Position numbers and translations under genes: made by a program. Below, piece after piece: positions 1 to 64,000 of a stretch of DNA of 64,000 nt. Positions within the stretch are counted from its first letter, which is position 1. Every line of letters begins with the position of its first letter. The stretch is from contig NZ_JACCFY010000001.1 in the NCBI RefSeq assembly GCF_013410745.1, forward strand, positions 3,410,001 to 3,474,000, written 5' to 3'. This DNA is from Nesterenkonia xinjiangensis. GTDB lineage: Bacteria; Actinomycetota; Actinomycetes; Actinomycetales; Micrococcaceae. The notes beneath the pieces were generated by a model, which saw only the letters and a list, made by a program, of their open reading frames with translations, was not told the origin of the DNA and did no database searches.

Positions 1-677
1 GCCCGCTCCGACTCCCGACGGGCGTTCTCCTCGGCGATGTCAGCATCGCGCTTGACCTTGGCGGCCTCGGGGCGGCCGAGGTCGACGAGATAGTCGTTGT
101 CGTCACTGATGCCCTGGATTTGGAAGGCGTCCAGCAGCAGGCCCTGGTTGGTCAGAGTGGACTCGGACTCGTCCAGTGCACGGGTGGCGAAGGCCTCCCG
201 CTCCCGGTTGACCTGCTCCACGGTCATGGTGCCCAGGATGGAACGCAGGGAGGCTTCGAGGACGTCCTTGGTGAACCGCTCGATCTCCTGCTGCTGTCCC
301 AGGAAACGCTGGGCGGCGGCACGGATGGAGTCCTCCTTGCCGTCGACCTTGACCAGTGCGACGGCCTCCACGTGGAGGTTGATGCCGTTCTGGGTGATCG
401 CCGAGGTCTCGAGGAGGACCTTGCGGGACTCCAGGGACATGGAGTCGGACTTCTGGACGAAGGGCAGGACGAAGGTCCCTCCGCCCTGGACGATCTTCTG
501 GGTCGCCGGCAGTCCGGAGTCGGCGCTGCGCTTGGATCCCGATCCGGAGACGATGATCGCTTCGTTCGGCTTCGCGATGCGGTAGCGCGCGACGATCGCG
601 GCGATCGCCACGACCACCACCAGGATCAGGCCGAGGATGGGGACGAACAGGCTCGCCCCGAGCAGTGTCTCGAGCAT
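1..677 (-). CDS. Flotillin / SPFH-domain membrane protein (partial, C-terminus off the left edge)
   Basis: The reverse-strand frame begins at an ATG at 677 and stays open to the window edge (about 225 residues visible). Residues 5-27 form one strongly hydrophobic N-terminal membrane segment. This is followed by an SPFH/band-7 domain (roughly 30-190) with motifs such as PNEAIIVSGSG, GGGTFVLPFVQ and LRSILGTMTVEQVNRER, then the start of the charged, coiled-coil-prone repeat region (EENARRESER) where the window ends. Flotillins are membrane scaffolds that organise lipid microdomains. The gene is divergent from the chelatase operon across about 258 bp. Family assignment is firm; the specific role in this organism is not visible. 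Confidence 0.93.
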   Translation of the reverse strand, partial: MLETLLGASLFVPILGLILVVVVAIAAIVARYRIAKPNEAIIVSGSGSKRSADSGLPATQKIVQGGGTFVLPFVQKSDSMSLESRKVLLETSAITQNGINLHVEAVALVKVDGKEDSIRAAAQRFLGQQQEIERFTKDVLEASLRSILGTMTVEQVNREREAFATRALDESESTLTNQGLLLDAFQIQGISDDNDYLVDLGRPEAAKVKRDADIAEENARRESER

Positions 678-898
678 CAGGTCAGTACCTCTTCAGCTGG
701 ATGTTCTTCAGGTGCGTCTCGTGATTCTTCAGTGTCCGCGGGTCAGCCGATGCACCCACGCCACGGCGGCTGCGTCGCCGCCCCGACCGTGATGTGCAGG
801 CATGACCCTGGGGCCGAGCGTATCAGCAGGAGGATCACTGCTGACTCGCTTTTCCACAGGGCGGGAAGCCTCCTGCGCCTGCCATTGATCACACTGTA

Positions 899-927
899 TT
901 GCGAATCGTTCGCATTTCTCCTAGATT
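899..927 (+). promoter_or_regulatory. Promoter of the chelatase operon (TTGCGA-N17-TAGATT), leaderless
   Basis: A -35-like TTGCGA (899-904) is separated by exactly 17 nt from a -10-like TAGATT (922-927). The GTG start at 936 follows the -10 by 8 nt and no Shine-Dalgarno is present, so transcription probably begins at or next to the start codon. Confidence 0.6.
900..914. promoter_or_regulatory. 15-bp perfect palindrome overlapping the -35, candidate operator
   Basis: TGCGAATCGTTCGCA is a perfect 6-3-6 inverted repeat that covers most of the -35 and the start of the spacer. Its TGnnAATnnTTnnCA skeleton resembles FUR-family (Zur/Fur-like) boxes, but the inner bases differ from the AT-rich actinobacterial Zur consensus. 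The regulator is therefore unknown. Confidence 0.55.
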
Positions 928-935
928 CTTCTCCT

Positions 936-1859
936 GTGTTTCCCTTCACTGCCGTGCTCGGCCAGGACGCGTTGAAGAACTGTCTCGTCCTCAACGCCGT
1001 GGACCCCGCCATCGGCGGCGTCCTCGCCCTCGGAGACCGGGGGACGGCGAAGACCACCACCATCAGAGCCCTGGGCGATCTCCTCCGCCACCACGAGATC
1101 GACATGCCGGTGGCGGAGATGCCCCTCGGCGCCACCGAGGATCGCGTGCTCGGCAGCCTGGACGTGGACAAGGCGCTGCGGGGAGAGATCGTCTTCGCTC
1201 CCGGGATCCTCAGCGACGCCCATGGTGGCTTCCTCTACATCGATGAGGTCAACCTCCTCGACGACTTCCTGGTGGACGTTCTGCTCGACGTCTCGGCCTC
1301 AGGGGTCAACCGGGTGGAGCGGGACGGCCTCAGCCACACCCATCCGGCCCGGTTCGTGCTGGTGGGCAGCGGCAATCCCGAGGAGGGTCAGCTGCGCCCT
1401 CAGCTGGAGGACCGCTTCGGCCTGGCCACCGATGTCCGCACCATCACGGACCCGGCGCTGCGGGTCGAGATCGTGCGCCGCCGGCTGGAGCACGACGCCG
1501 ACCCGGAGGCCTTCGCCCGAGGCTGGCAGGGCCGCCAGACCCAGCTCGCGGACCGGATCCTCTCCGCCCGGGCACGCCTGGGAGCCGTGGCGCTCCCGGA
1601 CTCGATGCTGGACCGGATCGTCGACGTCTGCGTGGAGTCGGGTGCCGTCGGACATCGTGCTGACCTGGTGCTGGCGCGCAGCGCGCGAGCTCTGGCGGCG
1701 CTGGCCGGCCGTGACGAGGTCACCCCCACCGATGTCGCCTTCGCCGCCGTGCCCGCACTGCAGCACCGCACCCCCTCCCGCCCCGGGGACCGCAGCACCA
1801 CACCGGCCGCCCGGGTGAAGCTCAGCGCCGCCCGCGTGCTCAGACTTCGCGCTGCATGA
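936..1859 (+). CDS. AAA+ metal chelatase ATPase subunit (BchI/ChlI family)
   Basis: This 307-residue protein starts at GTG 936; the upstream part of the same open frame is antisense to the flotillin gene and is not coding. It shows Walker A GDRGTAKTTT, Walker B FLYIDEVNLLDD, and the family sensor region GNPEEGQLRPQLEDRFG, with a helical lid C-terminal. BchI-type ATPases form hexameric rings with a D subunit and drive metal insertion by an H (Mg) or CobN (Co) subunit. The length is close to ordinary BchI. Its stop overlaps the start of the D-like gene by 4 nt (ATGA), so the two are translationally coupled. No H/CobN gene lies in the window, so the metal and tetrapyrrole served are unknown. Confidence 0.9.
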   Translation: MFPFTAVLGQDALKNCLVLNAVDPAIGGVLALGDRGTAKTTTIRALGDLLRHHEIDMPVAEMPLGATEDRVLGSLDVDKALRGEIVFAPGILSDAHGGFLYIDEVNLLDDFLVDVLLDVSASGVNRVERDGLSHTHPARFVLVGSGNPEEGQLRPQLEDRFGLATDVRTITDPALRVEIVRRRLEHDADPEAFARGWQGRQTQLADRILSARARLGAVALPDSMLDRIVDVCVESGAVGHRADLVLARSARALAALAGRDEVTPTDVAFAAVPALQHRTPSRPGDRSTTPAARVKLSAARVLRLRAA

Positions 1860-3862
1860 GGGGCCAAGCCCTCCCCGGAGACCCCCGACGTCTCCAGCGG
1901 CGCCCGGATCGAATCACGTCGCTGGCCTCGGCACTGGGCGGAGACGCGCTCCCGGCCATCGAGGTGCCGCTGCAGCTGGTGATGACGGCGTGGGAGGCTG
2001 GGGCAGCATGCGGTGTGCTGTGCACCGGGGATGCGCTGCTGGCCGAGGCCGCATTCCGTCGTCTGCTTCCGGCGGCCGATGCCTCGATCGGCCACGCGTC
2101 GATGATGACGGCAGAGCAGATCGCGGCACTGGACTCGCCGCGCCTGCTCGCCATGGCGGCTGATCTCGAGGACGTGCCGCCGGCACTGCTGCGCCGGTGC
2201 ACTGCCATTCTCCGATTCACCGGCACCACGTCGCCTCTGGACCGAGCAGACCGAGCAGACCGGTTGGATCGGGCGGATCGGGCTGACTGGGCGGGCCAGG
2301 CGCGCGCGGTGGACGACGATGAGCCAGGGGCCGGGACCTCCGATGCCCTCGCCGCCCGCGTGGTCTCTCTCCTGGCACGGGCCGACTGCCACGACCATGC
2401 ACTGGACGCCGCGGCGACCCATCTGGCGGCGGGACTGGCGGAACAGGTCGGGGTCGACCATGCACTGGCGCTGGTGGAGGCGGTCGTCGCTGTTCCCCGG
2501 CAGGTGGCGCGTGGTTCCTCCGACGACCTCGCCGAGGAGGCTTCCAGCTGCACGCCCGAGGACGGGTCGGCCCCCGACCAGGGCACCGTGGAGGAGGAAC
2601 CCTCCGCCGAACAGGCGCCGGGAAGCGGTCCGTCCCCGGATGTCGACCAGCCCTCGGAGCCCGACGCCCAGCCCGGCGACGACGAGCCGGCCGATCTCTC
2701 GGAAGCCAGCGCGACGGAGGAGGAGCAGCCCCCTGCACCGGGTGCCGGCGCGGAGACCGCCCCATCCGCCGAGGATCCTGAGGAGATCCAGGCGGCGGCA
2801 CTCACGGAAGCCAGCTCCCCAGGAGTCCCCTCGACCCCCGCCCCGGCCGATGTCGAGGGCGGGGAGCAGACGGGCGAAGACGGCGTGGAGGACGCCGACG
2901 AGGACGCCGACGAGGACTCGGCGAGCGATTGTGCCGCCGCGCCCGACTCTCCCGGTCCGGACGCGTCGAGTCCTGCGGGAGGCCCCGGCCACGACGACGC
3001 CGAAGCTCTCGCCGTCGACCTCGGCGAGCTGCGCCTGGATGCGGAGAGCCTGGAGTTCAGCCTGCAGGCAGGGGCGGGGGTGAGACCCTCCGGGATGCCC
3101 ACGACGGCGACTCCCCCGGCTCGTCGAGACGCCATGGCCCGCCGCCATCATGCGGGCCGAGGCGGCTCCGAGAGCCTCTCCACAGATCGCGGTCGGATGA
3201 TGCGCGAAGTCCCGGTGGAGCGCGCGGGCGGGGTGATCGCCATCGCCCCGACTCTGCGCCGGGCTGCCCGACGCCACGCCGCTGCGCTCGGAACAGGCCA
3301 GGCCCCCGCCACAGTCCAGAGCCAGGACCTCCGCGGCGTGCTGCGTCGGCGCAGAGGCGGCCTGCACACCGTGGTCGTGGTGGACGGCTCGTCATCGATG
3401 GGGGCAGGCGGAATCGCCCGGGCGGCCCAGGAGGTCGACGAGCTGATCTCCTCCTCGGTGTCCCGGCGGGGCGCGGTCAGCATGGTGCTGGCCTCGGGCG
3501 CCGCCGCCCGCGTGCTGGTCACCCGCTCCACCAGCGTGTCTCGGATCCGAGAGGCAGCACGGCGTGAGCCCGCCGGCGGCGGCACTCCCCTGGTCCATGC
3601 GCTCGAGCTCGCCGCAGCCATGGTGTCCGAGGACGAACCGGCGCACCGCCGAGTGGTGATCATCTCCGACGGCCGCCCCACCGTCGGCCGCGGAGGCACT
3701 CACCTTCGGCAGGAGGCCGCCGTCCTGGAGCTGGAGGAGCAGCTCGAGACTCTCATGGACCTGTGTGCCCGCGTCTCTATCCTGCCGGTCGGAATAGCAT
3801 CGGAGGGCGGTCTGCGCCGCGCCATGGCTCCGTTCCGGCGCGCGGGAGCGCAGGTGCTCTGA
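1856..3862 (+). CDS. Metal chelatase D-like subunit: degenerate AAA domain, acidic linker, VWA domain
   Basis: This 668-residue BchD/ChlD-like protein follows the I subunit. Residues 1-210 look like an AAA+ module that has lost its Walker A, as is normal for D subunits. Residues about 215-400 are a highly acidic, Pro/Ala-rich linker (for example DEDADEDSASD). Residues about 505-668 are a von Willebrand A domain with an intact MIDAS: D510-x-S512-x-S514 in DGSSSMG, the Thr of GGGTPL and the Asp of IISDGRPT. The D subunit normally bridges the ATPase ring and the large catalytic subunit through Mg-bound VWA contacts. An arginine/alanine/aspartate repeat lies at residues 129-144. Family is clear; partner and substrate are not. 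Confidence 0.88.
   Translation: MRGQALPGDPRRLQRRPDRITSLASALGGDALPAIEVPLQLVMTAWEAGAACGVLCTGDALLAEAAFRRLLPAADASIGHASMMTAEQIAALDSPRLLAMAADLEDVPPALLRRCTAILRFTGTTSPLDRADRADRLDRADRADWAGQARAVDDDEPGAGTSDALAARVVSLLARADCHDHALDAAATHLAAGLAEQVGVDHALALVEAVVAVPRQVARGSSDDLAEEASSCTPEDGSAPDQGTVEEEPSAEQAPGSGPSPDVDQPSEPDAQPGDDEPADLSEASATEEEQPPAPGAGAETAPSAEDPEEIQAAALTEASSPGVPSTPAPADVEGGEQTGEDGVEDADEDADEDSASDCAAAPDSPGPDASSPAGGPGHDDAEALAVDLGELRLDAESLEFSLQAGAGVRPSGMPTTATPPARRDAMARRHHAGRGGSESLSTDRGRMMREVPVERAGGVIAIAPTLRRAARRHAAALGTGQAPATVQSQDLRGVLRRRRGGLHTVVVVDGSSSMGAGGIARAAQEVDELISSSVSRRGAVSMVLASGAAARVLVTRSTSVSRIREAARREPAGGGTPLVHALELAAAMVSEDEPAHRRVVIISDGRPTVGRGGTHLRQEAAVLELEEQLETLMDLCARVSILPVGIASEGGLRRAMAPFRRAGAQVL
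2240..2287 (+). repeat. In-frame Arg-Ala-Asp triplet repeat inside the D-like subunit
   Basis: Residues 129-144 read as a run of D-R-A-D-R-A-D-R-L-D-R-A-D-R-A-D, encoded by imperfect 9-nt units (gaccgagca, later gatcgggcg). It is a low-complexity charged helix between the AAA-like and acidic parts. The diverged codons argue for an old repeat rather than a recent slippage tract. Confidence 0.7.
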
Positions 3863-3902
3863 CCATCGCGGCCGTCGTATCCCCGGCGGCCGTCGGCGCT
3901 GG

Positions 3903-3908
3903 TAGCCT
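3903..3908 (+). promoter_or_regulatory. -10 hexamer TAGCCT for a leaderless yaaA transcript
   Basis: TAGCCT ends 6 nt before the GTG start at 3915 and no Shine-Dalgarno is present. This is the usual geometry of actinobacterial leaderless genes. No convincing -35 is visible. Confidence 0.5.
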
Positions 3909-3914
3909 GCTGCG

Positions 3915-4697
3915 GTGCTGATCTTTCTCCCACCCTCCGAAGGCAAGACTGCTCCGCGAGACGAGCACGCCGCGCCCCTTGACCTGACGTCCATGGCCCT
4001 CCCCGAGGTCGAGGAGCAGCGCCGGGCCGCCGTGGACGCACTCATCCGGATCAGCCGGCAGGACGACGCCCAGCAGGTCCTCAAGGTCGGAGCCAGGGTG
4101 ATGGAGGAGGTCGAGCAGAACCGACGGCTCTGGGAGGCACCGGCCGCGCCGGCCCATGAGGTCTACACCGGCGTGCTCTTTGATGCTCTGGACGCCTCGG
4201 CGCTGCCTGCGGCGGCCTCGGCGCGAGCCGCCGAGCAGGTGCTGGTCTTCTCCGGCCTCTTCGGGGCGACCTCGTTCGCCGACCGGATCCCCGCCTACCG
4301 GCTCTCCATGGGGGTCGACCTCTCCCCCGCAGACGGTGAGGGTCCGGGCAAGCTGGGCGGCTACTGGCGCCGGGCTCTGGCCGAGCCGCTGCGCCGGCGG
4401 GTGGGCGACCAGCTGGTGCTGGACTGCCGGTCGGCCGGCTACGCGGCGGCCTTCCGGCCCGAGCCGGACCAGACCCTGGTGGTCAACAGCTTCACCGAGC
4501 GTGCGGGCGAGAGGAAGGTGGTCACCCACTTCGCCAAGCACGCCCGTGGCGTGCTCACCGGCATGGCTCTGCGTGCGGAGCAGGAGCCGCGCACGGTCGA
4601 CGACGTCGCCCAGCTCGCCGCCGCCCGCTGGGAGGTCGAGGTGCGCCCGGCCACCGGCCGCACGCCCCACCAGCTGGACCTCATCGAGCGGGGCTGA
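3915..4697 (+). CDS. yaaA: YaaA family peroxide-stress protein (DUF328)
   Basis: This 260-residue protein begins MLIFLPPSEGKT, the family N-terminal signature, and retains the conserved blocks FSGLFGATSFADRIPAYRLSMG, YWRRAL, DCRSAGYA, VVNSFTERAGERKVVTHFAKHARG. In E. coli YaaA lowers free iron and limits DNA damage during hydrogen peroxide stress and binds DNA through a helix-hairpin-helix-like fold. The GTG start at 3915 is supported by the conserved N-terminus and by the -10 element placed for leaderless expression. It lies 52 nt downstream of the chelatase pair in the same direction but probably has its own promoter. It converges with the RNase H gene. Confidence 0.92.
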   Translation: MLIFLPPSEGKTAPRDEHAAPLDLTSMALPEVEEQRRAAVDALIRISRQDDAQQVLKVGARVMEEVEQNRRLWEAPAAPAHEVYTGVLFDALDASALPAAASARAAEQVLVFSGLFGATSFADRIPAYRLSMGVDLSPADGEGPGKLGGYWRRALAEPLRRRVGDQLVLDCRSAGYAAAFRPEPDQTLVVNSFTERAGERKVVTHFAKHARGVLTGMALRAEQEPRTVDDVAQLAAARWEVEVRPATGRTPHQLDLIERG

Positions 4698-4749
4698 TTA
4701 TCGACCCGAGCTGAGATCGAGCGGGGCTGAACAGCCTCTCGGCCGGGCC

Positions 4750-4785
4750 GTCGACCCGCTCCGCAGGGCGCCTCAGCGGGTCGGC
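4750..4785. terminator. Stem-loop between convergent yaaA and RNase H genes
   Basis: CGACCCGCT (4752-4760) pairs perfectly with AGCGGGTCG (4775-4783); one G-U and one G-C pair extend the stem to 4750 and 4785, around a 14-nt loop. The right arm overlaps the RNase H stop codon. There is no U tract and the loop is large, so the call is tentative. Confidence 0.4.
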
Positions 4786-5225
4786 TGGATGCGACTGGCC
4801 GCCGGGTCCCACGAGGTGCCTGCGGCGGCGGCGTCCATCGCCTCGTTGCTCAACGCGTCGGCGTCGCCGTTCTTGGCCCGGGGAATCCAGGTGAAGGTGA
4901 CGTTCATCAGCGGCAGGATCTGCGACGCCTCCTGGGCCAGACGCTGCATGTCGGGGTGCTTGATCTTCCAGCGTCCGCTCATCTGCTCGACGACGAGCTT
5001 GGAGTCCATACGCACCTCGACGGTGGCCTCAGGATCGATCTGCCGAACCAGGTTCAGGCCGTCGATCAGCCCCGTGTACTCGGCCACGTTGTTCGAGGCC
5101 TTCCCGATCGGGGTCGCCTGGGTGGCGAGGATCCTGCCCTGCGCGTCCCGCACGAGGGCTCCGGATCCGGCGGTGCCCGGGTTGCCGCGGCTGCCGCCGT
5201 CGGCCTCGATGATCAAGGTGGTCAC
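4773..5225 (-). CDS. rnhA: Ribonuclease HI family protein
   Basis: This 150-residue protein starts at GTG 5225, preceded by AGGAG. It is an RNase H fold with catalytic carboxylates visible at D9 (EADGGSRGNPG), E49 (NNVAEYTGL), D74 (VRMDSKLVVEQMSG) and D123 (GDADALSNEA). RNase HI cleaves the RNA strand of RNA-DNA hybrids such as R-loops and primers. Mycobacterial homologues are often fused to a C-terminal phosphatase domain; here the RNase H domain stands alone and ends normally. It lies 69 nt downstream of the Nif3-family gene in the same direction, an association common in Actinobacteria. Confidence 0.92.
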   Translation of the reverse strand: MTTLIIEADGGSRGNPGTAGSGALVRDAQGRILATQATPIGKASNNVAEYTGLIDGLNLVRQIDPEATVEVRMDSKLVVEQMSGRWKIKHPDMQRLAQEASQILPLMNVTFTWIPRAKNGDADALSNEAMDAAAAGTSWDPAASRIQPTR

Positions 5226-5294
5226 GTCTCTCCTGTCACGTCCTGGCTGAGTGGCTCGTCACCGGACCAGGCGGGCATCACCGAAGTGTCCGGA

Positions 5295-6218
5295 TCACCG
5301 ACCCGGAGTGATCACGAAGTCCCAGGGGTCGGTGTTGATGCCGCTGACGGCGACCTCCACATCGTAGCCGCGATCGGTCAGCGCACGGTCCAAGGCGTGC
5401 GCCGCGGCGGGGAGCCACAGCCACTCGCTGGCGAAGTGGGAGACGTCGATCAGATAGGGCCGCCCGTCCCGCACCCCCTCACGAGCTTCAGAGGCCGGGT
5501 GGTGGCGCAGGTCGCCGGTGATGTAGACGTCGGCCTCCGCGTCGCGCGCGGCCTGCAGCAGGCCGTCACCGGCGCCTCCGCACAGCGCCACCTTCCGGAT
5601 GAAGGCGTCGCGATCCCCGGCCACCCGCACGCCGCCTGCCACCGCCGGCAGGATGGAGAAGACCGTGGCGGCGAACTCCCCGAGCGTGGTCCCCTGGGGA
5701 AGAGTCCCCAAGCGGCCCAGGCCCTCCTCCTGAAGACCGTCGGGGGCAGGACGCAGCGGCTCGGCATCCTCGAGCCCCAGGATCTCGGCGAGCACGTCGT
5801 TGACCCCGCCGACGGCGGAGTCCCCGTTGGTGTGCGCAGTCAGCAGCGCACAGCCGGACTCGATGAGACGGTGGATGATCTCCCCCTTGAAGGTCCCTGC
5901 CTCGACGCTCTGCACCGGCCGCAGCAGCAACGGATGATGGGTGATGAGCAGGTCGGCGTCGGCGGCGCAGGCCTCCTCCACCACTGCGCGGACCGGGTCC
6001 ACGGCGAAATGGATGAGCTCCACCGGGCGGTCACGGCGACCTGAGACCAGTCCGACCGCGTCCCAGTCCTCGGCCAGGCCGACGGGCCAGAGCTCCTCGA
6101 CGATCTCGAGCACGTCGCCGAGCAACGGGGTCTGGCGGTGCGGCGGCACCGGCGATGCGGCGGCGACATCCTCGGCGGGCTGGTCGGTGCGGGATCCGAT
6201 CCCGGAAGTGTGTGCCAT
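5295..6218 (-). CDS. Nif3-like dinuclear metal center protein (YbgI/Nif3 family)
   Basis: This 307-residue protein takes the ATG at 6218 (MAHTSGIG); the 20 extra upstream codons of the open frame lack family character. Metal-binding signatures are present: LLITHHPLLL, LLTAHTNGDSA, and the C-terminal VSHFASEW. These correspond to the His/Asp/Glu ligands of the two-metal site in the toroidal hexamers of this family. The family's biochemical role is still uncertain; some members have GTP cyclohydrolase I type 2-like or hydrolase annotations of limited support. It is divergent from msrA over about 107 bp and probably co-transcribed with the RNase H gene. Confidence 0.92.
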   Translation of the reverse strand: MAHTSGIGSRTDQPAEDVAAASPVPPHRQTPLLGDVLEIVEELWPVGLAEDWDAVGLVSGRRDRPVELIHFAVDPVRAVVEEACAADADLLITHHPLLLRPVQSVEAGTFKGEIIHRLIESGCALLTAHTNGDSAVGGVNDVLAEILGLEDAEPLRPAPDGLQEEGLGRLGTLPQGTTLGEFAATVFSILPAVAGGVRVAGDRDAFIRKVALCGGAGDGLLQAARDAEADVYITGDLRHHPASEAREGVRDGRPYLIDVSHFASEWLWLPAAAHALDRALTDRGYDVEVAVSGINTDPWDFVITPGR

Positions 6219-6325
6219 GGCTCCAGTTCTACCCCGTCGGCCTGAGGGATCACCAGGGACACACCAGATCCGGGGCACTTGCCCGATGGAGGAATGTCCG
6301 CGCGTCCGCCGGAGTTGTCGCAGTC

Positions 6326-6901
6326 ATGACGATCCACAGTGACCCGACGAGACCCGGTGCGCCCTCGCTACGGACCCTGGTGCTGGCAGCCGGATGCTTC
6401 TGGTGCCTGGACTCCCTGGCCCGTCGCCTGCAGGGTGTCCACGCGGTGCGCAGCGTCTATACCGGCGGTCAGGGTCCCGCGGACTACGAGTCCGTCTGCT
6501 CCGGGACCACCGGACATGCCGAGGCGGTGGAGATCGTCTTCGACCCGGAGGTGATTCCTGCCGAGATCCTCTTCGAGGTCTTCTTCACCTCCCATGACCC
6601 GACCTCGCTGAACCGGCAGGGATACGACGTCGGCACCCACTATCGCTCGGCGATGTTCTACGCCGATGAGCACGAGCGTGCGGAGTTCCACGCGGCGATC
6701 GAGCGGGCGCAGGCCGCCTATGAGCGTCCCATCGTCACGCAGCTGGAGCCGCTGGGCCCGGTCTTCGAGGCCGAGCCGGTGCATCAGAACTTCCACGCCC
6801 GCCGGCCCGGCGTCGGCTACTGCCAGGTGATCATCGACCCGAAGGTCGCGCGACTGCGCCAGCATTACGCCGCGTGGCTCCGGGAGGACATCCTGGTCTG
6901 A
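6326..6901 (+). CDS. msrA: Peptide-methionine (S)-S-oxide reductase MsrA
   Basis: This 191-residue protein takes the ATG at 6326; an upstream in-frame ATG is antisense to the Nif3 gene. The catalytic motif GCFWC puts the nucleophilic Cys at residue 24, followed by GVHAVRSVYTGG, TGHAEAVEIVFDP, SHDPTSLNRQGYDVGTHYRS and a C-terminal HQNFHARRPGVGYCQ with a possible resolving Cys. The enzyme reduces the S-epimer of methionine sulfoxide with thioredoxin as donor. The R-epimer enzyme MsrB is encoded separately at 17.2 kb, so both stereoisomers are covered. Length matches the family. Confidence 0.97.
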   Translation: MTIHSDPTRPGAPSLRTLVLAAGCFWCLDSLARRLQGVHAVRSVYTGGQGPADYESVCSGTTGHAEAVEIVFDPEVIPAEILFEVFFTSHDPTSLNRQGYDVGTHYRSAMFYADEHERAEFHAAIERAQAAYERPIVTQLEPLGPVFEAEPVHQNFHARRPGVGYCQVIIDPKVARLRQHYAAWLREDILV

Positions 6902-7006
6902 TCAGCCGATAGAGTCAGAGCCGGGGTGCTCTGCCCGACGGGGTGAGGCAGCCCCACCAGCCTGCGCGTCAGATCCCACCACCCTCCTGGAAGAGGTTCC
7001 ACCACC

Positions 7007-7942
7007 ATGGCCAAGATCCTGGACAACATCACCCAGGCCGTCGGCAGCACGCCGCTGGTGCGGCTCAACCGACTCGACGCCGATCTGCCCGGAAATGTGG
7101 CGGTCAAGCTCGAGTACTACTCGCCCGCCAATTCCGTGAAGGACCGCATCGGCACCTCCATCGTGGATGCCGCGGAGGCCGCAGGAGTGCTCAAGCCCGG
7201 CGGCACCATCGTGGAGGGCACCTCCGGGAACACCGGCATCGCCCTGGCCATGGTCGGAGCCGCACGCGGCTACCGGGTGGTGCTCACCATGCCGGAGACG
7301 ATGTCCACAGAGCGGCGGGTCATGCTGCGCGCTTTCGGCGCCGAGATCGTGCTGACCCCGGGGGCCGACGGCATGCGCGGCGCAGTCGAGAAGGCCAAGG
7401 CCATCGTGGAGGAGACCGAGAACTCCATCTGGGCACGACAGTTCGCCAACGAGGCCAACCCGCTGGTGCACTACAACACCACTGGTGCGGAGATCTGGGA
7501 GGACACCGACGGTGCCGTCGACGTCCTGGTCTCGGGCATCGGGACCGGAGGCACCATCACCGGTGCCGGTCGGCGTCTGCGTGAGCACAAGCCGGAGATC
7601 CACATCGTCGCGGTGGAGCCTGAGGACTCGCCGATCCTCTCCGGCGGAGCTCCCGGTCCTCACAAGATCCAGGGCATCGGTCCGAACTTCGTCCCGGACA
7701 TCCTCGACCGGGAGATCTATGACGAGGTCGTCACCGCCAACCTGGACAAGGCGCTCGAGACCGCGCGTGACCTGGGCACGCAGGAAGGCATCCTCGGCGG
7801 GATCTCCACGGGCGCCAACGTGGCCGCCGCACTCGAGGTCGCCGCCCGCGAGGAGTATCGCGACAAACTCATCGTGACCCTCGCCTGCGACTTCGGCGAA
7901 CGCTACATCTCCACCCTGCTCTACGAGGACATCCGCAGCTGA
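7007..7942 (+). CDS. cysK: Cysteine synthase A (O-acetylserine sulfhydrylase)
   Basis: This 311-residue PLP enzyme has the cofactor lysine at K45 in PANSVKDRIG, the substrate loop EGTSGNTGIALA, the PLP-phosphate loop GIGTGGTITG and the C-terminal GISTGANVAA. It converts O-acetylserine and sulfide to cysteine. The start ATG at 7007 has an upstream GAAGAGG. Gene cysE follows 131 nt downstream in the same direction, supplying the O-acetylserine; CysK and CysE typically bind each other as the cysteine synthase complex. No riboswitch-like structure is apparent upstream. Confidence 0.98.
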   Translation: MAKILDNITQAVGSTPLVRLNRLDADLPGNVAVKLEYYSPANSVKDRIGTSIVDAAEAAGVLKPGGTIVEGTSGNTGIALAMVGAARGYRVVLTMPETMSTERRVMLRAFGAEIVLTPGADGMRGAVEKAKAIVEETENSIWARQFANEANPLVHYNTTGAEIWEDTDGAVDVLVSGIGTGGTITGAGRRLREHKPEIHIVAVEPEDSPILSGGAPGPHKIQGIGPNFVPDILDREIYDEVVTANLDKALETARDLGTQEGILGGISTGANVAAALEVAAREEYRDKLIVTLACDFGERYISTLLYEDIRS

Positions 7943-8073
7943 TCCCCGCGGCCGGCGTCGCACGCTGACCAGGGGAACCCCTCCTGACGGCGGACGTGCC
8001 GACTGGCCGCGGCCGCTCGGCCGCCGATAGCCTGCAGTGACCCGCCGTCGACGTCGAAAGGCACCGATCCACC

Positions 8074-8661
8074 TTGGGCATCTTCAAGCGCCTGCGTGAG
8101 GACATCTGCTCCGCGCGCGAGCACGACCCCGCCGCCCGCAGCGACGTCGAGGTGGTGCTCGTCTACTCCGGTCTCCACGCGATCTGGTCCCACCGGGTGG
8201 CACACCGCATGTGGGGCGTCCGCCCGCTGAAGACTCCAGCCCGTGTGCTTTCCCAGGTCACCCGTGGACTCACCGGCATCGAGATCCATCCGGGCGCGCA
8301 CATCGGCCGGCGCTTCTTCATCGATCACGGCATGGGCGTCGTGATCGGCGAGACGGCGGAGGTCGGTGACGACTGCATGCTCTACCAGGGTGTGACGCTC
8401 GGGGGCACGTCCCTGGAGCAGACCAAGCGGCACCCCACCCTCGGGAACGGGGTCGTCGTCGGCGCGGGAGCCAAGGTCCTGGGACCGGTCGAGATCGGCG
8501 AGCAGTCTGCGGTGGGGGCCAACGCCGTGGTGGTGAAGTCTGCTCCGGCGCATTCCGTGCTGGTGGGCGTCCCGGCCAAGGACCGCAAGCGCCGCCAGGA
8601 GGAGCACCGGCCGCTGGTCGACCCCGCCAGCTACGCCCTCGATCCGGCGTTGTTCATCTGA
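8074..8661 (+). CDS. cysE: Serine O-acetyltransferase
   Basis: This 195-residue protein appears to use TTG at 8074 (Met-Gly-Ile-Phe), with GAAAGG about 13 nt upstream. It is the short bacterial EpsC/CysE type: an N-terminal helical segment, then left-handed beta-helix hexapeptide repeats including [34 protein letters not shown] and [11 protein letters not shown]. The His/Asp catalytic pair lies in FIDHGMG. It acetylates serine from acetyl-CoA, the committed step to cysteine. It pairs with cysK immediately upstream. The C-terminus is not truncated and should carry the CysK-binding tail (ends in Ile). Confidence 0.96.
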
Positions 8662-8683
8662 TCGGGGCCCAGCTGACGGGTGA

Positions 8684-9913
8684 TCAGCTGACGGGGATCA
8701 CGCCGCCCCAATCGGTGAAGTAGTACTCCACCGGCGCGTGGGGGATCTCCTCCCAGATCTCCGGGGCCAGTGCGAAGGTCTCTCCGCTGGCCAGCCCTTC
8801 CAGCCAGGACTCCACGCCCAGGATGTTCTGCTGCACGAACTTCCCACGACCGCGCTGGCCGAGGTCCCCGTCCTGCGTGTTCCCGGAGGTCTCGAAGAAG
8901 ATCGCCGCATGGGCATGACCGTCAGGGTTCAGGCCGGCCCAGTCCAGGCCGAGCATCATCGCCGAGACGACGCCGCCCCGGATGTCGATCACCTGACCCC
9001 CTCCCACGTCGTAGCGGTCCGCGGTGATGTGGCCCCGGTGCCGGGTGCCCAGCCACACCTGCGAGGCCATCTGTCGGGTGAGCACGTCGAACTCCCCGTC
9101 GCGGATCCCGGGCAGCGTGGGCCCTCCCGGAGCCAGGGAGACTCCCAGTGAGAACGTGATCGGCTCGCCGGTCTCCGGATCGAGCTTCTGCCCCTGGTGA
9201 TGGATGTCCAGGGCGTAGCTGGGCCGGACCATCGTCCAGTACTCGTACCAGGCCCGGGACTCCCGGGCGAGGAAGCCTTCCGCCGTCCAGTCCCGGTTCA
9301 GGTCGACGGTCAGCTCGGCGCCCTGGGCGTCGCGGCGCGGCGCGTCGGCCTCCCGGTCCCACAGCGTGGTGGTGCGTGTGTTCATCTCCGAGCCGTCCGG
9401 GTTGTACATCGGGATGATGTGCAGGGTGAACTCTTCGCGCAGCCGGCGGTGAGCAGGCTGTCCGCTGCTGCCCAGCGCCTTGAGCACCGCCAGTGTCGCC
9501 TCGAGCCCGTAGGGCTCGTCACCGTGGATCCGCCCCATGATCCACACGTGGCGATCGCCGTGGCCGACCTGCGCCACGTAGAGCTCCCGCCCCTGCTCGG
9601 AACGGGTCTCGGCAGTGCCGATCTCGGCCAGCGTCCGCACGGTCACCTGCCCCTGGGAGGAGCGCTCGATCTGGGCGAGCTCACGGATCATGTCGTCGTA
9701 GCTGCGGATGGCGCCGGTCGGGGTGGAGGTGCTGGACTCCGCACCGGGACGGGCGATCGCCGCCTGGACGCCCAGCGGCAACAGGGCCAGTGAGCCGAGC
9801 GTCCCGAGCGCGGCACGCCGGGAGAGGGACCGACCGCCGGGCACCTCCGGTGAGGTCGGCCCCGAGGGCTGACCTGGGACAGTTCGAGAAGGGAACGATG
9901 CATCATGTGTCAT
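8684..9913 (-). CDS. Tat-exported M14 family zinc carboxypeptidase
   Basis: This 409-residue protein takes the ATG at 9913 (MTHDASF). Residues about 31-52 form a twin-arginine-type signal (SRRAALGTLGSLALLPLG) ending near QAAIA, so the mature enzyme should be extracytoplasmic. The M14 zinc site is visible as GRIHGDEPYGLE (HxxE), with the third His in ALDIHHQG and a candidate catalytic Glu in FFETSGN. Such enzymes remove C-terminal residues from peptides or cell-wall stems; the substrate cannot be read here. The gene converges with cysE and is separated from gnd by a strong hairpin, so it is its own transcription unit. Confidence 0.88.
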   Translation of the reverse strand: MTHDASFPSRTVPGQPSGPTSPEVPGGRSLSRRAALGTLGSLALLPLGVQAAIARPGAESSTSTPTGAIRSYDDMIRELAQIERSSQGQVTVRTLAEIGTAETRSEQGRELYVAQVGHGDRHVWIMGRIHGDEPYGLEATLAVLKALGSSGQPAHRRLREEFTLHIIPMYNPDGSEMNTRTTTLWDREADAPRRDAQGAELTVDLNRDWTAEGFLARESRAWYEYWTMVRPSYALDIHHQGQKLDPETGEPITFSLGVSLAPGGPTLPGIRDGEFDVLTRQMASQVWLGTRHRGHITADRYDVGGGQVIDIRGGVVSAMMLGLDWAGLNPDGHAHAAIFFETSGNTQDGDLGQRGRGKFVQQNILGVESWLEGLASGETFALAPEIWEEIPHAPVEYYFTDWGGVIPVS

Positions 9914-9921
9914 GCCTGTGA

Positions 9922-9927
9922 AGCATA
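9922..9927 (-). promoter_or_regulatory. -10 hexamer TATGCT for the M14 peptidase gene
   Basis: On the reverse strand TATGCT ends 8 nt before the ATG at 9913 and no Shine-Dalgarno intervenes, consistent with leaderless or near-leaderless expression. Confidence 0.4.
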
Positions 9928-9976
9928 GAGCAAGCTGGCCGTGATGCCCATCACTGCGGCCACGGCTCATGCGACC

Positions 9977-10032
9977 GGACGAGTCAGGGCCCGGCCCGCG
10001 GAACTTTCCGCGGGCCGGGCCCTGACTCGTCC
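9977..10032 (-). terminator. 27-bp perfect inverted repeat, terminator of gnd
   Basis: The arm at 9977-10003 is the exact reverse complement of 10006-10032, leaving CT between them (effective loop ACTT). The structure starts 40 nt past the gnd stop and has no U tract, as is common for actinobacterial terminators. It would also insulate the upstream region of the M14 peptidase gene. Confidence 0.85.
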
Positions 10033-10072
10033 ATCGTGCGACGCCGGCGCGTCGACGAGGTGATGCTCGGCC

Positions 10073-11515
10073 TCAGCCGTCGATCTCGGTGCGGTCGCCC
10101 GACCACTGGGTGTGGAAGGTGCCTTCCTTGTCCACGCGCTGGTAGGTGTGGGCGCCGAAGTAGTCGCGCAGCCCCTGGGTCAGCGCGGCCGGAAGACGGT
10201 CGCGACGCAGGCTGTCGTAGTAGGCGAGCGACGAGGCGAAGACTGGAGCCGGGACCCCGTGAGTCGCCGCGGCGGCGACCACCCGGCGCCAGGCGGGAAG
10301 GCACTCATTGATGGCCTCGGTGAACTCCTCGGCGAGCAGCAGGTTCTTCGGCCGCTCGTCGGCGTCGGCGTCGTAGGCCTTCATGATGGTGTCCAGCAGG
10401 TCGGCACGGATGATGCAGCCGGCCCGCCACAGCGAGGCGATGGACTTCAGGTCCAGGTCCCACCCGTACTCCTCCCCGGCGGCGACCAGCATGTCCAGAC
10501 CCTGGGCATAGGCGACCAGCTTGGAGGCGTAGAGGGCCTTGCGCACGTCCTCGACGAAATCGGAGCCGAACTCGGCGGCCGGTGCGTTCTCATCGATTCC
10601 GGAGCTGAATGCGGCGTTGGTCTCAGCGCGCAGCTCCTGCTGGGAGGAGATCGAACGCGCGAACACCGACTCGGCGATCGCGGTGACCGGCGAGCCGACC
10701 TCCAGGGCGGAGATCGCGGTCCAGCGGCCGGTGCCCTTCTGACCGGCGGAGTCGACCACCACGTCGACCAGGGGGCGGCCGGTGAGCTCGTCCTCCTGCT
10801 CGAGAACTTCGGAGGTGATCTCAATCAGGTAGGAGGCCAGGTCGGTGGTGTTCCATTCGCGGAAGACCTTCGCCTGGTCGGCGGGCTCGATGCCGGCGAG
10901 GCTGCGCATGAGGTCATAGGCCTCACCGATGACCTGCATATCGGCGTACTCGATGCCGTTGTGGACCATCTTCACGTAGTGGCCCGCTCCGTCGGTGCCG
11001 ACCCAGGCGCAGCAGGGCTCGCCGTGGTAGTCCGCTGAGATCTTCTCCAGCATCGGACCGAGGGTCTCGTAGGACTCTCGGGAGCCGCCGGGCATGATCG
11101 ACGGACCGTTGAGGGCGCCCTCCTCACCGCCGGAGACGCCGACGCCCACGAAGTGCAGGCCCTTCTCGCGGAGCGTCTCCTCGCGACGGCGAGTCTCCTC
11201 GTAGAAGGAGTTGCCGGCGTCGATGATGATGTCACCCTCGTCGAGCAGCGGGACGAGGTCCTCGATGACGGCGTCCACCGGGGCCCCGGCCTTCACCATG
11301 ATCAGCACCCGACGTGGCCGCTGCAGAGACTCGACCAGCTCGGCCAGGGTCTCAGTGCGGACGAAGCTGCCCTCGTCCCCATGCGCCTCGAGCAGCGCAT
11401 CGGTGCGGCCCACCGACCGGTTGTGCAGGGACACGGTGTAGCCGTTGCGGGCCAGGTTCCGCGCCAGGTTGGCTCCCATCACGGCCAGTCCGGTCACGCC
11501 GATATCGGCACTCAT
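10073..11515 (-). CDS. gnd: NADP-dependent 6-phosphogluconate dehydrogenase, decarboxylating
   Basis: This 480-residue protein has the N-terminal Rossmann motif GVTGLAVMGANLARN with NADP-type NRS after the second strand. It also has DAGNSFYEETRRRE, the signature VGVSGGEEGALNGPSIMPGG, the active-site loop GHYVKMVHNGIEYADMQ and the C-terminal tail with YQRVDKEGTFHTQW. It oxidises and decarboxylates 6-phosphogluconate to ribulose 5-phosphate, producing NADPH in the oxidative pentose phosphate pathway. The length is that of the long (about 470-480 residue) homodimeric class. AAGGAG precedes the ATG. A 27-bp hairpin follows the stop. Confidence 0.98.
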   Translation of the reverse strand: MSADIGVTGLAVMGANLARNLARNGYTVSLHNRSVGRTDALLEAHGDEGSFVRTETLAELVESLQRPRRVLIMVKAGAPVDAVIEDLVPLLDEGDIIIDAGNSFYEETRRREETLREKGLHFVGVGVSGGEEGALNGPSIMPGGSRESYETLGPMLEKISADYHGEPCCAWVGTDGAGHYVKMVHNGIEYADMQVIGEAYDLMRSLAGIEPADQAKVFREWNTTDLASYLIEITSEVLEQEDELTGRPLVDVVVDSAGQKGTGRWTAISALEVGSPVTAIAESVFARSISSQQELRAETNAAFSSGIDENAPAAEFGSDFVEDVRKALYASKLVAYAQGLDMLVAAGEEYGWDLDLKSIASLWRAGCIIRADLLDTIMKAYDADADERPKNLLLAEEFTEAINECLPAWRRVVAAAATHGVPAPVFASSLAYYDSLRRDRLPAALTQGLRDYFGAHTYQRVDKEGTFHTQWSGDRTEIDG

Positions 11516-11789
11516 GCAGTCTCCTTATCGAGGTCTGGTGATCGATCGAGTGCATCCTAGTCCCGGGAGGTTTCCGGGATGACGCAGCCTCCTCATGCGG
11601 CACCGGCCCCGTGGTGAGGCGGTGGCGCGAGGTGCTCAGATGACACGATGCTCGCCGTCGACGGTCGACGACGACCGAGGAGGCGAGCGTCTACACTCTA
11701 TCGCCTCGGGGACCGCAATGTGATGACCATTGCTTCCCGGGGCCAGTCCCCCACGTCAGCGGCGGCGCGGACGTCAAGGAGGGCGCGGG

Positions 11790-12728
11790 TCAGTCGCCGA
11801 CGGCGTCGCGACCGCGCCGCACGATCAGCGGGTCGGGCTCCCCCACGACCTCGTGGTCCTTGCCCTCGTACTCGAACTGGCTGAGGAAGTAGCGCATCGC
11901 GTTGAGGCGGGCACGCTTCTTGTCATTGGACTTGATGGTGATCCATGGAGCATGATCGGTGTCCGTGCGCCGAAACATCTCCTCCTTGGCGTCCGTGTAG
12001 GCCTCCCAGCGATCCAGGGACTCCAAGTCCATCGGCGAGAGCTTCCATTGCCGGACCGGGTCGATCTGCCGGATCGCGAAGCGGGTCCGCTGCTCCTTCT
12101 GGGTCACGGAGAACCAGAACTTCGTCAGGTGGATCCCGGCATCGACGAGCATCTGTTCGAACTGCGGAGCCTGCCGCATGAACACCTCATACTCGTCATC
12201 GGAGCAGAAGCCCATCACCCGCTCCACACCTGCCCGGTTGTACCAGGAACGGTCGAACAGGACCATCTCCCCCGCAGTGGGCAGGTGATGGACGTAGCGC
12301 TGGAAGTACCACTGGCCACGCTCCCGGTCTGAGGGCTTGTTCAGCGCCACGACGCGTGCGGTCCGGGGGTTGAGGTGCTCGGTGAATCGCTTGATCGTGC
12401 CGCCTTTGCCCGCCGCGTCCCGACCCTCGAAGACGAGGACGTGCTTGAGCCCGTAGTCCTCTGCCCAGTATTGGAACTTCAGCAGCTCCACCTGCAGGTG
12501 GTACTTCTCCAGCTCATAGATGTCCCGCTCGAGGCGATACTCGTAGGGGTAGTTCTCCTGCCAGGTCTCAACGGCGTTGCCCTGGGGGTCGATGAGGTCC
12601 GGGTCCGGAGTGTGGCCGTCCTGGACCGTGTAGCCACCTTCGCGGAGGCGGTCGATGAACTCGCGGAGGTTCTCCCGGGGCGCCTGGTTCAGATCCCCCA
12701 CGATGTCCTGCACCTGGTCCCTGATCAT
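11790..12728 (-). CDS. ppk2: Polyphosphate kinase 2 family protein
   Basis: This 312-residue PPK2 carries Walker A FEGRDAAGKGGTIKR, Walker B VLFDRSWYNRAGVERVMGF and the lid-region VTQKEQRTRFAIRQIDP, all typical of one-domain PPK2. These enzymes transfer phosphate between polyphosphate and nucleotides, mostly making GTP/ATP from polyP or phosphorylating NMP/NDP depending on class; the class cannot be settled by eye. The N-terminal about 55 residues are a charged extension. A strong GGAGAGAAGGGGAG lies before the ATG. It is flanked by about 270 nt (to gnd) and 216 nt (to zapE) of sequence in which I see no gene. Confidence 0.95.
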   Translation of the reverse strand: MIRDQVQDIVGDLNQAPRENLREFIDRLREGGYTVQDGHTPDPDLIDPQGNAVETWQENYPYEYRLERDIYELEKYHLQVELLKFQYWAEDYGLKHVLVFEGRDAAGKGGTIKRFTEHLNPRTARVVALNKPSDRERGQWYFQRYVHHLPTAGEMVLFDRSWYNRAGVERVMGFCSDDEYEVFMRQAPQFEQMLVDAGIHLTKFWFSVTQKEQRTRFAIRQIDPVRQWKLSPMDLESLDRWEAYTDAKEEMFRRTDTDHAPWITIKSNDKKRARLNAMRYFLSQFEYEGKDHEVVGEPDPLIVRRGRDAVGD

Positions 12729-12944
12729 GCTCTGCTCCCCTTCTCTCCTGCGACGTCCTCCATCCGATCAGACGCCGATGAACGGCCCGTTAACGACCTC
12801 CGATGACGACTTCCGAGAGCGGGGCACACGCGCCGCTGGCACGTCCACGTCTGCCCCGAGGCGCGTCGGCAGCCCGTCGATGGTGAGGATCGAGTCTACG
12901 CCTCTCTGCGGCGCGGCACAGCAGTGCGCGCACCACCGGCGTGG

Positions 12945-14033
12945 TCAGAGCGCCTTCTCCCCCATCTGGCCGGACCGGACCAGGGCGGTCAGGCGAGAGA
13001 CGGCCCGATGGTACTTCTTCATGTACCCGCCGGACATCATCTCCTCGGTGAAGAGCTGGTCGAACGGGACCCCCGAGGCGATGATCTTCACGTCCTGGTC
13101 ATAGAGCCGGTCCGCCAGCACCACGAAGCGCAGTCCCAGGGACTGGGCTTCGATGGTGGTGACACCCTTGAGCACGAGCACCTCGACTCCGCTGAGCAGG
13201 TGCCGGTATCGACTGGGGTGCACCTGGCTGAGGTGCTCGGTCAGGGCCTCGAAGTCGTCCACGACGATCGTCGCTCCCTCGTGGTGCGCGGCGGCGAAGT
13301 CCTCCAGCTTCTCGGTGGCCAGCGGCGGGGGCGCCTCGGGCAGGCCACGGTGGCGGAAGTCCTCGCCGTCGACCCGGACCACGGCGAACTGGTCGGCCAG
13401 CACCTGGATCTCACGCTGGAAGTCAGAGGCGGCGAAGCGTCCGTCGCCCAGCGAGCCGGGCAGCGTGTTGGAGGTGGCGGCGAGCTTGACGCCGGCGTCG
13501 GTCAGCTCGCGCATCAGTCGGGACATCAGCACGGTGTCCCCGGGGTCGTCCAGCTCGAACTCGTCGATGCAGACCAGCGAGTAGTCCGAGAGCACGTCCA
13601 CGGTGCGCCGGAAGGACAGCGCGCCCACCAGGTTGGTGTACTCCACGAACGTCCCGAAGGCACGTTGTCCCGGGGAGGCGTGGTAGAGCGAGGCCAAGAG
13701 GTGGGTTTTGCCCACGCCGAAGCCGCCGTCGAGGTAGATGCCGCCCGTTCTGGGACTCTTTGTGCTTCGCCCCCGCCTGCCGCTCGGGGCTCCCGAGGAT
13801 CCTCCCCCGAAGAGTCGGGACAGCAGTCCGCCCGATCCGCGAGGGCGCCCCACGGTCTCGGCGAATCCGCGCAGTTCCTCCACAGCCTGCGCCTGGGAGG
13901 GGTGCCCGGGATCCGGGATGTAGGAGTCGAAGGAGACATCGGCGAAGCGGAACGAGGGCGTCAGGCCCTCGAGGAGCTCCCCGACGCCCACCTGCGGACT
14001 CCTTCGGCTCAGCGGCGTGGCGTCAGACGGCAT
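12945..14033 (-). CDS. zapE: ZapE-family (AFG1-like) cell-division ATPase
   Basis: This 362-residue P-loop ATPase has Walker A GGFGVGKTHLLASLYH, Walker B LVCIDEFELDDPGDT and the sensor TSNTLPGSLGDGRF. In E. coli ZapE associates with the Z ring and destabilises FtsZ polymers under stress; the mitochondrial homologue is AFG1/LACE1. A Gly/Ser/Arg-rich insertion (about residues 65-95, including GGLLSRLFGGGSSGAPSG) sits directly before the Walker A motif and looks disordered. The ATG at 14033 has no Shine-Dalgarno but a TAGCAT 6 nt upstream. It is divergent from the sulfurtransferase gene. Confidence 0.92.
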   Translation of the reverse strand: MPSDATPLSRRSPQVGVGELLEGLTPSFRFADVSFDSYIPDPGHPSQAQAVEELRGFAETVGRPRGSGGLLSRLFGGGSSGAPSGRRGRSTKSPRTGGIYLDGGFGVGKTHLLASLYHASPGQRAFGTFVEYTNLVGALSFRRTVDVLSDYSLVCIDEFELDDPGDTVLMSRLMRELTDAGVKLAATSNTLPGSLGDGRFAASDFQREIQVLADQFAVVRVDGEDFRHRGLPEAPPPLATEKLEDFAAAHHEGATIVVDDFEALTEHLSQVHPSRYRHLLSGVEVLVLKGVTTIEAQSLGLRFVVLADRLYDQDVKIIASGVPFDQLFTEEMMSGGYMKKYHRAVSRLTALVRSGQMGEKAL

Positions 14034-14039
14034 GAGGCC

Positions 14040-14045
14040 ATGCTA
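14040..14045 (-). promoter_or_regulatory. -10 hexamer TAGCAT for a leaderless zapE transcript
   Basis: On the reverse strand TAGCAT is followed by 6 nt (ggcctc) and then the ATG at 14033. No ribosome-binding site lies between. Confidence 0.5.
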
Positions 14046-14161
14046 CCCATTGAGCACGGGCGCCAACGCATGACGGTTCGTGACATCTGGTGGGAACACA
14101 ACGCGTGCCTCGATACGCTGGCACCAGGCGTATGCCCGAGCCCGACAGAAAGGCCCCGCAG

Positions 14162-15046
14162 ATGAGCGAGAAGGACTTCAGTCAGTACGCCCACCCGGAG
14201 AAGCTGGTCTCCACCGCATGGGTGGCGGAGCACAAGGACGACGACGGCGTGGTGCTGGTCGAGTCGAACGAAGACGTGCTGCTCTACGAGACCGGACACA
14301 TCCCCGGTGCAGTGAAGATCGACTGGCACACCGAGCTCAACGACCCGGTCACCCGAGACTTCCTCGACGGCGAGCACTTCGCCGAGTTCGCCGCGGCCAA
14401 GGGCATCAGCCGGGACTCCACCGTGGTCTTCTACGGTGACAAGTCCAACTGGTGGGCGGCCTATGCGCTCTGGGTGTTCACACTCTTCGGCCATCAGGAC
14501 GTCCGCCTCATGGACGGCGGCCGCCAGAAGTGGACCGAGGAGGGGCGCGAGGTCAGCACCGAGCGGCCCTCGCCGGCCCGGGGTGAGTACCCGGTGGTCC
14601 CCCGGGACGACTCGACCCACCGTGCCTTCCGCGAAGACGTGCAGGCCCACTTCGGCAAGCCTCTGGTGGACGTGCGCTCTCCGCTGGAGTACTCCGGGGA
14701 GCGCACCCATATGGAGGGCTATGAGGAGGAGGGCGCTCTGCGCGGGGGACACATCCCCTCGGCAGCCTCCGTGCCCTGGGGGAAGGCGGCCCGGGAGGAC
14801 GGCACCTTCAGGTCCCGCGAAGAGCTGGAGAAGATCTACCGCGAGGACGCCGGGCTCGGCGAGGCCGACGAGGTCATCGCCTACTGCCGCATCGGCGAGC
14901 GTTCCTCGCACACCTGGTTCGTGCTCCAGCACCTGCTGGGCCACGAGAACGTGCGCAACTACGACGGCTCCTGGACCGAATGGGGCAATGCGGTGCGGCT
15001 GCCCATCGCCGTGGGCGAGGAGCCCGGCGAGGCGCCCCGCGGCTGA
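14162..15046 (+). CDS. sseA: Two-domain thiosulfate/3-mercaptopyruvate sulfurtransferase (rhodanese)
   Basis: This 294-residue protein takes the ATG at 14162, preceded by GAAAGG, rather than the ATG at 14090. Two rhodanese repeats are visible. The inactive N-terminal one has [19 protein letters not shown] and [15 protein letters not shown]. The C-terminal one has [13 protein letters not shown] and the catalytic Cys242 in [16 protein letters not shown]. The CRIGERS loop is typical of the actinobacterial CysA/SseA group. It transfers sulfane sulfur from thiosulfate or mercaptopyruvate to thiophilic acceptors. sufE lies 114 nt downstream, a common actinobacterial pairing that suggests persulfide hand-off. 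Confidence 0.94.
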
Positions 15047-15148
15047 ACGCCCTCGTCGACCCCGCGACGCCCGGGTTCTTGAGCGCCCGTCGCCCGTGCC
15101 TGTCATCGTCAGGCGGGCGGCGGGTCGGCTCAGGACGCCCTCCCCGCT

Positions 15149-15154
15149 TATCCT
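15149..15154 (+). promoter_or_regulatory. -10 hexamer TATCCT upstream of sufE
   Basis: TATCCT ends 6 nt before the ATG at 15161. The intervening GGAGAC contains GGAG, but at 2-nt spacing it is too close for a normal Shine-Dalgarno, so leaderless initiation is favoured. Confidence 0.45.
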
Positions 15155-15160
15155 GGAGAC

Positions 15161-15622
15161 ATGATGACCACCACGACCGCCGCGCGCCTGCCCGAGCCGC
15201 TGGCCGAGATCATCGAGGAGTTCCAGGCGGTGCCGGACCAGCAGAAGCTGGAGCTGCTGCTGGAGCTCTCCCGAGAGCTGCCCGAGGTTCCTCCTCGGTA
15301 TCAGGGCTCCGCCGACTCCATGGAACAGGTGGTGGAATGTCAGACTCCGCTGTTCCTGGCCTTCGAGTACGACGACGAGGCCCGCACAGCCGAGATCGTC
15401 TTCTCCGCGCCGCCGGAGGCTCCCACCACCCGAGGCTTCGCCTCGATCCTGCATCAGGGGCTCAACGGCCTCAGCTACGAGGAGATCCTCGCGGTGCCCG
15501 ATGACGTCCCCGCACGGCTGGGCCTGTCTAAGGCCATCACGCCCCTGCGTCTGCGTGGCATGTCAGCGATGCTGGGCCGCATCAAGCGGAACATCACCGC
15601 GCACGTCGCGTCGCTGAGCTGA
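15161..15622 (+). CDS. sufE: SufE family sulfur-acceptor protein
   Basis: This 153-residue protein has the family sequence FQAVPDQQKLELLLELSREL, the persulfide-accepting Cys60 in QVVECQTPLF and the C-terminal LTPLRLRG-like stretch (ITPLRLRGMSAML). SufE accepts sulfur from a cysteine desulfurase or sulfurtransferase and passes it to an assembly scaffold. In this genome the main SUF operon at 58-64 kb encodes SufU, so SufE is an additional sulfur carrier whose neighbour is the sulfurtransferase, not SufS. An alternative ATG lies 3 nt downstream. The gene overlaps the 3' end of the convergent hydrolase gene by 29 nt. Confidence 0.93.
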   Translation: MMTTTTAARLPEPLAEIIEEFQAVPDQQKLELLLELSRELPEVPPRYQGSADSMEQVVECQTPLFLAFEYDDEARTAEIVFSAPPEAPTTRGFASILHQGLNGLSYEEILAVPDDVPARLGLSKAITPLRLRGMSAMLGRIKRNITAHVASLS

Positions 15623-16967
15623 GGTGCGCCGGTGCGTCGCCGCCGAACAGCTCCGTCACCCACGCCACCACGCTCTGCTCCCAGCGTTCACGGTCGTGGT
15701 TCCACTCCTTGACGTGCCGCGCCTGGGTGAACGGTACGAAGGTGACCATCTCGTTCCGCTCGGCGAGGTTCCGTGAGGGGACGTAGGGCACGACGTCGTC
15801 ATCGCTGCTGTGCAGGATCAGCGTGCGCACGTGAAGCTGGTCGGCACGGTCGATCCAGTTCAACGCCTTGAGGTCCACCGGGGCAGCCAGCCCGGTCACG
15901 CGGCGTCCCGCCGGATGCGAGATGAACCAGCTTCCCAGGCGTCCCACGGCCTCCGGGATGCGGTTGGCCCGTGCCTGGTAGCCCAGCACATCGATCCAGT
16001 CCACGACCGGCCCGGTGAGCACCAGCCCTCGGATCGCCGGTGCGAGCCGCGACCGGTCCGCAGTCTGCAGAGCGATGGCCCCGCCCATGGACCAGCCGAA
16101 GAGCAGGACGTCCTCGGCCCCCTGGTCCAGAGCGTGCTGCACCGCGGCCTCCACGTCCTCCCATTCGGTGATGCCGAGTCCGTAGCGTCCATCGGGCGCG
16201 TCCGGGGCCTCGCCGTCGTTGCGGTAGGAGATCAGCAGGGCGTCGATGCCGAGCCGCTCGGCCACCCCCAGCGCACGGATGCCCTCGGCGCGTCGACCCC
16301 CACGTCCATGGACCATCACCCCCCAGACGTTCTTCTCAGCCAGCGGGCCGGTGCGGGTGCGCGGGGGCACGTGCCACGCCGGGGCCGGTCCGCCCGGGAG
16401 CTCGACGACGACGTCGCGGGAGATGAAGCCGGCGGCGTCGGGCGTCGGGTCCGGCACGGAGGTCCACCATCCCCGGTTCACCTGGCGAAGGTCCCCGTCG
16501 TGGACCTTCTCGACGCGGCGGGCGATCGTGCCGTCGCGAGGGCTGAAGGAGCTGATCTCCCCGATCCGTGCGCTGGCCCGGCCACCGTGGAAGTTGAGTC
16601 CGTAGGTGCCCTCCACGACCGTCTCGGGAGTGGCCGGCAGGATGACCTCGTCACCGGCGGGTCCACGCACCACAGCGAGGATCTCCAGGTCCTCGGCATG
16701 CTCCTTGGCCGGCGTGACCACCACGCGTGCGAAGTGGCCCGCCAGGGCGGAGGCGGCCCCGGCCAGCGTCATGCCGGCGGCCAGGCCGGTGCCGACGCCG
16801 AGCATCGAGGCTCGCAGCCAGGGCGTCGGCGGGTCCGGATCGGGAGTCCGTCGGGAACGTCTCTCGGGGAGCCGCTCGATGACCCGTCGGATCCGTGCTG
16901 TCAGGCCGCCGACCTGAGCGGGCAGGGCACGCGCTGCCGTGCCGGGCGCGTGAGCGCGGGATGACAT
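15594..16967 (-). CDS. Membrane-anchored alpha/beta hydrolase
   Basis: This 457-residue protein takes the ATG at 16967, with GGAGG about 9 nt upstream; the open frame runs far upstream but without coding character. An N-terminal basic stretch precedes one membrane segment (about residues 53-78, LGVGTGLAAGMTLAGAASAL). The hydrolase fold follows with VMVHGRGG (oxyanion region), the nucleophile elbow GWSMGG, the acid in LHSSDDDVVPY and the catalytic His near QARHVKEW. Its substrate is unknown; the anchored topology suggests action at the outer membrane face. It is divergent from msrB across about 264 nt in which I see no gene. Confidence 0.85.
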   Translation of the reverse strand: MSSRAHAPGTAARALPAQVGGLTARIRRVIERLPERRSRRTPDPDPPTPWLRASMLGVGTGLAAGMTLAGAASALAGHFARVVVTPAKEHAEDLEILAVVRGPAGDEVILPATPETVVEGTYGLNFHGGRASARIGEISSFSPRDGTIARRVEKVHDGDLRQVNRGWWTSVPDPTPDAAGFISRDVVVELPGGPAPAWHVPPRTRTGPLAEKNVWGVMVHGRGGRRAEGIRALGVAERLGIDALLISYRNDGEAPDAPDGRYGLGITEWEDVEAAVQHALDQGAEDVLLFGWSMGGAIALQTADRSRLAPAIRGLVLTGPVVDWIDVLGYQARANRIPEAVGRLGSWFISHPAGRRVTGLAAPVDLKALNWIDRADQLHVRTLILHSSDDDVVPYVPSRNLAERNEMVTFVPFTQARHVKEWNHDRERWEQSVVAWVTELFGGDAPAHLSSATRRAR

Positions 16968-17231
16968 GACTGGGAGGCCTCCACGAGGTCGGTTCCGGGT
17001 GTCTCGAGGGCCACGATGCCCACAGGTCAGCTTACGCGCGCCTCCGGCCGCGTGCTGTGTTCCACGCCCCAGGCGAGTCCGGTGCCGGGCTGCGCCTGCC
17101 GCCTCGGGAAGCTCCGTTGCGGTCCGGACGTTGTGCCTGCTGAACACCGCTGACCCGCAGGGTCGGCGGCCGCGGGCGCCGCACGGGCCCGTGGAGGACA
17201 CCCGACGATGTGATCGTGATGTGATGGAGCC

Positions 17232-17669
17232 ATGAGCACTGACCAGACCGACCCCGGCGCCCCGGCCGCATTCGCCTCGCTGAGCGACGCTCAGTGGCGA
17301 GAACGACTGAGCCCCGAGGAGTACTACGTCCTGCGCCAAGGGGGTACGGAGCGCCCGTTCACCGGAGAGCACTGGGACGCCGGCCAGCCCGGCGTGTATC
17401 GCTGCCGCGCCTGCGGCGCCGAGCTCTTCACCTCCGAGACCAAGTTCGACTCCCGCTGCGGGTGGCCGAGCTTCTACCAGCCCGCCGAGGGTGCGAACGT
17501 GCGCTATCTTCGCGACACAGGGATGGGCATGGAGCGTGTGGAGGTCCGTTGCGGCTCCTGCGACTCCCACCTGGGACACGTGTTCTCCGGGGAAGGCTTC
17601 GACACCCCGACTGATCAGCGATACTGCATCAACTCCCTGTCGATGACCTTCCAGGAGGAGGACGAGTGA
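17232..17669 (+). CDS. msrB: Peptide-methionine (R)-S-oxide reductase MsrB
   Basis: This 145-residue protein carries the structural zinc site C58-x-x-C61 and C107-x-x-C110 and the catalytic Cys132 in QRYCINSLSM. The core motifs TERPFTGE, FDSRCGWPSFYQP and HLGHVFSGEGF are intact. It reduces the R-epimer of protein methionine sulfoxide, complementing MsrA. A TGGAG lies just upstream of the ATG. The stop overlaps the GTG start of the threonine-aldolase gene (GTGA), so the two are translationally coupled. Confidence 0.97.
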   Translation: MSTDQTDPGAPAAFASLSDAQWRERLSPEEYYVLRQGGTERPFTGEHWDAGQPGVYRCRACGAELFTSETKFDSRCGWPSFYQPAEGANVRYLRDTGMGMERVEVRCGSCDSHLGHVFSGEGFDTPTDQRYCINSLSMTFQEEDE

Positions 17670-18793
17670 CCAGCATCGACCTGACCGCCGCTGAGAGGGC
17701 CGCGGAGTCAGCGGCACCAGCTGTGCCGGCGGACCTGCTCGACCCGGGCTTCGCCTCGGACAACACCGCCGGGATCTCGCCGGCGGTCCTCGGGGCCATC
17801 ACCGACGCCAACACGGGTTCTGCCCTCCCCTACGGCGGGGACGGTGTGACAGCACGGCTGGAGCATGTCATCCGTGAGGAGTTCGGATCGCAGGCGCAGA
17901 TCTTCCCGGTGTTCACCGGCACGGGCGCCAACGTGGTCTCCCTGCAGGCGATGCTGCCTCGCTGGGGAGCCGCCATCTGCACCCGCCAGGCACATGTGAA
18001 CACTGACGAGGGTGCCGCGCCGGAACGAGTGGGGGCGATCAAGCTGCTGGCCCGCCCTCGCCCCGACGGTCGCCTCACCCCGGAGGACGTCGACGCGGAA
18101 CTGGGTGCACAGGGCTTCGTCCATGCCGCACAGCCGCTGGCCGTGACGCTCACCCAGTCCACCGAGGTCGGCACCGTCTACTCCCCCGCCCAGATCGCCG
18201 CCGTGGCCGAGCGGGCGCACGCCGCGGGCCTGGGAGTGCACATGGACGGATCACGGATCTCCAACGCGGCCGCGGCCTTGGGCGTGTCTCTGCGTGAGGT
18301 CACCACCGACGTCGGCGTCGACGTCCTCAGTCTGGGCGGCACCAAGAACGGGGCGCTGGCGGCCGAGGCCGTCGTCGTCCTGAACCCGGACAGGGTGACC
18401 GGGCTCGACTACATCCGGAAGTTCTCGATGCAGCTGGCCAGCAAACAGCGGTTCGTCTCCGCCCAGCTGCTCGAGCTCTTCGGCACGGACCTGTGGCGGC
18501 GCAACGCCGAGCATGCCAACGCACAGGCGCGGCGGCTGGGCGAGCGGCTCGCGCAGATCGACGGCATCGAACTCTCCTCCCCCGCCCAGGTCAACGCCGT
18601 GTTCCCGAAGATGCCCCGCCATGTGGTGGCGGCCCTGCAGTCGCGGTACCTGTGCCATGTCTGGGACGAGGCGGCCGACGGTGACCCGATCATCCGCCTG
18701 ATGTGCTCCTTCGCCACCTCGGATGCGCAGATCGACGAGCTGGTGGACCACGCGCGCAGAGCCTCCACGGCGCGCCTCGCCCACGGTGGCTGA
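17666..18793 (+). CDS. ltaE: Low-specificity L-threonine aldolase / beta-eliminating lyase family
   Basis: This 375-residue fold-type I PLP protein begins at GTG 17666, overlapping the msrB stop. Family motifs include FASDNTAGISPAVL, NTGSALPYGGD, FTGTGANVVSL, VHMDGSRISNAAA and the PLP lysine K227 in LGGTKNGAL. Threonine aldolases split L-threonine (or allo-threonine) to glycine and acetaldehyde. The family also contains other beta-hydroxy amino acid lyases, so exact specificity is not assigned. Coupling with msrB suggests co-expression, not an obvious shared pathway. Confidence 0.9.
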   Translation: MTSIDLTAAERAAESAAPAVPADLLDPGFASDNTAGISPAVLGAITDANTGSALPYGGDGVTARLEHVIREEFGSQAQIFPVFTGTGANVVSLQAMLPRWGAAICTRQAHVNTDEGAAPERVGAIKLLARPRPDGRLTPEDVDAELGAQGFVHAAQPLAVTLTQSTEVGTVYSPAQIAAVAERAHAAGLGVHMDGSRISNAAAALGVSLREVTTDVGVDVLSLGGTKNGALAAEAVVVLNPDRVTGLDYIRKFSMQLASKQRFVSAQLLELFGTDLWRRNAEHANAQARRLGERLAQIDGIELSSPAQVNAVFPKMPRHVVAALQSRYLCHVWDEAADGDPIIRLMCSFATSDAQIDELVDHARRASTARLAHGG

Positions 18794-18802
18794 TCCTGTC
18801 CA

Positions 18803-18808
18803 TAGGCT
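18803..18808 (+). promoter_or_regulatory. -10 hexamer TAGGCT for a leaderless DUF3000 transcript
   Basis: TAGGCT is followed by 6 nt (ggatgc) and the GTG start at 18815; no Shine-Dalgarno. It lies directly after the preceding stop codon, so it would give the DUF3000-rnd pair its own promoter. Confidence 0.5.
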
Positions 18809-18814
18809 GGATGC

Positions 18815-19498
18815 GTGACAGCACTCGATCCAGCCGGATCTGCGAGGGGACGCGGGCTCGGCCCACAGATCTCCACTCCCGGCATCGACGAGCTCCCAGA
18901 GTCCTTCCGCTCGGCCCTGGGGGAGCTGCGCCGTGCCCGACCTCGGCACCAGGCGCTCGTCGAGGAGATCCCGGCCCCGGTGAAACTCGCCCCCTACGCG
19001 GTGGCGCTGCGTGCCGAGGTGTTGGAACCTTCGGCGAAGACTCCGGTGCACGGCCCTGCCCGGCTCCGGCCGGCGCCGGAGGAACCGGACATGCTGGCGA
19101 CGGGGCGCTTCATCCTGCTGCACGATCCCCAAGGCCAGGAGACCTGGGGCGGGACCTTCCGGGTGGTGATCTATATCCGTGCCGAGCTGGACGCGGACAT
19201 GGGCAACGATCCCCTGCTCGCGGAGGTCGCCTGGACCTGGCTGAGTGATTCGCTGGACCAGTGCGGCGTCGAGCACAGCCACGCCGGCGGCACTGCCACG
19301 CGCATCCTCTCGGAGTCCTTCGGCAGTCTCGAGGAGCGTCGGGCCAGCAACACTGTGGAGCTGCGCGCCTCCTGGACGCCCACGGGCTCGCACCTGGGCC
19401 GGCACTTGGAAGCCTGGGCCGACATGGTCTGCTCCTTCGCCGGACTCCCGCCCCTGCCCGACGGCGTGGTGGCCCTGCCCCATGTCAGGAGGAACTGA
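18815..19498 (+). CDS. DUF3000 domain-containing protein
   Basis: This 227-residue soluble protein of unknown function starts at GTG 18815. It matches the actinobacterial DUF3000 family: FRSALGELRRARPRHQALVEEIPAP near the N-terminus, RFILLHDPQGQETWGGTFRVV, AEVAWTWLSDSLDQ and SFGSLEERRASNTVELRASWTP. There are no membrane segments and no catalytic signature I recognise. It lies 7 nt upstream of ribonuclease D, a neighbourhood kept in many actinobacteria, so a link to RNA metabolism is plausible but only inferred. Confidence 0.88.
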   Translation: MTALDPAGSARGRGLGPQISTPGIDELPESFRSALGELRRARPRHQALVEEIPAPVKLAPYAVALRAEVLEPSAKTPVHGPARLRPAPEEPDMLATGRFILLHDPQGQETWGGTFRVVIYIRAELDADMGNDPLLAEVAWTWLSDSLDQCGVEHSHAGGTATRILSESFGSLEERRASNTVELRASWTPTGSHLGRHLEAWADMVCSFAGLPPLPDGVVALPHVRRN

Positions 19499-19505
19499 CC
19501 ACATC

Positions 19506-20735
19506 ATGGAGGACCAGGAAGAGCATCTTCCGCCCCTGCTGACCGAGCCCGCCGACGGAGTCCCCTTCGTCATCGACACCCCGCGAGGCCTGCAGCGCTG
19601 CGCCGAGGCCCTCGCCGCAGGCACCGGACCGGTGGCGGTCGACGCGGAGCGCGCCTCGGGCTTCCGCTATGGCCAGCGGGCCTTTCTCGTGCAGCTCAAG
19701 CGTGAGGGCTCAGGACTCTGGCTGATCGACCCCGAGCCCTTCGACACGCTCATCCCGCTGCAGCGCGCCCTCGGCAGTGCGGAATGGATCCTGCACGCCG
19801 CCTCCCAGGATCTTCCCTGCCTGGCCGAGCTGGGGATGCACCCGCACGCGCTCTTCGACACCGAGCTGGGAGCCCGGCTGGCCGGGTTGCCCCGCGTCGG
19901 CCTCGGTGCCGTCGTCGAATCCCTGCTGGGCGTCCGGCTGGCCAAGGAGCACTCGGCGGCGGACTGGTCCCGACGCCCTCTGCCGCAGGACTGGCTGCGC
20001 TATGCGGCTCTGGACGTCGAGCTGCTGATCGAGCTGCGCTCCTCGCTCAGCCAGATGCTCGAGGAGCAGGGAAAGACGGACTGGGCGGCCCAGGAGTTCG
20101 AGCATGTGCGGACGCATCGACCGGCCGCGGTCCCGAGGAAGGACCGATGGCGCAAGACCACCGGGATCAACAAGCTGAAGAGTCCGCGCCGCCTGGCAGC
20201 CCTGCGCGAGCTGTGGCGCGCCCGCGAGCACCTGGCCGAGCAGAAGGACATCGCCCCGGGCCACGTGCTCCCCGACTCTGCGTTGGTCGCCGCGGCCCAG
20301 GACATGCCCGGGACCGTGCCGCAGCTGTTGGGAGTGCCGGGATTCCACGGGCGTGCCGCCAAACGGGAAGCCCCGCGATGGCTGCGGGCGGTCAAAGCCG
20401 GGGCGGCGTCCGAGGACCTTCCTGAACTGCAGCGCCGCACCGGCGCTCCCCCTCCTCCGCGCTCCTGGAAGGACCGGAATCCGCTGGCCTTCCGCCGGTA
20501 CCGCACGGCCCGGGAGCGCCTGGTCCGGCAGGCCGAGAGGCTGGAGGTCATGTCAGAGATCCTGCTGACTCCGGCGGTGCTCAAGCAGGTCTGCTGGGAA
20601 CCTCCGGAGCCGATCGATCTCGAGACGGTCGCAGCAGCTCTGGCCGAGCTGGGCGCCCGTCCATGGCAGGTGGAGCAGGCCGCGGCCATCGTCACGGTCG
20701 CTCTGCTGGACCCGGACCGTCTGGACGATCTCTGA
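19506..20735 (+). CDS. rnd: Ribonuclease D-like 3'-5' exonuclease with HRDC domain
   Basis: This 409-residue protein takes the ATG at 19506, with AGGAGG upstream inside the DUF3000 gene. The DEDDy exonuclease site is visible: VAVDAERASG (D, E), HAASQDLPCL (D), and YAALDVELL (Tyr and Asp). An HRDC-type helical domain follows (about 215-300) and a further C-terminal helical region. RNase D trims 3' ends of tRNA precursors and other stable RNAs. The rnd-DUF3000 pairing is standard for the phylum. In relatives I would expect a thiolase gene between rnd and the FadB-like gene; it is missing here. Confidence 0.93.
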   Translation: MEDQEEHLPPLLTEPADGVPFVIDTPRGLQRCAEALAAGTGPVAVDAERASGFRYGQRAFLVQLKREGSGLWLIDPEPFDTLIPLQRALGSAEWILHAASQDLPCLAELGMHPHALFDTELGARLAGLPRVGLGAVVESLLGVRLAKEHSAADWSRRPLPQDWLRYAALDVELLIELRSSLSQMLEEQGKTDWAAQEFEHVRTHRPAAVPRKDRWRKTTGINKLKSPRRLAALRELWRAREHLAEQKDIAPGHVLPDSALVAAAQDMPGTVPQLLGVPGFHGRAAKREAPRWLRAVKAGAASEDLPELQRRTGAPPPPRSWKDRNPLAFRRYRTARERLVRQAERLEVMSEILLTPAVLKQVCWEPPEPIDLETVAAALAELGARPWQVEQAAAIVTVALLDPDRLDDL

Positions 20736-20830
20736 GGCAGCCGACGAAGGCGCTGGCCAGGTGAGCTACTCGTCGGTAGCATGTGATGCAGAACGCATTC
20801 TTCCCTGACGACGACGCTGTGGAGGCACCC

Positions 20831-23008
20831 ATGAACGCGCAGTCCGCCCGCTCCAGCTCCGCCGGAACCGACCGGCAGGCCATCACCCCCGCACAGACCG
20901 ACTTCTCCGGCTACGCCGCCCTTGCGGAGGCCTTCTCCGACGAGGTGCTCACGCACAGCCGGGTCGAGGACGTCGCACTTCCCGACGACGCCGGCACCCT
21001 GGCGCTCATCCGGCTCGACAATGATGCGCCGAAAAGGCCCACCACGCTCGGACCGAACTCGCTCATCGCGTTCGGCGAAGCCGTGGCCGCTCAGCTGCCC
21101 CGTGCTGAGTCCGGCGAGATCGTCGGCCTCGCCGTGATCGGCAAGCCCGGATACCTGGTGGCCGGCGCGGATCTCGGCGCGGTCAACACCATCGAATCCT
21201 CGGAGCTCGCCCGAAACATGGCTGAGCTGGGCCATCAGGCCTACAACCTGCTCGAAGACTTCCCGGTGCCCAGCTTCGCCTTCATCAACGGCACCGCTCT
21301 GGGCGGCGGTCTGGAGATCGCACTGGCGGCCCAGTGGCGCACCGTCTCCACGGGCGCCAAGGCGCTCTCCCTGCCAGAGGCCTTCCTGGGGCTCATCCCC
21401 GGATGGGGCGGTGTGTACCGCCTGCCCCGGCTCATCGGCCCCGAGGCGGCCGCGCAGGTGATCTTCAGCAATGCGCTGGCCAACAACCGCACACTCAAGG
21501 GCCCGCAGGCCTATGAGCTGGGAATCGCCGACGCCCTGCTCGGGGCCGACGACTTCGAGCAGGAGTCCCTGGCCTTCGCGGCCAGGGTCATCTCCGAGGA
21601 CCCCGAGACGCTGACCTCACTGACGCGACACCGGGACCGTGACACCTCCGAGGAGGCCTGGGAGCGCGCCGTGGGCTCCGCCCGCAGGACCGTGGCCACG
21701 AAGACCGGAGAGTCTGCGCCCGCCCCGGTGAAGGCGCTGGAGGTCTTCACCGCCGGCAAGGATCTGGATCGGGAGCAGGATCGGGTCGCCGAATGCGATG
21801 CGCTGGCCGAGCTCATGGTGACCGCCGAGTTCGCCAACACCGTCTACGCCTTCCTGGAGCTGGTCCAGAAGCGCGCCAAGCGTCCGGCCGGAGTGCCGGA
21901 GACGGCTCCGCGTCAGGTCGGTAAGGTCGGCATCGTCGGGGCCGGGCTGATGGCCTCTCAGCTCGCCATGGTCTTCGCCCAGCACCTGCAGGTGCCCGTG
22001 GTGATGACCGACGTCGACGACGCCCGCGTGGCCAAGGGCCTGGACTTCGTCTCCTCCCAGGTGGAGAAGCTGCAGACGAAGGGCAGGCTGAGCGCCGATC
22101 AGGCCGCAGGCCTCAAAAGCCTGGTCACCGGCTCCACGGACAAGTCCGTCTACGCGGACGCCGATTTCATCATCGAGGCGGTCTTCGAGGAGATCGGGGT
22201 GAAGAAGCAGGTCTTCGCGGAGCTGGAGGAGATCGTCCCTGCCGAGACGATCCTGGCCACGAACACCTCCTCCCTGTCGGTCACGGAGATGGCCGCCGAT
22301 CTGCGGCACCCTGAGCGGGTCATCGGTTTTCACTTCTTCAACCCGGTCGCCGTGATGCCGCTGATCGAGATCGCCCGGACCCCGCAGACCGCTGACGAGC
22401 CGATCGCCACGGCCTTCGACCTTGCCGCACGGCTGCGCAAGACCCCGGTGCTGACCACCGACTCGGCCGCGTTCGTGGTCAACCGGATCCTGCTGCGCCT
22501 CATGGCCGAGGTCCAGAAGGCGTTCGATGAGGGCACCGACGCGGCCACTGCGGACCAGGCACTGCGTCCGATCGGCCTGCCGATGACGCCGTTCACCCTC
22601 CTGGCCATGGTGGGCATCCCGGTGGCCCAGCACGTGACCGAGTCGCTGCACGCAGCGTTCGGTGAGAGGTTCCATGTCTCGGACAATCTGCAGCGACTCA
22701 TCGAGGCAGGCGTCACCGAGATCTGGAGCACCGACGAGGATGGCCGCCCGTACATCAAGGAGGAGACGCTGGCGCTCATCGAGGTGGGCGACTCCCCGCG
22801 CACCGGCGAGCAGCTGCTCCACGACGTCGAGGACGCCCTGGCCCAGGAGATCGGTCTGATGCTCACCGAGGGTGTGGTCAGCTCGCCGAAGGACATCGAT
22901 CTGTGCATGATCCTCGGGGCCGCCTGGCCGATGCACCGCGGCGGCATCACTCCCTACCTGGATCAGATCGGCGCCAGCGCGAGGATCAACGGCCGCACCT
23001 TCCACTGA
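20831..23008 (+). CDS. fadB: Bifunctional enoyl-CoA hydratase / 3-hydroxyacyl-CoA dehydrogenase (FadB/FadJ-like alpha subunit)
   Basis: This 725-residue protein takes the ATG at 20831, with GGAGG 5 nt upstream. Residues about 30-300 form a crotonase domain (GTALGGGLEIALA oxyanion loop, catalytic Glu in PEAFLGLIPGWGG). Residues about 355-540 form the NAD-binding 3-hydroxyacyl-CoA dehydrogenase domain (VGIVGAGLMAS, catalytic His in VIGFHFFNPVAVMPL). The C-terminal HAD domains include AWPMHRGGITPY. It performs the second and third steps of fatty-acid beta-oxidation. The partner thiolase FadA is not adjacent; only 95 nt separate it from rnd. Confidence 0.93.
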   Translation: MNAQSARSSSAGTDRQAITPAQTDFSGYAALAEAFSDEVLTHSRVEDVALPDDAGTLALIRLDNDAPKRPTTLGPNSLIAFGEAVAAQLPRAESGEIVGLAVIGKPGYLVAGADLGAVNTIESSELARNMAELGHQAYNLLEDFPVPSFAFINGTALGGGLEIALAAQWRTVSTGAKALSLPEAFLGLIPGWGGVYRLPRLIGPEAAAQVIFSNALANNRTLKGPQAYELGIADALLGADDFEQESLAFAARVISEDPETLTSLTRHRDRDTSEEAWERAVGSARRTVATKTGESAPAPVKALEVFTAGKDLDREQDRVAECDALAELMVTAEFANTVYAFLELVQKRAKRPAGVPETAPRQVGKVGIVGAGLMASQLAMVFAQHLQVPVVMTDVDDARVAKGLDFVSSQVEKLQTKGRLSADQAAGLKSLVTGSTDKSVYADADFIIEAVFEEIGVKKQVFAELEEIVPAETILATNTSSLSVTEMAADLRHPERVIGFHFFNPVAVMPLIEIARTPQTADEPIATAFDLAARLRKTPVLTTDSAAFVVNRILLRLMAEVQKAFDEGTDAATADQALRPIGLPMTPFTLLAMVGIPVAQHVTESLHAAFGERFHVSDNLQRLIEAGVTEIWSTDEDGRPYIKEETLALIEVGDSPRTGEQLLHDVEDALAQEIGLMLTEGVVSSPKDIDLCMILGAAWPMHRGGITPYLDQIGASARINGRTFH

Positions 23009-23073
23009 GGTCGGCCCCACAGTCGATCAGCTCGGCCCGGCAGGTGGGCGCGGCACTGCGTTCCTGGTCCCGG

Positions 23074-23079
23074 TAGACT
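23074..23079 (+). promoter_or_regulatory. -10 hexamer TAGACT for a leaderless Rieske-protein transcript
   Basis: TAGACT is followed by 8 nt (cgggaccg) and the ATG at 23088, without a Shine-Dalgarno. Confidence 0.45.
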
Positions 23080-23087
23080 CGGGACCG

Positions 23088-23528
23088 ATGAGTGACACAT
23101 GCTGCGCCCGCCGGGCCTTTCTCCGCTCCACCGCTGCCGGGGCCGTCGGCCTGACCGGGCTCTCACTGGCAGCCTGCGGCGGCGGCACGGAGGACTCCGA
23201 GTCCGCGGGCGAGGCCGTGCATCCCGGCGACACGTGGGAATCGGTGCTCGCGGCCGAGGAGCTGCCGCCGGGAGCCTCCACGTCAGCCAGCGTCGGAGAG
23301 CATGACCTTCTGCTGCACCGCAGCGGCGAGGAAGAGGTGCACGCCTTCACGTCCGTCTGCACCCACCAGGGATGCACGGTGGAGGCTGAGGACGAGCGGT
23401 TCCCCTGCCCCTGCCATGGCTCCGTCTTCGCCGTCGACTCGGGCGAGCCGATCTCTGGGCCCGCGACCCGCCCCCTGACCCGGTTCGAGGCGGAGATCAC
23501 CGACGGCGAAATTCGTGTGCTGATCTGA
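23088..23528 (+). CDS. Tat-exported Rieske [2Fe-2S] lipoprotein
   Basis: This 146-residue protein has a twin-arginine signal (RR at residues 8-9, RRAFLRSTAAGAVG) ending in a lipobox SLAAC with Cys30, so it should be an exported, lipid-anchored protein. The Rieske site is complete: C91-T-H93 and C107-P-C-H110 bind the cluster, while C96 and C109 are placed to form the usual disulfide. It is a small stand-alone Rieske protein, not the QcrA subunit of the bc complex, which is longer and has several membrane helices. The redox partner is unknown. Twin arginines also fit because the cofactor is inserted before export. Confidence 0.92.
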   Translation: MSDTCCARRAFLRSTAAGAVGLTGLSLAACGGGTEDSESAGEAVHPGDTWESVLAAEELPPGASTSASVGEHDLLLHRSGEEEVHAFTSVCTHQGCTVEAEDERFPCPCHGSVFAVDSGEPISGPATRPLTRFEAEITDGEIRVLI

Positions 23529-23581
23529 GCAGTACGACCCTCTGAGGAGCCCGGACCGGAGGCGGATCCGTGCGATCAGGA

Positions 23582-24076
23582 TCAGCCGATGCGGATACGC
23601 ACCTTCGAGGCCGGCACATCCGTTCCGCGGATGGCTCCGCGCACCGCGTCTCCAGCCTTGCGCCGATGCAGTGTGCGGCCGCTCATGACCAACGCCGAGA
23701 CACCGTCGAACTCCGCCGGCTCAGGATCGCTCAACGCACCCAGGCCGCGCCAGGCCAGGGTGGTCAGCACCGTGGCGTGCACGGTGTCCGCGTTCCGCCG
23801 TTCCGCAGCCGAAGGCTCCGGGCCCTTCAGCGGGACAGCCACCACCAGCTCGGAGGTCTCCTCCTCGGACACCTCGCGGTAGCCGTCGGCCGCACACTGG
23901 GCGGTGAAGCTCTCCAGCAGCATCTGAGCCTCCTCGGGCTGCGCCTTCTCGGCGGTCAGCGTGCCGTTGACGCCCACCGCACCGTGATGGACCACGAACT
24001 CGCCGGCGGCCTCGTCGAACCAGGCCTCGCGATACTGCCAGCCTGACGGCTCGGCGGGACGGAACAGACTGATCAT
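23582..24076 (-). CDS. Conserved hypothetical protein
   Basis: This 164-residue protein takes the ATG at 24076, with GGAGG just upstream. It begins MISLFRPAEPSGWQYREAW and ends in a basic segment with SGRTLHRRKAGDAVRG. I recognise no domain with certainty. The N-terminal block (YREAWFDEAAGEFVVHHGAVG) faintly resembles the strand pattern of WGR-type modules, but this is not reliable. There is no signal peptide and no membrane segment. It lies downstream of dxs on the same strand, 71 nt away, and may be co-transcribed with it; it converges with the Rieske gene. Confidence 0.75.
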   Translation of the reverse strand: MISLFRPAEPSGWQYREAWFDEAAGEFVVHHGAVGVNGTLTAEKAQPEEAQMLLESFTAQCAADGYREVSEEETSELVVAVPLKGPEPSAAERRNADTVHATVLTTLAWRGLGALSDPEPAEFDGVSALVMSGRTLHRRKAGDAVRGAIRGTDVPASKVRIRIG

Positions 24077-24147
24077 GGAGCCTCCGGAAGGACTGGGCCG
24101 CACGGAGGTCCCGAGCGGCGGGAAGTGTGAGCTGGTCAGGGGTAGGT

Positions 24148-26166
24148 TCAGGTGTCCCGGCTGAAGGGGAAGCTGGGGATCTCTCCCGTGGGGAGGTCCT
24201 CCCCGGGTAGCGGGCGGGCGAAAGGCACCTTAGTGCCCAGCACCTGGGCCACGGTGTCCTGGGCGATCTGGGCGGAGGTCAGTCCGACCCGTGCGAGCAC
24301 CTCGCCCCGCGATCCATGCGAGAGGAACTCCACCGGCAGACCCACCTCGTTGAGAGCGGTGTCGACTCCGGCCTCACGCATGGTCTGACGGATCCGCGAC
24401 CCGACGCCGCCGGCCTTCACCCCGTCCTCGGCGCACACCACGATGCGGTGCCTCGCCGCCAGGGAGACCACGGTGTCCGGCACCGGCAGCACCCATCGCG
24501 GGTCGACCACCGTGGAGGTGATGCCCTGGTCGGCGAGTCGCCGAGCGACGTCGAGAGACAGTTCAGCCATCGTGCCGACCGAGACGATCAGCACGTCGTT
24601 GCTGTAGGCGCCGTCGTCGTCGGTCTGGCCATGGAGCACCTCCACGCCGTCGTCGAACCGATGCAGGGCGTCGATCTCGCCGTTGACCGAGCCCTTGGAG
24701 AAACGGACCACCGTAGGAGCGTCGTCAACCGCCACTGCCTCACGCAGCTCTTCACGCAGCCGCGTCGAGTCACGTGGTGCGGCGATCTGCAGCCCCGGGA
24801 CGATCTGCAGGAGGGAGAGGTCCCACATGCCGTGATGGCTGGGGCCGTCCGGACCGGTGACCCCTGCGCGGTCGAGGACCAGGGTGACTCCCGCCTTGTG
24901 GAGCGCGACATCCATGAGCAGCTGGTCGAAGGCCCGGTTGAGGAAGGTCGCGTAGAGGGCCACCACCGGGTGCAGCCCCCCATAGGCCAGCCCGGCCGCA
25001 GAGGTGACGGCGTGCTGCTCGGCGATGCCGACGTCGAAGACCCGCTCCGGGTGCTTCTGGGCGAAGCTGCGCAGCCCTACGGGGTTGAGCATCGCTCCGG
25101 TGAGCGCGACGACGTCGGGACGCTCGTCGGCGATGGCAGTGATCTCCTCCTCGAAGACCGAGGTCCAGGACCGTGCGGCCCCCCGCGAGACAGGCTCGCC
25201 GGTCTCCGGGTCGATCACCCCGACGGCATGGAACTGGTCCTTCTCGTCCGCGCGGGCCGGTGCATAGCCGCGACCCTTTTCCGTGAGGGCATGGACGATG
25301 ACCGGGCCGCCATAGTTCTTGGCGTCCTGGAGAGCCTCCTCCATGGAGCGTTGATCATGGCCGTCCACCGGGCCGATGTATTTCATGCCCAGGTCCTCGA
25401 AGAGGCCCTGCGGTGACCAAAAGTCTTTGGCGCCCTTCTTCGCCGCATGCAGGCTGCGGTAGACCATCTGGCTGACCGGCCCCCCATGTTGCAGACGCTG
25501 CTTGGTGCCGTCCATCGTCCTCTCGTAGACGTGGTGTGTGCGCAGCTTGTCGAGGAAGCCGCGGCGCAGCCGACCCAGCTGGTCGGCGAGCCCGCCGACT
25601 GTCGGAGCGTAGGAGCGACCGTTGTCGTTGACGACGATGATCACTCGACGGTCCTTGTCCGCGGCGATGTTGTTCAGCGCCTCCCAGGCCATGCCGCCGG
25701 TCAGCGCTCCGTCCCCGATGACGGCGACGACGGACCGGTCGTCCTCTCCGCTGAGGACCCGGGCCTTGGAGATCCCGTCGGCCCAGGACAGCGACGAGGA
25801 GGCGTGGGAGGACTCGACGACGTCGTGGATGGACTCCGCCCGATCGGGGTACCCCGCCAGCCCTCCCTGCTGCCGCAGGGTGGAGAAGTCCTGACGCCCG
25901 GTCACCAGCTTGTGGATGTAGGACTGGTGTCCGGTGTCGAAGATGATCGAGTCACGAGGCGAGTCGAAGATGCGATGGATCGCCAGGGTCAGCTCCACCA
26001 CGCCGAGGTTGGGGCCCAGATGCCCGCCCGTCCTGGAGACGTTGTCGATGAGGAACTGCCGGATCTCCGCGGACAGCCGTTCCAGCTGCTCATCGGACAG
26101 CCGGGTCAGATCCTGGGGAGACCTGATGGTCTCCAGAATGGTCTTCACGGACTCGATCCCTCCCAT
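24148..26166 (-). CDS. dxs: 1-Deoxy-D-xylulose-5-phosphate synthase
   Basis: This 672-residue ThDP enzyme contains the family's N-terminal [15 protein letters not shown], the cofactor motif [16 protein letters not shown], the transketolase-type central domain with [13 protein letters not shown] and [18 protein letters not shown], and the C-terminal domain. It condenses pyruvate and glyceraldehyde 3-phosphate to DXP, the first step of the MEP isoprenoid pathway, also feeding thiamine and pyridoxal synthesis. Start choice is ambiguous. The ATG at 26166 has AGGAAG upstream. A GTG at 26148 has GGGAGG at good spacing and better fits homologous N-termini ([11 protein letters not shown]). Confidence 0.97.
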
Positions 26167-26227
26167 GCGATCAGGCTTCCTGCGATTCTACCGTCCGTCG
26201 TCCCGGATCCCGCACCCGCAGGACGCC

Positions 26228-26269
26228 GACGGCGGGCGGCCCAGAGTCTCCCCTGGCCCGCCCGCCGTC
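26228..26269 (-). terminator. GC-rich stem-loop after acnA
   Basis: GACGGCGGGCGG (from 26228) pairs with the complementary arm ending at 26269, with one internal mismatch and a loop of about 10 nt. It lies 34 nt past the aconitase stop codon and about 60 nt before dxs, so it should end acnA transcripts. Confidence 0.75.
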
Positions 26270-26302
26270 GCTCCGGCGGCTTCCGCCGCCTCGATCAGCC
26301 GG

Positions 26303-29125
<2,823 letters not shown>

Positions 29126-29479
29126 GCGGGACTCCTCTGTAGTTGCCAGACGGACACGGTCCGGCGGCGCACGGCCCCCGGACTACGGGCGCTGAGGTAT
29201 CTCACATGGCGGAGTCTCCGGTGCCGGCCTCGGTCGCCCCGTGGACGCAGCGACGCTCAACAGTGAGCACGACGGCGATCTCGGGTCAGTGGTGCGACCG
29301 GGCCTGAGCACGCGGTCCCTCCTCCAGCGCTCAGAGCCGTATCGCTGTCCATCCTACTCGGTCGTCATGCGCTGAGGAGACTCGTGTCGGAACGACCGCG
29401 CCGTGCACAGTGACGGCACGGGAAGACACGGGGACGACACGGGGACGACACTGACCAGGAGCTGCTCCACCTCCCTGGA
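29126..29479. other. Intergenic region between acnA start and the RNA methyltransferase stop
   Basis: This 354-nt stretch contains no credible gene on either strand. It should hold the acnA promoter and the end of the dut operon. A short tandem repeat (two copies of the 11-mer ACACGGGGACG) lies near 29430-29455. I could not identify a convincing -35/-10 pair or terminator hairpin. Confidence 0.6.
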
Positions 29480-31021
29480 TCAGCGCTCGAACAGGGCCAC
29501 CGACTCCATGTGGTGGGTGTTCGGGTAGAGATCGAGGACTTGGAGGTCCGCAAGTCGCCATCCACGGGCCAGGAGGTCCTTCGCGTCGCGAGCGAAGGAG
29601 GCAGGTTCGCAGGACACGTAGACGATCTGTCGTGGGCCGGCCACGTCCAATCCGGCGATGACCTTCTTCCCCGCACCGGCACGCGGCGGATCCAGCAGGA
29701 CCACGTCATGGCCGCAGAGTGAGTCCAGCACACGCTCCACCGCTGCTCGCTCCACGCTCACCTGCGAGGAAGTCGCGAAGAGCTCACGGGCTGAGGCGCT
29801 GGAGCCCGGGGCCGCCTCGACGCTGACCACTCGTCCCTCCGCGCCGGTCCGCTCGGCCGCCCAGGCGCTGAAGAGCCCGGCCCCGGCATAGAGGTCGGCC
29901 ACCGAGCCCCCCGCCCCGAGGGAGACCATCTCGTCGACGGTGCGCACCAGCGCATCGGGCGCGTGCCGGTGGATCTGCCAGAAGCCTTCGGGGCGCAGCG
30001 GCACAAAATGGCGTACCTCGCCGGCATCCGTGGTCAGCGGCACCGGAAGCGGCTCCTCGACGGTGCGCCCTCCCAGGACCACCTCATACTCGACCACCGT
30101 GGGCACCTGAGGTGCGGCCAGCCGCTCACCCCGAGCCCGCCCGCGGGCACCGTTGCGTGCGCCCTGTCGGGACCCGCGGCCGCCTGCGCTGCTCGGATCC
30201 CCGGAGGTGCTGTCTCCGGCGCGCGCGTCGTCTGCCCGGCCCAGGGCCAGCACGATGGTCTGAACGGTCGGCTCGATCTCCGCGATGCGCAGGAGCCGCT
30301 CTCGCAGTCCTGCCTCAGCGGCCCGATGCTGCTGGGCGTGGACCACCAGGGCCAGCGGAGCCCGCCCGCCCGGAGCCACGACGTCGACCCGTTCCGCACC
30401 GGTGAAGTCTCCGCCGAAGAGTCGGGACTCGTGGATGGCCTCGACGGCCAACGGCATGCCGCGCAGATCGATGAGCTGGTGGCTGCGGTAGGGCTTCATG
30501 CTCAGCACGCCGTGATCGTTGATGCCGAAGCTCACCCGGGTGCGCCAGTGCAGGCCGTTGCTGTGCCGCTCTCCGACGTCGGCCACATGGATCTCCCCGT
30601 CGGCGGGGCCATGGGCCAGGGCGAGGTCCTGCAGTGCGATGCCCCCGATGCGCTGGAGGGTGTCTCGGAAGACCTGGGCCTTGACCCTCCGCTGGTGCTG
30701 ATCGGTGATATGTCCGTACTCGGCGCCGCCCACCGGCAGCCGGTCCATCTCATGGGCGCGCAGGGCGTCGGCCAGCTTCCAGATGTGGCGGCGGCGATAG
30801 TCCGAGGCCGCGAGCACCTCGATGACGTCTGCGCGCCAGAACTTGGCCTGCGGCCCGGAGTCGGTGACCCGGGCTTGCACGACTTCACCGGGAATGGCGT
30901 GCCGGACGAAGATGACGCGGCCCTCGTGGCGGGCCACGCAATGACCACCATGGGCCATCGGGCCCACGTCGAGGGTGAGCACCTGCTGCGAGTTCGTGGT
31001 GCGTGCGGTCTGACCGGTCAT
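29480..31021 (-). CDS. TRAM-domain class I SAM-dependent RNA methyltransferase (TrmA/RlmC/RlmD family)
   Basis: This 513-residue protein has an N-terminal TRAM domain (about 12-70, DVGPMAHGGHCVARHEGRV). The C-terminal Rossmann methyltransferase shows VADLYAGAGLFSAW (SAM motif I), VVLLDPPRAGAGK and the catalytic nucleophile Cys in IVYVSCEPASFARD. The family makes 5-methyluridine in tRNA or 23S rRNA; which site is modified cannot be read from sequence alone. A basic Arg/Gly-rich insertion (about residues 265-305, e.g. GGRGSRQGARNGARGRARG) interrupts the region before the catalytic domain and looks like an RNA-binding tail. It is the last gene of the dut operon, 4 nt after DUF3159. Confidence 0.92.
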   Translation of the reverse strand: MTGQTARTTNSQQVLTLDVGPMAHGGHCVARHEGRVIFVRHAIPGEVVQARVTDSGPQAKFWRADVIEVLAASDYRRRHIWKLADALRAHEMDRLPVGGAEYGHITDQHQRRVKAQVFRDTLQRIGGIALQDLALAHGPADGEIHVADVGERHSNGLHWRTRVSFGINDHGVLSMKPYRSHQLIDLRGMPLAVEAIHESRLFGGDFTGAERVDVVAPGGRAPLALVVHAQQHRAAEAGLRERLLRIAEIEPTVQTIVLALGRADDARAGDSTSGDPSSAGGRGSRQGARNGARGRARGERLAAPQVPTVVEYEVVLGGRTVEEPLPVPLTTDAGEVRHFVPLRPEGFWQIHRHAPDALVRTVDEMVSLGAGGSVADLYAGAGLFSAWAAERTGAEGRVVSVEAAPGSSASARELFATSSQVSVERAAVERVLDSLCGHDVVLLDPPRAGAGKKVIAGLDVAGPRQIVYVSCEPASFARDAKDLLARGWRLADLQVLDLYPNTHHMESVALFER

Positions 31022-31025
31022 GGGC

Positions 31026-31910
31026 TCAGGTCACCGCCCCACCGGTGCGCGGAGCGGGAACCGCCGAGGGGCGGGTGATCATCCAGGCGATCCACAGCGC
31101 CAGTGCATAGAGGGGAAGCCCCATCACGAGGCGGGCGGTGCCCAGCGCGACGACGGCGTCGGAGAGGTAGAGCGGGAGCTGGACCATCAGCCGCAGCGCC
31201 AGCACCCCGGTGACGATCCACGTGGCCAGGGCGTAGCGCCGTCGGCGTTCGTCGTCCTGCCGCCAGGTGACGCCCTCACCGCGGATGAAGCCGAAGAGGA
31301 TGCCCAGGAAGGGCCAGCGCACTGCGATCGAGAGGGCGAAGCCTGCGATGTAGGCAGCATTGGTGAGGAATCCCCACAGGTAGAAGTCGCGGGCCTCACC
31401 GGTCTGCTGGGCCACGAAGGCACAGAGCACGATGACTGCGAGGCCAGAGAGGGACTGCACCAACGGGCCCCGCTGCATCAGGCGGGCGATGGTGAACAGC
31501 ACGCCGAGGGCCACCGCCACGAGTGAGGAGCTCAGCAGGTCCTCGGTGATGACGAAGACCGTGAGGAACGCGGCGGCGGGCACCGAGGCCTCCACGAGGC
31601 CCCGCACCCCGCCGATGGAGGCCATCACGTCCAGGGAGCCGTCGTCGTGGGTGCGCATCCGGGAGGCGGCCGACTCGGAGAGCCGCTCGCCGAACTCCCC
31701 GGCGCCGGGCTCGGTCTCCGCGGGGGTGCCCTGCGGGCCCTCGGCCCGTGGCACGCCCCGGTGCGCCTGATCCGCCTGACGCACGTCGTCGTCCGGCTCA
31801 CCGGGCGTGTCAGCCCGTGCCGATGAGTCTGTCATCACTGTCGCCTGTGCCTCCCCCTGTGCTGGTCCCCCCGCCGTGCGGGAGACCCCGCCGGCCTGCT
31901 CATCACACAT
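31026..31910 (-). CDS. DUF3159 integral membrane protein
   Basis: This protein has up to 294 residues. An acidic N-terminal tail (about 90 residues) is followed by five or six hydrophobic helices (about 105-290; e.g. AAAFLTVFVITEDLL, LSGLAVIVLCAFVAQ, LVMGLPLYALALWIAWMI). The sequence matches the actinobacterial DUF3159 family, whose function is unknown. The start is uncertain: ATG 31910 lies 9 nt after the upstream stop but has weak ribosome-binding support. A GTG at 31838 has GGGGGAGG about 11 nt upstream and would drop 24 residues. It sits in the conserved order dut, DUF3710, DUF3159, RNA methyltransferase. Confidence 0.85.
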   Translation of the reverse strand: MCDEQAGGVSRTAGGPAQGEAQATVMTDSSARADTPGEPDDDVRQADQAHRGVPRAEGPQGTPAETEPGAGEFGERLSESAASRMRTHDDGSLDVMASIGGVRGLVEASVPAAAFLTVFVITEDLLSSSLVAVALGVLFTIARLMQRGPLVQSLSGLAVIVLCAFVAQQTGEARDFYLWGFLTNAAYIAGFALSIAVRWPFLGILFGFIRGEGVTWRQDDERRRRYALATWIVTGVLALRLMVQLPLYLSDAVVALGTARLVMGLPLYALALWIAWMITRPSAVPAPRTGGAVT

Positions 31911-31919
31911 CGGGCGTTC

Positions 31920-32897
31920 TCAGCCCTGGCCCGAGCCGTCCGCCCGTCCTGGACCGCGGGCCGCCCTGTCCTGCTCCTGCGGTCGCACCCCGTTCGCGGC
32001 GGGCTGAGCCTCTCCGCCCACTCCGCCGACGGCCGCCGCAGCCGGGTTCGGACCGGGAGCGGCATCCCGTCGCTGCGCCGGGTTCCGCGGAACCACCACA
32101 CGCTTCGCGCCCTCGGGAGGTCGGAGGGCCAGCAGCTCACGCGGCGGCAGAGGGTCTTCTCCGCGGACGACCACGAGGCGGGAGAAGAGATCCTCCACGC
32201 CCTGGGCGGCCTTGGGATCGATGGCACCGCGGCCTCCGACGACTCCCCGGAGGAACCAGCGATTCCCCTCGAACCCGATGAAGCGGGCCACCCGCCAGCC
32301 GGAACGGCCGTCCTTGAGGGTGGTGGGCACGCGGGCGGCGATCTCCTTGCCGAAGCGGCCGTCGAGCGCCTTGATGCGGCCCTTCTGCTTGATCACCGAG
32401 TCCTGGATCTGCTCACGGACCTCGTCCCAGGTTCCGCCGGACTTGGGCGCGGAGAACGGCTGGATCTGGATGCTGGCCTCGCCGACCGAGATGGTCAGCG
32501 CCACCACTCGCTTGGTCTTCTGATCGATGTCGAGCCGGACCTTCTGCTCCTTGCCCGCTGGCACGAGCAGGGCGCCGAAATCGATGTAGCCCTTGGTCGA
32601 CTTGACCTCGGTGACGTCATAGGGGCCCGCGCCGGCGATGCTCTCGACGGCATCCCCCTCTGCGGCGACGCCCTTGGCAGAAGCCGCTCCCGTCTCCTCG
32701 GCCCCGGACCGGGAGGGGCCCGGTTCCGCCGCGGTCTGCGTGCTCTCGTCGGCGGAGGTCTTCGTGGACACATCGGCGACGCCGGCGGCATCGGGGCCGG
32801 CAGCGGCCGCCGGATCCTCCTCGCGGAGGGCCTCCTGGATGGTGGCGGGCTTGGGCGCCTGCGCCTCCGTGGACTTCTTCCGTCGTCCGAAGATCAT
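31920..32897 (-). CDS. DUF3710 domain-containing protein
   Basis: This 325-residue soluble protein begins MIFGRRKKSTEAQ. Residues about 20-95 are a low-complexity Ala/Glu-rich segment. The conserved DUF3710 core (about 95-260) includes GYIDFGALLVP, QIQPFSAPKSGGTWDEVREQI and GWRVARFIGFEGNRWFLRGVVGG. The C-terminus is another low-complexity tail. Function is unknown. The family is conserved next to dut in Actinobacteria, and here the gene follows dut by 26 nt, so co-regulation with nucleotide metabolism is inferred only from position. AGGAA precedes the ATG. Confidence 0.9.
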   Translation of the reverse strand: MIFGRRKKSTEAQAPKPATIQEALREEDPAAAAGPDAAGVADVSTKTSADESTQTAAEPGPSRSGAEETGAASAKGVAAEGDAVESIAGAGPYDVTEVKSTKGYIDFGALLVPAGKEQKVRLDIDQKTKRVVALTISVGEASIQIQPFSAPKSGGTWDEVREQIQDSVIKQKGRIKALDGRFGKEIAARVPTTLKDGRSGWRVARFIGFEGNRWFLRGVVGGRGAIDPKAAQGVEDLFSRLVVVRGEDPLPPRELLALRPPEGAKRVVVPRNPAQRRDAAPGPNPAAAAVGGVGGEAQPAANGVRPQEQDRAARGPGRADGSGQG

Positions 32898-32923
32898 GCT
32901 GAAGTTCCTCTATTCCTCGGGAG

Positions 32924-33418
32924 TCACGTGCCGGTGGAGCCGAAGCCGCCCGCGCCGCGGACACTGTCGTCCAGCTCGTCGACAGGCACGAACTCGGCCT
33001 GCGCGACCCGCTGGATGACGAGCTGCGCGATGCGGTCTCCACGACAGAAGCTCACCGGAGTCGAACGGTCGGTGTTCACCAGACACACCTTGAGCTCTCC
33101 ACGATACCCAGCATCGATGGTTCCCGGCGTGTTGACAAGGGTGATTCCGTGTTTCACGGCGAGACCGCTGCGCGGATGCACCAGGCCGACCCACCCCTGC
33201 GGGACGGCCACCGCGACCCCGGTGGGGACCAGACGACGTTCCCCCGGCTCCAGGGTGAAGTCCTCGGCGCTGACGAGGTCCGCTCCGGCATCCCCGGGGT
33301 GGGCGTAGTTCGGGAGGGGCAGCCCGTGGTCGAGCTGGCGGATCGGCACTTTCACCCGGTCCGGCACGTCGGTGACCGGGGCGGGCTCGTGAGCGTGCTC
33401 ATGCGTGGACGTGGTCAT
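32924..33418 (-). CDS. dut: dUTP diphosphatase
   Basis: This 164-residue trimeric-type dUTPase has all five conserved motifs: [52 protein letters not shown] and [10 protein letters not shown] (the flexible C-terminal arm). It hydrolyses dUTP to dUMP and pyrophosphate, preventing uracil incorporation and supplying thymidylate synthesis. A His/Glu-rich N-terminal extension of about 20 residues precedes the core. It is the first gene of a four-gene operon and is divergent from the DUF3093 gene across about 149 nt. Confidence 0.97.
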
Positions 33419-33567
33419 CGGTGGTGCTCTCTCCTCGGGTGGGCGGCGACCCCTCGAGTCTACTCACCTCGACTCCCCTCGACACGGCCGGCGGAGCCTC
33501 CCCCGCACGGACGGAGCCCGGCCGGCCGGTTCCTCGCCCACCGGCATTCCGTGAGAAGCTTGAGAGC

Positions 33568-34050
33568 ATGACGACCCATTCTCCGAGCTATTCCGAGAAG
33601 CTCTGGCCGGCGTGGTGGATCTGGCTCGTCGCGGTCATCATCGGAGCCTCGGTCTCGCTGATCTTCTTCCCGATCAGCATCGGCCTCGGCCTGGTGGTCA
33701 TGGTGATCGGCATGGCGCTGCTGCTCTTCGCCCTGGTGATCACGACCCCGCGGCTCGAGGTCTCCGACGGGTGGCTCACCGCCGGCCGTGCCCGCATCGA
33801 CCTGGAGCACGTGGGCATGGTGGTCGGTCACCGCGGCCCGGCCGCCCGCGAGCAGCTCGGTCCCGGCTTCGACGCCCGGTCCTATCAGTGCATCCGCGGG
33901 TGGATCGACCCCGTGCTCACCGTGCAGATCATCGATCCGGAGGATGCGACTCCGTATTGGATCGTCTCCACCCGAGACCCGGAGGCCGTGCTGGCCGCGC
34001 TCGGTTCCACGGAGCCGATCCGGGAGACCGGGGTCAGCGTGACCGACTGA
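33568..34050 (+). CDS. DUF3093 membrane protein
   Basis: This 160-residue protein takes the ATG at 33568 (MTTHSPSYSEKLWPAWW). Two adjacent hydrophobic helices (about residues 17-60, WIWLVAVIIGASVSL and GLVVMVIGMALLLFALV) are followed by a soluble domain containing RCIRGWIDPVLTVQI-like sequence and YWIVSTRDPEAVLAAL. This organisation and the N-terminal YSEKLWP motif identify DUF3093, an actinobacterial family of unknown function usually located opposite dut. A 26-bp hairpin follows the gene. Confidence 0.88.
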   Translation: MTTHSPSYSEKLWPAWWIWLVAVIIGASVSLIFFPISIGLGLVVMVIGMALLLFALVITTPRLEVSDGWLTAGRARIDLEHVGMVVGHRGPAAREQLGPGFDARSYQCIRGWIDPVLTVQIIDPEDATPYWIVSTRDPEAVLAALGSTEPIRETGVSVTD

Positions 34051-34093
34051 GCCGATCGTGCACCCCGTGCGTCGGCTGAGACACCACGAGACC

Positions 34094-34146
34094 AGACTGA
34101 TGGAGGCCCCGTCCCGGATCATCCGGGACGGGGCCTCCATCAGTCT
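34094..34146. terminator. 26-bp perfect inverted repeat, bidirectional terminator
   Basis: The arm 34094-34119 is the exact reverse complement of 34121-34146, centred on C34120. It lies between the convergent DUF3093 stop (34050) and DUF4193 stop (34171) and can act on both transcripts. No U tract accompanies it. Confidence 0.85.
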
Positions 34147-34170
34147 GCGACCGCTGGCTGCGCCGTGAGG

Positions 34171-34470
34171 TCAGCTGTCGCAGTCCCTGCAGATGAACAT
34201 GCCGTTCTCCTCGCGGGAGACCTGGGAACGGTGACGCACCAGGAAGCACTCCCCGCAGGTGAACTCATCGGACTGGGCGGGCAGCACCCGCACCTGCAGC
34301 TCCTCGTCCGAGAGGTCCGCGCCGGGGAGCTCGAAGCCCTCAGCGGCCTCGGCCTCATCTTCGTCGACGACGGCAGACTGTCGATTGGTCTGCTGATTCT
34401 TCAGTTCCTCGATGGAGTCTTCGTTGACGTCGTCGTCGTTCTTGCGCGGCGCATCGTAGTCGGTTGCCAT
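34171..34470 (-). CDS. DUF4193 small zinc-ribbon-like protein
   Basis: This 99-residue acidic protein takes the ATG at 34470 (MATDYDAPRKNDDD); the longer open frame upstream runs through the promoter. The N-terminal half is strongly acidic and likely disordered. The C-terminal half has CGECFLVRHRSQ and CRDC, two Cys pairs forming a probable zinc ribbon. It belongs to DUF4193, which is conserved across Actinobacteria and of unknown function. It is divergent from sepH over 350 nt, a frequent arrangement, and converges with DUF3093. Confidence 0.9.
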   Translation of the reverse strand: MATDYDAPRKNDDDVNEDSIEELKNQQTNRQSAVVDEDEAEAAEGFELPGADLSDEELQVRVLPAQSDEFTCGECFLVRHRSQVSREENGMFICRDCDS

Positions 34471-34820
34471 GAGGGTCGCTCCACACTCCGAGAGTTGAAT
34501 TCCTGTCGCGCGGCCACCGGCCACCACCAGTGCCTCCGGCGCGATTTGTCGGACAGATTGTGTCGTATCAGTCCCCCTGTGCCAAATCCAGGACGCCATG
34601 TTGAGCCGTGGGCGGAAGCGGTCGGACCGCACCGGTGTCCACGGACCTCATCTGGAGTCCAGAGCAGGCACAGGAGCACCCCTAGGAGACACTGTTGAGG
34701 CACAAGGTTCAAGTTCTGCTCCATCGGAGTCAGGAGGTCACCGGCGTCCCGCGCTACAGTGACCCCTGGACCACATCCATCAGGACGACGACTGCCGACC
34801 ACTGGCAGGAGGAAGCATCG
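34471..34820. other. Intergenic region between divergent DUF4193 and sepH
   Basis: This 350-nt region has no credible gene. It holds the DUF4193 promoter (34557-34585). TACAGT near 34755 is a possible -10 for sepH but lacks a -35 at normal spacing. The sepH ribosome-binding site AGGAGG is at 34807-34812. Confidence 0.6.
34557..34585 (-). promoter_or_regulatory. Sigma-70-type promoter of DUF4193 (TTGGCA-N17-CACAAT)
   Basis: On the reverse strand TTGGCA (34580-34585) and CACAAT (34557-34562) are separated by exactly 17 nt. Transcription would start near 34550, giving a 5' untranslated region of about 80 nt. Confidence 0.55.
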
Positions 34821-36125
34821 ATGCAGCAGCTGCGGATCATGGGCGTGACGGAAGAGGACTCCGACGAGACGCTCGTCCTCGCGGACGAGGAGGGCCAGGA
34901 ATACGCCCTGCCCGTGGACGAGGCGCTGCGCACGGCGGTGGCGCGGCGCTCTACGCGCCCAGCGCACCTCACCACACGAGCCGAGGACGCACGCGCCCCG
35001 ATGACCGTCCGTGAGGTCCAGGCCCGGCTGCGCGCCGGCGCGACCGTGGAGCAGATGGTCGCTGAATCGGGATTGGACCCCGCCCGGGTGGAGCGCTACG
35101 CAGGCCCGGTGCAGGCCGAGCGCGCCTACATCGCCGAGCGCGCCCGGGGCACGCAGATCTCCCCGCCGTCCTCGACGGAGCAGCATCGGATCGCCTTCGG
35201 CGACGCCCCGGCCACGCTGCAGGCCATGGTCCTGGTCCGGCTGCGTGCTCTCGAGGTGGACCTCGCCTCACTGGCCTGGGACGCCTGGCGTCGACAGGAC
35301 GGCAACTGGCAGATCCTGTGCTGGTTCGACGCCGACGACCTCTCCGCCGGCCGTGCCCGCGTCGACGTCGATCCGCCGGCGGAGTGGGTCTTCACCCCCG
35401 AGTCACGGCATCTGCGCCCCGTGGGGCCCTGGGCGCAGACCCTGAGCAGCCTTCCTCCGGAGACCGGATCCCGCCGTGGACCTCGCCGGCTGACCGCAGT
35501 CGACGCCCCGTTCGACGTGGAGTCCTCCGCCGAGCAGCCCTCGCCCCGGCGCCGCCCCGACCGCGCGGCGGGCCCGGTGCCCGCCGACGAGCAGGACACC
35601 TCCCCCATCGATGCCGCCGCCCCGGACCCTGCAACAGCCCGACCGGCAGGCCCCTCCGTCGAGGGAGACGAGCACGAGGACCTGCTGGACGTGCTGCGCG
35701 CCCGCCGTGGCCAGCGTCTGGGCGCCGACGAGGACGCCGACGACAAACTGGCCCTGATGCTCACCCGGGACGAGCAGACTGCCGGTCAGGACGCCCCCCG
35801 TCTGCGGGCGCTGGAGGACGAGGACGGCGAGGAGCCCTCCCTGACCGAGGCCGAGCGCACTGACGCCTGGGGATTCAGCTACGGCGAGACGGTGGAGGCG
35901 CAGACCACCGAGCCTGGCGGTGATGCCGGACCCGCCTCCGGAGCGACCGGCACCCACGACACGGACCAGCCGACGACCGGCGCGGATTCCCGCGGCTCCT
36001 CAGAGTCCAGGAGCCCGGACGAGGAGGGCGCCTCCGAAGGGCGCCCGCGACCAAAGCGCACAGGCGCTCGTCGCCCGAACATGCCCCGGTGGGACGACAT
36101 CCTCTTCGGATCGAAGGGCGACTGA
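34821..36125 (+). CDS. sepH: Septation protein SepH (DUF3071)
   Basis: This 434-residue protein takes the ATG at 34821, 8 nt after AGGAGG. The N-terminal DUF3071 domain (about 1-175) begins MQQLRIMGVTEEDSDETLVLADEEG and contains the helix-turn-helix-like block MTVREVQARLRAGATVEQMVAESGL and WDAWRRQDGNWQILCWF. The remaining 250 residues are acidic and low-complexity, with a short basic C-terminal tail (RPKRTGARRPNMPRWDDILFG). In Streptomyces and mycobacteria SepH binds FtsZ and stimulates its assembly through the N-terminal domain. The conserved C-terminal PRWDDILFG motif is retained. Confidence 0.95.
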   Translation: MQQLRIMGVTEEDSDETLVLADEEGQEYALPVDEALRTAVARRSTRPAHLTTRAEDARAPMTVREVQARLRAGATVEQMVAESGLDPARVERYAGPVQAERAYIAERARGTQISPPSSTEQHRIAFGDAPATLQAMVLVRLRALEVDLASLAWDAWRRQDGNWQILCWFDADDLSAGRARVDVDPPAEWVFTPESRHLRPVGPWAQTLSSLPPETGSRRGPRRLTAVDAPFDVESSAEQPSPRRRPDRAAGPVPADEQDTSPIDAAAPDPATARPAGPSVEGDEHEDLLDVLRARRGQRLGADEDADDKLALMLTRDEQTAGQDAPRLRALEDEDGEEPSLTEAERTDAWGFSYGETVEAQTTEPGGDAGPASGATGTHDTDQPTTGADSRGSSESRSPDEEGASEGRPRPKRTGARRPNMPRWDDILFGSKGD

Positions 36126-36146
36126 GCTCAGCTCCTGGGTGCGGGC

Positions 36147-37373
36147 TCAGCCGAAGGGGCGGCCCGTCAGCGAGAGCAGCGGCACCTTGATCTCAGCATC
36201 GGTGAGCGACCCGTGCTGGCCGATCATCTGCAGCGGGTCCGTCCCCGTGCGTTCGGTGTGATAGAACGCGAGCGGGCCGTGGACGGCGATGAGCAGGTCC
36301 CCGATGCGGGGGCGCACCCGGTCCTCCACGAGGCCGAACCAGCCGGCGTCGATGGCCTCATCCCGGGTGCAGATCCACGCCTGGTCGCCGAAGCGCTCCT
36401 CCCAGGCCTCGTGGACCTGTCGGCGCACCGCAGGAGAGGCGTCGTTGTCGAAGTAGACGTGCACGAAGCGTGGTTCGCCGCCGGTGTGCCTCACGCCGCG
36501 CAGCAGCGCCTCCTCCTGGCTGAAGTCCAGGCGCCCCTGCGGCGCGATGTCCAGCATCCCGTGATCGGCGGTGAGCACCACGGAGAGCTGATCGCCGAAT
36601 CGCTGCCCGAGTCGAGTGACGAACTTCTCCGCCTCCGCGTCGAGCGTCTCCAGGGCACGGATCCACTCCGGGGAGTCGACGCCGTAGCGGTGCCCCGTCT
36701 TGTCCAGCTCATCCACGTAGAGATACATCAGCAGCGGCTGAGGAGAGCCCTGCCGGGCCGCGGAGGTTTCGGGCCGATGGGCGTGCACCGCGTCGGCCGC
36801 CATCCGAAACCGAGCGTCCATCCGGTTCGCGCCGAGGAACTCGCCGCCGGCGAGCACCGCCCGGGTGAGCGGGGAGTCGGCGAACTTCGGTCGGGACACC
36901 GTCAGCACCCGGGCACCGCCACGCTCCGCACGGCTCAGCACCGACATATGGGGCTGCCATCGGGCCGGATCCACCGCGGGGTCCCAGCCGCCGAGCATGT
37001 TGACCACCCGGTCCAGCCAGGGAGCCAGCACGTCGTAGCCCACCAGGCCGTGGCGTCCGGGAACCTCACCGGTGCCCAACGAAGCGATGGAGGCCGCCGT
37101 CGTGGCCGGGGCCGTGGCGTCGTTCACCTGCCCGGTGGCGCTGCGCCGCCAGGCGGAGGCCAGGAAGCGGGCGTGGCCGCTGTGCCGGGCGATGAGCTCA
37201 TCGCCGAGCCCGTCGACCATGAGTACCACCGCGATGCTCGCCGAGGGCAGCCCCAGCCGCTCGGAGAAGCCGTCCAGCCCCAGGGAGGCGGCGGCAGAGG
37301 TCATCACATGGCGGACATGGCCCCCGTCATAGTCGGGGGCGAGTGCGGCCAGCTCACGTGCGCGTGCTGTCAT
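36147..37373 (-). CDS. Alkaline phosphatase superfamily protein (nucleotide pyrophosphatase/phosphodiesterase type)
   Basis: This 408-residue protein takes the ATG at 37373, 8 nt after GGAGGGGAG. Two-metal alkaline-phosphatase-fold motifs are visible: VVLMVDGLGDEL (metal Asp), the nucleophilic Thr in ATAPATTAAS, YLYVDELDKTGHRYG (Asp and His ligands), TADHGMLD (Asp-His) and a late VHGPLAFYH. There is no signal peptide, so it should be cytoplasmic. The substrate is not readable; related proteins hydrolyse phosphodiesters or nucleotides. It is coupled to the DUF5998 gene 19 nt upstream, a conserved actinobacterial pair. Confidence 0.88.
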   Translation of the reverse strand: MTARARELAALAPDYDGGHVRHVMTSAAASLGLDGFSERLGLPSASIAVVLMVDGLGDELIARHSGHARFLASAWRRSATGQVNDATAPATTAASIASLGTGEVPGRHGLVGYDVLAPWLDRVVNMLGGWDPAVDPARWQPHMSVLSRAERGGARVLTVSRPKFADSPLTRAVLAGGEFLGANRMDARFRMAADAVHAHRPETSAARQGSPQPLLMYLYVDELDKTGHRYGVDSPEWIRALETLDAEAEKFVTRLGQRFGDQLSVVLTADHGMLDIAPQGRLDFSQEEALLRGVRHTGGEPRFVHVYFDNDASPAVRRQVHEAWEERFGDQAWICTRDEAIDAGWFGLVEDRVRPRIGDLLIAVHGPLAFYHTERTGTDPLQMIGQHGSLTDAEIKVPLLSLTGRPFG

Positions 37374-37392
37374 CGGAATGCTCCCCTCCCGT

Positions 37393-38013
37393 TCAGCGGG
37401 CGTGACGAACGCAGGCACGACGCAGGGCACGCACGAAGCTTCGCGCCTCCTCCACGGCGGTGTCGCCCTCGGCGGTGGCCGCGATGCGCAGCACGATGTC
37501 CTCCGGGATCACGGTGCCGTCGTCGCCGTGGTCCGCCATGCAGTCCGGATCCCCACAGTGCACCGGAGCCGTCTCGAAGCGTGCCCCGCCGGTCCAGTTC
37601 ATGTTGAGCGTGACCTCGGCCAGCCCGCGATCGGGGCGGAAGTGCTCGGGCTGGCGGTGCACCTCGGAGAGGATGACTGAACGGATCCGGCTGACCGGGA
37701 CTACCTCCGTGGAGATCCTCGCCACAGTGTCGGTGCGCCCGGCGGTCGCCGCGTCGTCGGCCTCCAGGTCGTGGTCGTCGAGATGAGCCACGACGATGAC
37801 GTTCTCGGCCAGCGCCAGCACGGTGATGTGCCGGTGCACCTCCTCCATGTCGAAATGAGTGTCCACATGGACGATCTGATGCGTCGGTTCGCGGCCGTCG
37901 AGCGCCTCGGTCACCGTGTGGTGCACCAGTGACGGATAGAAGCCGCCGCGTTCTATCGCCGCGCGCAGCGAGAGCGTCGAAGAGGGCGCGGAGTCGTCAG
38001 GGCTGAAGGTCAT
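37393..38013 (-). CDS. DUF5998 family protein
   Basis: This 206-residue protein, taking the ATG at 38013 (MTFSPDDSAPSS), matches DUF5998 of Actinobacteria: LRAAIERGGFYPSLV, VDTHFDMEEVHRHITVLALAENVIVVAHLDDH, SRIRSVILSEVHR and a C-terminal CGDPDCMADHGDDG segment with two Cys. Function is unknown and no membrane segment is present. It is upstream of the phosphodiesterase gene and divergent from oleA with only 61 nt between start codons. A TAGCAT 7 nt before the ATG suggests leaderless expression. Confidence 0.88.
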   Translation of the reverse strand: MTFSPDDSAPSSTLSLRAAIERGGFYPSLVHHTVTEALDGREPTHQIVHVDTHFDMEEVHRHITVLALAENVIVVAHLDDHDLEADDAATAGRTDTVARISTEVVPVSRIRSVILSEVHRQPEHFRPDRGLAEVTLNMNWTGGARFETAPVHCGDPDCMADHGDDGTVIPEDIVLRIAATAEGDTAVEEARSFVRALRRACVRHAR

Positions 38014-38020
38014 GGCACCC

Positions 38021-38026
38021 ATGCTA
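38021..38026 (-). promoter_or_regulatory. -10 hexamer TAGCAT for DUF5998
   Basis: On the reverse strand TAGCAT is followed by 7 nt (gggtgcc) and the ATG at 38013. Confidence 0.45.
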
Positions 38027-38062
38027 GCTCGGCGCCGATTCGCTAGCCCGGTTCACCTGCTG

Positions 38063-38068
38063 GATAAT
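38063..38068 (+). promoter_or_regulatory. -10 hexamer GATAAT for a leaderless olefin operon
   Basis: GATAAT (5 of 6 to TATAAT) ends 6 nt before the GTG at 38075. The intervening GGAGCA could act as a very close ribosome site, but the spacing fits leaderless initiation better. No clear -35 is seen. Confidence 0.5.
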
Positions 38069-38074
38069 GGAGCA

Positions 38075-39103
38075 GTGCCAGGAAACGCGACTTTTCACCA
38101 CCGCAACGCAGCCCTGCTGTCCGTGGCCGAGGTTCAGGCCCCGGTTCCGCTCACGTCGAGGGATCTCGACCGCCGCCTGGCTGACGCCCTGAAGCGGCTC
38201 AAGCTCCCCCAGGGCCTGCTCCAGCGGGTCGCCGGGGTGAAGACGCGACGCAACTGGGAGCGGGCCGGCGATGTCCGTGCCGGGACGGTCGAGGCCGGGC
38301 GCCGGGCGCTGCAGGCCGCGGCGATAGACCCTGCCGACGTCTCGGTGATGATCAACACGTCGGTGACCCGGGAGCATCTCGAGCCCTCCGTCGCCGTCGG
38401 CATCCACCATGATCTGGGGCTGCCCAGCTCGGCGATGAACTTCGACATCACCAACGCCTGCCTGGGGTTCGTCAATGCGATGACCCTGGCCAGCTCGCTC
38501 ATCGACGCCGGGCAGGCGACCTATGTGCTCATCGTCAACGGTGAGGACGCCCGGAAGGTCCAGGACGCCACCGTGGAGCGGATCAGCAGTCTGGAGTCGA
38601 TGGTCAGCCGGGAGGACTTCATGTCCGAGTTCGCCTCCTTGACCCTGGGCTCGGGTGCCGCGGCCGCGGTCGTCGGCCCGGCGGACGGCCACCCGGAGGG
38701 CCACCGGATCGTAGGAGGCGTCACGCGGGCCGCCACCCAGCATCACGGCCTGTGCGTCGGCGACCACCGCGGCATGTACACAGACTCCAGGGGGCTGCTC
38801 GACGGAGGTCTGGAGCTCGTCATGGACGCCTGGCAGGACGCGAAGGAGCACTTCGACTGGGAGTCGATGGACGCCTATGTCACCCACCAGGTCTCCTCGC
38901 TGCACACCGCCTCGATCATCAAGGCCGCCAAGCTGGACAAGAAACGGGTCCCGGTGACCTATCCGGAGCTGGGCAACGTGGGCCCCGCCTCACTGCCCAT
39001 CACCCTCTCCCGTGAGGCCCCCCGGCTCTCGCCAGGCTCGAGGGTGCTCTGCATGGGAGTGGGATCCGGGCTCAACACGGCCATGGTGGAGATCGCATGG
39101 TGA
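38075..39103 (+). CDS. oleA: OleA: thiolase-superfamily acyl-CoA head-to-head condensing enzyme
   Basis: This 342-residue protein takes GTG 38075 (PGNATFHHRNAALLSV), matching OleA N-termini, rather than the ATG at 38012. The triad is in place: nucleophile Cys129 (ITNACLGFVN), His271 (VTHQVSS) and Asn301 (GNVGPAS). Glu103 in REHLEPS corresponds to the glutamate that OleA donates across the dimer for Claisen condensation, and helps separate it from FabH. OleA joins two fatty acyl-CoAs to a long 2-alkyl-3-ketoacid, the first step of long-chain olefin synthesis. Its stop overlaps the oleBC start. Confidence 0.94.
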   Translation: MPGNATFHHRNAALLSVAEVQAPVPLTSRDLDRRLADALKRLKLPQGLLQRVAGVKTRRNWERAGDVRAGTVEAGRRALQAAAIDPADVSVMINTSVTREHLEPSVAVGIHHDLGLPSSAMNFDITNACLGFVNAMTLASSLIDAGQATYVLIVNGEDARKVQDATVERISSLESMVSREDFMSEFASLTLGSGAAAAVVGPADGHPEGHRIVGGVTRAATQHHGLCVGDHRGMYTDSRGLLDGGLELVMDAWQDAKEHFDWESMDAYVTHQVSSLHTASIIKAAKLDKKRVPVTYPELGNVGPASLPITLSREAPRLSPGSRVLCMGVGSGLNTAMVEIAW

Positions 39104-41880
39104 GTGCACCCCGGCTGAGCTTCCGTTCCCTGCCCGCGGCCCACGCGCAGCTCCCTCCGAGGCGCCTGCCCGGCCTCGACCCAGCCTGGTCGCGGCTAGT
39201 GGCAGCGCGGACCACGGACGGAAGCCGCACCTTCCACGTGCTCGACACCGGACCGCTGCTCGCCGAGCGGGGCATCCCCGTCCGCGGCACCATCCTCGCG
39301 GTGCACGGCAACCCGACCTGGTCCTATCTATGGCGCGGGCTCCTCGCGGAATCGCTGCGACGCGGCGGCGCCGAGGGAACTGCCGCCGGCTGGCGGGTGA
39401 TCGCACCGGACCAGCTGGACATGGGCTTCTCCGAGCGCCTGGCCCACCCTCGGGCGCCCCGCCCCCAGCATGTCGGACAGCACGACGACGCCGGCTATCG
39501 GCGCCTGGAGCAGCGCCTCGACGACCTCGACGCCCTGATGGACGCGCTCGACGTCGACACCGCCCTGCCGCTGGTCACCCTCGGCCACGACTGGGGCGGC
39601 GTGATCTCGCTGGGCTGGGCCATGCGCCACCCGCACGACGTCGACGCCACCGCGACCTTGAACACCGCAGTGGACCATCCGGTGGAGGAGCACATCCCGG
39701 CGGCTCTGCGCGCCGCGATGGCGCCCGGGCTGCTCACCGCCTCCACCGTGGAGACCCGCGGCTTCCTCTCCGTGACGCTCTCGCTCGCCGAGCAGGGCCT
39801 GGACCCGGAGGTCCGGCGGGCCTATCTCGCCCCGTACCGGACCCGAGACCGTCGCGGCGGCGTCGGCGGCTTTGTCGCCGACATCCCCGCCCGAGCCGAG
39901 CACGTCTCCCGGGGCGCTCTCGAGGAGATCTCCTCCGCTCTGGGCGAGTGGACGAAGCCCTCGCTGGTGCTCTGGGGGCCGAAGGACCCGGTGTTCCAGG
40001 AACGCCACCTGGCCGATCTGCAGCGTCGACTCCCGCATGCCGACCTGCACCGTTTCGAAGGCTCCGGCCATCTGGTGGCCGAGGATCGGGACATCGCCTC
40101 GTCCGTGCTGACCTGGCTGGAGGGCCTCACCTGGACCGACGGGCAGCTCGTCCCGGAGATCGGAGGGCGCCGATCCCCCGAACCTGCCGCCGAGATCGAC
40201 GGACTGCACGCGCAGCTGGCGGAGATGACCGCCGGCTGGCGTCGGGGATCACCCGCCGTGGTGGACATGACCGGGGAGGAACCGGCGACCCTGAGCTGGC
40301 AGGAGCTCTCCGCGCGCATCGACGCACTCGCCCGCGGTCTGAGCGAGCTCGGTGTCGCCCGCGGCGACCGGGTCTCGCTCCTGGTCCCCCCGGGCAATGA
40401 TCTGACCGTGGTGCTCTACGCCTGTCTGCGCGTCGGCGCGGTGGCCGTCGTCGCGGACGCCGGCCTGGGCGTGCGCGGGATGACGCGGGCGGCCCGCAGC
40501 GCCCGTCCGGAATGGATCATCGGTGCCACCCCGGGCCTTGCCCTGGCCCGCGCGTTCGGATGGCCGGGTCGACGCATCAGCGTCCAGGCGCTCTCGAGCC
40601 GCCAGGCTCGGCTGCTGGGCACCGTCGCCTCGGTGGAGCGGCTGCTGCGCAGCCATGTGGGACGCACACCTGAGGTCCCCGCTCCTGCTCCGGAGGACGA
40701 GGCTGCGGTGCTCTTCACCTCAGGGTCCACCGGCCCCGCCAAAGGCGTGATCTACACCCATGGCCGGCTCGCCGCCCTGGTCGCCCTGCTGCGCCGACAG
40801 TTCGACGTCGTCCCCGGCTCCTCGCTGATCGCGGGCTTCGCGCCGTTCGCGCTGCTCGGTCCGGCCATCGGCGCGACCTCGGTGACCCCGGACATGTCGG
40901 TGACGAAACCCGCCACGCTGACCGCCGTCGCCGTGGCCGAGGCGGCGCTGGCCGGCGAGGCCACGATGTTCTTCGGCTCCCCCGCGGCGCTGCGCAACGT
41001 GGTGGCCACCGGCGCGGACCTCGACCCCGAGCAGCGCGCCGCCCTGCGCCGGATCGCTCTGGTGCTCTCCGCCGGGGCCCCGGTGCACCCGGACCTGCTG
41101 GACGCCGTCCAGGAGCTGTTCCCGACTGCGGAGATCCATACTCCCTACGGCATGACTGAAGGGCTGCTGCAGGCAGACATCGATCGTGGCCAGGTGCATG
41201 AGGCTATGGCCACCCGGCAGAGCGGTGTATGTGTGGGACGTCCGGTGGCCGGAGTCCACGTGGCTTTGGCTCCCCTGGACGCCGAGGGCCGCCCCGCCGA
41301 GGAGCTCGTCGTCCTGCAGGAGCCGCCCCAGCCCGAGGCTGTGGGCGTGCTCGCCGAGGTCGTCGTCTCCGCCGCGCACATGAAGGCCGGCTACGACCGC
41401 CTGTGGGACACCGACCGTGCCAGCAGCCGCGACGATGCCGACGGCCTGCTCTGGCACCGGACCAATGACGTCGGACACGTCGATGCCGAGGGCCGGCTGT
41501 GGATCGAAGGGCGCCTGCAGCACGTGATCACCGCCCCCGGAGGGCCTGTCGGTCCCGGGTCGGTGGAAACCCCCGTCGACGCTCTCGAGGAGGTCGCCCG
41601 CAGCGCGGCCGTCGGCGTAGGGCCCGTCGGCACCCAGTCCGTGGTGGTGATCGTGGAGCCCCAGACAGATCCGGGCGAGCTGTCGACCGGTCGATCCCCA
41701 CTGGCCACCCCCGAGTTCGCCGCCGCCGTGCGAGGCGCCGCGGGGGACGTCCCCGTCTCCGCCGTGCTGGTGCTCGAGGAGCTTCCCACCGACATCCGCC
41801 ACAACTCGAAGATCGACCGCACCCGACTCGCCGTCTGGGCCGACCGCGCACTGACCGGAAGGAGGCCCGGCACACCGTGA
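39097..41880 (+). CDS. oleBC: OleBC fusion: beta-lactone decarboxylase plus beta-lactone synthetase
   Basis: This 927-residue two-enzyme fusion overlaps oleA by 7 nt. Residues about 40-350 are OleB, an alpha/beta hydrolase of the haloalkane-dehalogenase type: VHGNPTWSYLWR, nucleophile Asp165 in GHDWGG and catalytic His325 in GSGHLVAED. Residues about 365-927 are OleC, an AMP-forming-ligase-like enzyme: VLFTSGSTGPAKGVIYTHGR (near 539), TPYGMTEG, and a C-terminal domain with the lysine in RHNSKIDRTRL. OleC converts the beta-hydroxyacid to a beta-lactone with ATP; OleB decarboxylates it to a cis-olefin. The fusion is a hallmark of Micrococcus-type clusters. Confidence 0.94.
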   Translation: MVSAPRLSFRSLPAAHAQLPPRRLPGLDPAWSRLVAARTTDGSRTFHVLDTGPLLAERGIPVRGTILAVHGNPTWSYLWRGLLAESLRRGGAEGTAAGWRVIAPDQLDMGFSERLAHPRAPRPQHVGQHDDAGYRRLEQRLDDLDALMDALDVDTALPLVTLGHDWGGVISLGWAMRHPHDVDATATLNTAVDHPVEEHIPAALRAAMAPGLLTASTVETRGFLSVTLSLAEQGLDPEVRRAYLAPYRTRDRRGGVGGFVADIPARAEHVSRGALEEISSALGEWTKPSLVLWGPKDPVFQERHLADLQRRLPHADLHRFEGSGHLVAEDRDIASSVLTWLEGLTWTDGQLVPEIGGRRSPEPAAEIDGLHAQLAEMTAGWRRGSPAVVDMTGEEPATLSWQELSARIDALARGLSELGVARGDRVSLLVPPGNDLTVVLYACLRVGAVAVVADAGLGVRGMTRAARSARPEWIIGATPGLALARAFGWPGRRISVQALSSRQARLLGTVASVERLLRSHVGRTPEVPAPAPEDEAAVLFTSGSTGPAKGVIYTHGRLAALVALLRRQFDVVPGSSLIAGFAPFALLGPAIGATSVTPDMSVTKPATLTAVAVAEAALAGEATMFFGSPAALRNVVATGADLDPEQRAALRRIALVLSAGAPVHPDLLDAVQELFPTAEIHTPYGMTEGLLQADIDRGQVHEAMATRQSGVCVGRPVAGVHVALAPLDAEGRPAEELVVLQEPPQPEAVGVLAEVVVSAAHMKAGYDRLWDTDRASSRDDADGLLWHRTNDVGHVDAEGRLWIEGRLQHVITAPGGPVGPGSVETPVDALEEVARSAAVGVGPVGTQSVVVIVEPQTDPGELSTGRSPLATPEFAAAVRGAAGDVPVSAVLVLEELPTDIRHNSKIDRTRLAVWADRALTGRRPGTP

Positions 41881-42932
41881 CCGCCGCCACCCGGCTGGAG
41901 GACCAGCCCACCATCCCCCGGGAGATTCCTCCCGGTTCGCGGGTGCTGCTGACCGGCGCCTCAGGCCTGTTGGGTCGCAGCCTGGCCCGCCGCCTGGCCG
42001 AGACCGGCTACGTGGTCACCACGCTGCAGCGCGGCCCGTCCCAGCTCGAGGGCGTCCGGGATGTCCGCGGATCGCTGACCGATCGGGCCGTCGTGGCCGA
42101 GGCCATGGCAGACCAGGACGCCGTGGTCCATATGGCCGCGAAGGTCTCGGTCTCCGGCCGTCAGCAGGACTTCGTGGACGTGAACATCCATGGCACGGAG
42201 AACGTCCTCGACGCGGCCGAGGCCGCCGGGGTGGAACACGTGCTGCACGTGTCCTCCCCCTCGGTGGCCCACTCCGGCGCCTCTCTGGTCGGCGCGGGTG
42301 CAGGTGACCCGGACCCCGAGGCGGCCGAGGGACACTATGCCCGCACCAAGGCGGAGGCCGAGCTGCTCGTGCAGGCCCGGGCCGCCGCCGGGATGAAGGT
42401 GCTGGTCATCCGCCCTCACCTGATCTGGGGGCCCGGGGACGGTCAGCTGACGCGCCGCATCGTGGACCGTGCCCGCTCCGGACGGCTGCCGCTGATCGGC
42501 TCCGGGGCTGCCCTAGTGGACACCCTGTACATCGACAACGCCGTGGACGCCTTCGCGGCCGGGCTGCGTCGGCTGCCCGCCATCCATGGGAAGCGCCTGG
42601 TGCTCACCAACGGCGAGCCCCGACCGATCGGAGAACTGATCATGGGCATCGCGGCCGCCGGTGGGGCTCGACGTCCCCGGCTGCGCATCGCTCCAGGCGC
42701 GGCCAAGGCCGCCGGACGCGCCGTGGAGACGCTCTGGGGGCTGGCCGAGCGCGCCTTCGGCGACTTCGAGGACGAACCGCCGATGACGAGATTCCTGGCC
42801 GAGCAGCTCTCGACCGCCCACTGGTTCGACCAGCGCGAGACCCGAGAGGCGTTGGACTGGGCCCCAGCGGTCAGCATCGACGAGGGACTGGCCCGCCTCG
42901 CAGAGCATGTGCGTCGCACCGGCGGTGTCTGA
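41877..42932 (+). CDS. oleD: OleD: NADPH-dependent 2-alkyl-3-ketoacid reductase (extended SDR)
   Basis: This 351-residue protein begins at GTG 41877, overlapping the oleBC stop by 4 nt. It is an extended short-chain dehydrogenase: cofactor loop LLTGASGLLGRSLARR (about 24-39), VVHMAAKVSVSGR, the Ser-bearing VSSPSVAHSG, and the catalytic Y154-A-R-T-K158. It reduces the OleA product to the 2-alkyl-3-hydroxyacid used by OleC. The order oleA-oleBC-oleD with overlapping frames makes one operon that carries the complete pathway from acyl-CoA to olefin. It converges with the ABC exporter gene, only 3 nt from its stop. Confidence 0.94.
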   Translation: MTAATRLEDQPTIPREIPPGSRVLLTGASGLLGRSLARRLAETGYVVTTLQRGPSQLEGVRDVRGSLTDRAVVAEAMADQDAVVHMAAKVSVSGRQQDFVDVNIHGTENVLDAAEAAGVEHVLHVSSPSVAHSGASLVGAGAGDPDPEAAEGHYARTKAEAELLVQARAAAGMKVLVIRPHLIWGPGDGQLTRRIVDRARSGRLPLIGSGAALVDTLYIDNAVDAFAAGLRRLPAIHGKRLVLTNGEPRPIGELIMGIAAAGGARRPRLRIAPGAAKAAGRAVETLWGLAERAFGDFEDEPPMTRFLAEQLSTAHWFDQRETREALDWAPAVSIDEGLARLAEHVRRTGGV

Positions 42933-42935
42933 GGC

Positions 42936-44786
42936 TCAGCGCGCGGCGACCTCCATCCGCAGGGCGGAGACGAGGTCTCGGTAGATCTCCGAGCTGCCCA
43001 GCAGCTCCGCGTGGGTGCCGGCGGCCACGATCTCACCGGCATCCATGACCAGGATCCGGTCGGCGTCGACCACTGTGGACAGTCGATGCGCGATCGTCAC
43101 CACCGCCGCATCTCGTGCATGCTCGGCGATCGTGGCCTGGATGGCGGCCTCGGTGATGCCGTCCACCTGGGCGGTGGCCTCGTCGAGCAGGAGCACGGCG
43201 GGACGGGCGAGGAGCGCGCGTGCCAGGGCGATCCGCTGACGCTGTCCGCCGGAGACGTTGGTGTCGGTCAACGGAGTGTCCAGGCCTTGCGCGAGCCGGT
43301 CCGCCAGGTCCCCCAGATGCAGCCGCTGCAGCACGGCCTGAAGCTGATCCTCACCCGTCTGCGGGGCCGAGAACAGCAGGTTCTCCCGGACCGTGCCCGG
43401 TACGACCGGCGTCTCCTGCTCCACGTAGGCGAAGGCCGCGCGCACCTGGGCGTGGCTGAGCTCCGCGTAGGGGCGCCCGCCCAGCCGGATCAGTCCGGAC
43501 TCCGGCTCCAGGAAGCGCATCATCAGCGAGAGCAGGGTCGTCTTCCCTCCACCGGATGCCCCCACCAGCGCCAGATGCCCACGCGCGGGCACCTCGATGC
43601 TGACCCCCTTGACTGCGGCCGGGGCATCCGCCCCGTAGCGGGCGGTCACCCGGTCCAGCTCCACCACCGGAGACTCCGCCAGCCCGTCCTCCGGCGGCTC
43701 CCTCCTGTCCAGCACCCCGGAGGCGACGGTCGACATGCGCCGCACGGCCGTCTCGACGTCCTCATGCTCCTCCCCCAGGACACGCACGTCGGCCCGCGGG
43801 TCCTCCACGGGCATGGCCTCCACCTGGCTGATGCGGCCGGCCGCAGCCAGGCCTGACTGCAGCGTGGTCAGGTTCTGGGTGAGCTCCATCAGGGGCCCGG
43901 TGAGTCCCCAGACGTAGAGCAGGAAGGCCACCATCGTGGAGACGCCCATCTCTCCGTCGGCCACCCTCCACGCCCCGAAGGCCAGCACCATGATCACTGC
44001 CCCGTCCAGGCCGACGCCGGCCACGGTCCACGCCCCAGCCTGGATGCGCACCGAGCGCAGGCTGTACCGCCTGGAATCGCCGACATGCCGCATGAGCGCG
44101 TCGAAGCGTCGCGGCTCGGCCCCAGAAGACTTCACGGTCTTGATCGCTCGCACGGTCCCCTCCAGCTCGGACCCGAGATCCCCCAGGGCGGCCTGCGCCT
44201 TCTCCTCCACCGTGGCGATCCGGGGCATCAGCACCGCGAAGATCGCCAGCACCAGGATGACGGAGCCCAGCGTCAGCCCCAGCAGAGGCAGGTCGAGGCG
44301 GGCCATCAGCACCAGGGATCCGATGATCATCATGGTGCCGTTGATCAGCCCGATGATCGCTGTGGAGGCCGCCTGGTTCAGCAGCACCGTGTCCGAGGTG
44401 ACCCGGGTGACCAGTTCGCCTGGACCGCGCCGCAGCAGTTCGAAGACGCGGGCACCCAGGTAGCGCAGGATCATGCGTCGCCGGGCGTCATGGACGATGT
44501 CCTCGGCCAGGCGCCCCAGCAGGACCCATTGGACCCAGCCCAACCCCGCACCGAGGATCAGCAGTCCCACCAGCACCAGCACGGGATCACGCAGCGAGGC
44601 ACCTTCAGTCAGGCTGTCCAGCACCCATTTGGTGACCATGGGGCTGGCCAGACCCATGGCGGAGACCGCCAGGGAGAGCAGGAGCCCAAGTCCGAGCACC
44701 GGCAGATGAGGTCGGGCGAAGGACCACAGGACCCGCAGTCGAGTCGAGGAGGAGGCCGACGTGACCTCGGTTGATGATTCAATCAT
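42936..44786 (-). CDS. ABC exporter, fused permease/ATPase half-transporter
   Basis: This 616-residue protein has an N-terminal type I exporter membrane domain of six helices (about 25-305; e.g. LPVLGLGLLLSLAVSAMGL, VILVLAIFAVLM). Its nucleotide-binding domain (about 375-610) has Walker A GASGGGKTT, a signature VSGGQRQR (Val replacing the usual Leu), Walker B VLLLDEATAQVD and H-loop TIAHRLST. It should act as a homodimer or as one half of a heterodimer; no second half is adjacent. The divergent TetR gene and the palindrome between them suggest local repression. Substrate unknown: drug, lipid or siderophore export are all possible. Confidence 0.92.
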   Translation of the reverse strand: MIESSTEVTSASSSTRLRVLWSFARPHLPVLGLGLLLSLAVSAMGLASPMVTKWVLDSLTEGASLRDPVLVLVGLLILGAGLGWVQWVLLGRLAEDIVHDARRRMILRYLGARVFELLRRGPGELVTRVTSDTVLLNQAASTAIIGLINGTMMIIGSLVLMARLDLPLLGLTLGSVILVLAIFAVLMPRIATVEEKAQAALGDLGSELEGTVRAIKTVKSSGAEPRRFDALMRHVGDSRRYSLRSVRIQAGAWTVAGVGLDGAVIMVLAFGAWRVADGEMGVSTMVAFLLYVWGLTGPLMELTQNLTTLQSGLAAAGRISQVEAMPVEDPRADVRVLGEEHEDVETAVRRMSTVASGVLDRREPPEDGLAESPVVELDRVTARYGADAPAAVKGVSIEVPARGHLALVGASGGGKTTLLSLMMRFLEPESGLIRLGGRPYAELSHAQVRAAFAYVEQETPVVPGTVRENLLFSAPQTGEDQLQAVLQRLHLGDLADRLAQGLDTPLTDTNVSGGQRQRIALARALLARPAVLLLDEATAQVDGITEAAIQATIAEHARDAAVVTIAHRLSTVVDADRILVMDAGEIVAAGTHAELLGSSEIYRDLVSALRMEVAAR

Positions 44787-44796
44787 GACACCTAGT

Positions 44797-44812
44797 GAGA
44801 CATATTTGTCCC
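44797..44812. promoter_or_regulatory. Imperfect 16-bp palindrome, candidate TetR operator
   Basis: GAGACATATTTGTCCC matches its reverse complement at 12 of 16 positions (GACA-N4-TGTC core). It sits 11-26 nt upstream of the exporter start in the 81-nt intergenic region shared with the TetR gene. A TTGACC at 44818-44823 (reverse strand) lies just outside it. Binding by the adjacent TetR is an inference from position. Confidence 0.45.
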
Positions 44813-44855
44813 GTATTGGTCAAGTGGTGGCACTCTACAGGCCATGAAAGTCCGG

Positions 44856-44861
44856 TAGGCT
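44856..44861 (+). promoter_or_regulatory. -10 hexamer TAGGCT for a leaderless tetR transcript
   Basis: TAGGCT is followed by 6 nt (gatggc) and the ATG at 44868, with no Shine-Dalgarno. Confidence 0.5.
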
Positions 44862-44867
44862 GATGGC

Positions 44868-45473
44868 ATGAGCGATCAGAACACCGCGGCACCCTCCGAG
44901 CCCAGCAGCACCGCCGCCAGGACGCGCCAGGCGATCCTGCTGGCCGCCGTGGAGGTCCTCTCCGTCAATCCCGGCGCCGCACTCGGTGAGGTGGCCACCC
45001 GGGCCGGGGTCTCGCGCAGCACCTTGCACCGGCACTTCGCCGATCGCGCCGCACTGCGTCAGGGCGTGGACTCGCTGGCGGAGGACCAGTGGAAGCTGGC
45101 AGTCCACAGCGCCCGCCTGGCGGACGGCACCGGTTTTGAGGCCTTTCGCCGCCTGTGCGGTGAGCTCATCAGCCGAATCGACACGCTGGCCTGGTGGATG
45201 GCCTGTGAGAGCGCGGGTTCTGAGGGCGAGGGTTCCGAAGGCGAGGAGTGGTCACAGGAGGACGCACTGATCGCGGAGGCGCTGACACGCGGCAAGCAGG
45301 ACGGCAGCGTGGACCCGGCACTCAGCGTGGAATGGGTCAGCAACCTCACCTGGGCCACGCTCTATGCGATCCGTTTCGTCCCCGCCCAGGGCGGCCTGAG
45401 CCCTTTCGAGGCCCGTCAGCAGGGCCTGCGAACTCTCCTGAAGGCGGTGGCAGCCGATCCCGCCGCTTCCTGA
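44868..45473 (+). CDS. TetR/AcrR family transcriptional regulator
   Basis: This 201-residue protein has a TetR-type DNA-binding domain (about 17-65): ARTRQAILLAAVEVLSVNPGAALGEVATRAGVSRSTLHRHFADRAAL, with the recognition helix VSRSTLHRHF. The C-terminal ligand-binding domain is all-helical and carries a short acidic repeat (EGEGSEGEE). It is divergent from the ABC exporter across 81 nt, the usual layout for a self-regulating efflux repressor. The effector molecule is unknown. It converges with the Pat-like gene. Confidence 0.93.
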   Translation: MSDQNTAAPSEPSSTAARTRQAILLAAVEVLSVNPGAALGEVATRAGVSRSTLHRHFADRAALRQGVDSLAEDQWKLAVHSARLADGTGFEAFRRLCGELISRIDTLAWWMACESAGSEGEGSEGEEWSQEDALIAEALTRGKQDGSVDPALSVEWVSNLTWATLYAIRFVPAQGGLSPFEARQQGLRTLLKAVAADPAAS

Positions 45474-45517
45474 GCCCGGCGCTCTCCGGCCCCTTCCCCC
45501 ACACGATTCGTCACGGC

Positions 45518-48256
45518 TCACCAGCGGCTGATCGCCCGGCGCGCCGAATCGGTGCGCTGCTCCGGGTTCGCGATGTCGACGGCGGCGTGCAGGATCCGCA
45601 CGCCCTCCTGGGCCGCGAGCAACGGAGACAGCTCCAAGGAGGCCACCTGGGGGTGGTTGTCCTTGAGCAGGGCCACCCGCTGCACGACCTCCTCGACGGC
45701 GGCGATGTCGACCACGGGCAGCCCGCGGTGTCCCAGCAGCTTCCGCGCGGCGCGGGGCCCACGGACCAGCTGGCGGATGTCCTGGTCGGTCAGCGGAGGC
45801 ACGGCATGGGCCCAGTCGTCGAGCAGGTCGACGGCATCGCCGGAAATGCCGAAGGACACCACCGGGCCCATGAGCGGGTCCTCGATGGCACGGACCATGC
45901 AGCCCTGACCGATAGGGGCCATCGTTTGGATTTCCAGACCGGGGGCACCGTAGTGGGCCAGCTGGTGCCGCATCTCTGCCACAGTGTGCCGCAGCATCGT
46001 CGCATCGCTGATGTTGAGCCGCACCCCGCCGAGGTCCAGGCGGTGGCGCAGGTGACCGCTCGTGGCCTTCACCGCCACGGGCCAGCCGAGGCGCTCGGCG
46101 GCCTCAACCGCCTGATCTTCGGTGTCGAAGGGCACCGACTCCATGGCCTCGAGCCCGTAGACCTCCAGCAGCTGCGCGGCCCTCCCTGGGTCCAGCCGGC
46201 ACAGATCAGCGCCGTCGACAGACTCCCCCAACCAGCGTTCCAGCAGCTCGTCACCGGTCCGCTGAGCCTGGGTGCCCTCCAGGTCAGGCGGGACCCGGTG
46301 CTCTCCGACGCCCTGTCGACGCCAGCGCTGGTAGGTGACGATCTTCCCCAGTGCAGCCATCGATCGTGCCGGGGAGGAGAACACCGGCACGCCCTGCTGC
46401 AGGGATCCGGTCGCCAGCACCGGCGCGGCGGCGGCCACATGGTTCAGCGGCACATCGGGCTCCAGGATCCCGATGAGGGACACGACGACCGGCTTCGGAT
46501 GCTGCAGGGCGGTCTCCAGGATGGTGCGGGAGTGGTCATGGTGCTCTCCGGTGATGCTCGGCTGCAGACAGACGGCGACAGCGTCGACCTCCTCAGCGCC
46601 GAGCATCGTGTCGAGGACCTCGGCCAGGGCGGCGGCGGCTTCCCTCTGGGTCCCCTCGAGATCCAGGGTTCCGTCGAGGTGCGCCGCCTCCAGCCCGTGG
46701 GCCTCCGCCGCGTCGGCGAGGACCCGGCTCATCGAGGGCGAGTTGGACAGGATCCCCACCCGTCCACCGGCAGGCAGCGGCTGGGTGGCGAGGACCTGCA
46801 GCACGTCCATCAGGGAGTCGTGGTTGCCACAGCGGATCACCCCGGAGTTCTCCAGCATGGCGTCCAGCGCGCCCTGCGGTGCACTGGTGGTGCGGACGTC
46901 ATGCCCAGGGGGCAGCCGGCGGCCCGTCACGTCGGAGGTCGCCACCACCACCGGCTTCGTCAGGGAGAGCCGACGGGCGATGCGAGAGAACTTCCGCGGG
47001 TTCCCGAAGCTCTCCAGGGAGATGCCGACCGCCCGGGTGGCCTCATCGTCCTCCAGACGCTGCATCGCGTCATTGCCGGAGAGGTCGGCGCGATTGCCTG
47101 CGGAGATCACAGCGGAGAGCCCGATCTGCCGACGATGCGCGGCGGCGTAGAGGGAGACTCCGATGGAGGCTGACTGGCTGAAGAGCCCCACTCCCCCGCG
47201 CAGCGGCATCTGGGGGGACAGCGAGGCGTTGAGGGCCACGTCGGGGGCGGTGTTGATCAGACCCACCGAGGCCGGGCCGATGACTCGCATACCCCACTGT
47301 CGGGCGAGACGCACCAGCTCACGCTGATCCAGCCCCAGGCCTTCGGTCCGGTCGAGCCCGGAGGTGACCACGAGCAGTCCCTTGACCCCGTGGCGGCCGC
47401 AGTCGATGACGACCTCGGCCAGACGCTCGGGCGGCACGGCGACCACCGCCAGGTCGACGTCCTGCTTGATATGGGCCAGCGAAACGTAGGCCTCGGTGCC
47501 CCCGACCTCGAAGGCCTCGGGATTCACGGAGTGCACGCCTCCCGTGAACCGGCCCTCCACGAGGTTCTGCAGCAGGTGGTACCCCACCGAGCCGTATTCG
47601 CGGGAGGCTCCGATCACCGCCACCTGCTTCGGAGCGAGCAGCTCGGCGACGCTGCGCGACTCCGCCCGATGCTCCCGGGCCTCCATGACCGCACGGGAGC
47701 GTTCGGTGGGATCGATGGAGAACTCCAGCAGCACGACACCGTCCTCGAACCGACGCTGGACCTCATAGCCGGCCTCGGAGAAGACGGTGAGCATCTTGCG
47801 GTTCTGCGGCAGCACCTCGGCGGAGAACCGCCTCAGCCCTCGCTCGCGGCCCGCGGCGGCCAGGTGCTCCAGCAGGATGGATCCGAGTCCTCGGCCCTGA
47901 TGGGCGTCGGAGATGTTGAACGAGACCTCGGCCTCGGCCGAGCCGTCGATCCGGTCGTAGCCGCCGAGTCCGATGATCTCCTGCTCGCCGGAGGGGCTCG
48001 CCAGCAGGACCACCATGGCCACCCGGTCCACATGGTCCACCTGAGTGAACCGTAGGAGCTCCTTCTGGGTGAGCGTGGACTTGTAGGTGAAGTAGCGCAG
48101 ATAGATGGAGGACTCGGACTGCGCGGCGTGCATGCGCTGGAGCCGCTCGGCGTCGTCGGTGCTGATCGGGCGCAGGTGGGCGGCCGCGCCGTCGCGCAGC
48201 ACGACATCAGCCTCCCAGTGGGCCGGATATCCGCGGGATTCAGCTGGCTCACCCAT
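45518..48256 (-). CDS. Pat-type protein acyltransferase: N-terminal GNAT fused to NDP-forming acyl-CoA ligase-like domains
   Basis: This 912-residue protein takes the ATG at 48256; the longer open frame is antisense to parC. Residues about 15-190 are a GNAT domain with the acetyl-CoA loop HQGRGLGSILLEHLA. A CoA-binding Rossmann domain follows (VAVIGASREYGSVG, about 210-330), then succinyl-CoA-ligase-like flavodoxin domains and a C-terminal ATP-grasp domain (PVAVKATSGHLRHR). This order, GNAT first, is the actinobacterial form; enterobacterial Pat has GNAT last. Such enzymes acetylate lysines, notably inactivating acetyl-CoA synthetase. It is divergent from parC. Confidence 0.9.
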   Translation of the reverse strand: MGEPAESRGYPAHWEADVVLRDGAAAHLRPISTDDAERLQRMHAAQSESSIYLRYFTYKSTLTQKELLRFTQVDHVDRVAMVVLLASPSGEQEIIGLGGYDRIDGSAEAEVSFNISDAHQGRGLGSILLEHLAAAGRERGLRRFSAEVLPQNRKMLTVFSEAGYEVQRRFEDGVVLLEFSIDPTERSRAVMEAREHRAESRSVAELLAPKQVAVIGASREYGSVGYHLLQNLVEGRFTGGVHSVNPEAFEVGGTEAYVSLAHIKQDVDLAVVAVPPERLAEVVIDCGRHGVKGLLVVTSGLDRTEGLGLDQRELVRLARQWGMRVIGPASVGLINTAPDVALNASLSPQMPLRGGVGLFSQSASIGVSLYAAAHRRQIGLSAVISAGNRADLSGNDAMQRLEDDEATRAVGISLESFGNPRKFSRIARRLSLTKPVVVATSDVTGRRLPPGHDVRTTSAPQGALDAMLENSGVIRCGNHDSLMDVLQVLATQPLPAGGRVGILSNSPSMSRVLADAAEAHGLEAAHLDGTLDLEGTQREAAAALAEVLDTMLGAEEVDAVAVCLQPSITGEHHDHSRTILETALQHPKPVVVSLIGILEPDVPLNHVAAAAPVLATGSLQQGVPVFSSPARSMAALGKIVTYQRWRRQGVGEHRVPPDLEGTQAQRTGDELLERWLGESVDGADLCRLDPGRAAQLLEVYGLEAMESVPFDTEDQAVEAAERLGWPVAVKATSGHLRHRLDLGGVRLNISDATMLRHTVAEMRHQLAHYGAPGLEIQTMAPIGQGCMVRAIEDPLMGPVVSFGISGDAVDLLDDWAHAVPPLTDQDIRQLVRGPRAARKLLGHRGLPVVDIAAVEEVVQRVALLKDNHPQVASLELSPLLAAQEGVRILHAAVDIANPEQRTDSARRAISRW

Positions 48257-48263
48257 AGGATCA

Positions 48264-48269
48264 AGACTA
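48264..48269 (-). promoter_or_regulatory. -10 hexamer TAGTCT for a leaderless Pat transcript
   Basis: On the reverse strand TAGTCT is followed by 7 nt (tgatcct) and the ATG at 48256; no ribosome-binding site intervenes. Confidence 0.45.
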
Positions 48270-48348
48270 CGAGAAGATCTCAGGGACTGACACCGACAGC
48301 ATCTGCTGAGACCACCAGACCGATCGACGAAGGACACCTCCAGCCCCC

Positions 48349-50952
48349 ATGGCCCGCCGTTCGACTTCCCGCTCCCCGCGCTCCGGCTCCGAGCAGCCCC
48401 CGGTGACACCGGAGGATCAGATCGTCGACATCGACGTCTCGGCGGAGATGGAGACCTCGTTTCTGGAGTACGCCTATTCGGTGATCTACTCCCGCGCCCT
48501 GCCGGACGCCCGGGACGGCCTGAAGCCGGTGCAGCGGCGGATCCTGTACATGATGTCCCAGATGGGACTGCGCCCCGAGAAGGGGCATGTGAAGTCGGCC
48601 CGCGTGGTCGGCGAGGTGATGGGGAAGCTGCACCCGCACGGCGACGCGGCGATCTATGACGCGCTGGTGCGCATGGCACAGTCCTTCTCGCTGCGCCTGC
48701 CCCTGGTGGACGGGCATGGCAACTTCGGCTCGCTCGACGACGGACCGGCCGCTCCGCGCTACACGGAGGCGCGCATGACGGCGGCGTCGGTGTCGATGAC
48801 CACCGACCTCGACGAGGACGTCGTCGACTTCGAGCCGAACTACGACAATCAGCTCACCCAGCCGTCAGTGCTGCCCAGCGCGTTCCCGAACCTGCTGGTC
48901 AACGGCGCCTCCGGCATCGCGGTGGGCATGGCCACCAACATGGCCCCGCACAATCTGGGCGAGGTGGTCGCCGGAGCCCGGCACCTGATCGAGTACCCCG
49001 AGGCCACGCTCGAGGACCTGATGGTCCACATCCCCGGGCCGGACCTGCCTTCTGGCGGACGGATCGTGGGGCTGGACGGCATCCGTGATGCCTACCGGAC
49101 CGGCCGCGGATCGTTCAAGACCCGAGCCACGGTCTCCATCGAGCAGGTCTCCGCACGGAAGACCGGGATCGTGGTCACCGAGCTGCCGTACATGGTCGGC
49201 CCGGAGAAGGTCATCGAGAAGATCAAGGACGCGGTGCAGTCGAAGAAGCTGGCCGGCATCTCCGACGTCCTCGACCTCACGGACCGCAAGCACGGGCTCC
49301 GGATGATCATCGAGCTCAAAGCCGGGTTCAACCCCCAGGCGGTCCTCGCCCAGCTCTACAAGCTCACTCCGCTGGAGGACTCCTTCGGGATCAACAATGT
49401 CGCTCTGGTGGAGGGCCAGCCGCGGACGCTGGGGCTCGTGGAGATGCTGCAGGTCTACGTGGGCCACCGGATCTCCGTGGTGCGTCGCCGCACCGCCTAC
49501 CGGCTGAAGAAGCGTCAGGACCGGCTGCACCTGGTCGAGGGGCTGCTGATCGCGATCCTCGACATCGACGAGGTCATCCAGATCATCCGCGCGGCTGAGG
49601 ACACCGCCACCGCGCGGGAGCGGCTGATGACGATCTTCGACCTGACCCACCTCCAGGCCGAGCACATCCTGGAGCTGCGGCTTCGTCAGCTGACCCGCTA
49701 CTCCGCGCTGGAGCTGGAGCAGGAGAAGCAGCGCCTAGAGGAGGAGATCTCCGAGCTGCAGGCCATCCTGGACTCGGAGCTGCGGCTTCGTGAGGTGGTC
49801 TCCGACGAGCTGGAGCAGGTCGCCCTCGCCCATGGGGATGACCGGCGCACCCAGCTGGTCGAGTCGGAGACGCTGGCCGCACCGGCACCGGCGAAGGCTG
49901 CCTCCTCTGACGAGACCGCCTCTGCCCTGCAGATCGCCGACAGCCCATGCTGGGCCCTGCTGTCCACCTCGGGTCAGCTGGCCCGGACCACGGACCGTTC
50001 CGGGCTGGTCCACCCGACCCGGCGCGGCCGGCACGACGCCCTGATCTCGATGGTGCCGGTCTCCGCACGTGGAGAGATCGGCGCGGTCACCTCGCTGGGC
50101 AGGATGATCCGCGTTCCAGTGGTGGACATGCCTGCTGTGGAGGTCGCCGCCGGGAAAGTGAATCTGAATCACGGGGCCAAGGTCAAGGACTTCCTCTCCC
50201 TGGAGCGCAAGGAGGAGCTGGTGTCTTTCGTCCCACTGGACGCTGTGATCGCCCTGGGCACCGGCGCAGGCCGCGTGAAGCGGGTCAATCCGGACTACCC
50301 GCTCAACCGTGATGAGTGGGAGGTCATCTCACTGAAGGGCCGCGACCGCGTGATCGGAGCGCAGGTGGCCGCCGAGGAGCGCGACCAGCTGGTCTTCGTC
50401 ACCGCCGGCGCCCAGCTGCTGCGCTTCGACGCCGCACTGGTGCGCCCGCAGGGGCGCACGGCCGCCGGCATGGCCGGGATCAAGATCGCCGACGGCGACG
50501 AGGCCATCAGCTTCACCGTGGTGCCGGCCGCCGGGCTCGGCGACGCGCAGGGTGGCACGGCCGAGGAGCTTGCCGGCTGGACGCCGGTGGTGGTCACAGT
50601 CGCCGCAGGTGACGAGCCGCTGGAAGGCTTCGAAGCCGGCAGCGTGAAGGTGACCGAGTTCTCCGAGTTCCCGGTCAAGGGCCGCTCCACCGCCGGGGTG
50701 CGCGCTCACCGGTTCCTCCGTGGGGAGGACCGGCTGCGGCTGGCCTGGGCAGGAATGGGCCCCGCCCTGGGTGCGGCCAGGAACGGCTCCGCCCGCGTGC
50801 TTCCCGCGGAGATGGCCCGCCGCGACGGGTCGGGAGTCCCGCTGGACCAGACCGTGGAGGCGGTGGCCTCGAGTCCGGAGGCGCTCACCCGCGTGGCCGG
50901 GGCACGGATCGCCGCAGCCGGGGAGGCCGACGGTGCGGGCGACGAGGCCTGA
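48349..50952 (+). CDS. parC: DNA topoisomerase IV subunit A (ParC-type)
   Basis: This 867-residue type IIA topoisomerase A subunit has the GyrA/ParC breakage-reunion domain (about 35-500): [22 protein letters not shown] and catalytic Tyr138 in APRYTEARM. Its C-terminal beta-pinwheel has repeats such as GRMIRVPV and GRVKRVNP but no canonical GyrA-box, favouring ParC. The quinolone-contact positions read GDAAIYD: Ala100 stands where E. coli ParC has Ser80, and Asp104 where it has Glu84. The ParE partner is not in the window. A coiled-coil segment near 455-500 ([18 protein letters not shown]) is normal for the family. Confidence 0.93.
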
Positions 50953-51004
50953 TGCTCAAGGCTCGACGTACCCGGCAGATGTGTCTCAGGATATGACACA
51001 GGCT

Positions 51005-51020
51005 TACTACAGGTTGTAGA
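51005..51020. promoter_or_regulatory. BlaI/MecI-type operator upstream of blaI
   Basis: TACTACAGGTTGTAGA contains the perfect palindrome CTACA-GGT-TGTAG (51007-51019), matching the TACA/TGTA-type boxes bound by BlaI-family repressors. A -10-like TATTGT follows at 51041-51046. It lies about 110 nt before blaI, consistent with autoregulation. Confidence 0.65.
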
Positions 51021-51130
51021 AATCAGCTGCCCACCAGGAGTATTGTGGAGAAGCACCACGGATTCCGGGACCTGCCCACAGGCTCGGGCACGTCCATGAC
51101 AGTCCACCCATCGGCAAGGAGATCCACCGC

Positions 51131-51475
51131 ATGGCCACCCTCGGCGACCTTGAGCGTTCCGTCATGAGCCTGCTCTGGGACAGCAACGAGTCCCTGAGCG
51201 CCAATGACGTGCGTGATCGTCTGGACGAGGACCTGGCGGTCACCACCGTGCTGACAGTCCTCTCCCGCCTCGAGAAGAAGTGCCTGGTCACCCGGGAGCG
51301 CTCCAGCCGGCCCCACCGCTACTCCGCCGCCGCGAGCCGTGAGGAGCACACCGTGGAGATGCTGAACGAGGTCCTGGGCACCGCCTCTGACCGAGAAGCC
51401 GTCCTGGCCCGATTCATCGGCGGGGTCTCGGACTCCGAGGCCGCCGCCCTCCGGCGCATCCTGAAGTCTTCCTGA
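51131..51475 (+). CDS. blaI: BlaI/MecI/CopY family transcriptional repressor
   Basis: This 114-residue winged-helix repressor begins MATLGDLERSVMSLLWDSNESLSANDVRDRL and contains TTVLTVLSRLEKKCLVTRERSSRPHRYSAA, the family wing, followed by a dimerisation helix region. AAGGAG lies 9 nt before the ATG. BlaI-type repressors are released from DNA when cleaved or antagonised by a partner M56 metalloprotease. The M56 gene is 45 nt downstream. No beta-lactamase gene is present nearby, so its target genes beyond its own promoter are unknown. Confidence 0.94.
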   Translation: MATLGDLERSVMSLLWDSNESLSANDVRDRLDEDLAVTTVLTVLSRLEKKCLVTRERSSRPHRYSAAASREEHTVEMLNEVLGTASDREAVLARFIGGVSDSEAAALRRILKSS

Positions 51476-51508
51476 CCGCCGTTCGCCGACCCTGAGCCGA
51501 CGGGCCCA

Positions 51509-51514
51509 TAGACT
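51509..51514 (+). promoter_or_regulatory. -10 hexamer TAGACT for a leaderless M56-peptidase transcript
   Basis: TAGACT is followed by 6 nt (gacatc) and the GTG at 51521, with no Shine-Dalgarno. It suggests expression partly independent of blaI. Confidence 0.5.
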
Positions 51515-51520
51515 GACATC

Positions 51521-52552
51521 GTGACCTCGTTGGCCCTCTTCCTCGCCGTCCTGGCGTTCCTGCTGGCCGTGCCGATCCCACGGATGCTCAGCCGCGCCGG
51601 ATTCCGCGCGCGCTCCCCCTGGACCGCCATGCTGCTGTGGCAGGCGATCGCGCTGGCCGGAGGGCTCGCCCTGATCGGAGCGCCGCTGGTCTACGGCCTC
51701 AGCCCGTTCGGGGACTCCCTCCATGAGGCCGCCGCGGAAGTGCTGCGCCTGTTGTTCGCGGCAGATTTCAGCGCGTTGGAGGATCTGCATGTCCTCCCCC
51801 TCCATGTCTTCGCGCTGTGCCTGGGGGTCATGCTCGGCGCGCATCTGCTGCTCACCCTGCTTCGCACCTACATCCGCGTGCTGGGATCTCGGCGCAGGCA
51901 TCGGGACCTGGTCAGACTGCTGTCCACCCCCTTCGACAGCAGCACACCGGCCCAGGCCGGGCCGTCGATGTCCGGAGCCGCCCTGGACGAGGCCCACGTC
52001 ATCGACCATGATGCCCCGCTGGCCTACTGCCTGCCCGGGCGCACGAACGCCACCTCGGTGACGGTGCTCTCCCGCGGCCTGCTGGAGCAGCTCTCCCGCG
52101 CGGAACTCGCTGCCGTGGTGGCCCATGAACGCACCCACCTGCAGCAACGCCATCACCTGCTGACCATGGCCTTCGACGCCTGGTACCGCGCACTGCCCTG
52201 GCTGCCGACGACCCGCTACGGGCGGGAAGCGGTGCTGGAGCTCACCGAGATGCTCGCCGATGACGGCGCCCTGCAGGAGCACTCCCGTGAGGATCTCCTG
52301 CGCTCTCTGGCCCTGAGCACCCCCGACGCCGCGTCCACTGAGGCTGCGCCCGCTCCTGAAGGAGCAGCTGCCCCGCCGGTGGACGCGGCCCGCGGAGCGA
52401 CGGCGGGCGCCGGCGGCGCGGTGATCACCACCGCACGGCTCCGGCGGCTGTTGGTCCCGCCCCCGGCGCTGCCGCGTGCCGCCCAGATCGTCGTCGTGGC
52501 CACGGCCGCAGCTCTGCTCACCGTTCCGACGGCCCTGCTGCTGATCCTCTGA
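51521..52552 (+). CDS. M56 family membrane metallopeptidase (BlaR1-like protease, no sensor domain)
   Basis: This 343-residue integral membrane protease starts at GTG 51521. N-terminal helices (about 2-20, 36-58, 95-118) precede the zinc motif VVAHERTHLQQRHH (HExxH) and a downstream Glu in LTEMLADDGAL. A last helix lies at the C-terminus (IVVVATAAALLTVPTALLLIL region). BlaR1/MecR1 carry a penicillin-binding sensor after the protease; none is present here, so any signal must be sensed otherwise. It is the expected partner of BlaI immediately upstream. Confidence 0.9.
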   Translation: MTSLALFLAVLAFLLAVPIPRMLSRAGFRARSPWTAMLLWQAIALAGGLALIGAPLVYGLSPFGDSLHEAAAEVLRLLFAADFSALEDLHVLPLHVFALCLGVMLGAHLLLTLLRTYIRVLGSRRRHRDLVRLLSTPFDSSTPAQAGPSMSGAALDEAHVIDHDAPLAYCLPGRTNATSVTVLSRGLLEQLSRAELAAVVAHERTHLQQRHHLLTMAFDAWYRALPWLPTTRYGREAVLELTEMLADDGALQEHSREDLLRSLALSTPDAASTEAAPAPEGAAAPPVDAARGATAGAGGAVITTARLRRLLVPPPALPRAAQIVVVATAAALLTVPTALLLIL

Positions 52553-52579
52553 TCCGGCGTCGGGCAGGCCGCAGCGGCT

Positions 52580-53491
52580 TCAGCGGGAGCCGAGACGTTC
52601 CTCGACCCACGCGTCCTCGACGTCCTCGTCACTGGCCCTTCCGGCGCGCAGGCGGCGGATCCGCCGCGCCTCGCGCAGGCGATCCTGCTTCGAGACTCCA
52701 GCCGAGGCCACCCCGGCGGCGCGCTCCCGTCCTCCCTCCTCCTCGGCGATGAGGTCCAGATCTCGGTTCCTGGCCGTCAGCCTCGCCGCGTATCCCCAGC
52801 CGATGAATCCCAGCAGCCCGAAGGCGTACCACTGCATGGAGTAGGACAGATGCGGGCCCTCGTCGAGCTGAGGCCTCGCCAGGGGGCGAGGCTGCTCGGC
52901 GGGAGCTGGATCCTCCTCGGCCATGAGCCCGTAGGCCCCGGTGACGATCTCTCGGCCCAACTGCTGCTCATAGTCGACCAGGTCCAGGGAGGCCAGCTGC
53001 CCCTCGGGGGCCCCTCGATCGATCTCCGGCTCCGCAGGTTTGAGCCGCACGGTCAGCTCGATCTCACCGCGCGGCGGCTCCGGCATATAGGCCGGCAGGG
53101 AGGCGTCAGTGCTGTCCGTGGGGAGCCAGCCGCGGCTGATCACGACGACGTCGCCGCCGTCGATCTGAAACGGCATCACCTGTTCATAGCCCACGGCCCC
53201 ACTGTGGCCGCGGTTGCGGACCAGCCGAACATCTTCGGACAGGTACTGCCCGCGCATCGTGGTGACGGTCCATTCATCGTCGGCGTGGGGCTGGTGGAAC
53301 GTCTCCCGGACCTCCGCATACGGGGTCGGCTCCTCGTCGTAGTTGGACACGACACGGTTGATGTCCTGCATGGCCTGCTCACGGCGGTCGAGCTGCCACT
53401 GGCCGAGGAAGACACACGCCACGGCGAAACCCACACAGACGGCCAGCCAGCCCAACCAGGTGGGGCTGAGCAGGAAGCGGTAGCGGGTCAT
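52580..53491 (-). CDS. SURF1 family cytochrome oxidase assembly protein
   Basis: This 303-residue protein has the SURF1 topology: an N-terminal helix (about 12-30, WLGWLAVCVGFAVACVFLGQWQLDRR), a large external loop with GYEQVMPFQ, VVVISRGWLPTD, and a C-terminal helix (YSMQWYAFGLLGFIGWGY). The conserved GQWQLDRR and Q-W-Y-A-F motifs are typical. A basic cytoplasmic tail of about 70 residues follows. SURF1 aids heme a insertion into cytochrome c oxidase. Its ATG overlaps the stop of the small upstream gene (ATGA), linking them in one operon with DUF3099. Confidence 0.93.
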   Translation of the reverse strand: MTRYRFLLSPTWLGWLAVCVGFAVACVFLGQWQLDRREQAMQDINRVVSNYDEEPTPYAEVRETFHQPHADDEWTVTTMRGQYLSEDVRLVRNRGHSGAVGYEQVMPFQIDGGDVVVISRGWLPTDSTDASLPAYMPEPPRGEIELTVRLKPAEPEIDRGAPEGQLASLDLVDYEQQLGREIVTGAYGLMAEEDPAPAEQPRPLARPQLDEGPHLSYSMQWYAFGLLGFIGWGYAARLTARNRDLDLIAEEEGGRERAAGVASAGVSKQDRLREARRIRRLRAGRASDEDVEDAWVEERLGSR

Positions 53492-53799
53492 CCGGAGCCC
53501 TCCTGGACGTCACCTGGGCCGCGCTCTCCGGAGCGGCCACCTGCAGGATGGGAAGGCAGCGGTTCGGTGCTGCGCCAGAAGAGCCGCTGCGCGAGGAAGT
53601 TCTCCAGCCACGGGCGATGCTCATCACAGGCGAGCCAGATCTTTCGGCGATCGGGCGCATGGATCTTCGGGTTGTTCCACAGGATCTGCCAGCACGCCTC
53701 GGAGCGGCAGCCTCTGCGGGAGCACTGGGGGGTCTCCGGACCGGCGTCCTGGCCGTCCGGTCCGCCCAGCGAGCTAAGGACGTCCATCGTCTCCATCAT
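53488..53799 (-). CDS. Small Cys-containing conserved protein (often labelled acetone carboxylase)
   Basis: This roughly 103-residue protein has possible ATG starts at 53799, 53796 and 53787. Its core is CSRRGCRSEACWQILWNNPKI followed by RRKIWLACDEHRPWLENFLAQR, with four conserved Cys and a His that look like a zinc site. Actinobacterial homologues beside SURF1 are frequently named acetone carboxylase, but nothing here resembles the catalytic subunits of that enzyme, so I do not assign that activity. It overlaps DUF3099 at its 5' end and SURF1 at its 3' end by 4 nt, so it is translationally coupled to a cytochrome oxidase assembly factor. Confidence 0.8.
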   Translation of the reverse strand: MMETMDVLSSLGGPDGQDAGPETPQCSRRGCRSEACWQILWNNPKIHAPDRRKIWLACDEHRPWLENFLAQRLFWRSTEPLPSHPAGGRSGERGPGDVQEGSG

Positions 53800-54196
53800 C
53801 TCGCACGACTTCACCTTCGATGATCTGCACCGGCCCGTGGTCGTCGCCCTCCGGCCGGGGGTCGCCGGCGGCGTCGGCGGCATCTTCGCTCTCCGAAGAC
53901 GGCACGCTGCCCAGCTGCGCAGTGCCGGAGGGCAGCTGCGGCGTCGCGGACACCCCTTCGGCGTCACGGGAGCGGAAGTAGCGGTCAGTGCCGGCATTGG
54001 CCACGGTGACCGCGACGTAGGGCAGCACCACGGCCAGCGCGAGGAACACCCAGGTCATCCAGTTCTGCACGACCACGGCCAGCACGAAGCACACAGCGCG
54101 GATGCCCATGGAGACGGCGTAGCGCACCATGCGGCCGTGCTGCTCCTCGCTGTGGCGCTGGGGAGCGTCCGTGATGGAGTGGACCTGTTCGTTCAC
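53774..54196 (-). CDS. DUF3099 membrane protein
   Basis: This 140-residue protein starts at GTG 54196. It begins NEQVHSITDAPQRHSEEQ and has two adjacent hydrophobic helices (about 30-70, SMGIRAVCFVLAVVVQNWMTWVFLALAVVLPYVAV), then an acidic low-complexity tail. The VHSITDAP and RYAVSMGIR motifs define DUF3099, an actinobacterial family of unknown function. TACAAT 6 nt upstream of the GTG indicates a leaderless transcript. It heads the operon DUF3099, small Cys protein, SURF1, so a role near respiratory membrane assembly is possible but unproven. Confidence 0.88.
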   Translation of the reverse strand: MNEQVHSITDAPQRHSEEQHGRMVRYAVSMGIRAVCFVLAVVVQNWMTWVFLALAVVLPYVAVTVANAGTDRYFRSRDAEGVSATPQLPSGTAQLGSVPSSESEDAADAAGDPRPEGDDHGPVQIIEGEVVRDDGDDGRP

Positions 54197-54202
54197 CGCT
54201 CC

Positions 54203-54208
54203 ATTGTA
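54203..54208 (-). promoter_or_regulatory. -10 hexamer TACAAT for a leaderless DUF3099 transcript
   Basis: On the reverse strand TACAAT (5 of 6 to TATAAT) is followed by 6 nt (ggagcg) and the GTG at 54196. Confidence 0.55.
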
Positions 54209-54266
54209 GTGCTCCGACCTGGAAGCATACCGGCGATGTGACGAGACGGTCACCGGGTCGCTGACA

Positions 54267-54272
54267 TAGGCT
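54267..54272 (+). promoter_or_regulatory. Possible -10 hexamer TAGGCT for fabG
   Basis: TAGGCT lies 37 nt before the fabG ATG, giving a short untranslated leader that contains the GGAG ribosome site. No -35 is evident. Confidence 0.35.
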
Positions 54273-54309
54273 GGTGGGCAGTTCTGACCATCGTGACGAG
54301 TGGAGACCC

Positions 54310-55017
54310 ATGAGCGGACGCAGCGTACTGATCACCGGCGGGAACCGAGGCATCGGCCGCGCCATCGCCGAGAAGTTCATCGCGGATGGAGACAAGGTGG
54401 CGGTGACCACCCGCAACGGTGACGCCCCGGAGGGCGCGCTGGGCGTGGCCGCCGACGTGACCGATGCCGCCTCGATCGATGAGGCCTTCACCACGGTGGA
54501 GAAGGAGCACGGCCCGGTGGAGGTGCTCGTCGCCAACGCCGGCATCACCCGGGATACGCTGCTGCTGCGCATGTCCGAGGACGACTTCACCGACGTCGTC
54601 GACACCAACCTCACCGGCGCCTTCCGCGTGCTCAAGCGGGCCTCCAAGGGCATGCTGAAGATGCGCAGGGGCCGCGTGGTGCTGATCTCCTCGGTGGTGG
54701 GCCTCTATGGCTCCCCGGGCCAGATCAACTACTCCTCGTCCAAGGCGGGCCTGGTGGGCATGGCCCGTTCCCTGACCCGCGAGCTCGGCGGACGAGGGAT
54801 CACCGCCAACGTGGTGGCGCCCGGCTTCGTCCGGTCGGACATGACCGACGCGCTGGACGAGGACACCCAGAAGAAGTACCTGGCGAGCATCCCGGCGGGC
54901 CGCTTCGCCGAGACCGACGAGGTCGCACAGGTGGTCCGCTGGCTCTCCTCCGACGAGGCCGCCTACATCTCCGGCGCCGTCATTCCCGTCGACGGCGGCC
55001 TGGGAATGGGCCACTGA
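54310..55017 (+). CDS. fabG: 3-Oxoacyl-ACP reductase FabG
   Basis: This 235-residue classical SDR takes the ATG at 54310, 5 nt after GGAG. It has the cofactor loop ITGGNRGIGRAIAEKF, the NAG motif VLVANAGITRDTLLLRM, catalytic Ser in VLISSVVG, and the Y-S-S-S-K pair in NYSSSKAGLVG; it ends DGGLGMGH. These features, especially GITRDTLLLRM, are typical of FabG/MabA, which reduces 3-ketoacyl-ACP in fatty-acid elongation. The next gene, 49 nt downstream, is another SDR, in the position that inhA occupies beside mabA in mycobacteria. Confidence 0.94.
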   Translation: MSGRSVLITGGNRGIGRAIAEKFIADGDKVAVTTRNGDAPEGALGVAADVTDAASIDEAFTTVEKEHGPVEVLVANAGITRDTLLLRMSEDDFTDVVDTNLTGAFRVLKRASKGMLKMRRGRVVLISSVVGLYGSPGQINYSSSKAGLVGMARSLTRELGGRGITANVVAPGFVRSDMTDALDEDTQKKYLASIPAGRFAETDEVAQVVRWLSSDEAAYISGAVIPVDGGLGMGH

Positions 55018-55066
55018 GTCATTCGCCCCCCTCTCCGACATCCAGCACAGAAGGAAACTCACAGAC

Positions 55067-55831
55067 ATGACTGACACCCAGGACCTCGCCGGGACCGGCG
55101 CCGTCATCACCGGGTCCTCCCGCGGCATCGGTGCCGCCACCGCCCAGCTGATCGCCGCTCGGGGCGCCGGCGTCGTGGTCAACTATCGCCAGAAGGCCCC
55201 GCGCGCCCAGAAGGTCGTCAAGGGCATCGAGGAGGCGGGCGGCCGCGCCGTCGCCGTCGGCGCCGACCTCACCGAGGCCGCCGGGGCCCAGGCTCTGGTC
55301 GACGCCGCGGTCTCCACCTTCGGCTCCCTGGACCTGCTCATCCTCAACGCCTCCGGCGGCATGGAGGCCGGCCGGGGCGAGGACTATGCGCTGACGCTCA
55401 ACCGCGACGCCCAGGTGCAGATGCTGCGCACCGCCATGGCGGTGATGCCGCGCGGCTCTCAGGTCGTCTTCGTCACCAGCCACCAGGCGCACTTCATCAA
55501 TGCGACCGCGACCATGGACGCCTACGAACCGGTGGCACGCTCCAAGCGTGCCGGTGAAGACGCGCTGATCGCCATGATTCCGGAGCTGGAGGAGAAGGGC
55601 ATCACTCTGACCGTCGTCTCCGGCGACATGATCGAGGGGACCATCACCGCCACGCTGCTCGAACGCGCCGAGCCCGGGGCCATCGACGCCCGCCGCGAAG
55701 CCGCAGGCCGGCTCTACTCGGTGGAGGAGTTCGCCGTCGAGATCGCCTCCCAGGTGAATCGAGACGGCCTGGCGCAGGGGCATGTGGAGCTCGTCGGCGG
55801 CGCCCAGGACTTCCTGGACCGACAGCGCTGA
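55067..55831 (+). CDS. SDR family oxidoreductase with YX6K active site (FabL-like spacing)
   Basis: This 254-residue SDR has a classical glycine-rich loop ITGSSRGIGAATAQ and VNYRQKAPRAQ, suggesting NADP. The catalytic pair is Y153-x6-K160 (DAYEPVARSKRAG), not the usual YX3K, and Ser138 lies in FVTSHQAH. YX6K spacing is characteristic of enoyl-ACP reductases (FabI, InhA) and, combined with a FabG-like N-terminus, of Bacillus FabL. The NAG motif is replaced by NASGG, and the C-terminus lacks the common DGG ending. Location next to fabG fits a fatty-acid role, but the substrate is inferred, not shown. Confidence 0.88.
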   Translation: MTDTQDLAGTGAVITGSSRGIGAATAQLIAARGAGVVVNYRQKAPRAQKVVKGIEEAGGRAVAVGADLTEAAGAQALVDAAVSTFGSLDLLILNASGGMEAGRGEDYALTLNRDAQVQMLRTAMAVMPRGSQVVFVTSHQAHFINATATMDAYEPVARSKRAGEDALIAMIPELEEKGITLTVVSGDMIEGTITATLLERAEPGAIDARREAAGRLYSVEEFAVEIASQVNRDGLAQGHVELVGGAQDFLDRQR

Positions 55832-55836
55832 GCCCA

Positions 55837-55864
55837 CGCGCCCGGGCCCTGGGGCCTGGGCGCG
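55837..55864. terminator. 12-bp GC-rich hairpin between convergent SDR and ABC-F genes
   Basis: CGCGCCCGGGCC (55837-55848) pairs with GGCCTGGGCGCG (55853-55864), with one G-U wobble and the 4-nt loop CTGG. It lies 6 nt after the SDR stop and 18 nt before the ABC-F stop. Confidence 0.65.
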
Positions 55865-55881
55865 CCGAGGCTCAGGCCACC

Positions 55882-57480
<1,599 letters not shown>

Positions 57481-57538
57481 AGTTGACAGGCCTTCCTGAG
57501 GTAGACAGAGACGACCGCAGAGCGGAGCAGCAGTCGAT

Positions 57539-58333
57539 ATGGCAGAGATGTTCGATGGCACGGGACCCCGGCACCCTGGACAGTCTAACGAGACTGTCCA
57601 GTCGAGCCCCGGGGCGGGGACGACGACGGCGGGCCAGCCCGCCGCCGGGCTGGTGACGCAGATCTCAGAGGTCCAGGTGGAGGTGGACTCCCCTGACGGC
57701 ACACGACGGACGATCCTCCACGAGCTGAGCCTCACGCTGGAAGAACATGTGGTGGCGGTGGTCGGCGCCAACGGCTCCGGGAAGTCCACGCTGCTGCGGC
57801 TGGTGGCAGGGCTGGTCGCGCCCTCCGCCGGGGAGATCCGCTTCTCCCCCACCGTGCCGCGCTCCGGGTTCATCTTCGCGAACCCGCAGGCGCAGATCAT
57901 CATGCCGGTGGTCGGTGAGGACATCGAGTTCTCACTGCGCGGCACGATCAAGGGTCGGGCCGAGCGCACCCGCAGGATGCGCGAGATCCTCGAGTCCCTG
58001 GAGCTGGGCCACCGGGAGGAGGCCAGCGTCTACGAGCTCTCCTCCGGAGAGCGGCAGAAGGTCGCGCTGGCCGGTGTGCTGGCCACCGAGCCCGAGCTGG
58101 TGATCGCCGACGAGCCCACCACCCTGCTCGACCTCCGCAACGCCGCCGAGTTCCGACGACGCCTGCTGGGGCTGGAGGTCCCGCTGCTGCTGGCCACCCA
58201 TGACCTGGAGTTCGCCGCGCAGGCGGACCGGGTCCTGGTCTTCGATCACGGCAGGCTCCTCGACGACGATGAGCCCGCGGCAGCGATCCCTCGCTACCGC
58301 AGGCTCGCCCTGCAGACCCCCGAAGGAGCCTGA
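57539..58333 (+). CDS. ECF-type ABC transporter ATPase (EcfA/BioM/CbiO-like), orphan
   Basis: This 264-residue ATPase has an approximately 40-residue N-terminal extension, then Walker A VGANGSGKST, Q-loop FANPQAQIIMPVVGEDIEFSL (typical of ECF ATPases), signature LSSGERQKVALAGVLA, Walker B LVIADEPTTLLD and H-loop LLATHDLE. ECF ATPases energise vitamin or metal uptake with an EcfT membrane protein and a substrate-binding S component. Neither is adjacent: the next gene is convergent sufT. It may serve partners encoded elsewhere. The annotated ATG could also be replaced by an internal start. Confidence 0.88.
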   Translation: MAEMFDGTGPRHPGQSNETVQSSPGAGTTTAGQPAAGLVTQISEVQVEVDSPDGTRRTILHELSLTLEEHVVAVVGANGSGKSTLLRLVAGLVAPSAGEIRFSPTVPRSGFIFANPQAQIIMPVVGEDIEFSLRGTIKGRAERTRRMREILESLELGHREEASVYELSSGERQKVALAGVLATEPELVIADEPTTLLDLRNAAEFRRRLLGLEVPLLLATHDLEFAAQADRVLVFDHGRLLDDDEPAAAIPRYRRLALQTPEGA

Positions 58334-58342
58334 GGGTCACCA

Positions 58343-58362
58343 GCCCGCCGGATCAGGCGGGC
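58343..58362. terminator. 7-bp perfect hairpin between ECF ATPase and sufT
   Basis: GCCCGCC (58343-58349) pairs with GGCGGGC (58356-58362) around the 6-nt loop GGATCA. It lies between the convergent stops at 58333 and 58367 and is likely the end of the suf transcript. Confidence 0.65.
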
Positions 58363-58366
58363 AGCC

Positions 58367-58699
58367 TCAGATGTTGAAGCCGAGGGCGCGCATCTGCTCA
58401 CGGCCGTCCTCGGTGATCTTCTCCGGGCCCCACGGCGGCATCCACACCCAGTTCAGCCGCCATTCGTCCACCATGGTGCCGACGTGCTGGCCGACCTGGT
58501 CCTCGAGGACGTCGGTCAGCGGGCAGGCCGCGGTGGTCAGCGTCATGTCAATCACCAGGGCGCCGTCCTGCGCATAGTTCAGGCCATAGAGCAGGCCCAG
58601 GTCGACGATGTTGATGCCCAGCTCGGGGTCGATGACCTCCTTGAGGGCCTCTTCGATGTCTTCGAGCGGGGTCCGCTCGGTGGTCGGGGTCTCACTCAT
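58367..58699 (-). CDS. sufT: SufT-like metal-sulfur cluster assembly factor (MIP18/DUF59)
   Basis: This 110-residue protein takes the ATG at 58699, 8 nt after AGGAGA. The MIP18 fold motifs are EALKEVIDPELGINIVDLGLLYG and MTLTTAACPLTDVLEDQV, which contains the conserved reactive Cys, and the C-terminal WGPEKITEDGREQMRALGF. SufT proteins help mature Fe-S proteins, especially when demand is high. It is the last gene of the suf operon, 110 nt downstream of sufU, as in mycobacteria (sufB-D-C-S-U-T). Confidence 0.95.
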   Translation of the reverse strand: MSETPTTERTPLEDIEEALKEVIDPELGINIVDLGLLYGLNYAQDGALVIDMTLTTAACPLTDVLEDQVGQHVGTMVDEWRLNWVWMPPWGPEKITEDGREQMRALGFNI

Positions 58700-58808
58700 G
58701 CTCTGGTCTCCTTCCTGGATGGCGTAACGCCTCGGCGTCACCGTGTATGCCCGGCCCGTGCGGCCGGCTGCTGTGGGGCGCGGCCCGACGGCCGGCCACG
58801 GACCAGGG

Positions 58809-59303
58809 TCAGGTCCGCCCTCGGGAGGCCTGGGCCTGCAGCAGCGCGTCGTGCAGGGCCATCCACCCCAGCAGCGCGCACTTGATGCGTGCAGGATACT
58901 TGGCGACCCCGACGAACGCCGAGGCGTCCTCGAGGCTCTCCTGCCGCTGCTCGTCCTCCAACGGCCGCCCGCGCCCTCGCATCAGGTCGCGAAACGTCTC
59001 TCCCAGCGCCTCGGCCTCGGTGAGGTCGACGCCGTCGACGAGGTCGTGCATCACTGACAGGGAGGCCTGGGAGATGGAGCATCCCTGACCCTCCCAGCCC
59101 AGGTCGACGATCCGCAGCGCGGCGTCACCGCCCTCGGTGCTGCCGTGCTCCTCCACCCGTACCTGCAGCCGGGCCTCGTCACCGCAGGTGGGATTGATCT
59201 GCAAGGACTCCCCGTCGAAGATCTCGAGCTGGCCCTGCCCATGGCGCTCCCGGGAATGATCCAGGATCACCTGCTGATAGAGCTGCTCCATCGCATCAGC
59301 CAC
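58809..59303 (-). CDS. sufU: SufU Fe-S assembly protein (zinc-dependent sulfurtransferase)
   Basis: This 164-residue protein most likely starts at GTG 59303, preceded by GGGAGG at 5 nt and overlapping the sufS stop by 8 nt; an ATG 12 nt inside is an alternative. Zinc and sulfur-accepting ligands are visible: Cys in NPTCGDEAR (with Asp), Cys in GQGCSISQASLS and Cys in IKCALLGW. SufU takes persulfide from SufS through zinc-ligand exchange and delivers it to SufBCD. The SufU-type insertion (YPARIKCA region and the GRPLEDEQR helix) distinguishes it from IscU scaffolds. Confidence 0.95.
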   Translation of the reverse strand: MADAMEQLYQQVILDHSRERHGQGQLEIFDGESLQINPTCGDEARLQVRVEEHGSTEGGDAALRIVDLGWEGQGCSISQASLSVMHDLVDGVDLTEAEALGETFRDLMRGRGRPLEDEQRQESLEDASAFVGVAKYPARIKCALLGWMALHDALLQAQASRGRT

Positions 59304-60657
59304 GGACGCCTCCCACGGGAGTCGAGCCGAGGCCGAAGAAGGGCCGGACCCGGCCCAGCGCGTCGATGAAGGACTCGATCTCCGCCGCTGTGGTGTGGAT
59401 CCCCGCCGACGCGCGGGCGGAGGCATGCGCCCCCAGCCGACGGTGCACCGGCTGAGCACAGTGGTGACCCACCCGCACGGCGATGCCGGCGTCGTCGAGC
59501 ACCTGTCCGACGTCGTGCGGGTGCACGCCGTCCACGGCGAAGGAGACCACGGCGAGGCGGTCCACCGCGTCCTGCGGGCCGAGCACACGTACGCCGGGCA
59601 CCGACTCGATGCCGGAAAGCAGCATCTCGGTGAGCTCGGCCTCATGGGCGGCGAAGACGTCCATGCCGACCTTCTGGAGATAGTCGACCGCGGCGTGGAC
59701 GCCTGCCGTCTGGGCGACCATCTGGGTGCCGGCCTCGAAGCGGTTCGGCGGGGGCATGAAGGTGGTCGTCTCCATGGTCACCACCTCCACCATCGACCCG
59801 CCGGTGATGAACGGGGGCATGGCGGCCAGCAGGTCGCGGCGCCCATGGAGCACGCCGATGCCGGTGGGGCCCAGCATCTTGTGCCCGGAGAACGCCGCGA
59901 AGTCCACGTCGAGCGCCCGCAGGTCCAGGGGCAGATGTGCCGCGGACTGGCAGGCGTCCAGCACGACGATCGCACCGGATCGACGAGCCAGGGCTACCAC
60001 CTCGGCGACCGGGCTGATGGCCCCGGTGACGTTGGAGGCATGGGTGAGCGCGACGATCCTGGTGCGCTCGGTGATCACTGAGAAGGTCTCTGGGTCCAGC
60101 CGCCCGTCATCGGTCAGGCCGATCCAGCGCAGCGTGGCCCCGGTGCGCGCGGCCAGCTGCTGCCAGGGCACCAGGTTCGCATGGTGCTCAGCCTCGGTCA
60201 CGACGATCTCATCACCGGCGGCCAGCGCGAACAGTTCCGCGGAATCAGGCTCGCCGCGACCCAGACGCGCATCGAGGGTGGCGTGGAGGAAGGCATGGGA
60301 GACCAGGTTCAGCGCTTCTGTCGCGTTCTTGGTCCAGACGACCTCGTCCTCGGCCACGCCCACGAAGCCGGCGACGGCGGCACGGGCCGCCTCGTAGACC
60401 TCCGTGGCCTCCTCGGCGATCTGGTGGGCACCGCGATGCACGGCCGCGTTGGTGTGCTCGTAGAAGTGACGCTCGGCGTCGAGCACCGCGCGCGGCTTCT
60501 GCGAGGTGGCCGCCGTGTCCAGATAGACCAGCGGCCGCCCCTCCCGCACAGTGCGCTCCAGCAGCGGGAAGTCCGCGCGCAGGGCCGCCAGCTCCGCCGC
60601 GCTCAGGGAGGGGGCGGAGCCGGTGGACGCGGCGGGCTGCGGCTGAGCAGCGGTCAT
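59296..60657 (-). CDS. sufS: Cysteine desulfurase SufS
   Basis: This 453-residue group II cysteine desulfurase takes the ATG at 60657. Motifs include YLDTAATSQKPRAV, NAAVHRGAHQIAEEAT, TEAEHHANLVPWQ, the PLP lysine in FSGHKMLGPTGIG and the active-site Cys in VRVGHHCAQPVHRRLG. It removes sulfur from cysteine as a persulfide and releases alanine. The N-terminus has about 25 low-complexity residues before the core. Partner SufU is translationally coupled downstream; sufC is 28 nt upstream. Confidence 0.97.
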   Translation of the reverse strand: MTAAQPQPAASTGSAPSLSAAELAALRADFPLLERTVREGRPLVYLDTAATSQKPRAVLDAERHFYEHTNAAVHRGAHQIAEEATEVYEAARAAVAGFVGVAEDEVVWTKNATEALNLVSHAFLHATLDARLGRGEPDSAELFALAAGDEIVVTEAEHHANLVPWQQLAARTGATLRWIGLTDDGRLDPETFSVITERTRIVALTHASNVTGAISPVAEVVALARRSGAIVVLDACQSAAHLPLDLRALDVDFAAFSGHKMLGPTGIGVLHGRRDLLAAMPPFITGGSMVEVVTMETTTFMPPPNRFEAGTQMVAQTAGVHAAVDYLQKVGMDVFAAHEAELTEMLLSGIESVPGVRVLGPQDAVDRLAVVSFAVDGVHPHDVGQVLDDAGIAVRVGHHCAQPVHRRLGAHASARASAGIHTTAAEIESFIDALGRVRPFFGLGSTPVGGVRG

Positions 60658-60685
60658 CGGATCAGAGCCTCTCGAGATGGGCGTC

Positions 60686-61444
60686 TCAGGCGGTGGCGGC
60701 CAGGAAGCGGTCGTAGCCGTTGGCCTCGAGCTCGTCGGCGAGCTCGGGACCGCCGTGCTCGGCCACCCGCCCGTCGATGAACACGTGCACGTGGTCAGGC
60801 TTGATGTAGTTGAGGATGCGCGTGTAGTGGGTGATGAGCATGGTGCCCATGTCGTTGTTCTGCTGGGCACGGTTCACACCTTCGGAGACCACGCGCAGCG
60901 CGTCGATGTCCAGTCCGGAGTCGGTCTCGTCCAGCACGGCGAACTTCGGCTTGAAGAGCTCCAGCTGCAGGATCTCGACGCGCTTCTTCTCACCACCGGA
61001 GAAGCCCTCGTTGACGTTCCGGCTGGCGAAGTCGGCGTCGATCTTCAGCAGCTCCATCGCGTCCCGGACCTCCTTGGTCCAGGTGCGGAGCTTCGGCGCC
61101 TCGCCGTCCAGGGCGGTCTTGGCGGTGCGCAGGAAGTTGGTCATGGTCACCCCGGGGACCTCGACCGGGTACTGCATGGCCAGGAAGAGGCCCGCCTGCG
61201 CGCGCTCGTCGACGCCCATCTCCAGGACGTCCTCACCGTCGAAGGTGATGGAGCCGGAGGTCACCTCGTAGCGAGGGTGGCCTGCGATGGTCGCGGCCAG
61301 AGTCGACTTGCCGGAGCCGTTGGGGCCCATGATGGCGTGGATCTCACCGGAGTTGATGGTCAGGGAGACGCCCTTGAGGATCTCCTTGCTGCCCTGCTCG
61401 GTCTCGATGGAGACGTGGAGGTCCTTGATCTCGAGAGTAGACAT
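60686..61444 (-). CDS. sufC: SufC, ATPase of the SufBCD complex
   Basis: This 252-residue soluble ABC ATPase has Walker A GPNGSGKSTLA, Q-loop MQYPVEVPGVTMTNFLR, signature FSGGEKKRVEILQL, Walker B FAVLDETDSGLD and H-loop LITHYTRIL. SufC powers conformational changes in the SufB-SufD scaffold during cluster assembly. It lies 92 nt downstream of sufD. Many actinobacteria carry a Rieske-type ferredoxin gene between sufD and sufC; here that gene is absent. Confidence 0.98.
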   Translation of the reverse strand: MSTLEIKDLHVSIETEQGSKEILKGVSLTINSGEIHAIMGPNGSGKSTLAATIAGHPRYEVTSGSITFDGEDVLEMGVDERAQAGLFLAMQYPVEVPGVTMTNFLRTAKTALDGEAPKLRTWTKEVRDAMELLKIDADFASRNVNEGFSGGEKKRVEILQLELFKPKFAVLDETDSGLDIDALRVVSEGVNRAQQNNDMGTMLITHYTRILNYIKPDHVHVFIDGRVAEHGGPELADELEANGYDRFLAATA

Positions 61445-61536
61445 GTCGTGTCCGTTGTCCTTTGCTGTGTCTTGAAGCGTCAGTGTGAAGCGATGGGGCG
61501 GGCCCGCATCGTCGGTGTGCGGCGACCGATCGGTGC

Positions 61537-62826
61537 TCAGAAGCCGGCGATCTCCAGCTCGTTCTCCAGGTCGTCCTGCAGCGAGTCCTCGATGCTGGCC
61601 ACACCGATCTTCTGGATGATCTCGTTGAGGAAGCCCCGGACCACCAGCTGGCGGGCCTCCTTCTCCGGGATGCCGCGGGCCATCAGGTAGAACAGGTGGT
61701 TCTCGTCGAAGCGCCCGGTCGAGGAGGCATGTCCGGCACCATCGATGAGCCCGGTCTCGATCTCCAGGTTGGGCACCGAGTCCGCGCGGGCGCCGTCGGT
61801 GAGCACCAGGTTCTGGTTCTTCTCGTAGGAGTCCGTGCCCTCGGCGGCCTTGCGGATCAGCACGTCGCCGACCCAGACCGTCCGGGCGGACTCTCCCTGC
61901 AGCGCACCCTTGTAGAGCACGTTGGAGGTGTTGCGCGGCGCGTTGTGGTCCACGAAGGTGCGGTGCTCGATGTGCTGGCCGGAGTCGGCGAAGTACAGGC
62001 CGTACATCTCGGCCTCGGCTCCCTCAGCGGCATAGCGGAAGTTGGTGTTAAGCCGGATCACCGACCCGCCGAGCGAGATCGCGACGTGCTTGTAGGTGGC
62101 GTCGCGGCCGACCTCCGCGTCGTGCTGGCCGACGTGGACGGCGTCGTCGTCCCAGCGCTGCAGCGAGATCACCTTGACGTGGGCGCCGTCCCCGACGACG
62201 ACCTCCACGTTGCCGTTGAAGTCGGCGCTGCCCCGGTGCTCGAGCACGAAGACGGCGGTGGCGTGGGTCCCGGCCTCCAGCACGATGTGGCTGTTGGCAC
62301 GACGTCCCGCTCCCCGGCCGGTGACGTCCACGCGGATCGGCTCGGCGACCTCGACGTCGGCGGGGACCTTCACGTGGAGTGCCTCGGCGACGTTCTTCGT
62401 GGCCAGGACGGCGGCACGGTCGGCCGGCTGCAGCACGCTGTTGCGCGGCGCCGCACCCTGGGACAGGGAAGAGACGACGACGGCGTCGGAGGCGGTGACC
62501 TGGTAGTCGACGGCCTCCGCCTCGCCCGGCGTGTCGGTGAGCACGCCGGCGAGCTTCTTCAGCGGGGTGAAGCGCCATTCCTCTTCGCGGCCGTTCGGCT
62601 CCGGGAAGCCCGCCGCGTCGAAGCCGACGTGACGGTTGGCCCGAGATCCGATGCCCGAGGTGAGCTTCTTGGTCTCGCCGAGGCCGCCATGGGTGTGCTC
62701 GGCGGCCTGGTTGGTCTGGGCGGCGAGGTTCTCGCCCTCCTCCGTCATGCCGGGGATGGAGATGCGGCGTTCGCCGACCTCCACTCCGGAGACCTTCTCC
62801 GCCTGGTCAGCGGGGGTGTTCGTCAT
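61537..62826 (-). CDS. sufD: SufD, scaffold subunit of the SufBCD complex
   Basis: This 429-residue protein takes the ATG at 62826, directly after GAGGAA; the open frame upstream passes through a hairpin and is not coding. It has the SufB/SufD beta-helix core and the conserved C-terminal block [34 protein letters not shown]. SufD pairs with SufB to form the Fe-S scaffold and aids iron entry. The N-terminal about 90 residues are more variable. It follows sufB by 123 nt, a gap that contains a strong stem-loop. Confidence 0.97.
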   Translation of the reverse strand: MTNTPADQAEKVSGVEVGERRISIPGMTEEGENLAAQTNQAAEHTHGGLGETKKLTSGIGSRANRHVGFDAAGFPEPNGREEEWRFTPLKKLAGVLTDTPGEAEAVDYQVTASDAVVVSSLSQGAAPRNSVLQPADRAAVLATKNVAEALHVKVPADVEVAEPIRVDVTGRGAGRRANSHIVLEAGTHATAVFVLEHRGSADFNGNVEVVVGDGAHVKVISLQRWDDDAVHVGQHDAEVGRDATYKHVAISLGGSVIRLNTNFRYAAEGAEAEMYGLYFADSGQHIEHRTFVDHNAPRNTSNVLYKGALQGESARTVWVGDVLIRKAAEGTDSYEKNQNLVLTDGARADSVPNLEIETGLIDGAGHASSTGRFDENHLFYLMARGIPEKEARQLVVRGFLNEIIQKIGVASIEDSLQDDLENELEIAGF

Positions 62827-62873
62827 CTGTTCCTCGTCCCTTGTCTGTCGTGGAGATGTCGGTGAAGTCTGTT

Positions 62874-62919
62874 CCCACGGACACCCGCTCAGGGCAGCCC
62901 CTGAGCGGGTGTCCGTGGG
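62874..62919 (-). terminator. 21-bp perfect stem-loop between sufB and sufD
   Basis: The arm 62874-62894 is the exact reverse complement of 62899-62919, with the 4-nt loop CAGC. It starts 30 nt past the sufB stop and ends about 47 nt before the sufD ATG, inside what is otherwise one operon. It may be a partial terminator, an RNA-processing site or a stabiliser of the sufB message. Confidence 0.75.
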
Positions 62920-62949
62920 CACCGCGTCGCGGTGTGAGGCGGGCGGTGA

Positions 62950-64000
62950 TCAGCCCACAGAGCCTTCCATCTGCAGCTCGATGAGGCGGTTGAGCTCGAG
63001 GGCGTACTCCATCGGCAGCTCACGGGCGATCGGCTCGATGAAGCCTCGCACGATCATCGCCATGGCCTCGTCCTCGGCCAGCCCGCGAGCCATCAGGTAG
63101 AACAGCTGGTCCTCGGAGACCTTGGAGACCGTCGCCTCATGGCCGAGGGTGACGTCGTCCTCGCGGATGTCGATGTACGGGTACGTGTCGGTTTTGGAGA
63201 TCGTGTCCACCAGCAGCGCGTCGCAGACCACGGAGTTCGCCGAGTGCTCGGCGCCCTCGTTGATCTGGATCAGGCCACGGTAGGAGGCGCGGCCGCCGTT
63301 GCGGGCCACCGACTTCGAGACGATGGAGCTCGAGGTGTGCGGGGCCATGTGGACCATCTTGGACCCGGTGTCCTGGTGCTGGCCTTCGCCGGCGAAGGCC
63401 AGGGAGAGGGTCTCACCCTTGGCGTGCTCACCGGTGAGGTACACCGCCGGGTACTTCATGGTGACCTTGGAGCCGATGTTGCCGTCGATCCACTCCATGG
63501 TCCCGCCGGCGTCGACCACGGCACGCTTGGTGACCAGGTTGTACACGTTGTTGGACCAGTTCTGGATGGTCGTGTAACGGACTCGGGCGTTCTTCTTGAC
63601 CACGATCTCCACCACGGCCGAATGCAGCGAATCGGTGTCGTAGATCGGCGCGGTGCAGCCTTCGATGTAGTGGACGTAGGAGTCCTCGTCGGCGATGATC
63701 AGCGTCCGCTCGAACTGGCCCATGTTCTCGGTGTTGATGCGGAAGTAGGCCTGGAGCGGGATCTCCACCTTCACGCCCTTGGGCACGTAGACGAAGGAGC
63801 CGCCGGACCACACGGCCGTGTTCAGTGCGGCGAACTTGTTGTCGCCGACCGGGATCACGGAGCCGAAGTACTCCTCGAAGAACTCCGGGTGCTCCTTCAG
63901 AGCGGTGTCGGTGTCCATGAAGATGACGCCCTGAGCCTCCAGGTCCTCACGGATCTGGTGGTAGACGACCTCCGACTCGTACTGGGCGGCGACACCGGCG
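62950..64000 (-). CDS. sufB: SufB, Fe-S scaffold subunit (partial, N-terminus off the right edge)
   Basis: The reverse-strand frame is open from the window edge, beginning [19 protein letters not shown], to the stop at 62950, about 350 residues of the usual 470-490. Conserved SufB features include [51 protein letters not shown] (conserved Cys), [14 protein letters not shown] and [27 protein letters not shown] with the His/Glu cluster site. SufB is the main site of nascent cluster assembly. The upstream regulator gene expected in this operon (sufR type) would lie beyond the window. Confidence 0.97.

Follow-up and report, generated by a model that had tools for sequence, protein, structure and literature searches.

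Does the group of three overlapping genes at positions 38075-42932 of the Nesterenkonia xinjiangensis DNA analysed here (64,000 nucleotides in all, hereafter the window) encode a complete pathway to olefins, and is its fused middle gene an oddity of this organism or a trait shared with its relatives? The ole genes were reportedly first described in 2010, in work by Beller and by Sukovich. Judged from sequence, the locus is almost certainly an ordinary actinobacterial-type Ole olefin operon.

The gene structure agrees with the complete oleA-oleBC-oleD operon in overlapping frames that an initial annotation had proposed. The genes lie in tandem on the + strand, all three frames are open, and the overlaps amount to 7 nt between oleA and oleBC (ATGGTGA) and 4 nt between oleBC and oleD (GTGA). 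The first gene, oleA (38075..39103), encodes a condensing thiolase of 342 aa and is followed by oleBC (39097..41880, 927 aa, with an alternative GTG start at 39100). The latter comprises an OleB half (residues 1-345, 39097..40131), an alpha/beta hydrolase resembling haloalkane dehalogenases; a linker (residues about 346-380, 40132..40236) whose bounds are approximate and were set by the analyst; and an OleC half (residues about 381-927, 40237..41880) with an AMP-forming ligase fold, a predicted beta-lactone synthetase. The last gene, oleD (41877..42932), encodes an epimerase/SDR-type reductase of 351 aa. The term 'head-to-head', used in the initial annotation, does not describe the arrangement of these tandem genes and can only refer to the chemistry; the start assigned there, 38063, is not a start codon, as oleA begins with GTG at 38075. 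The window covers bases 3410001-3474000 of a contig of 3.57 Mb. When the genome of the organism was searched with OleBC, one strong place was found, the seven other matches having E values of 2.3e-18 or worse.

Position 38063 is the first base of a -10-like box, GATAAT (38063..38068, + strand), situated 6 nt before the oleA GTG, with a -35-like element, TTCGCT (38039..38044, + strand), 18 nt before the box. By established promoter geometry, a -10 box 6 nt upstream places the transcription start on the GTG, and oleA is predicted to be leaderless, with transcription starting at or next to 38075. This leaderless-type promoter, also part of the initial annotation, is supported by its conservation within the genus: the box stands exactly 6 nt before an in-frame GTG in 24/24 readable Nesterenkonia rows, in the forms GATAAT, GATACT, CATAAT or TAGCAT. 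These rows represent 23 genomes (of 25 rows examined, L016 was excluded because its 5' end is broken, and L009 and L095, which share an identical stretch, both represent N. cremea); G016, L098 and L099 lack the oleA start and fall outside the comparison. The GTG of some species is found 15 to 42 nt further upstream than the position matching the oleA start of the window, and the box shifts along with it. The -35-like site, 18 nt further upstream, reads TTCGC in 16 of the 24 rows, TTAGC in two and neither in the remaining six. As a background, one of the 2591 GTG triplets on both strands of the window, probably that of oleA itself, carries any of the four boxes under a strict pattern written after the rows had been viewed, and a looser pattern matches 22 of the 2591. 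The box was not found in 13 rows from other genera, each inspected at one candidate start. Literature on leaderless oleA or olefin genes, judged by listing, comprised a general review only.

All catalytic residues named in the initial annotation were recovered by script from the translations, including E103, C129, H271 and N301 of OleA, D165 of OleBC, and Y154 and K158 of OleD. OleA thus carries Cys-His-Asn and a Glu followed by Pro (E103-P104), and the AMP-ligase loop that had been placed near residue 539 is SGSTG at 542-546, residue 539 being L, three residues ahead of it. Conservation across loci is nearly complete for OleA (E103 98/98, C129 97/98, H271 105/105, N301 105/105) and complete for the OleB half (N72 106/106, D165 108/108, H325 110/110), for K905 of the OleC half (111/111) and for OleD (Y154 and K158, both 105/105), where each row is a locus (a few genomes contribute two) and counts only if its best match covers the residue. 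OleA matches 3row_A at 2.7e-74 with all four residues aligned; the file label is 3-oxoacyl-[ACP] synthase III, and we take 3row to be Xanthomonas OleA. Because of this match and because Nesterenkonia loci whose flanks are complete show OleA, OleBC and OleD matches in this order, the operon is not a chance arrangement.

Family models give a more mixed picture. Pfam assigns ketoacyl-synthase-III and thiolase domains to OleA, hydrolase and AMP-binding domains within the single 927-aa frame to OleBC, and epimerase/SDR domains to OleD, and OleA passes the NCBIfam model NF006720 (3-oxoacyl-ACP synthase III; 424 bits, cut-off 285). The OleC half scores below both olefin beta-lactone synthetase models, NF045786 (OlefBLtnSynXan; 293 bits, cut-off 900) and NF045785 (OlefBLtnSynShew; 225 bits, cut-off 850), and OleD falls below NF042422 (2-alkyl-3-oxoalkanoate reductase; 282 bits, cut-off 580), which is still its best NCBIfam match. 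The best NCBIfam match of OleBC is the broader ligase model NF006754, likewise below its cut-off (337 bits against 478). These shortfalls are a point against the Ole assignment suggested by sequence.

Under the Ole reading, transcription from the promoter would start on the oleA GTG and proceed through the three overlapping genes. Drawing on characterised relatives for every chemical step and for the product, OleA would by homology convert two acyl-CoA molecules into a beta-keto acid, OleD would reduce this acid, the OleC half of OleBC would close a beta-lactone at the expense of ATP, and the OleB half would decarboxylate the lactone to a cis internal alkene. The C25-C31 alkenes forecast in the initial annotation are in line with the mean of 27 to 29 carbons given for Micrococcales in the available text of PMC7158056. 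It is extremely improbable that the operon instead produces a beta-lactone natural product of the lipstatin type: relatives of OleA, OleC and OleD acting without OleB do make beta-lactones in other Actinobacteria, according to the available part of PMC7064751, whereas this operon has an OleB half joined in frame whose N72, D165 and H325 are intact and do not vary among the loci in which they were read. The complete Ole pathway, probably a working one, is the part of the earlier interpretation that stands, together with the OleBC fusion and the leaderless-type start.

The rarity that this interpretation implied for the operon and the fusion is not supported. The oleA, oleBC, oleD arrangement is a published Micrococcales operon in the portions of PMC7158056 and PMC7064751 that were available, the former including GC/MS of the olefins, and Robinson et al. 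(PMC7064751) reported the OleB-OleC fusion from Micrococcales and Granulosicoccus. At an E-value threshold of 1e-60, OleBC matches were present in 29/38 relatives, comprising the genome itself, 23/23 other Nesterenkonia and 5/14 others of the order. Order-wide, at 1e-40, 166/396 genomes and 43/109 genera had a match, and phylum-wide 28/396 genomes, with the organism's own genome counted in both cases.

The state of the fusion was judged at the OleB-OleC junction alone, in fetched loci taken mostly from the best-scoring matches. OleB and OleC share one frame in the organism's own genome and 21/23 other Nesterenkonia genomes of the numbered set, the exceptions being G013 (unread bases) and G016 (stops), and G008 being counted as fused at the junction though a frame break sits inside its OleB. 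The same holds for 15/15 other family members read (25 had a match in the order-wide search), for 33/33 genomes of the order outside the family, including 25 Brevibacterium (family f6, 25/25), and for 4/5 named loci, two of which repeat numbered genomes; the fifth, from Nesterenkonia sp. F, has a frame break. Family f6 was recognised as Brevibacterium since its locus L052 and the named Brevibacterium locus L097 show no difference across the 1,500 bases compared. Beyond the class, the genes are fused in 21 genomes (f32, 11; f45, 5; f60, 2; f69, 3). Separate genes were seen in seven genomes (f55, 4; f63, 3). In the class of G734, where 20 of the 66 genomes searched had a match, both states occur; since f45, f60 and f69 lie outside these 66 genomes, fused oleBC is present in at least two classes of Actinomycetota besides that of Nesterenkonia, a modest addition to its known range. 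Among related bacteria the fused middle gene is the rule rather than an oddity. A separate observation concerns L091 (G647, family f22 of the same class), in which an OleA-like match whose catalytic Cys is replaced by Ala lies beside OleC and OleD relatives; no OleB match was found in this locus, which is perhaps a beta-lactone natural product cluster.

A few congeners carry broken copies. The operon of G016 (L036) contains stops in a genome that is 62% complete, and that of G008 (L016) contains frame breaks in one that is 96% complete. For these two, as for G013 and Nesterenkonia sp. F, low completeness, unread bases or draft frameshifts seem a likelier cause than decay. They nonetheless provide the grounds for supposing that the operon could be decayed or silent in the present strain as well, a supposition we consider very unlikely, given that the window contains no such break and has three open frames, a conserved promoter sequence and intact residues.

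A further proposal holds that the fusion serves mainly to channel the beta-lactone directly from one active site to an adjoining one. In its favour, the AlphaFold2 model of OleBC (53 sequences; mean pLDDT 92.2, pTM 0.91) sets both domains with high overall confidence, and the fusion, which fixes a 1:1 ratio, is present in every sound Micrococcales locus whose junction was read. In contrast, OleB and OleC matches are separated by an unaligned stretch of variable length, 29 to 117 residues in the fused loci listed (N. cremea, 38; Nesterenkonia sp. GX14115, 43). This variation and the apparently low complexity of the stretch fit a tether better than a fixed tunnel, and lineages with separate oleB and oleC exist (the seven genomes of f55 and f63). 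Channelling as the main role appears doubtful. The Foldseek comparison of the OleBC model with the PDB is uninformative on how the two halves are arranged, since its best 50 hits, out of 1995, consist of AMP-forming ligases and adenylation domains.

With regard to the origin of the fusion, an OleC tree of 49 rows requires one change to part 38 fused from 6 separate rows, with five OleC-alone rows uncounted, two of which sit inside the fused part of the tree at contig ends. A single gain of the oleBC fusion is likely on this tree, read without a root. In the same tree, Nesterenkonia and Brevibacterium are sisters at 99/93. The fused OleC of L069 (G447, family f45) groups with f32 of another class (95/94), apart from four other f45 rows, possibly as a result of transfer.

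In a tree of OleA, OleB, OleC and OleD together (39 rows, quick method), Nesterenkonia, M. lylae (the sole Micrococcus) and Brevibacterium form one clade with SH-aLRT 100 whose inner branching order is open, and 15 other Micrococcaceae rows fall apart from it. The tree of ParC (31 rows, that of the window from parC at 48349-50952) runs against this grouping: 16 Micrococcaceae rows, M. lylae included, stand together at 100/99, independently of two outgroup rows that may be GyrA, and five Brevibacterium rows lie outside them at 100/100. Forcing the family together in the ole tree, with L074 left out, costs 209 log-likelihood units in an AU test (p 6.6e-37); as the test was run after the tree had been viewed, this p is too small and the likelihood gap is the better guide. 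The grouping with Brevibacterium against the ParC tree points to an old transfer of the ole genes of Nesterenkonia and M. lylae, in either direction. On balance, a fuller history seems somewhat favoured: a single, early origin of the fusion in Actinomycetota that predates Micrococcales, with retention in at least two further classes; an operon in Nesterenkonia and Micrococcus that stems from a long-ago exchange with the Brevibacterium lineage rather than from an inherited Micrococcaceae copy; and a leaderless promoter gained in Nesterenkonia and kept by the genus.

The surroundings of the operon are partly conserved within the genus. Both N. cremea and Nesterenkonia sp. GX14115 retain the left flank, which runs from DUF3159 to DUF5998. 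On the right, the window carries genes for an ABC exporter and a divergently oriented TetR regulator (42936-45473) between oleD and an acyl-CoA ligase gene. In N. cremea, oleD is followed by the acyl-CoA ligase gene and parC, and the exporter and regulator genes were not found at that place, a local insertion or loss. In GX14115, the region to the right of ole yielded no match to the acyl-CoA ligase, parC, ABC transporter or TetR gene. The open frame at 45518-48679 matches GNAT-type and ADP-forming acyl-CoA ligase models; apart from two general GNAT-sized models, none of these matches reaches its NCBIfam cut-off. Because the frame overruns the start of the divergent parC at 48349, its true start is probably lower.

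These results add Nesterenkonia to the genera of predicted alkene makers and raise no basic question; being compact and leaderless in type, such an operon may be convenient for work on olefins. No report of olefins or ole genes in Nesterenkonia was found in the partial literature covered, judged by listing, and the genus name has 0 occurrences in the available text of PMC7158056; for oleABCD in Acidimicrobiia, a class chosen as a guess, no literature was found. In that same available text, Surger et al. named Micrococcales in their discussion and conclusions as the only Gram-positive order with ole clusters, whereas their results use the word 'mostly' and mention two clusters in the Actinobacteria. 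The findings above qualify two statements of that paper, namely that within Actinobacteria ole clusters had been found in Micrococcales only and that lateral transfer was rare.

Compared with known systems, the window shares the four OleA residues with Xanthomonas and differs from it in the middle gene. In Xanthomonas, oleB and oleC are separate genes. The Brevibacterium ole operon is fused like that of the window, and none of 12 window neighbours was found around the one Brevibacterium locus compared (L097, 10-kb flanks). The Micrococcus operon is like that of the window in gene order, fusion and residues; the M. luteus oleA is Mlut_13230 (PMC7158056, available text), and M. luteus alkenes are treated in PMC5857589, likewise available in part. 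M. lylae (L100) shows 66% identity to the window in OleA, 56% in OleB, 56% in OleC and 59% in OleD, and parC was the only one of the 12 neighbours found in its locus, about 6.5 kb from oleA and upstream, whereas parC lies downstream in the window. The -10-like box 6 nt before the start was not seen at the corresponding place in M. lylae. The operon observed here is a new Nesterenkonia case of an already well-described actinobacterial Ole type.
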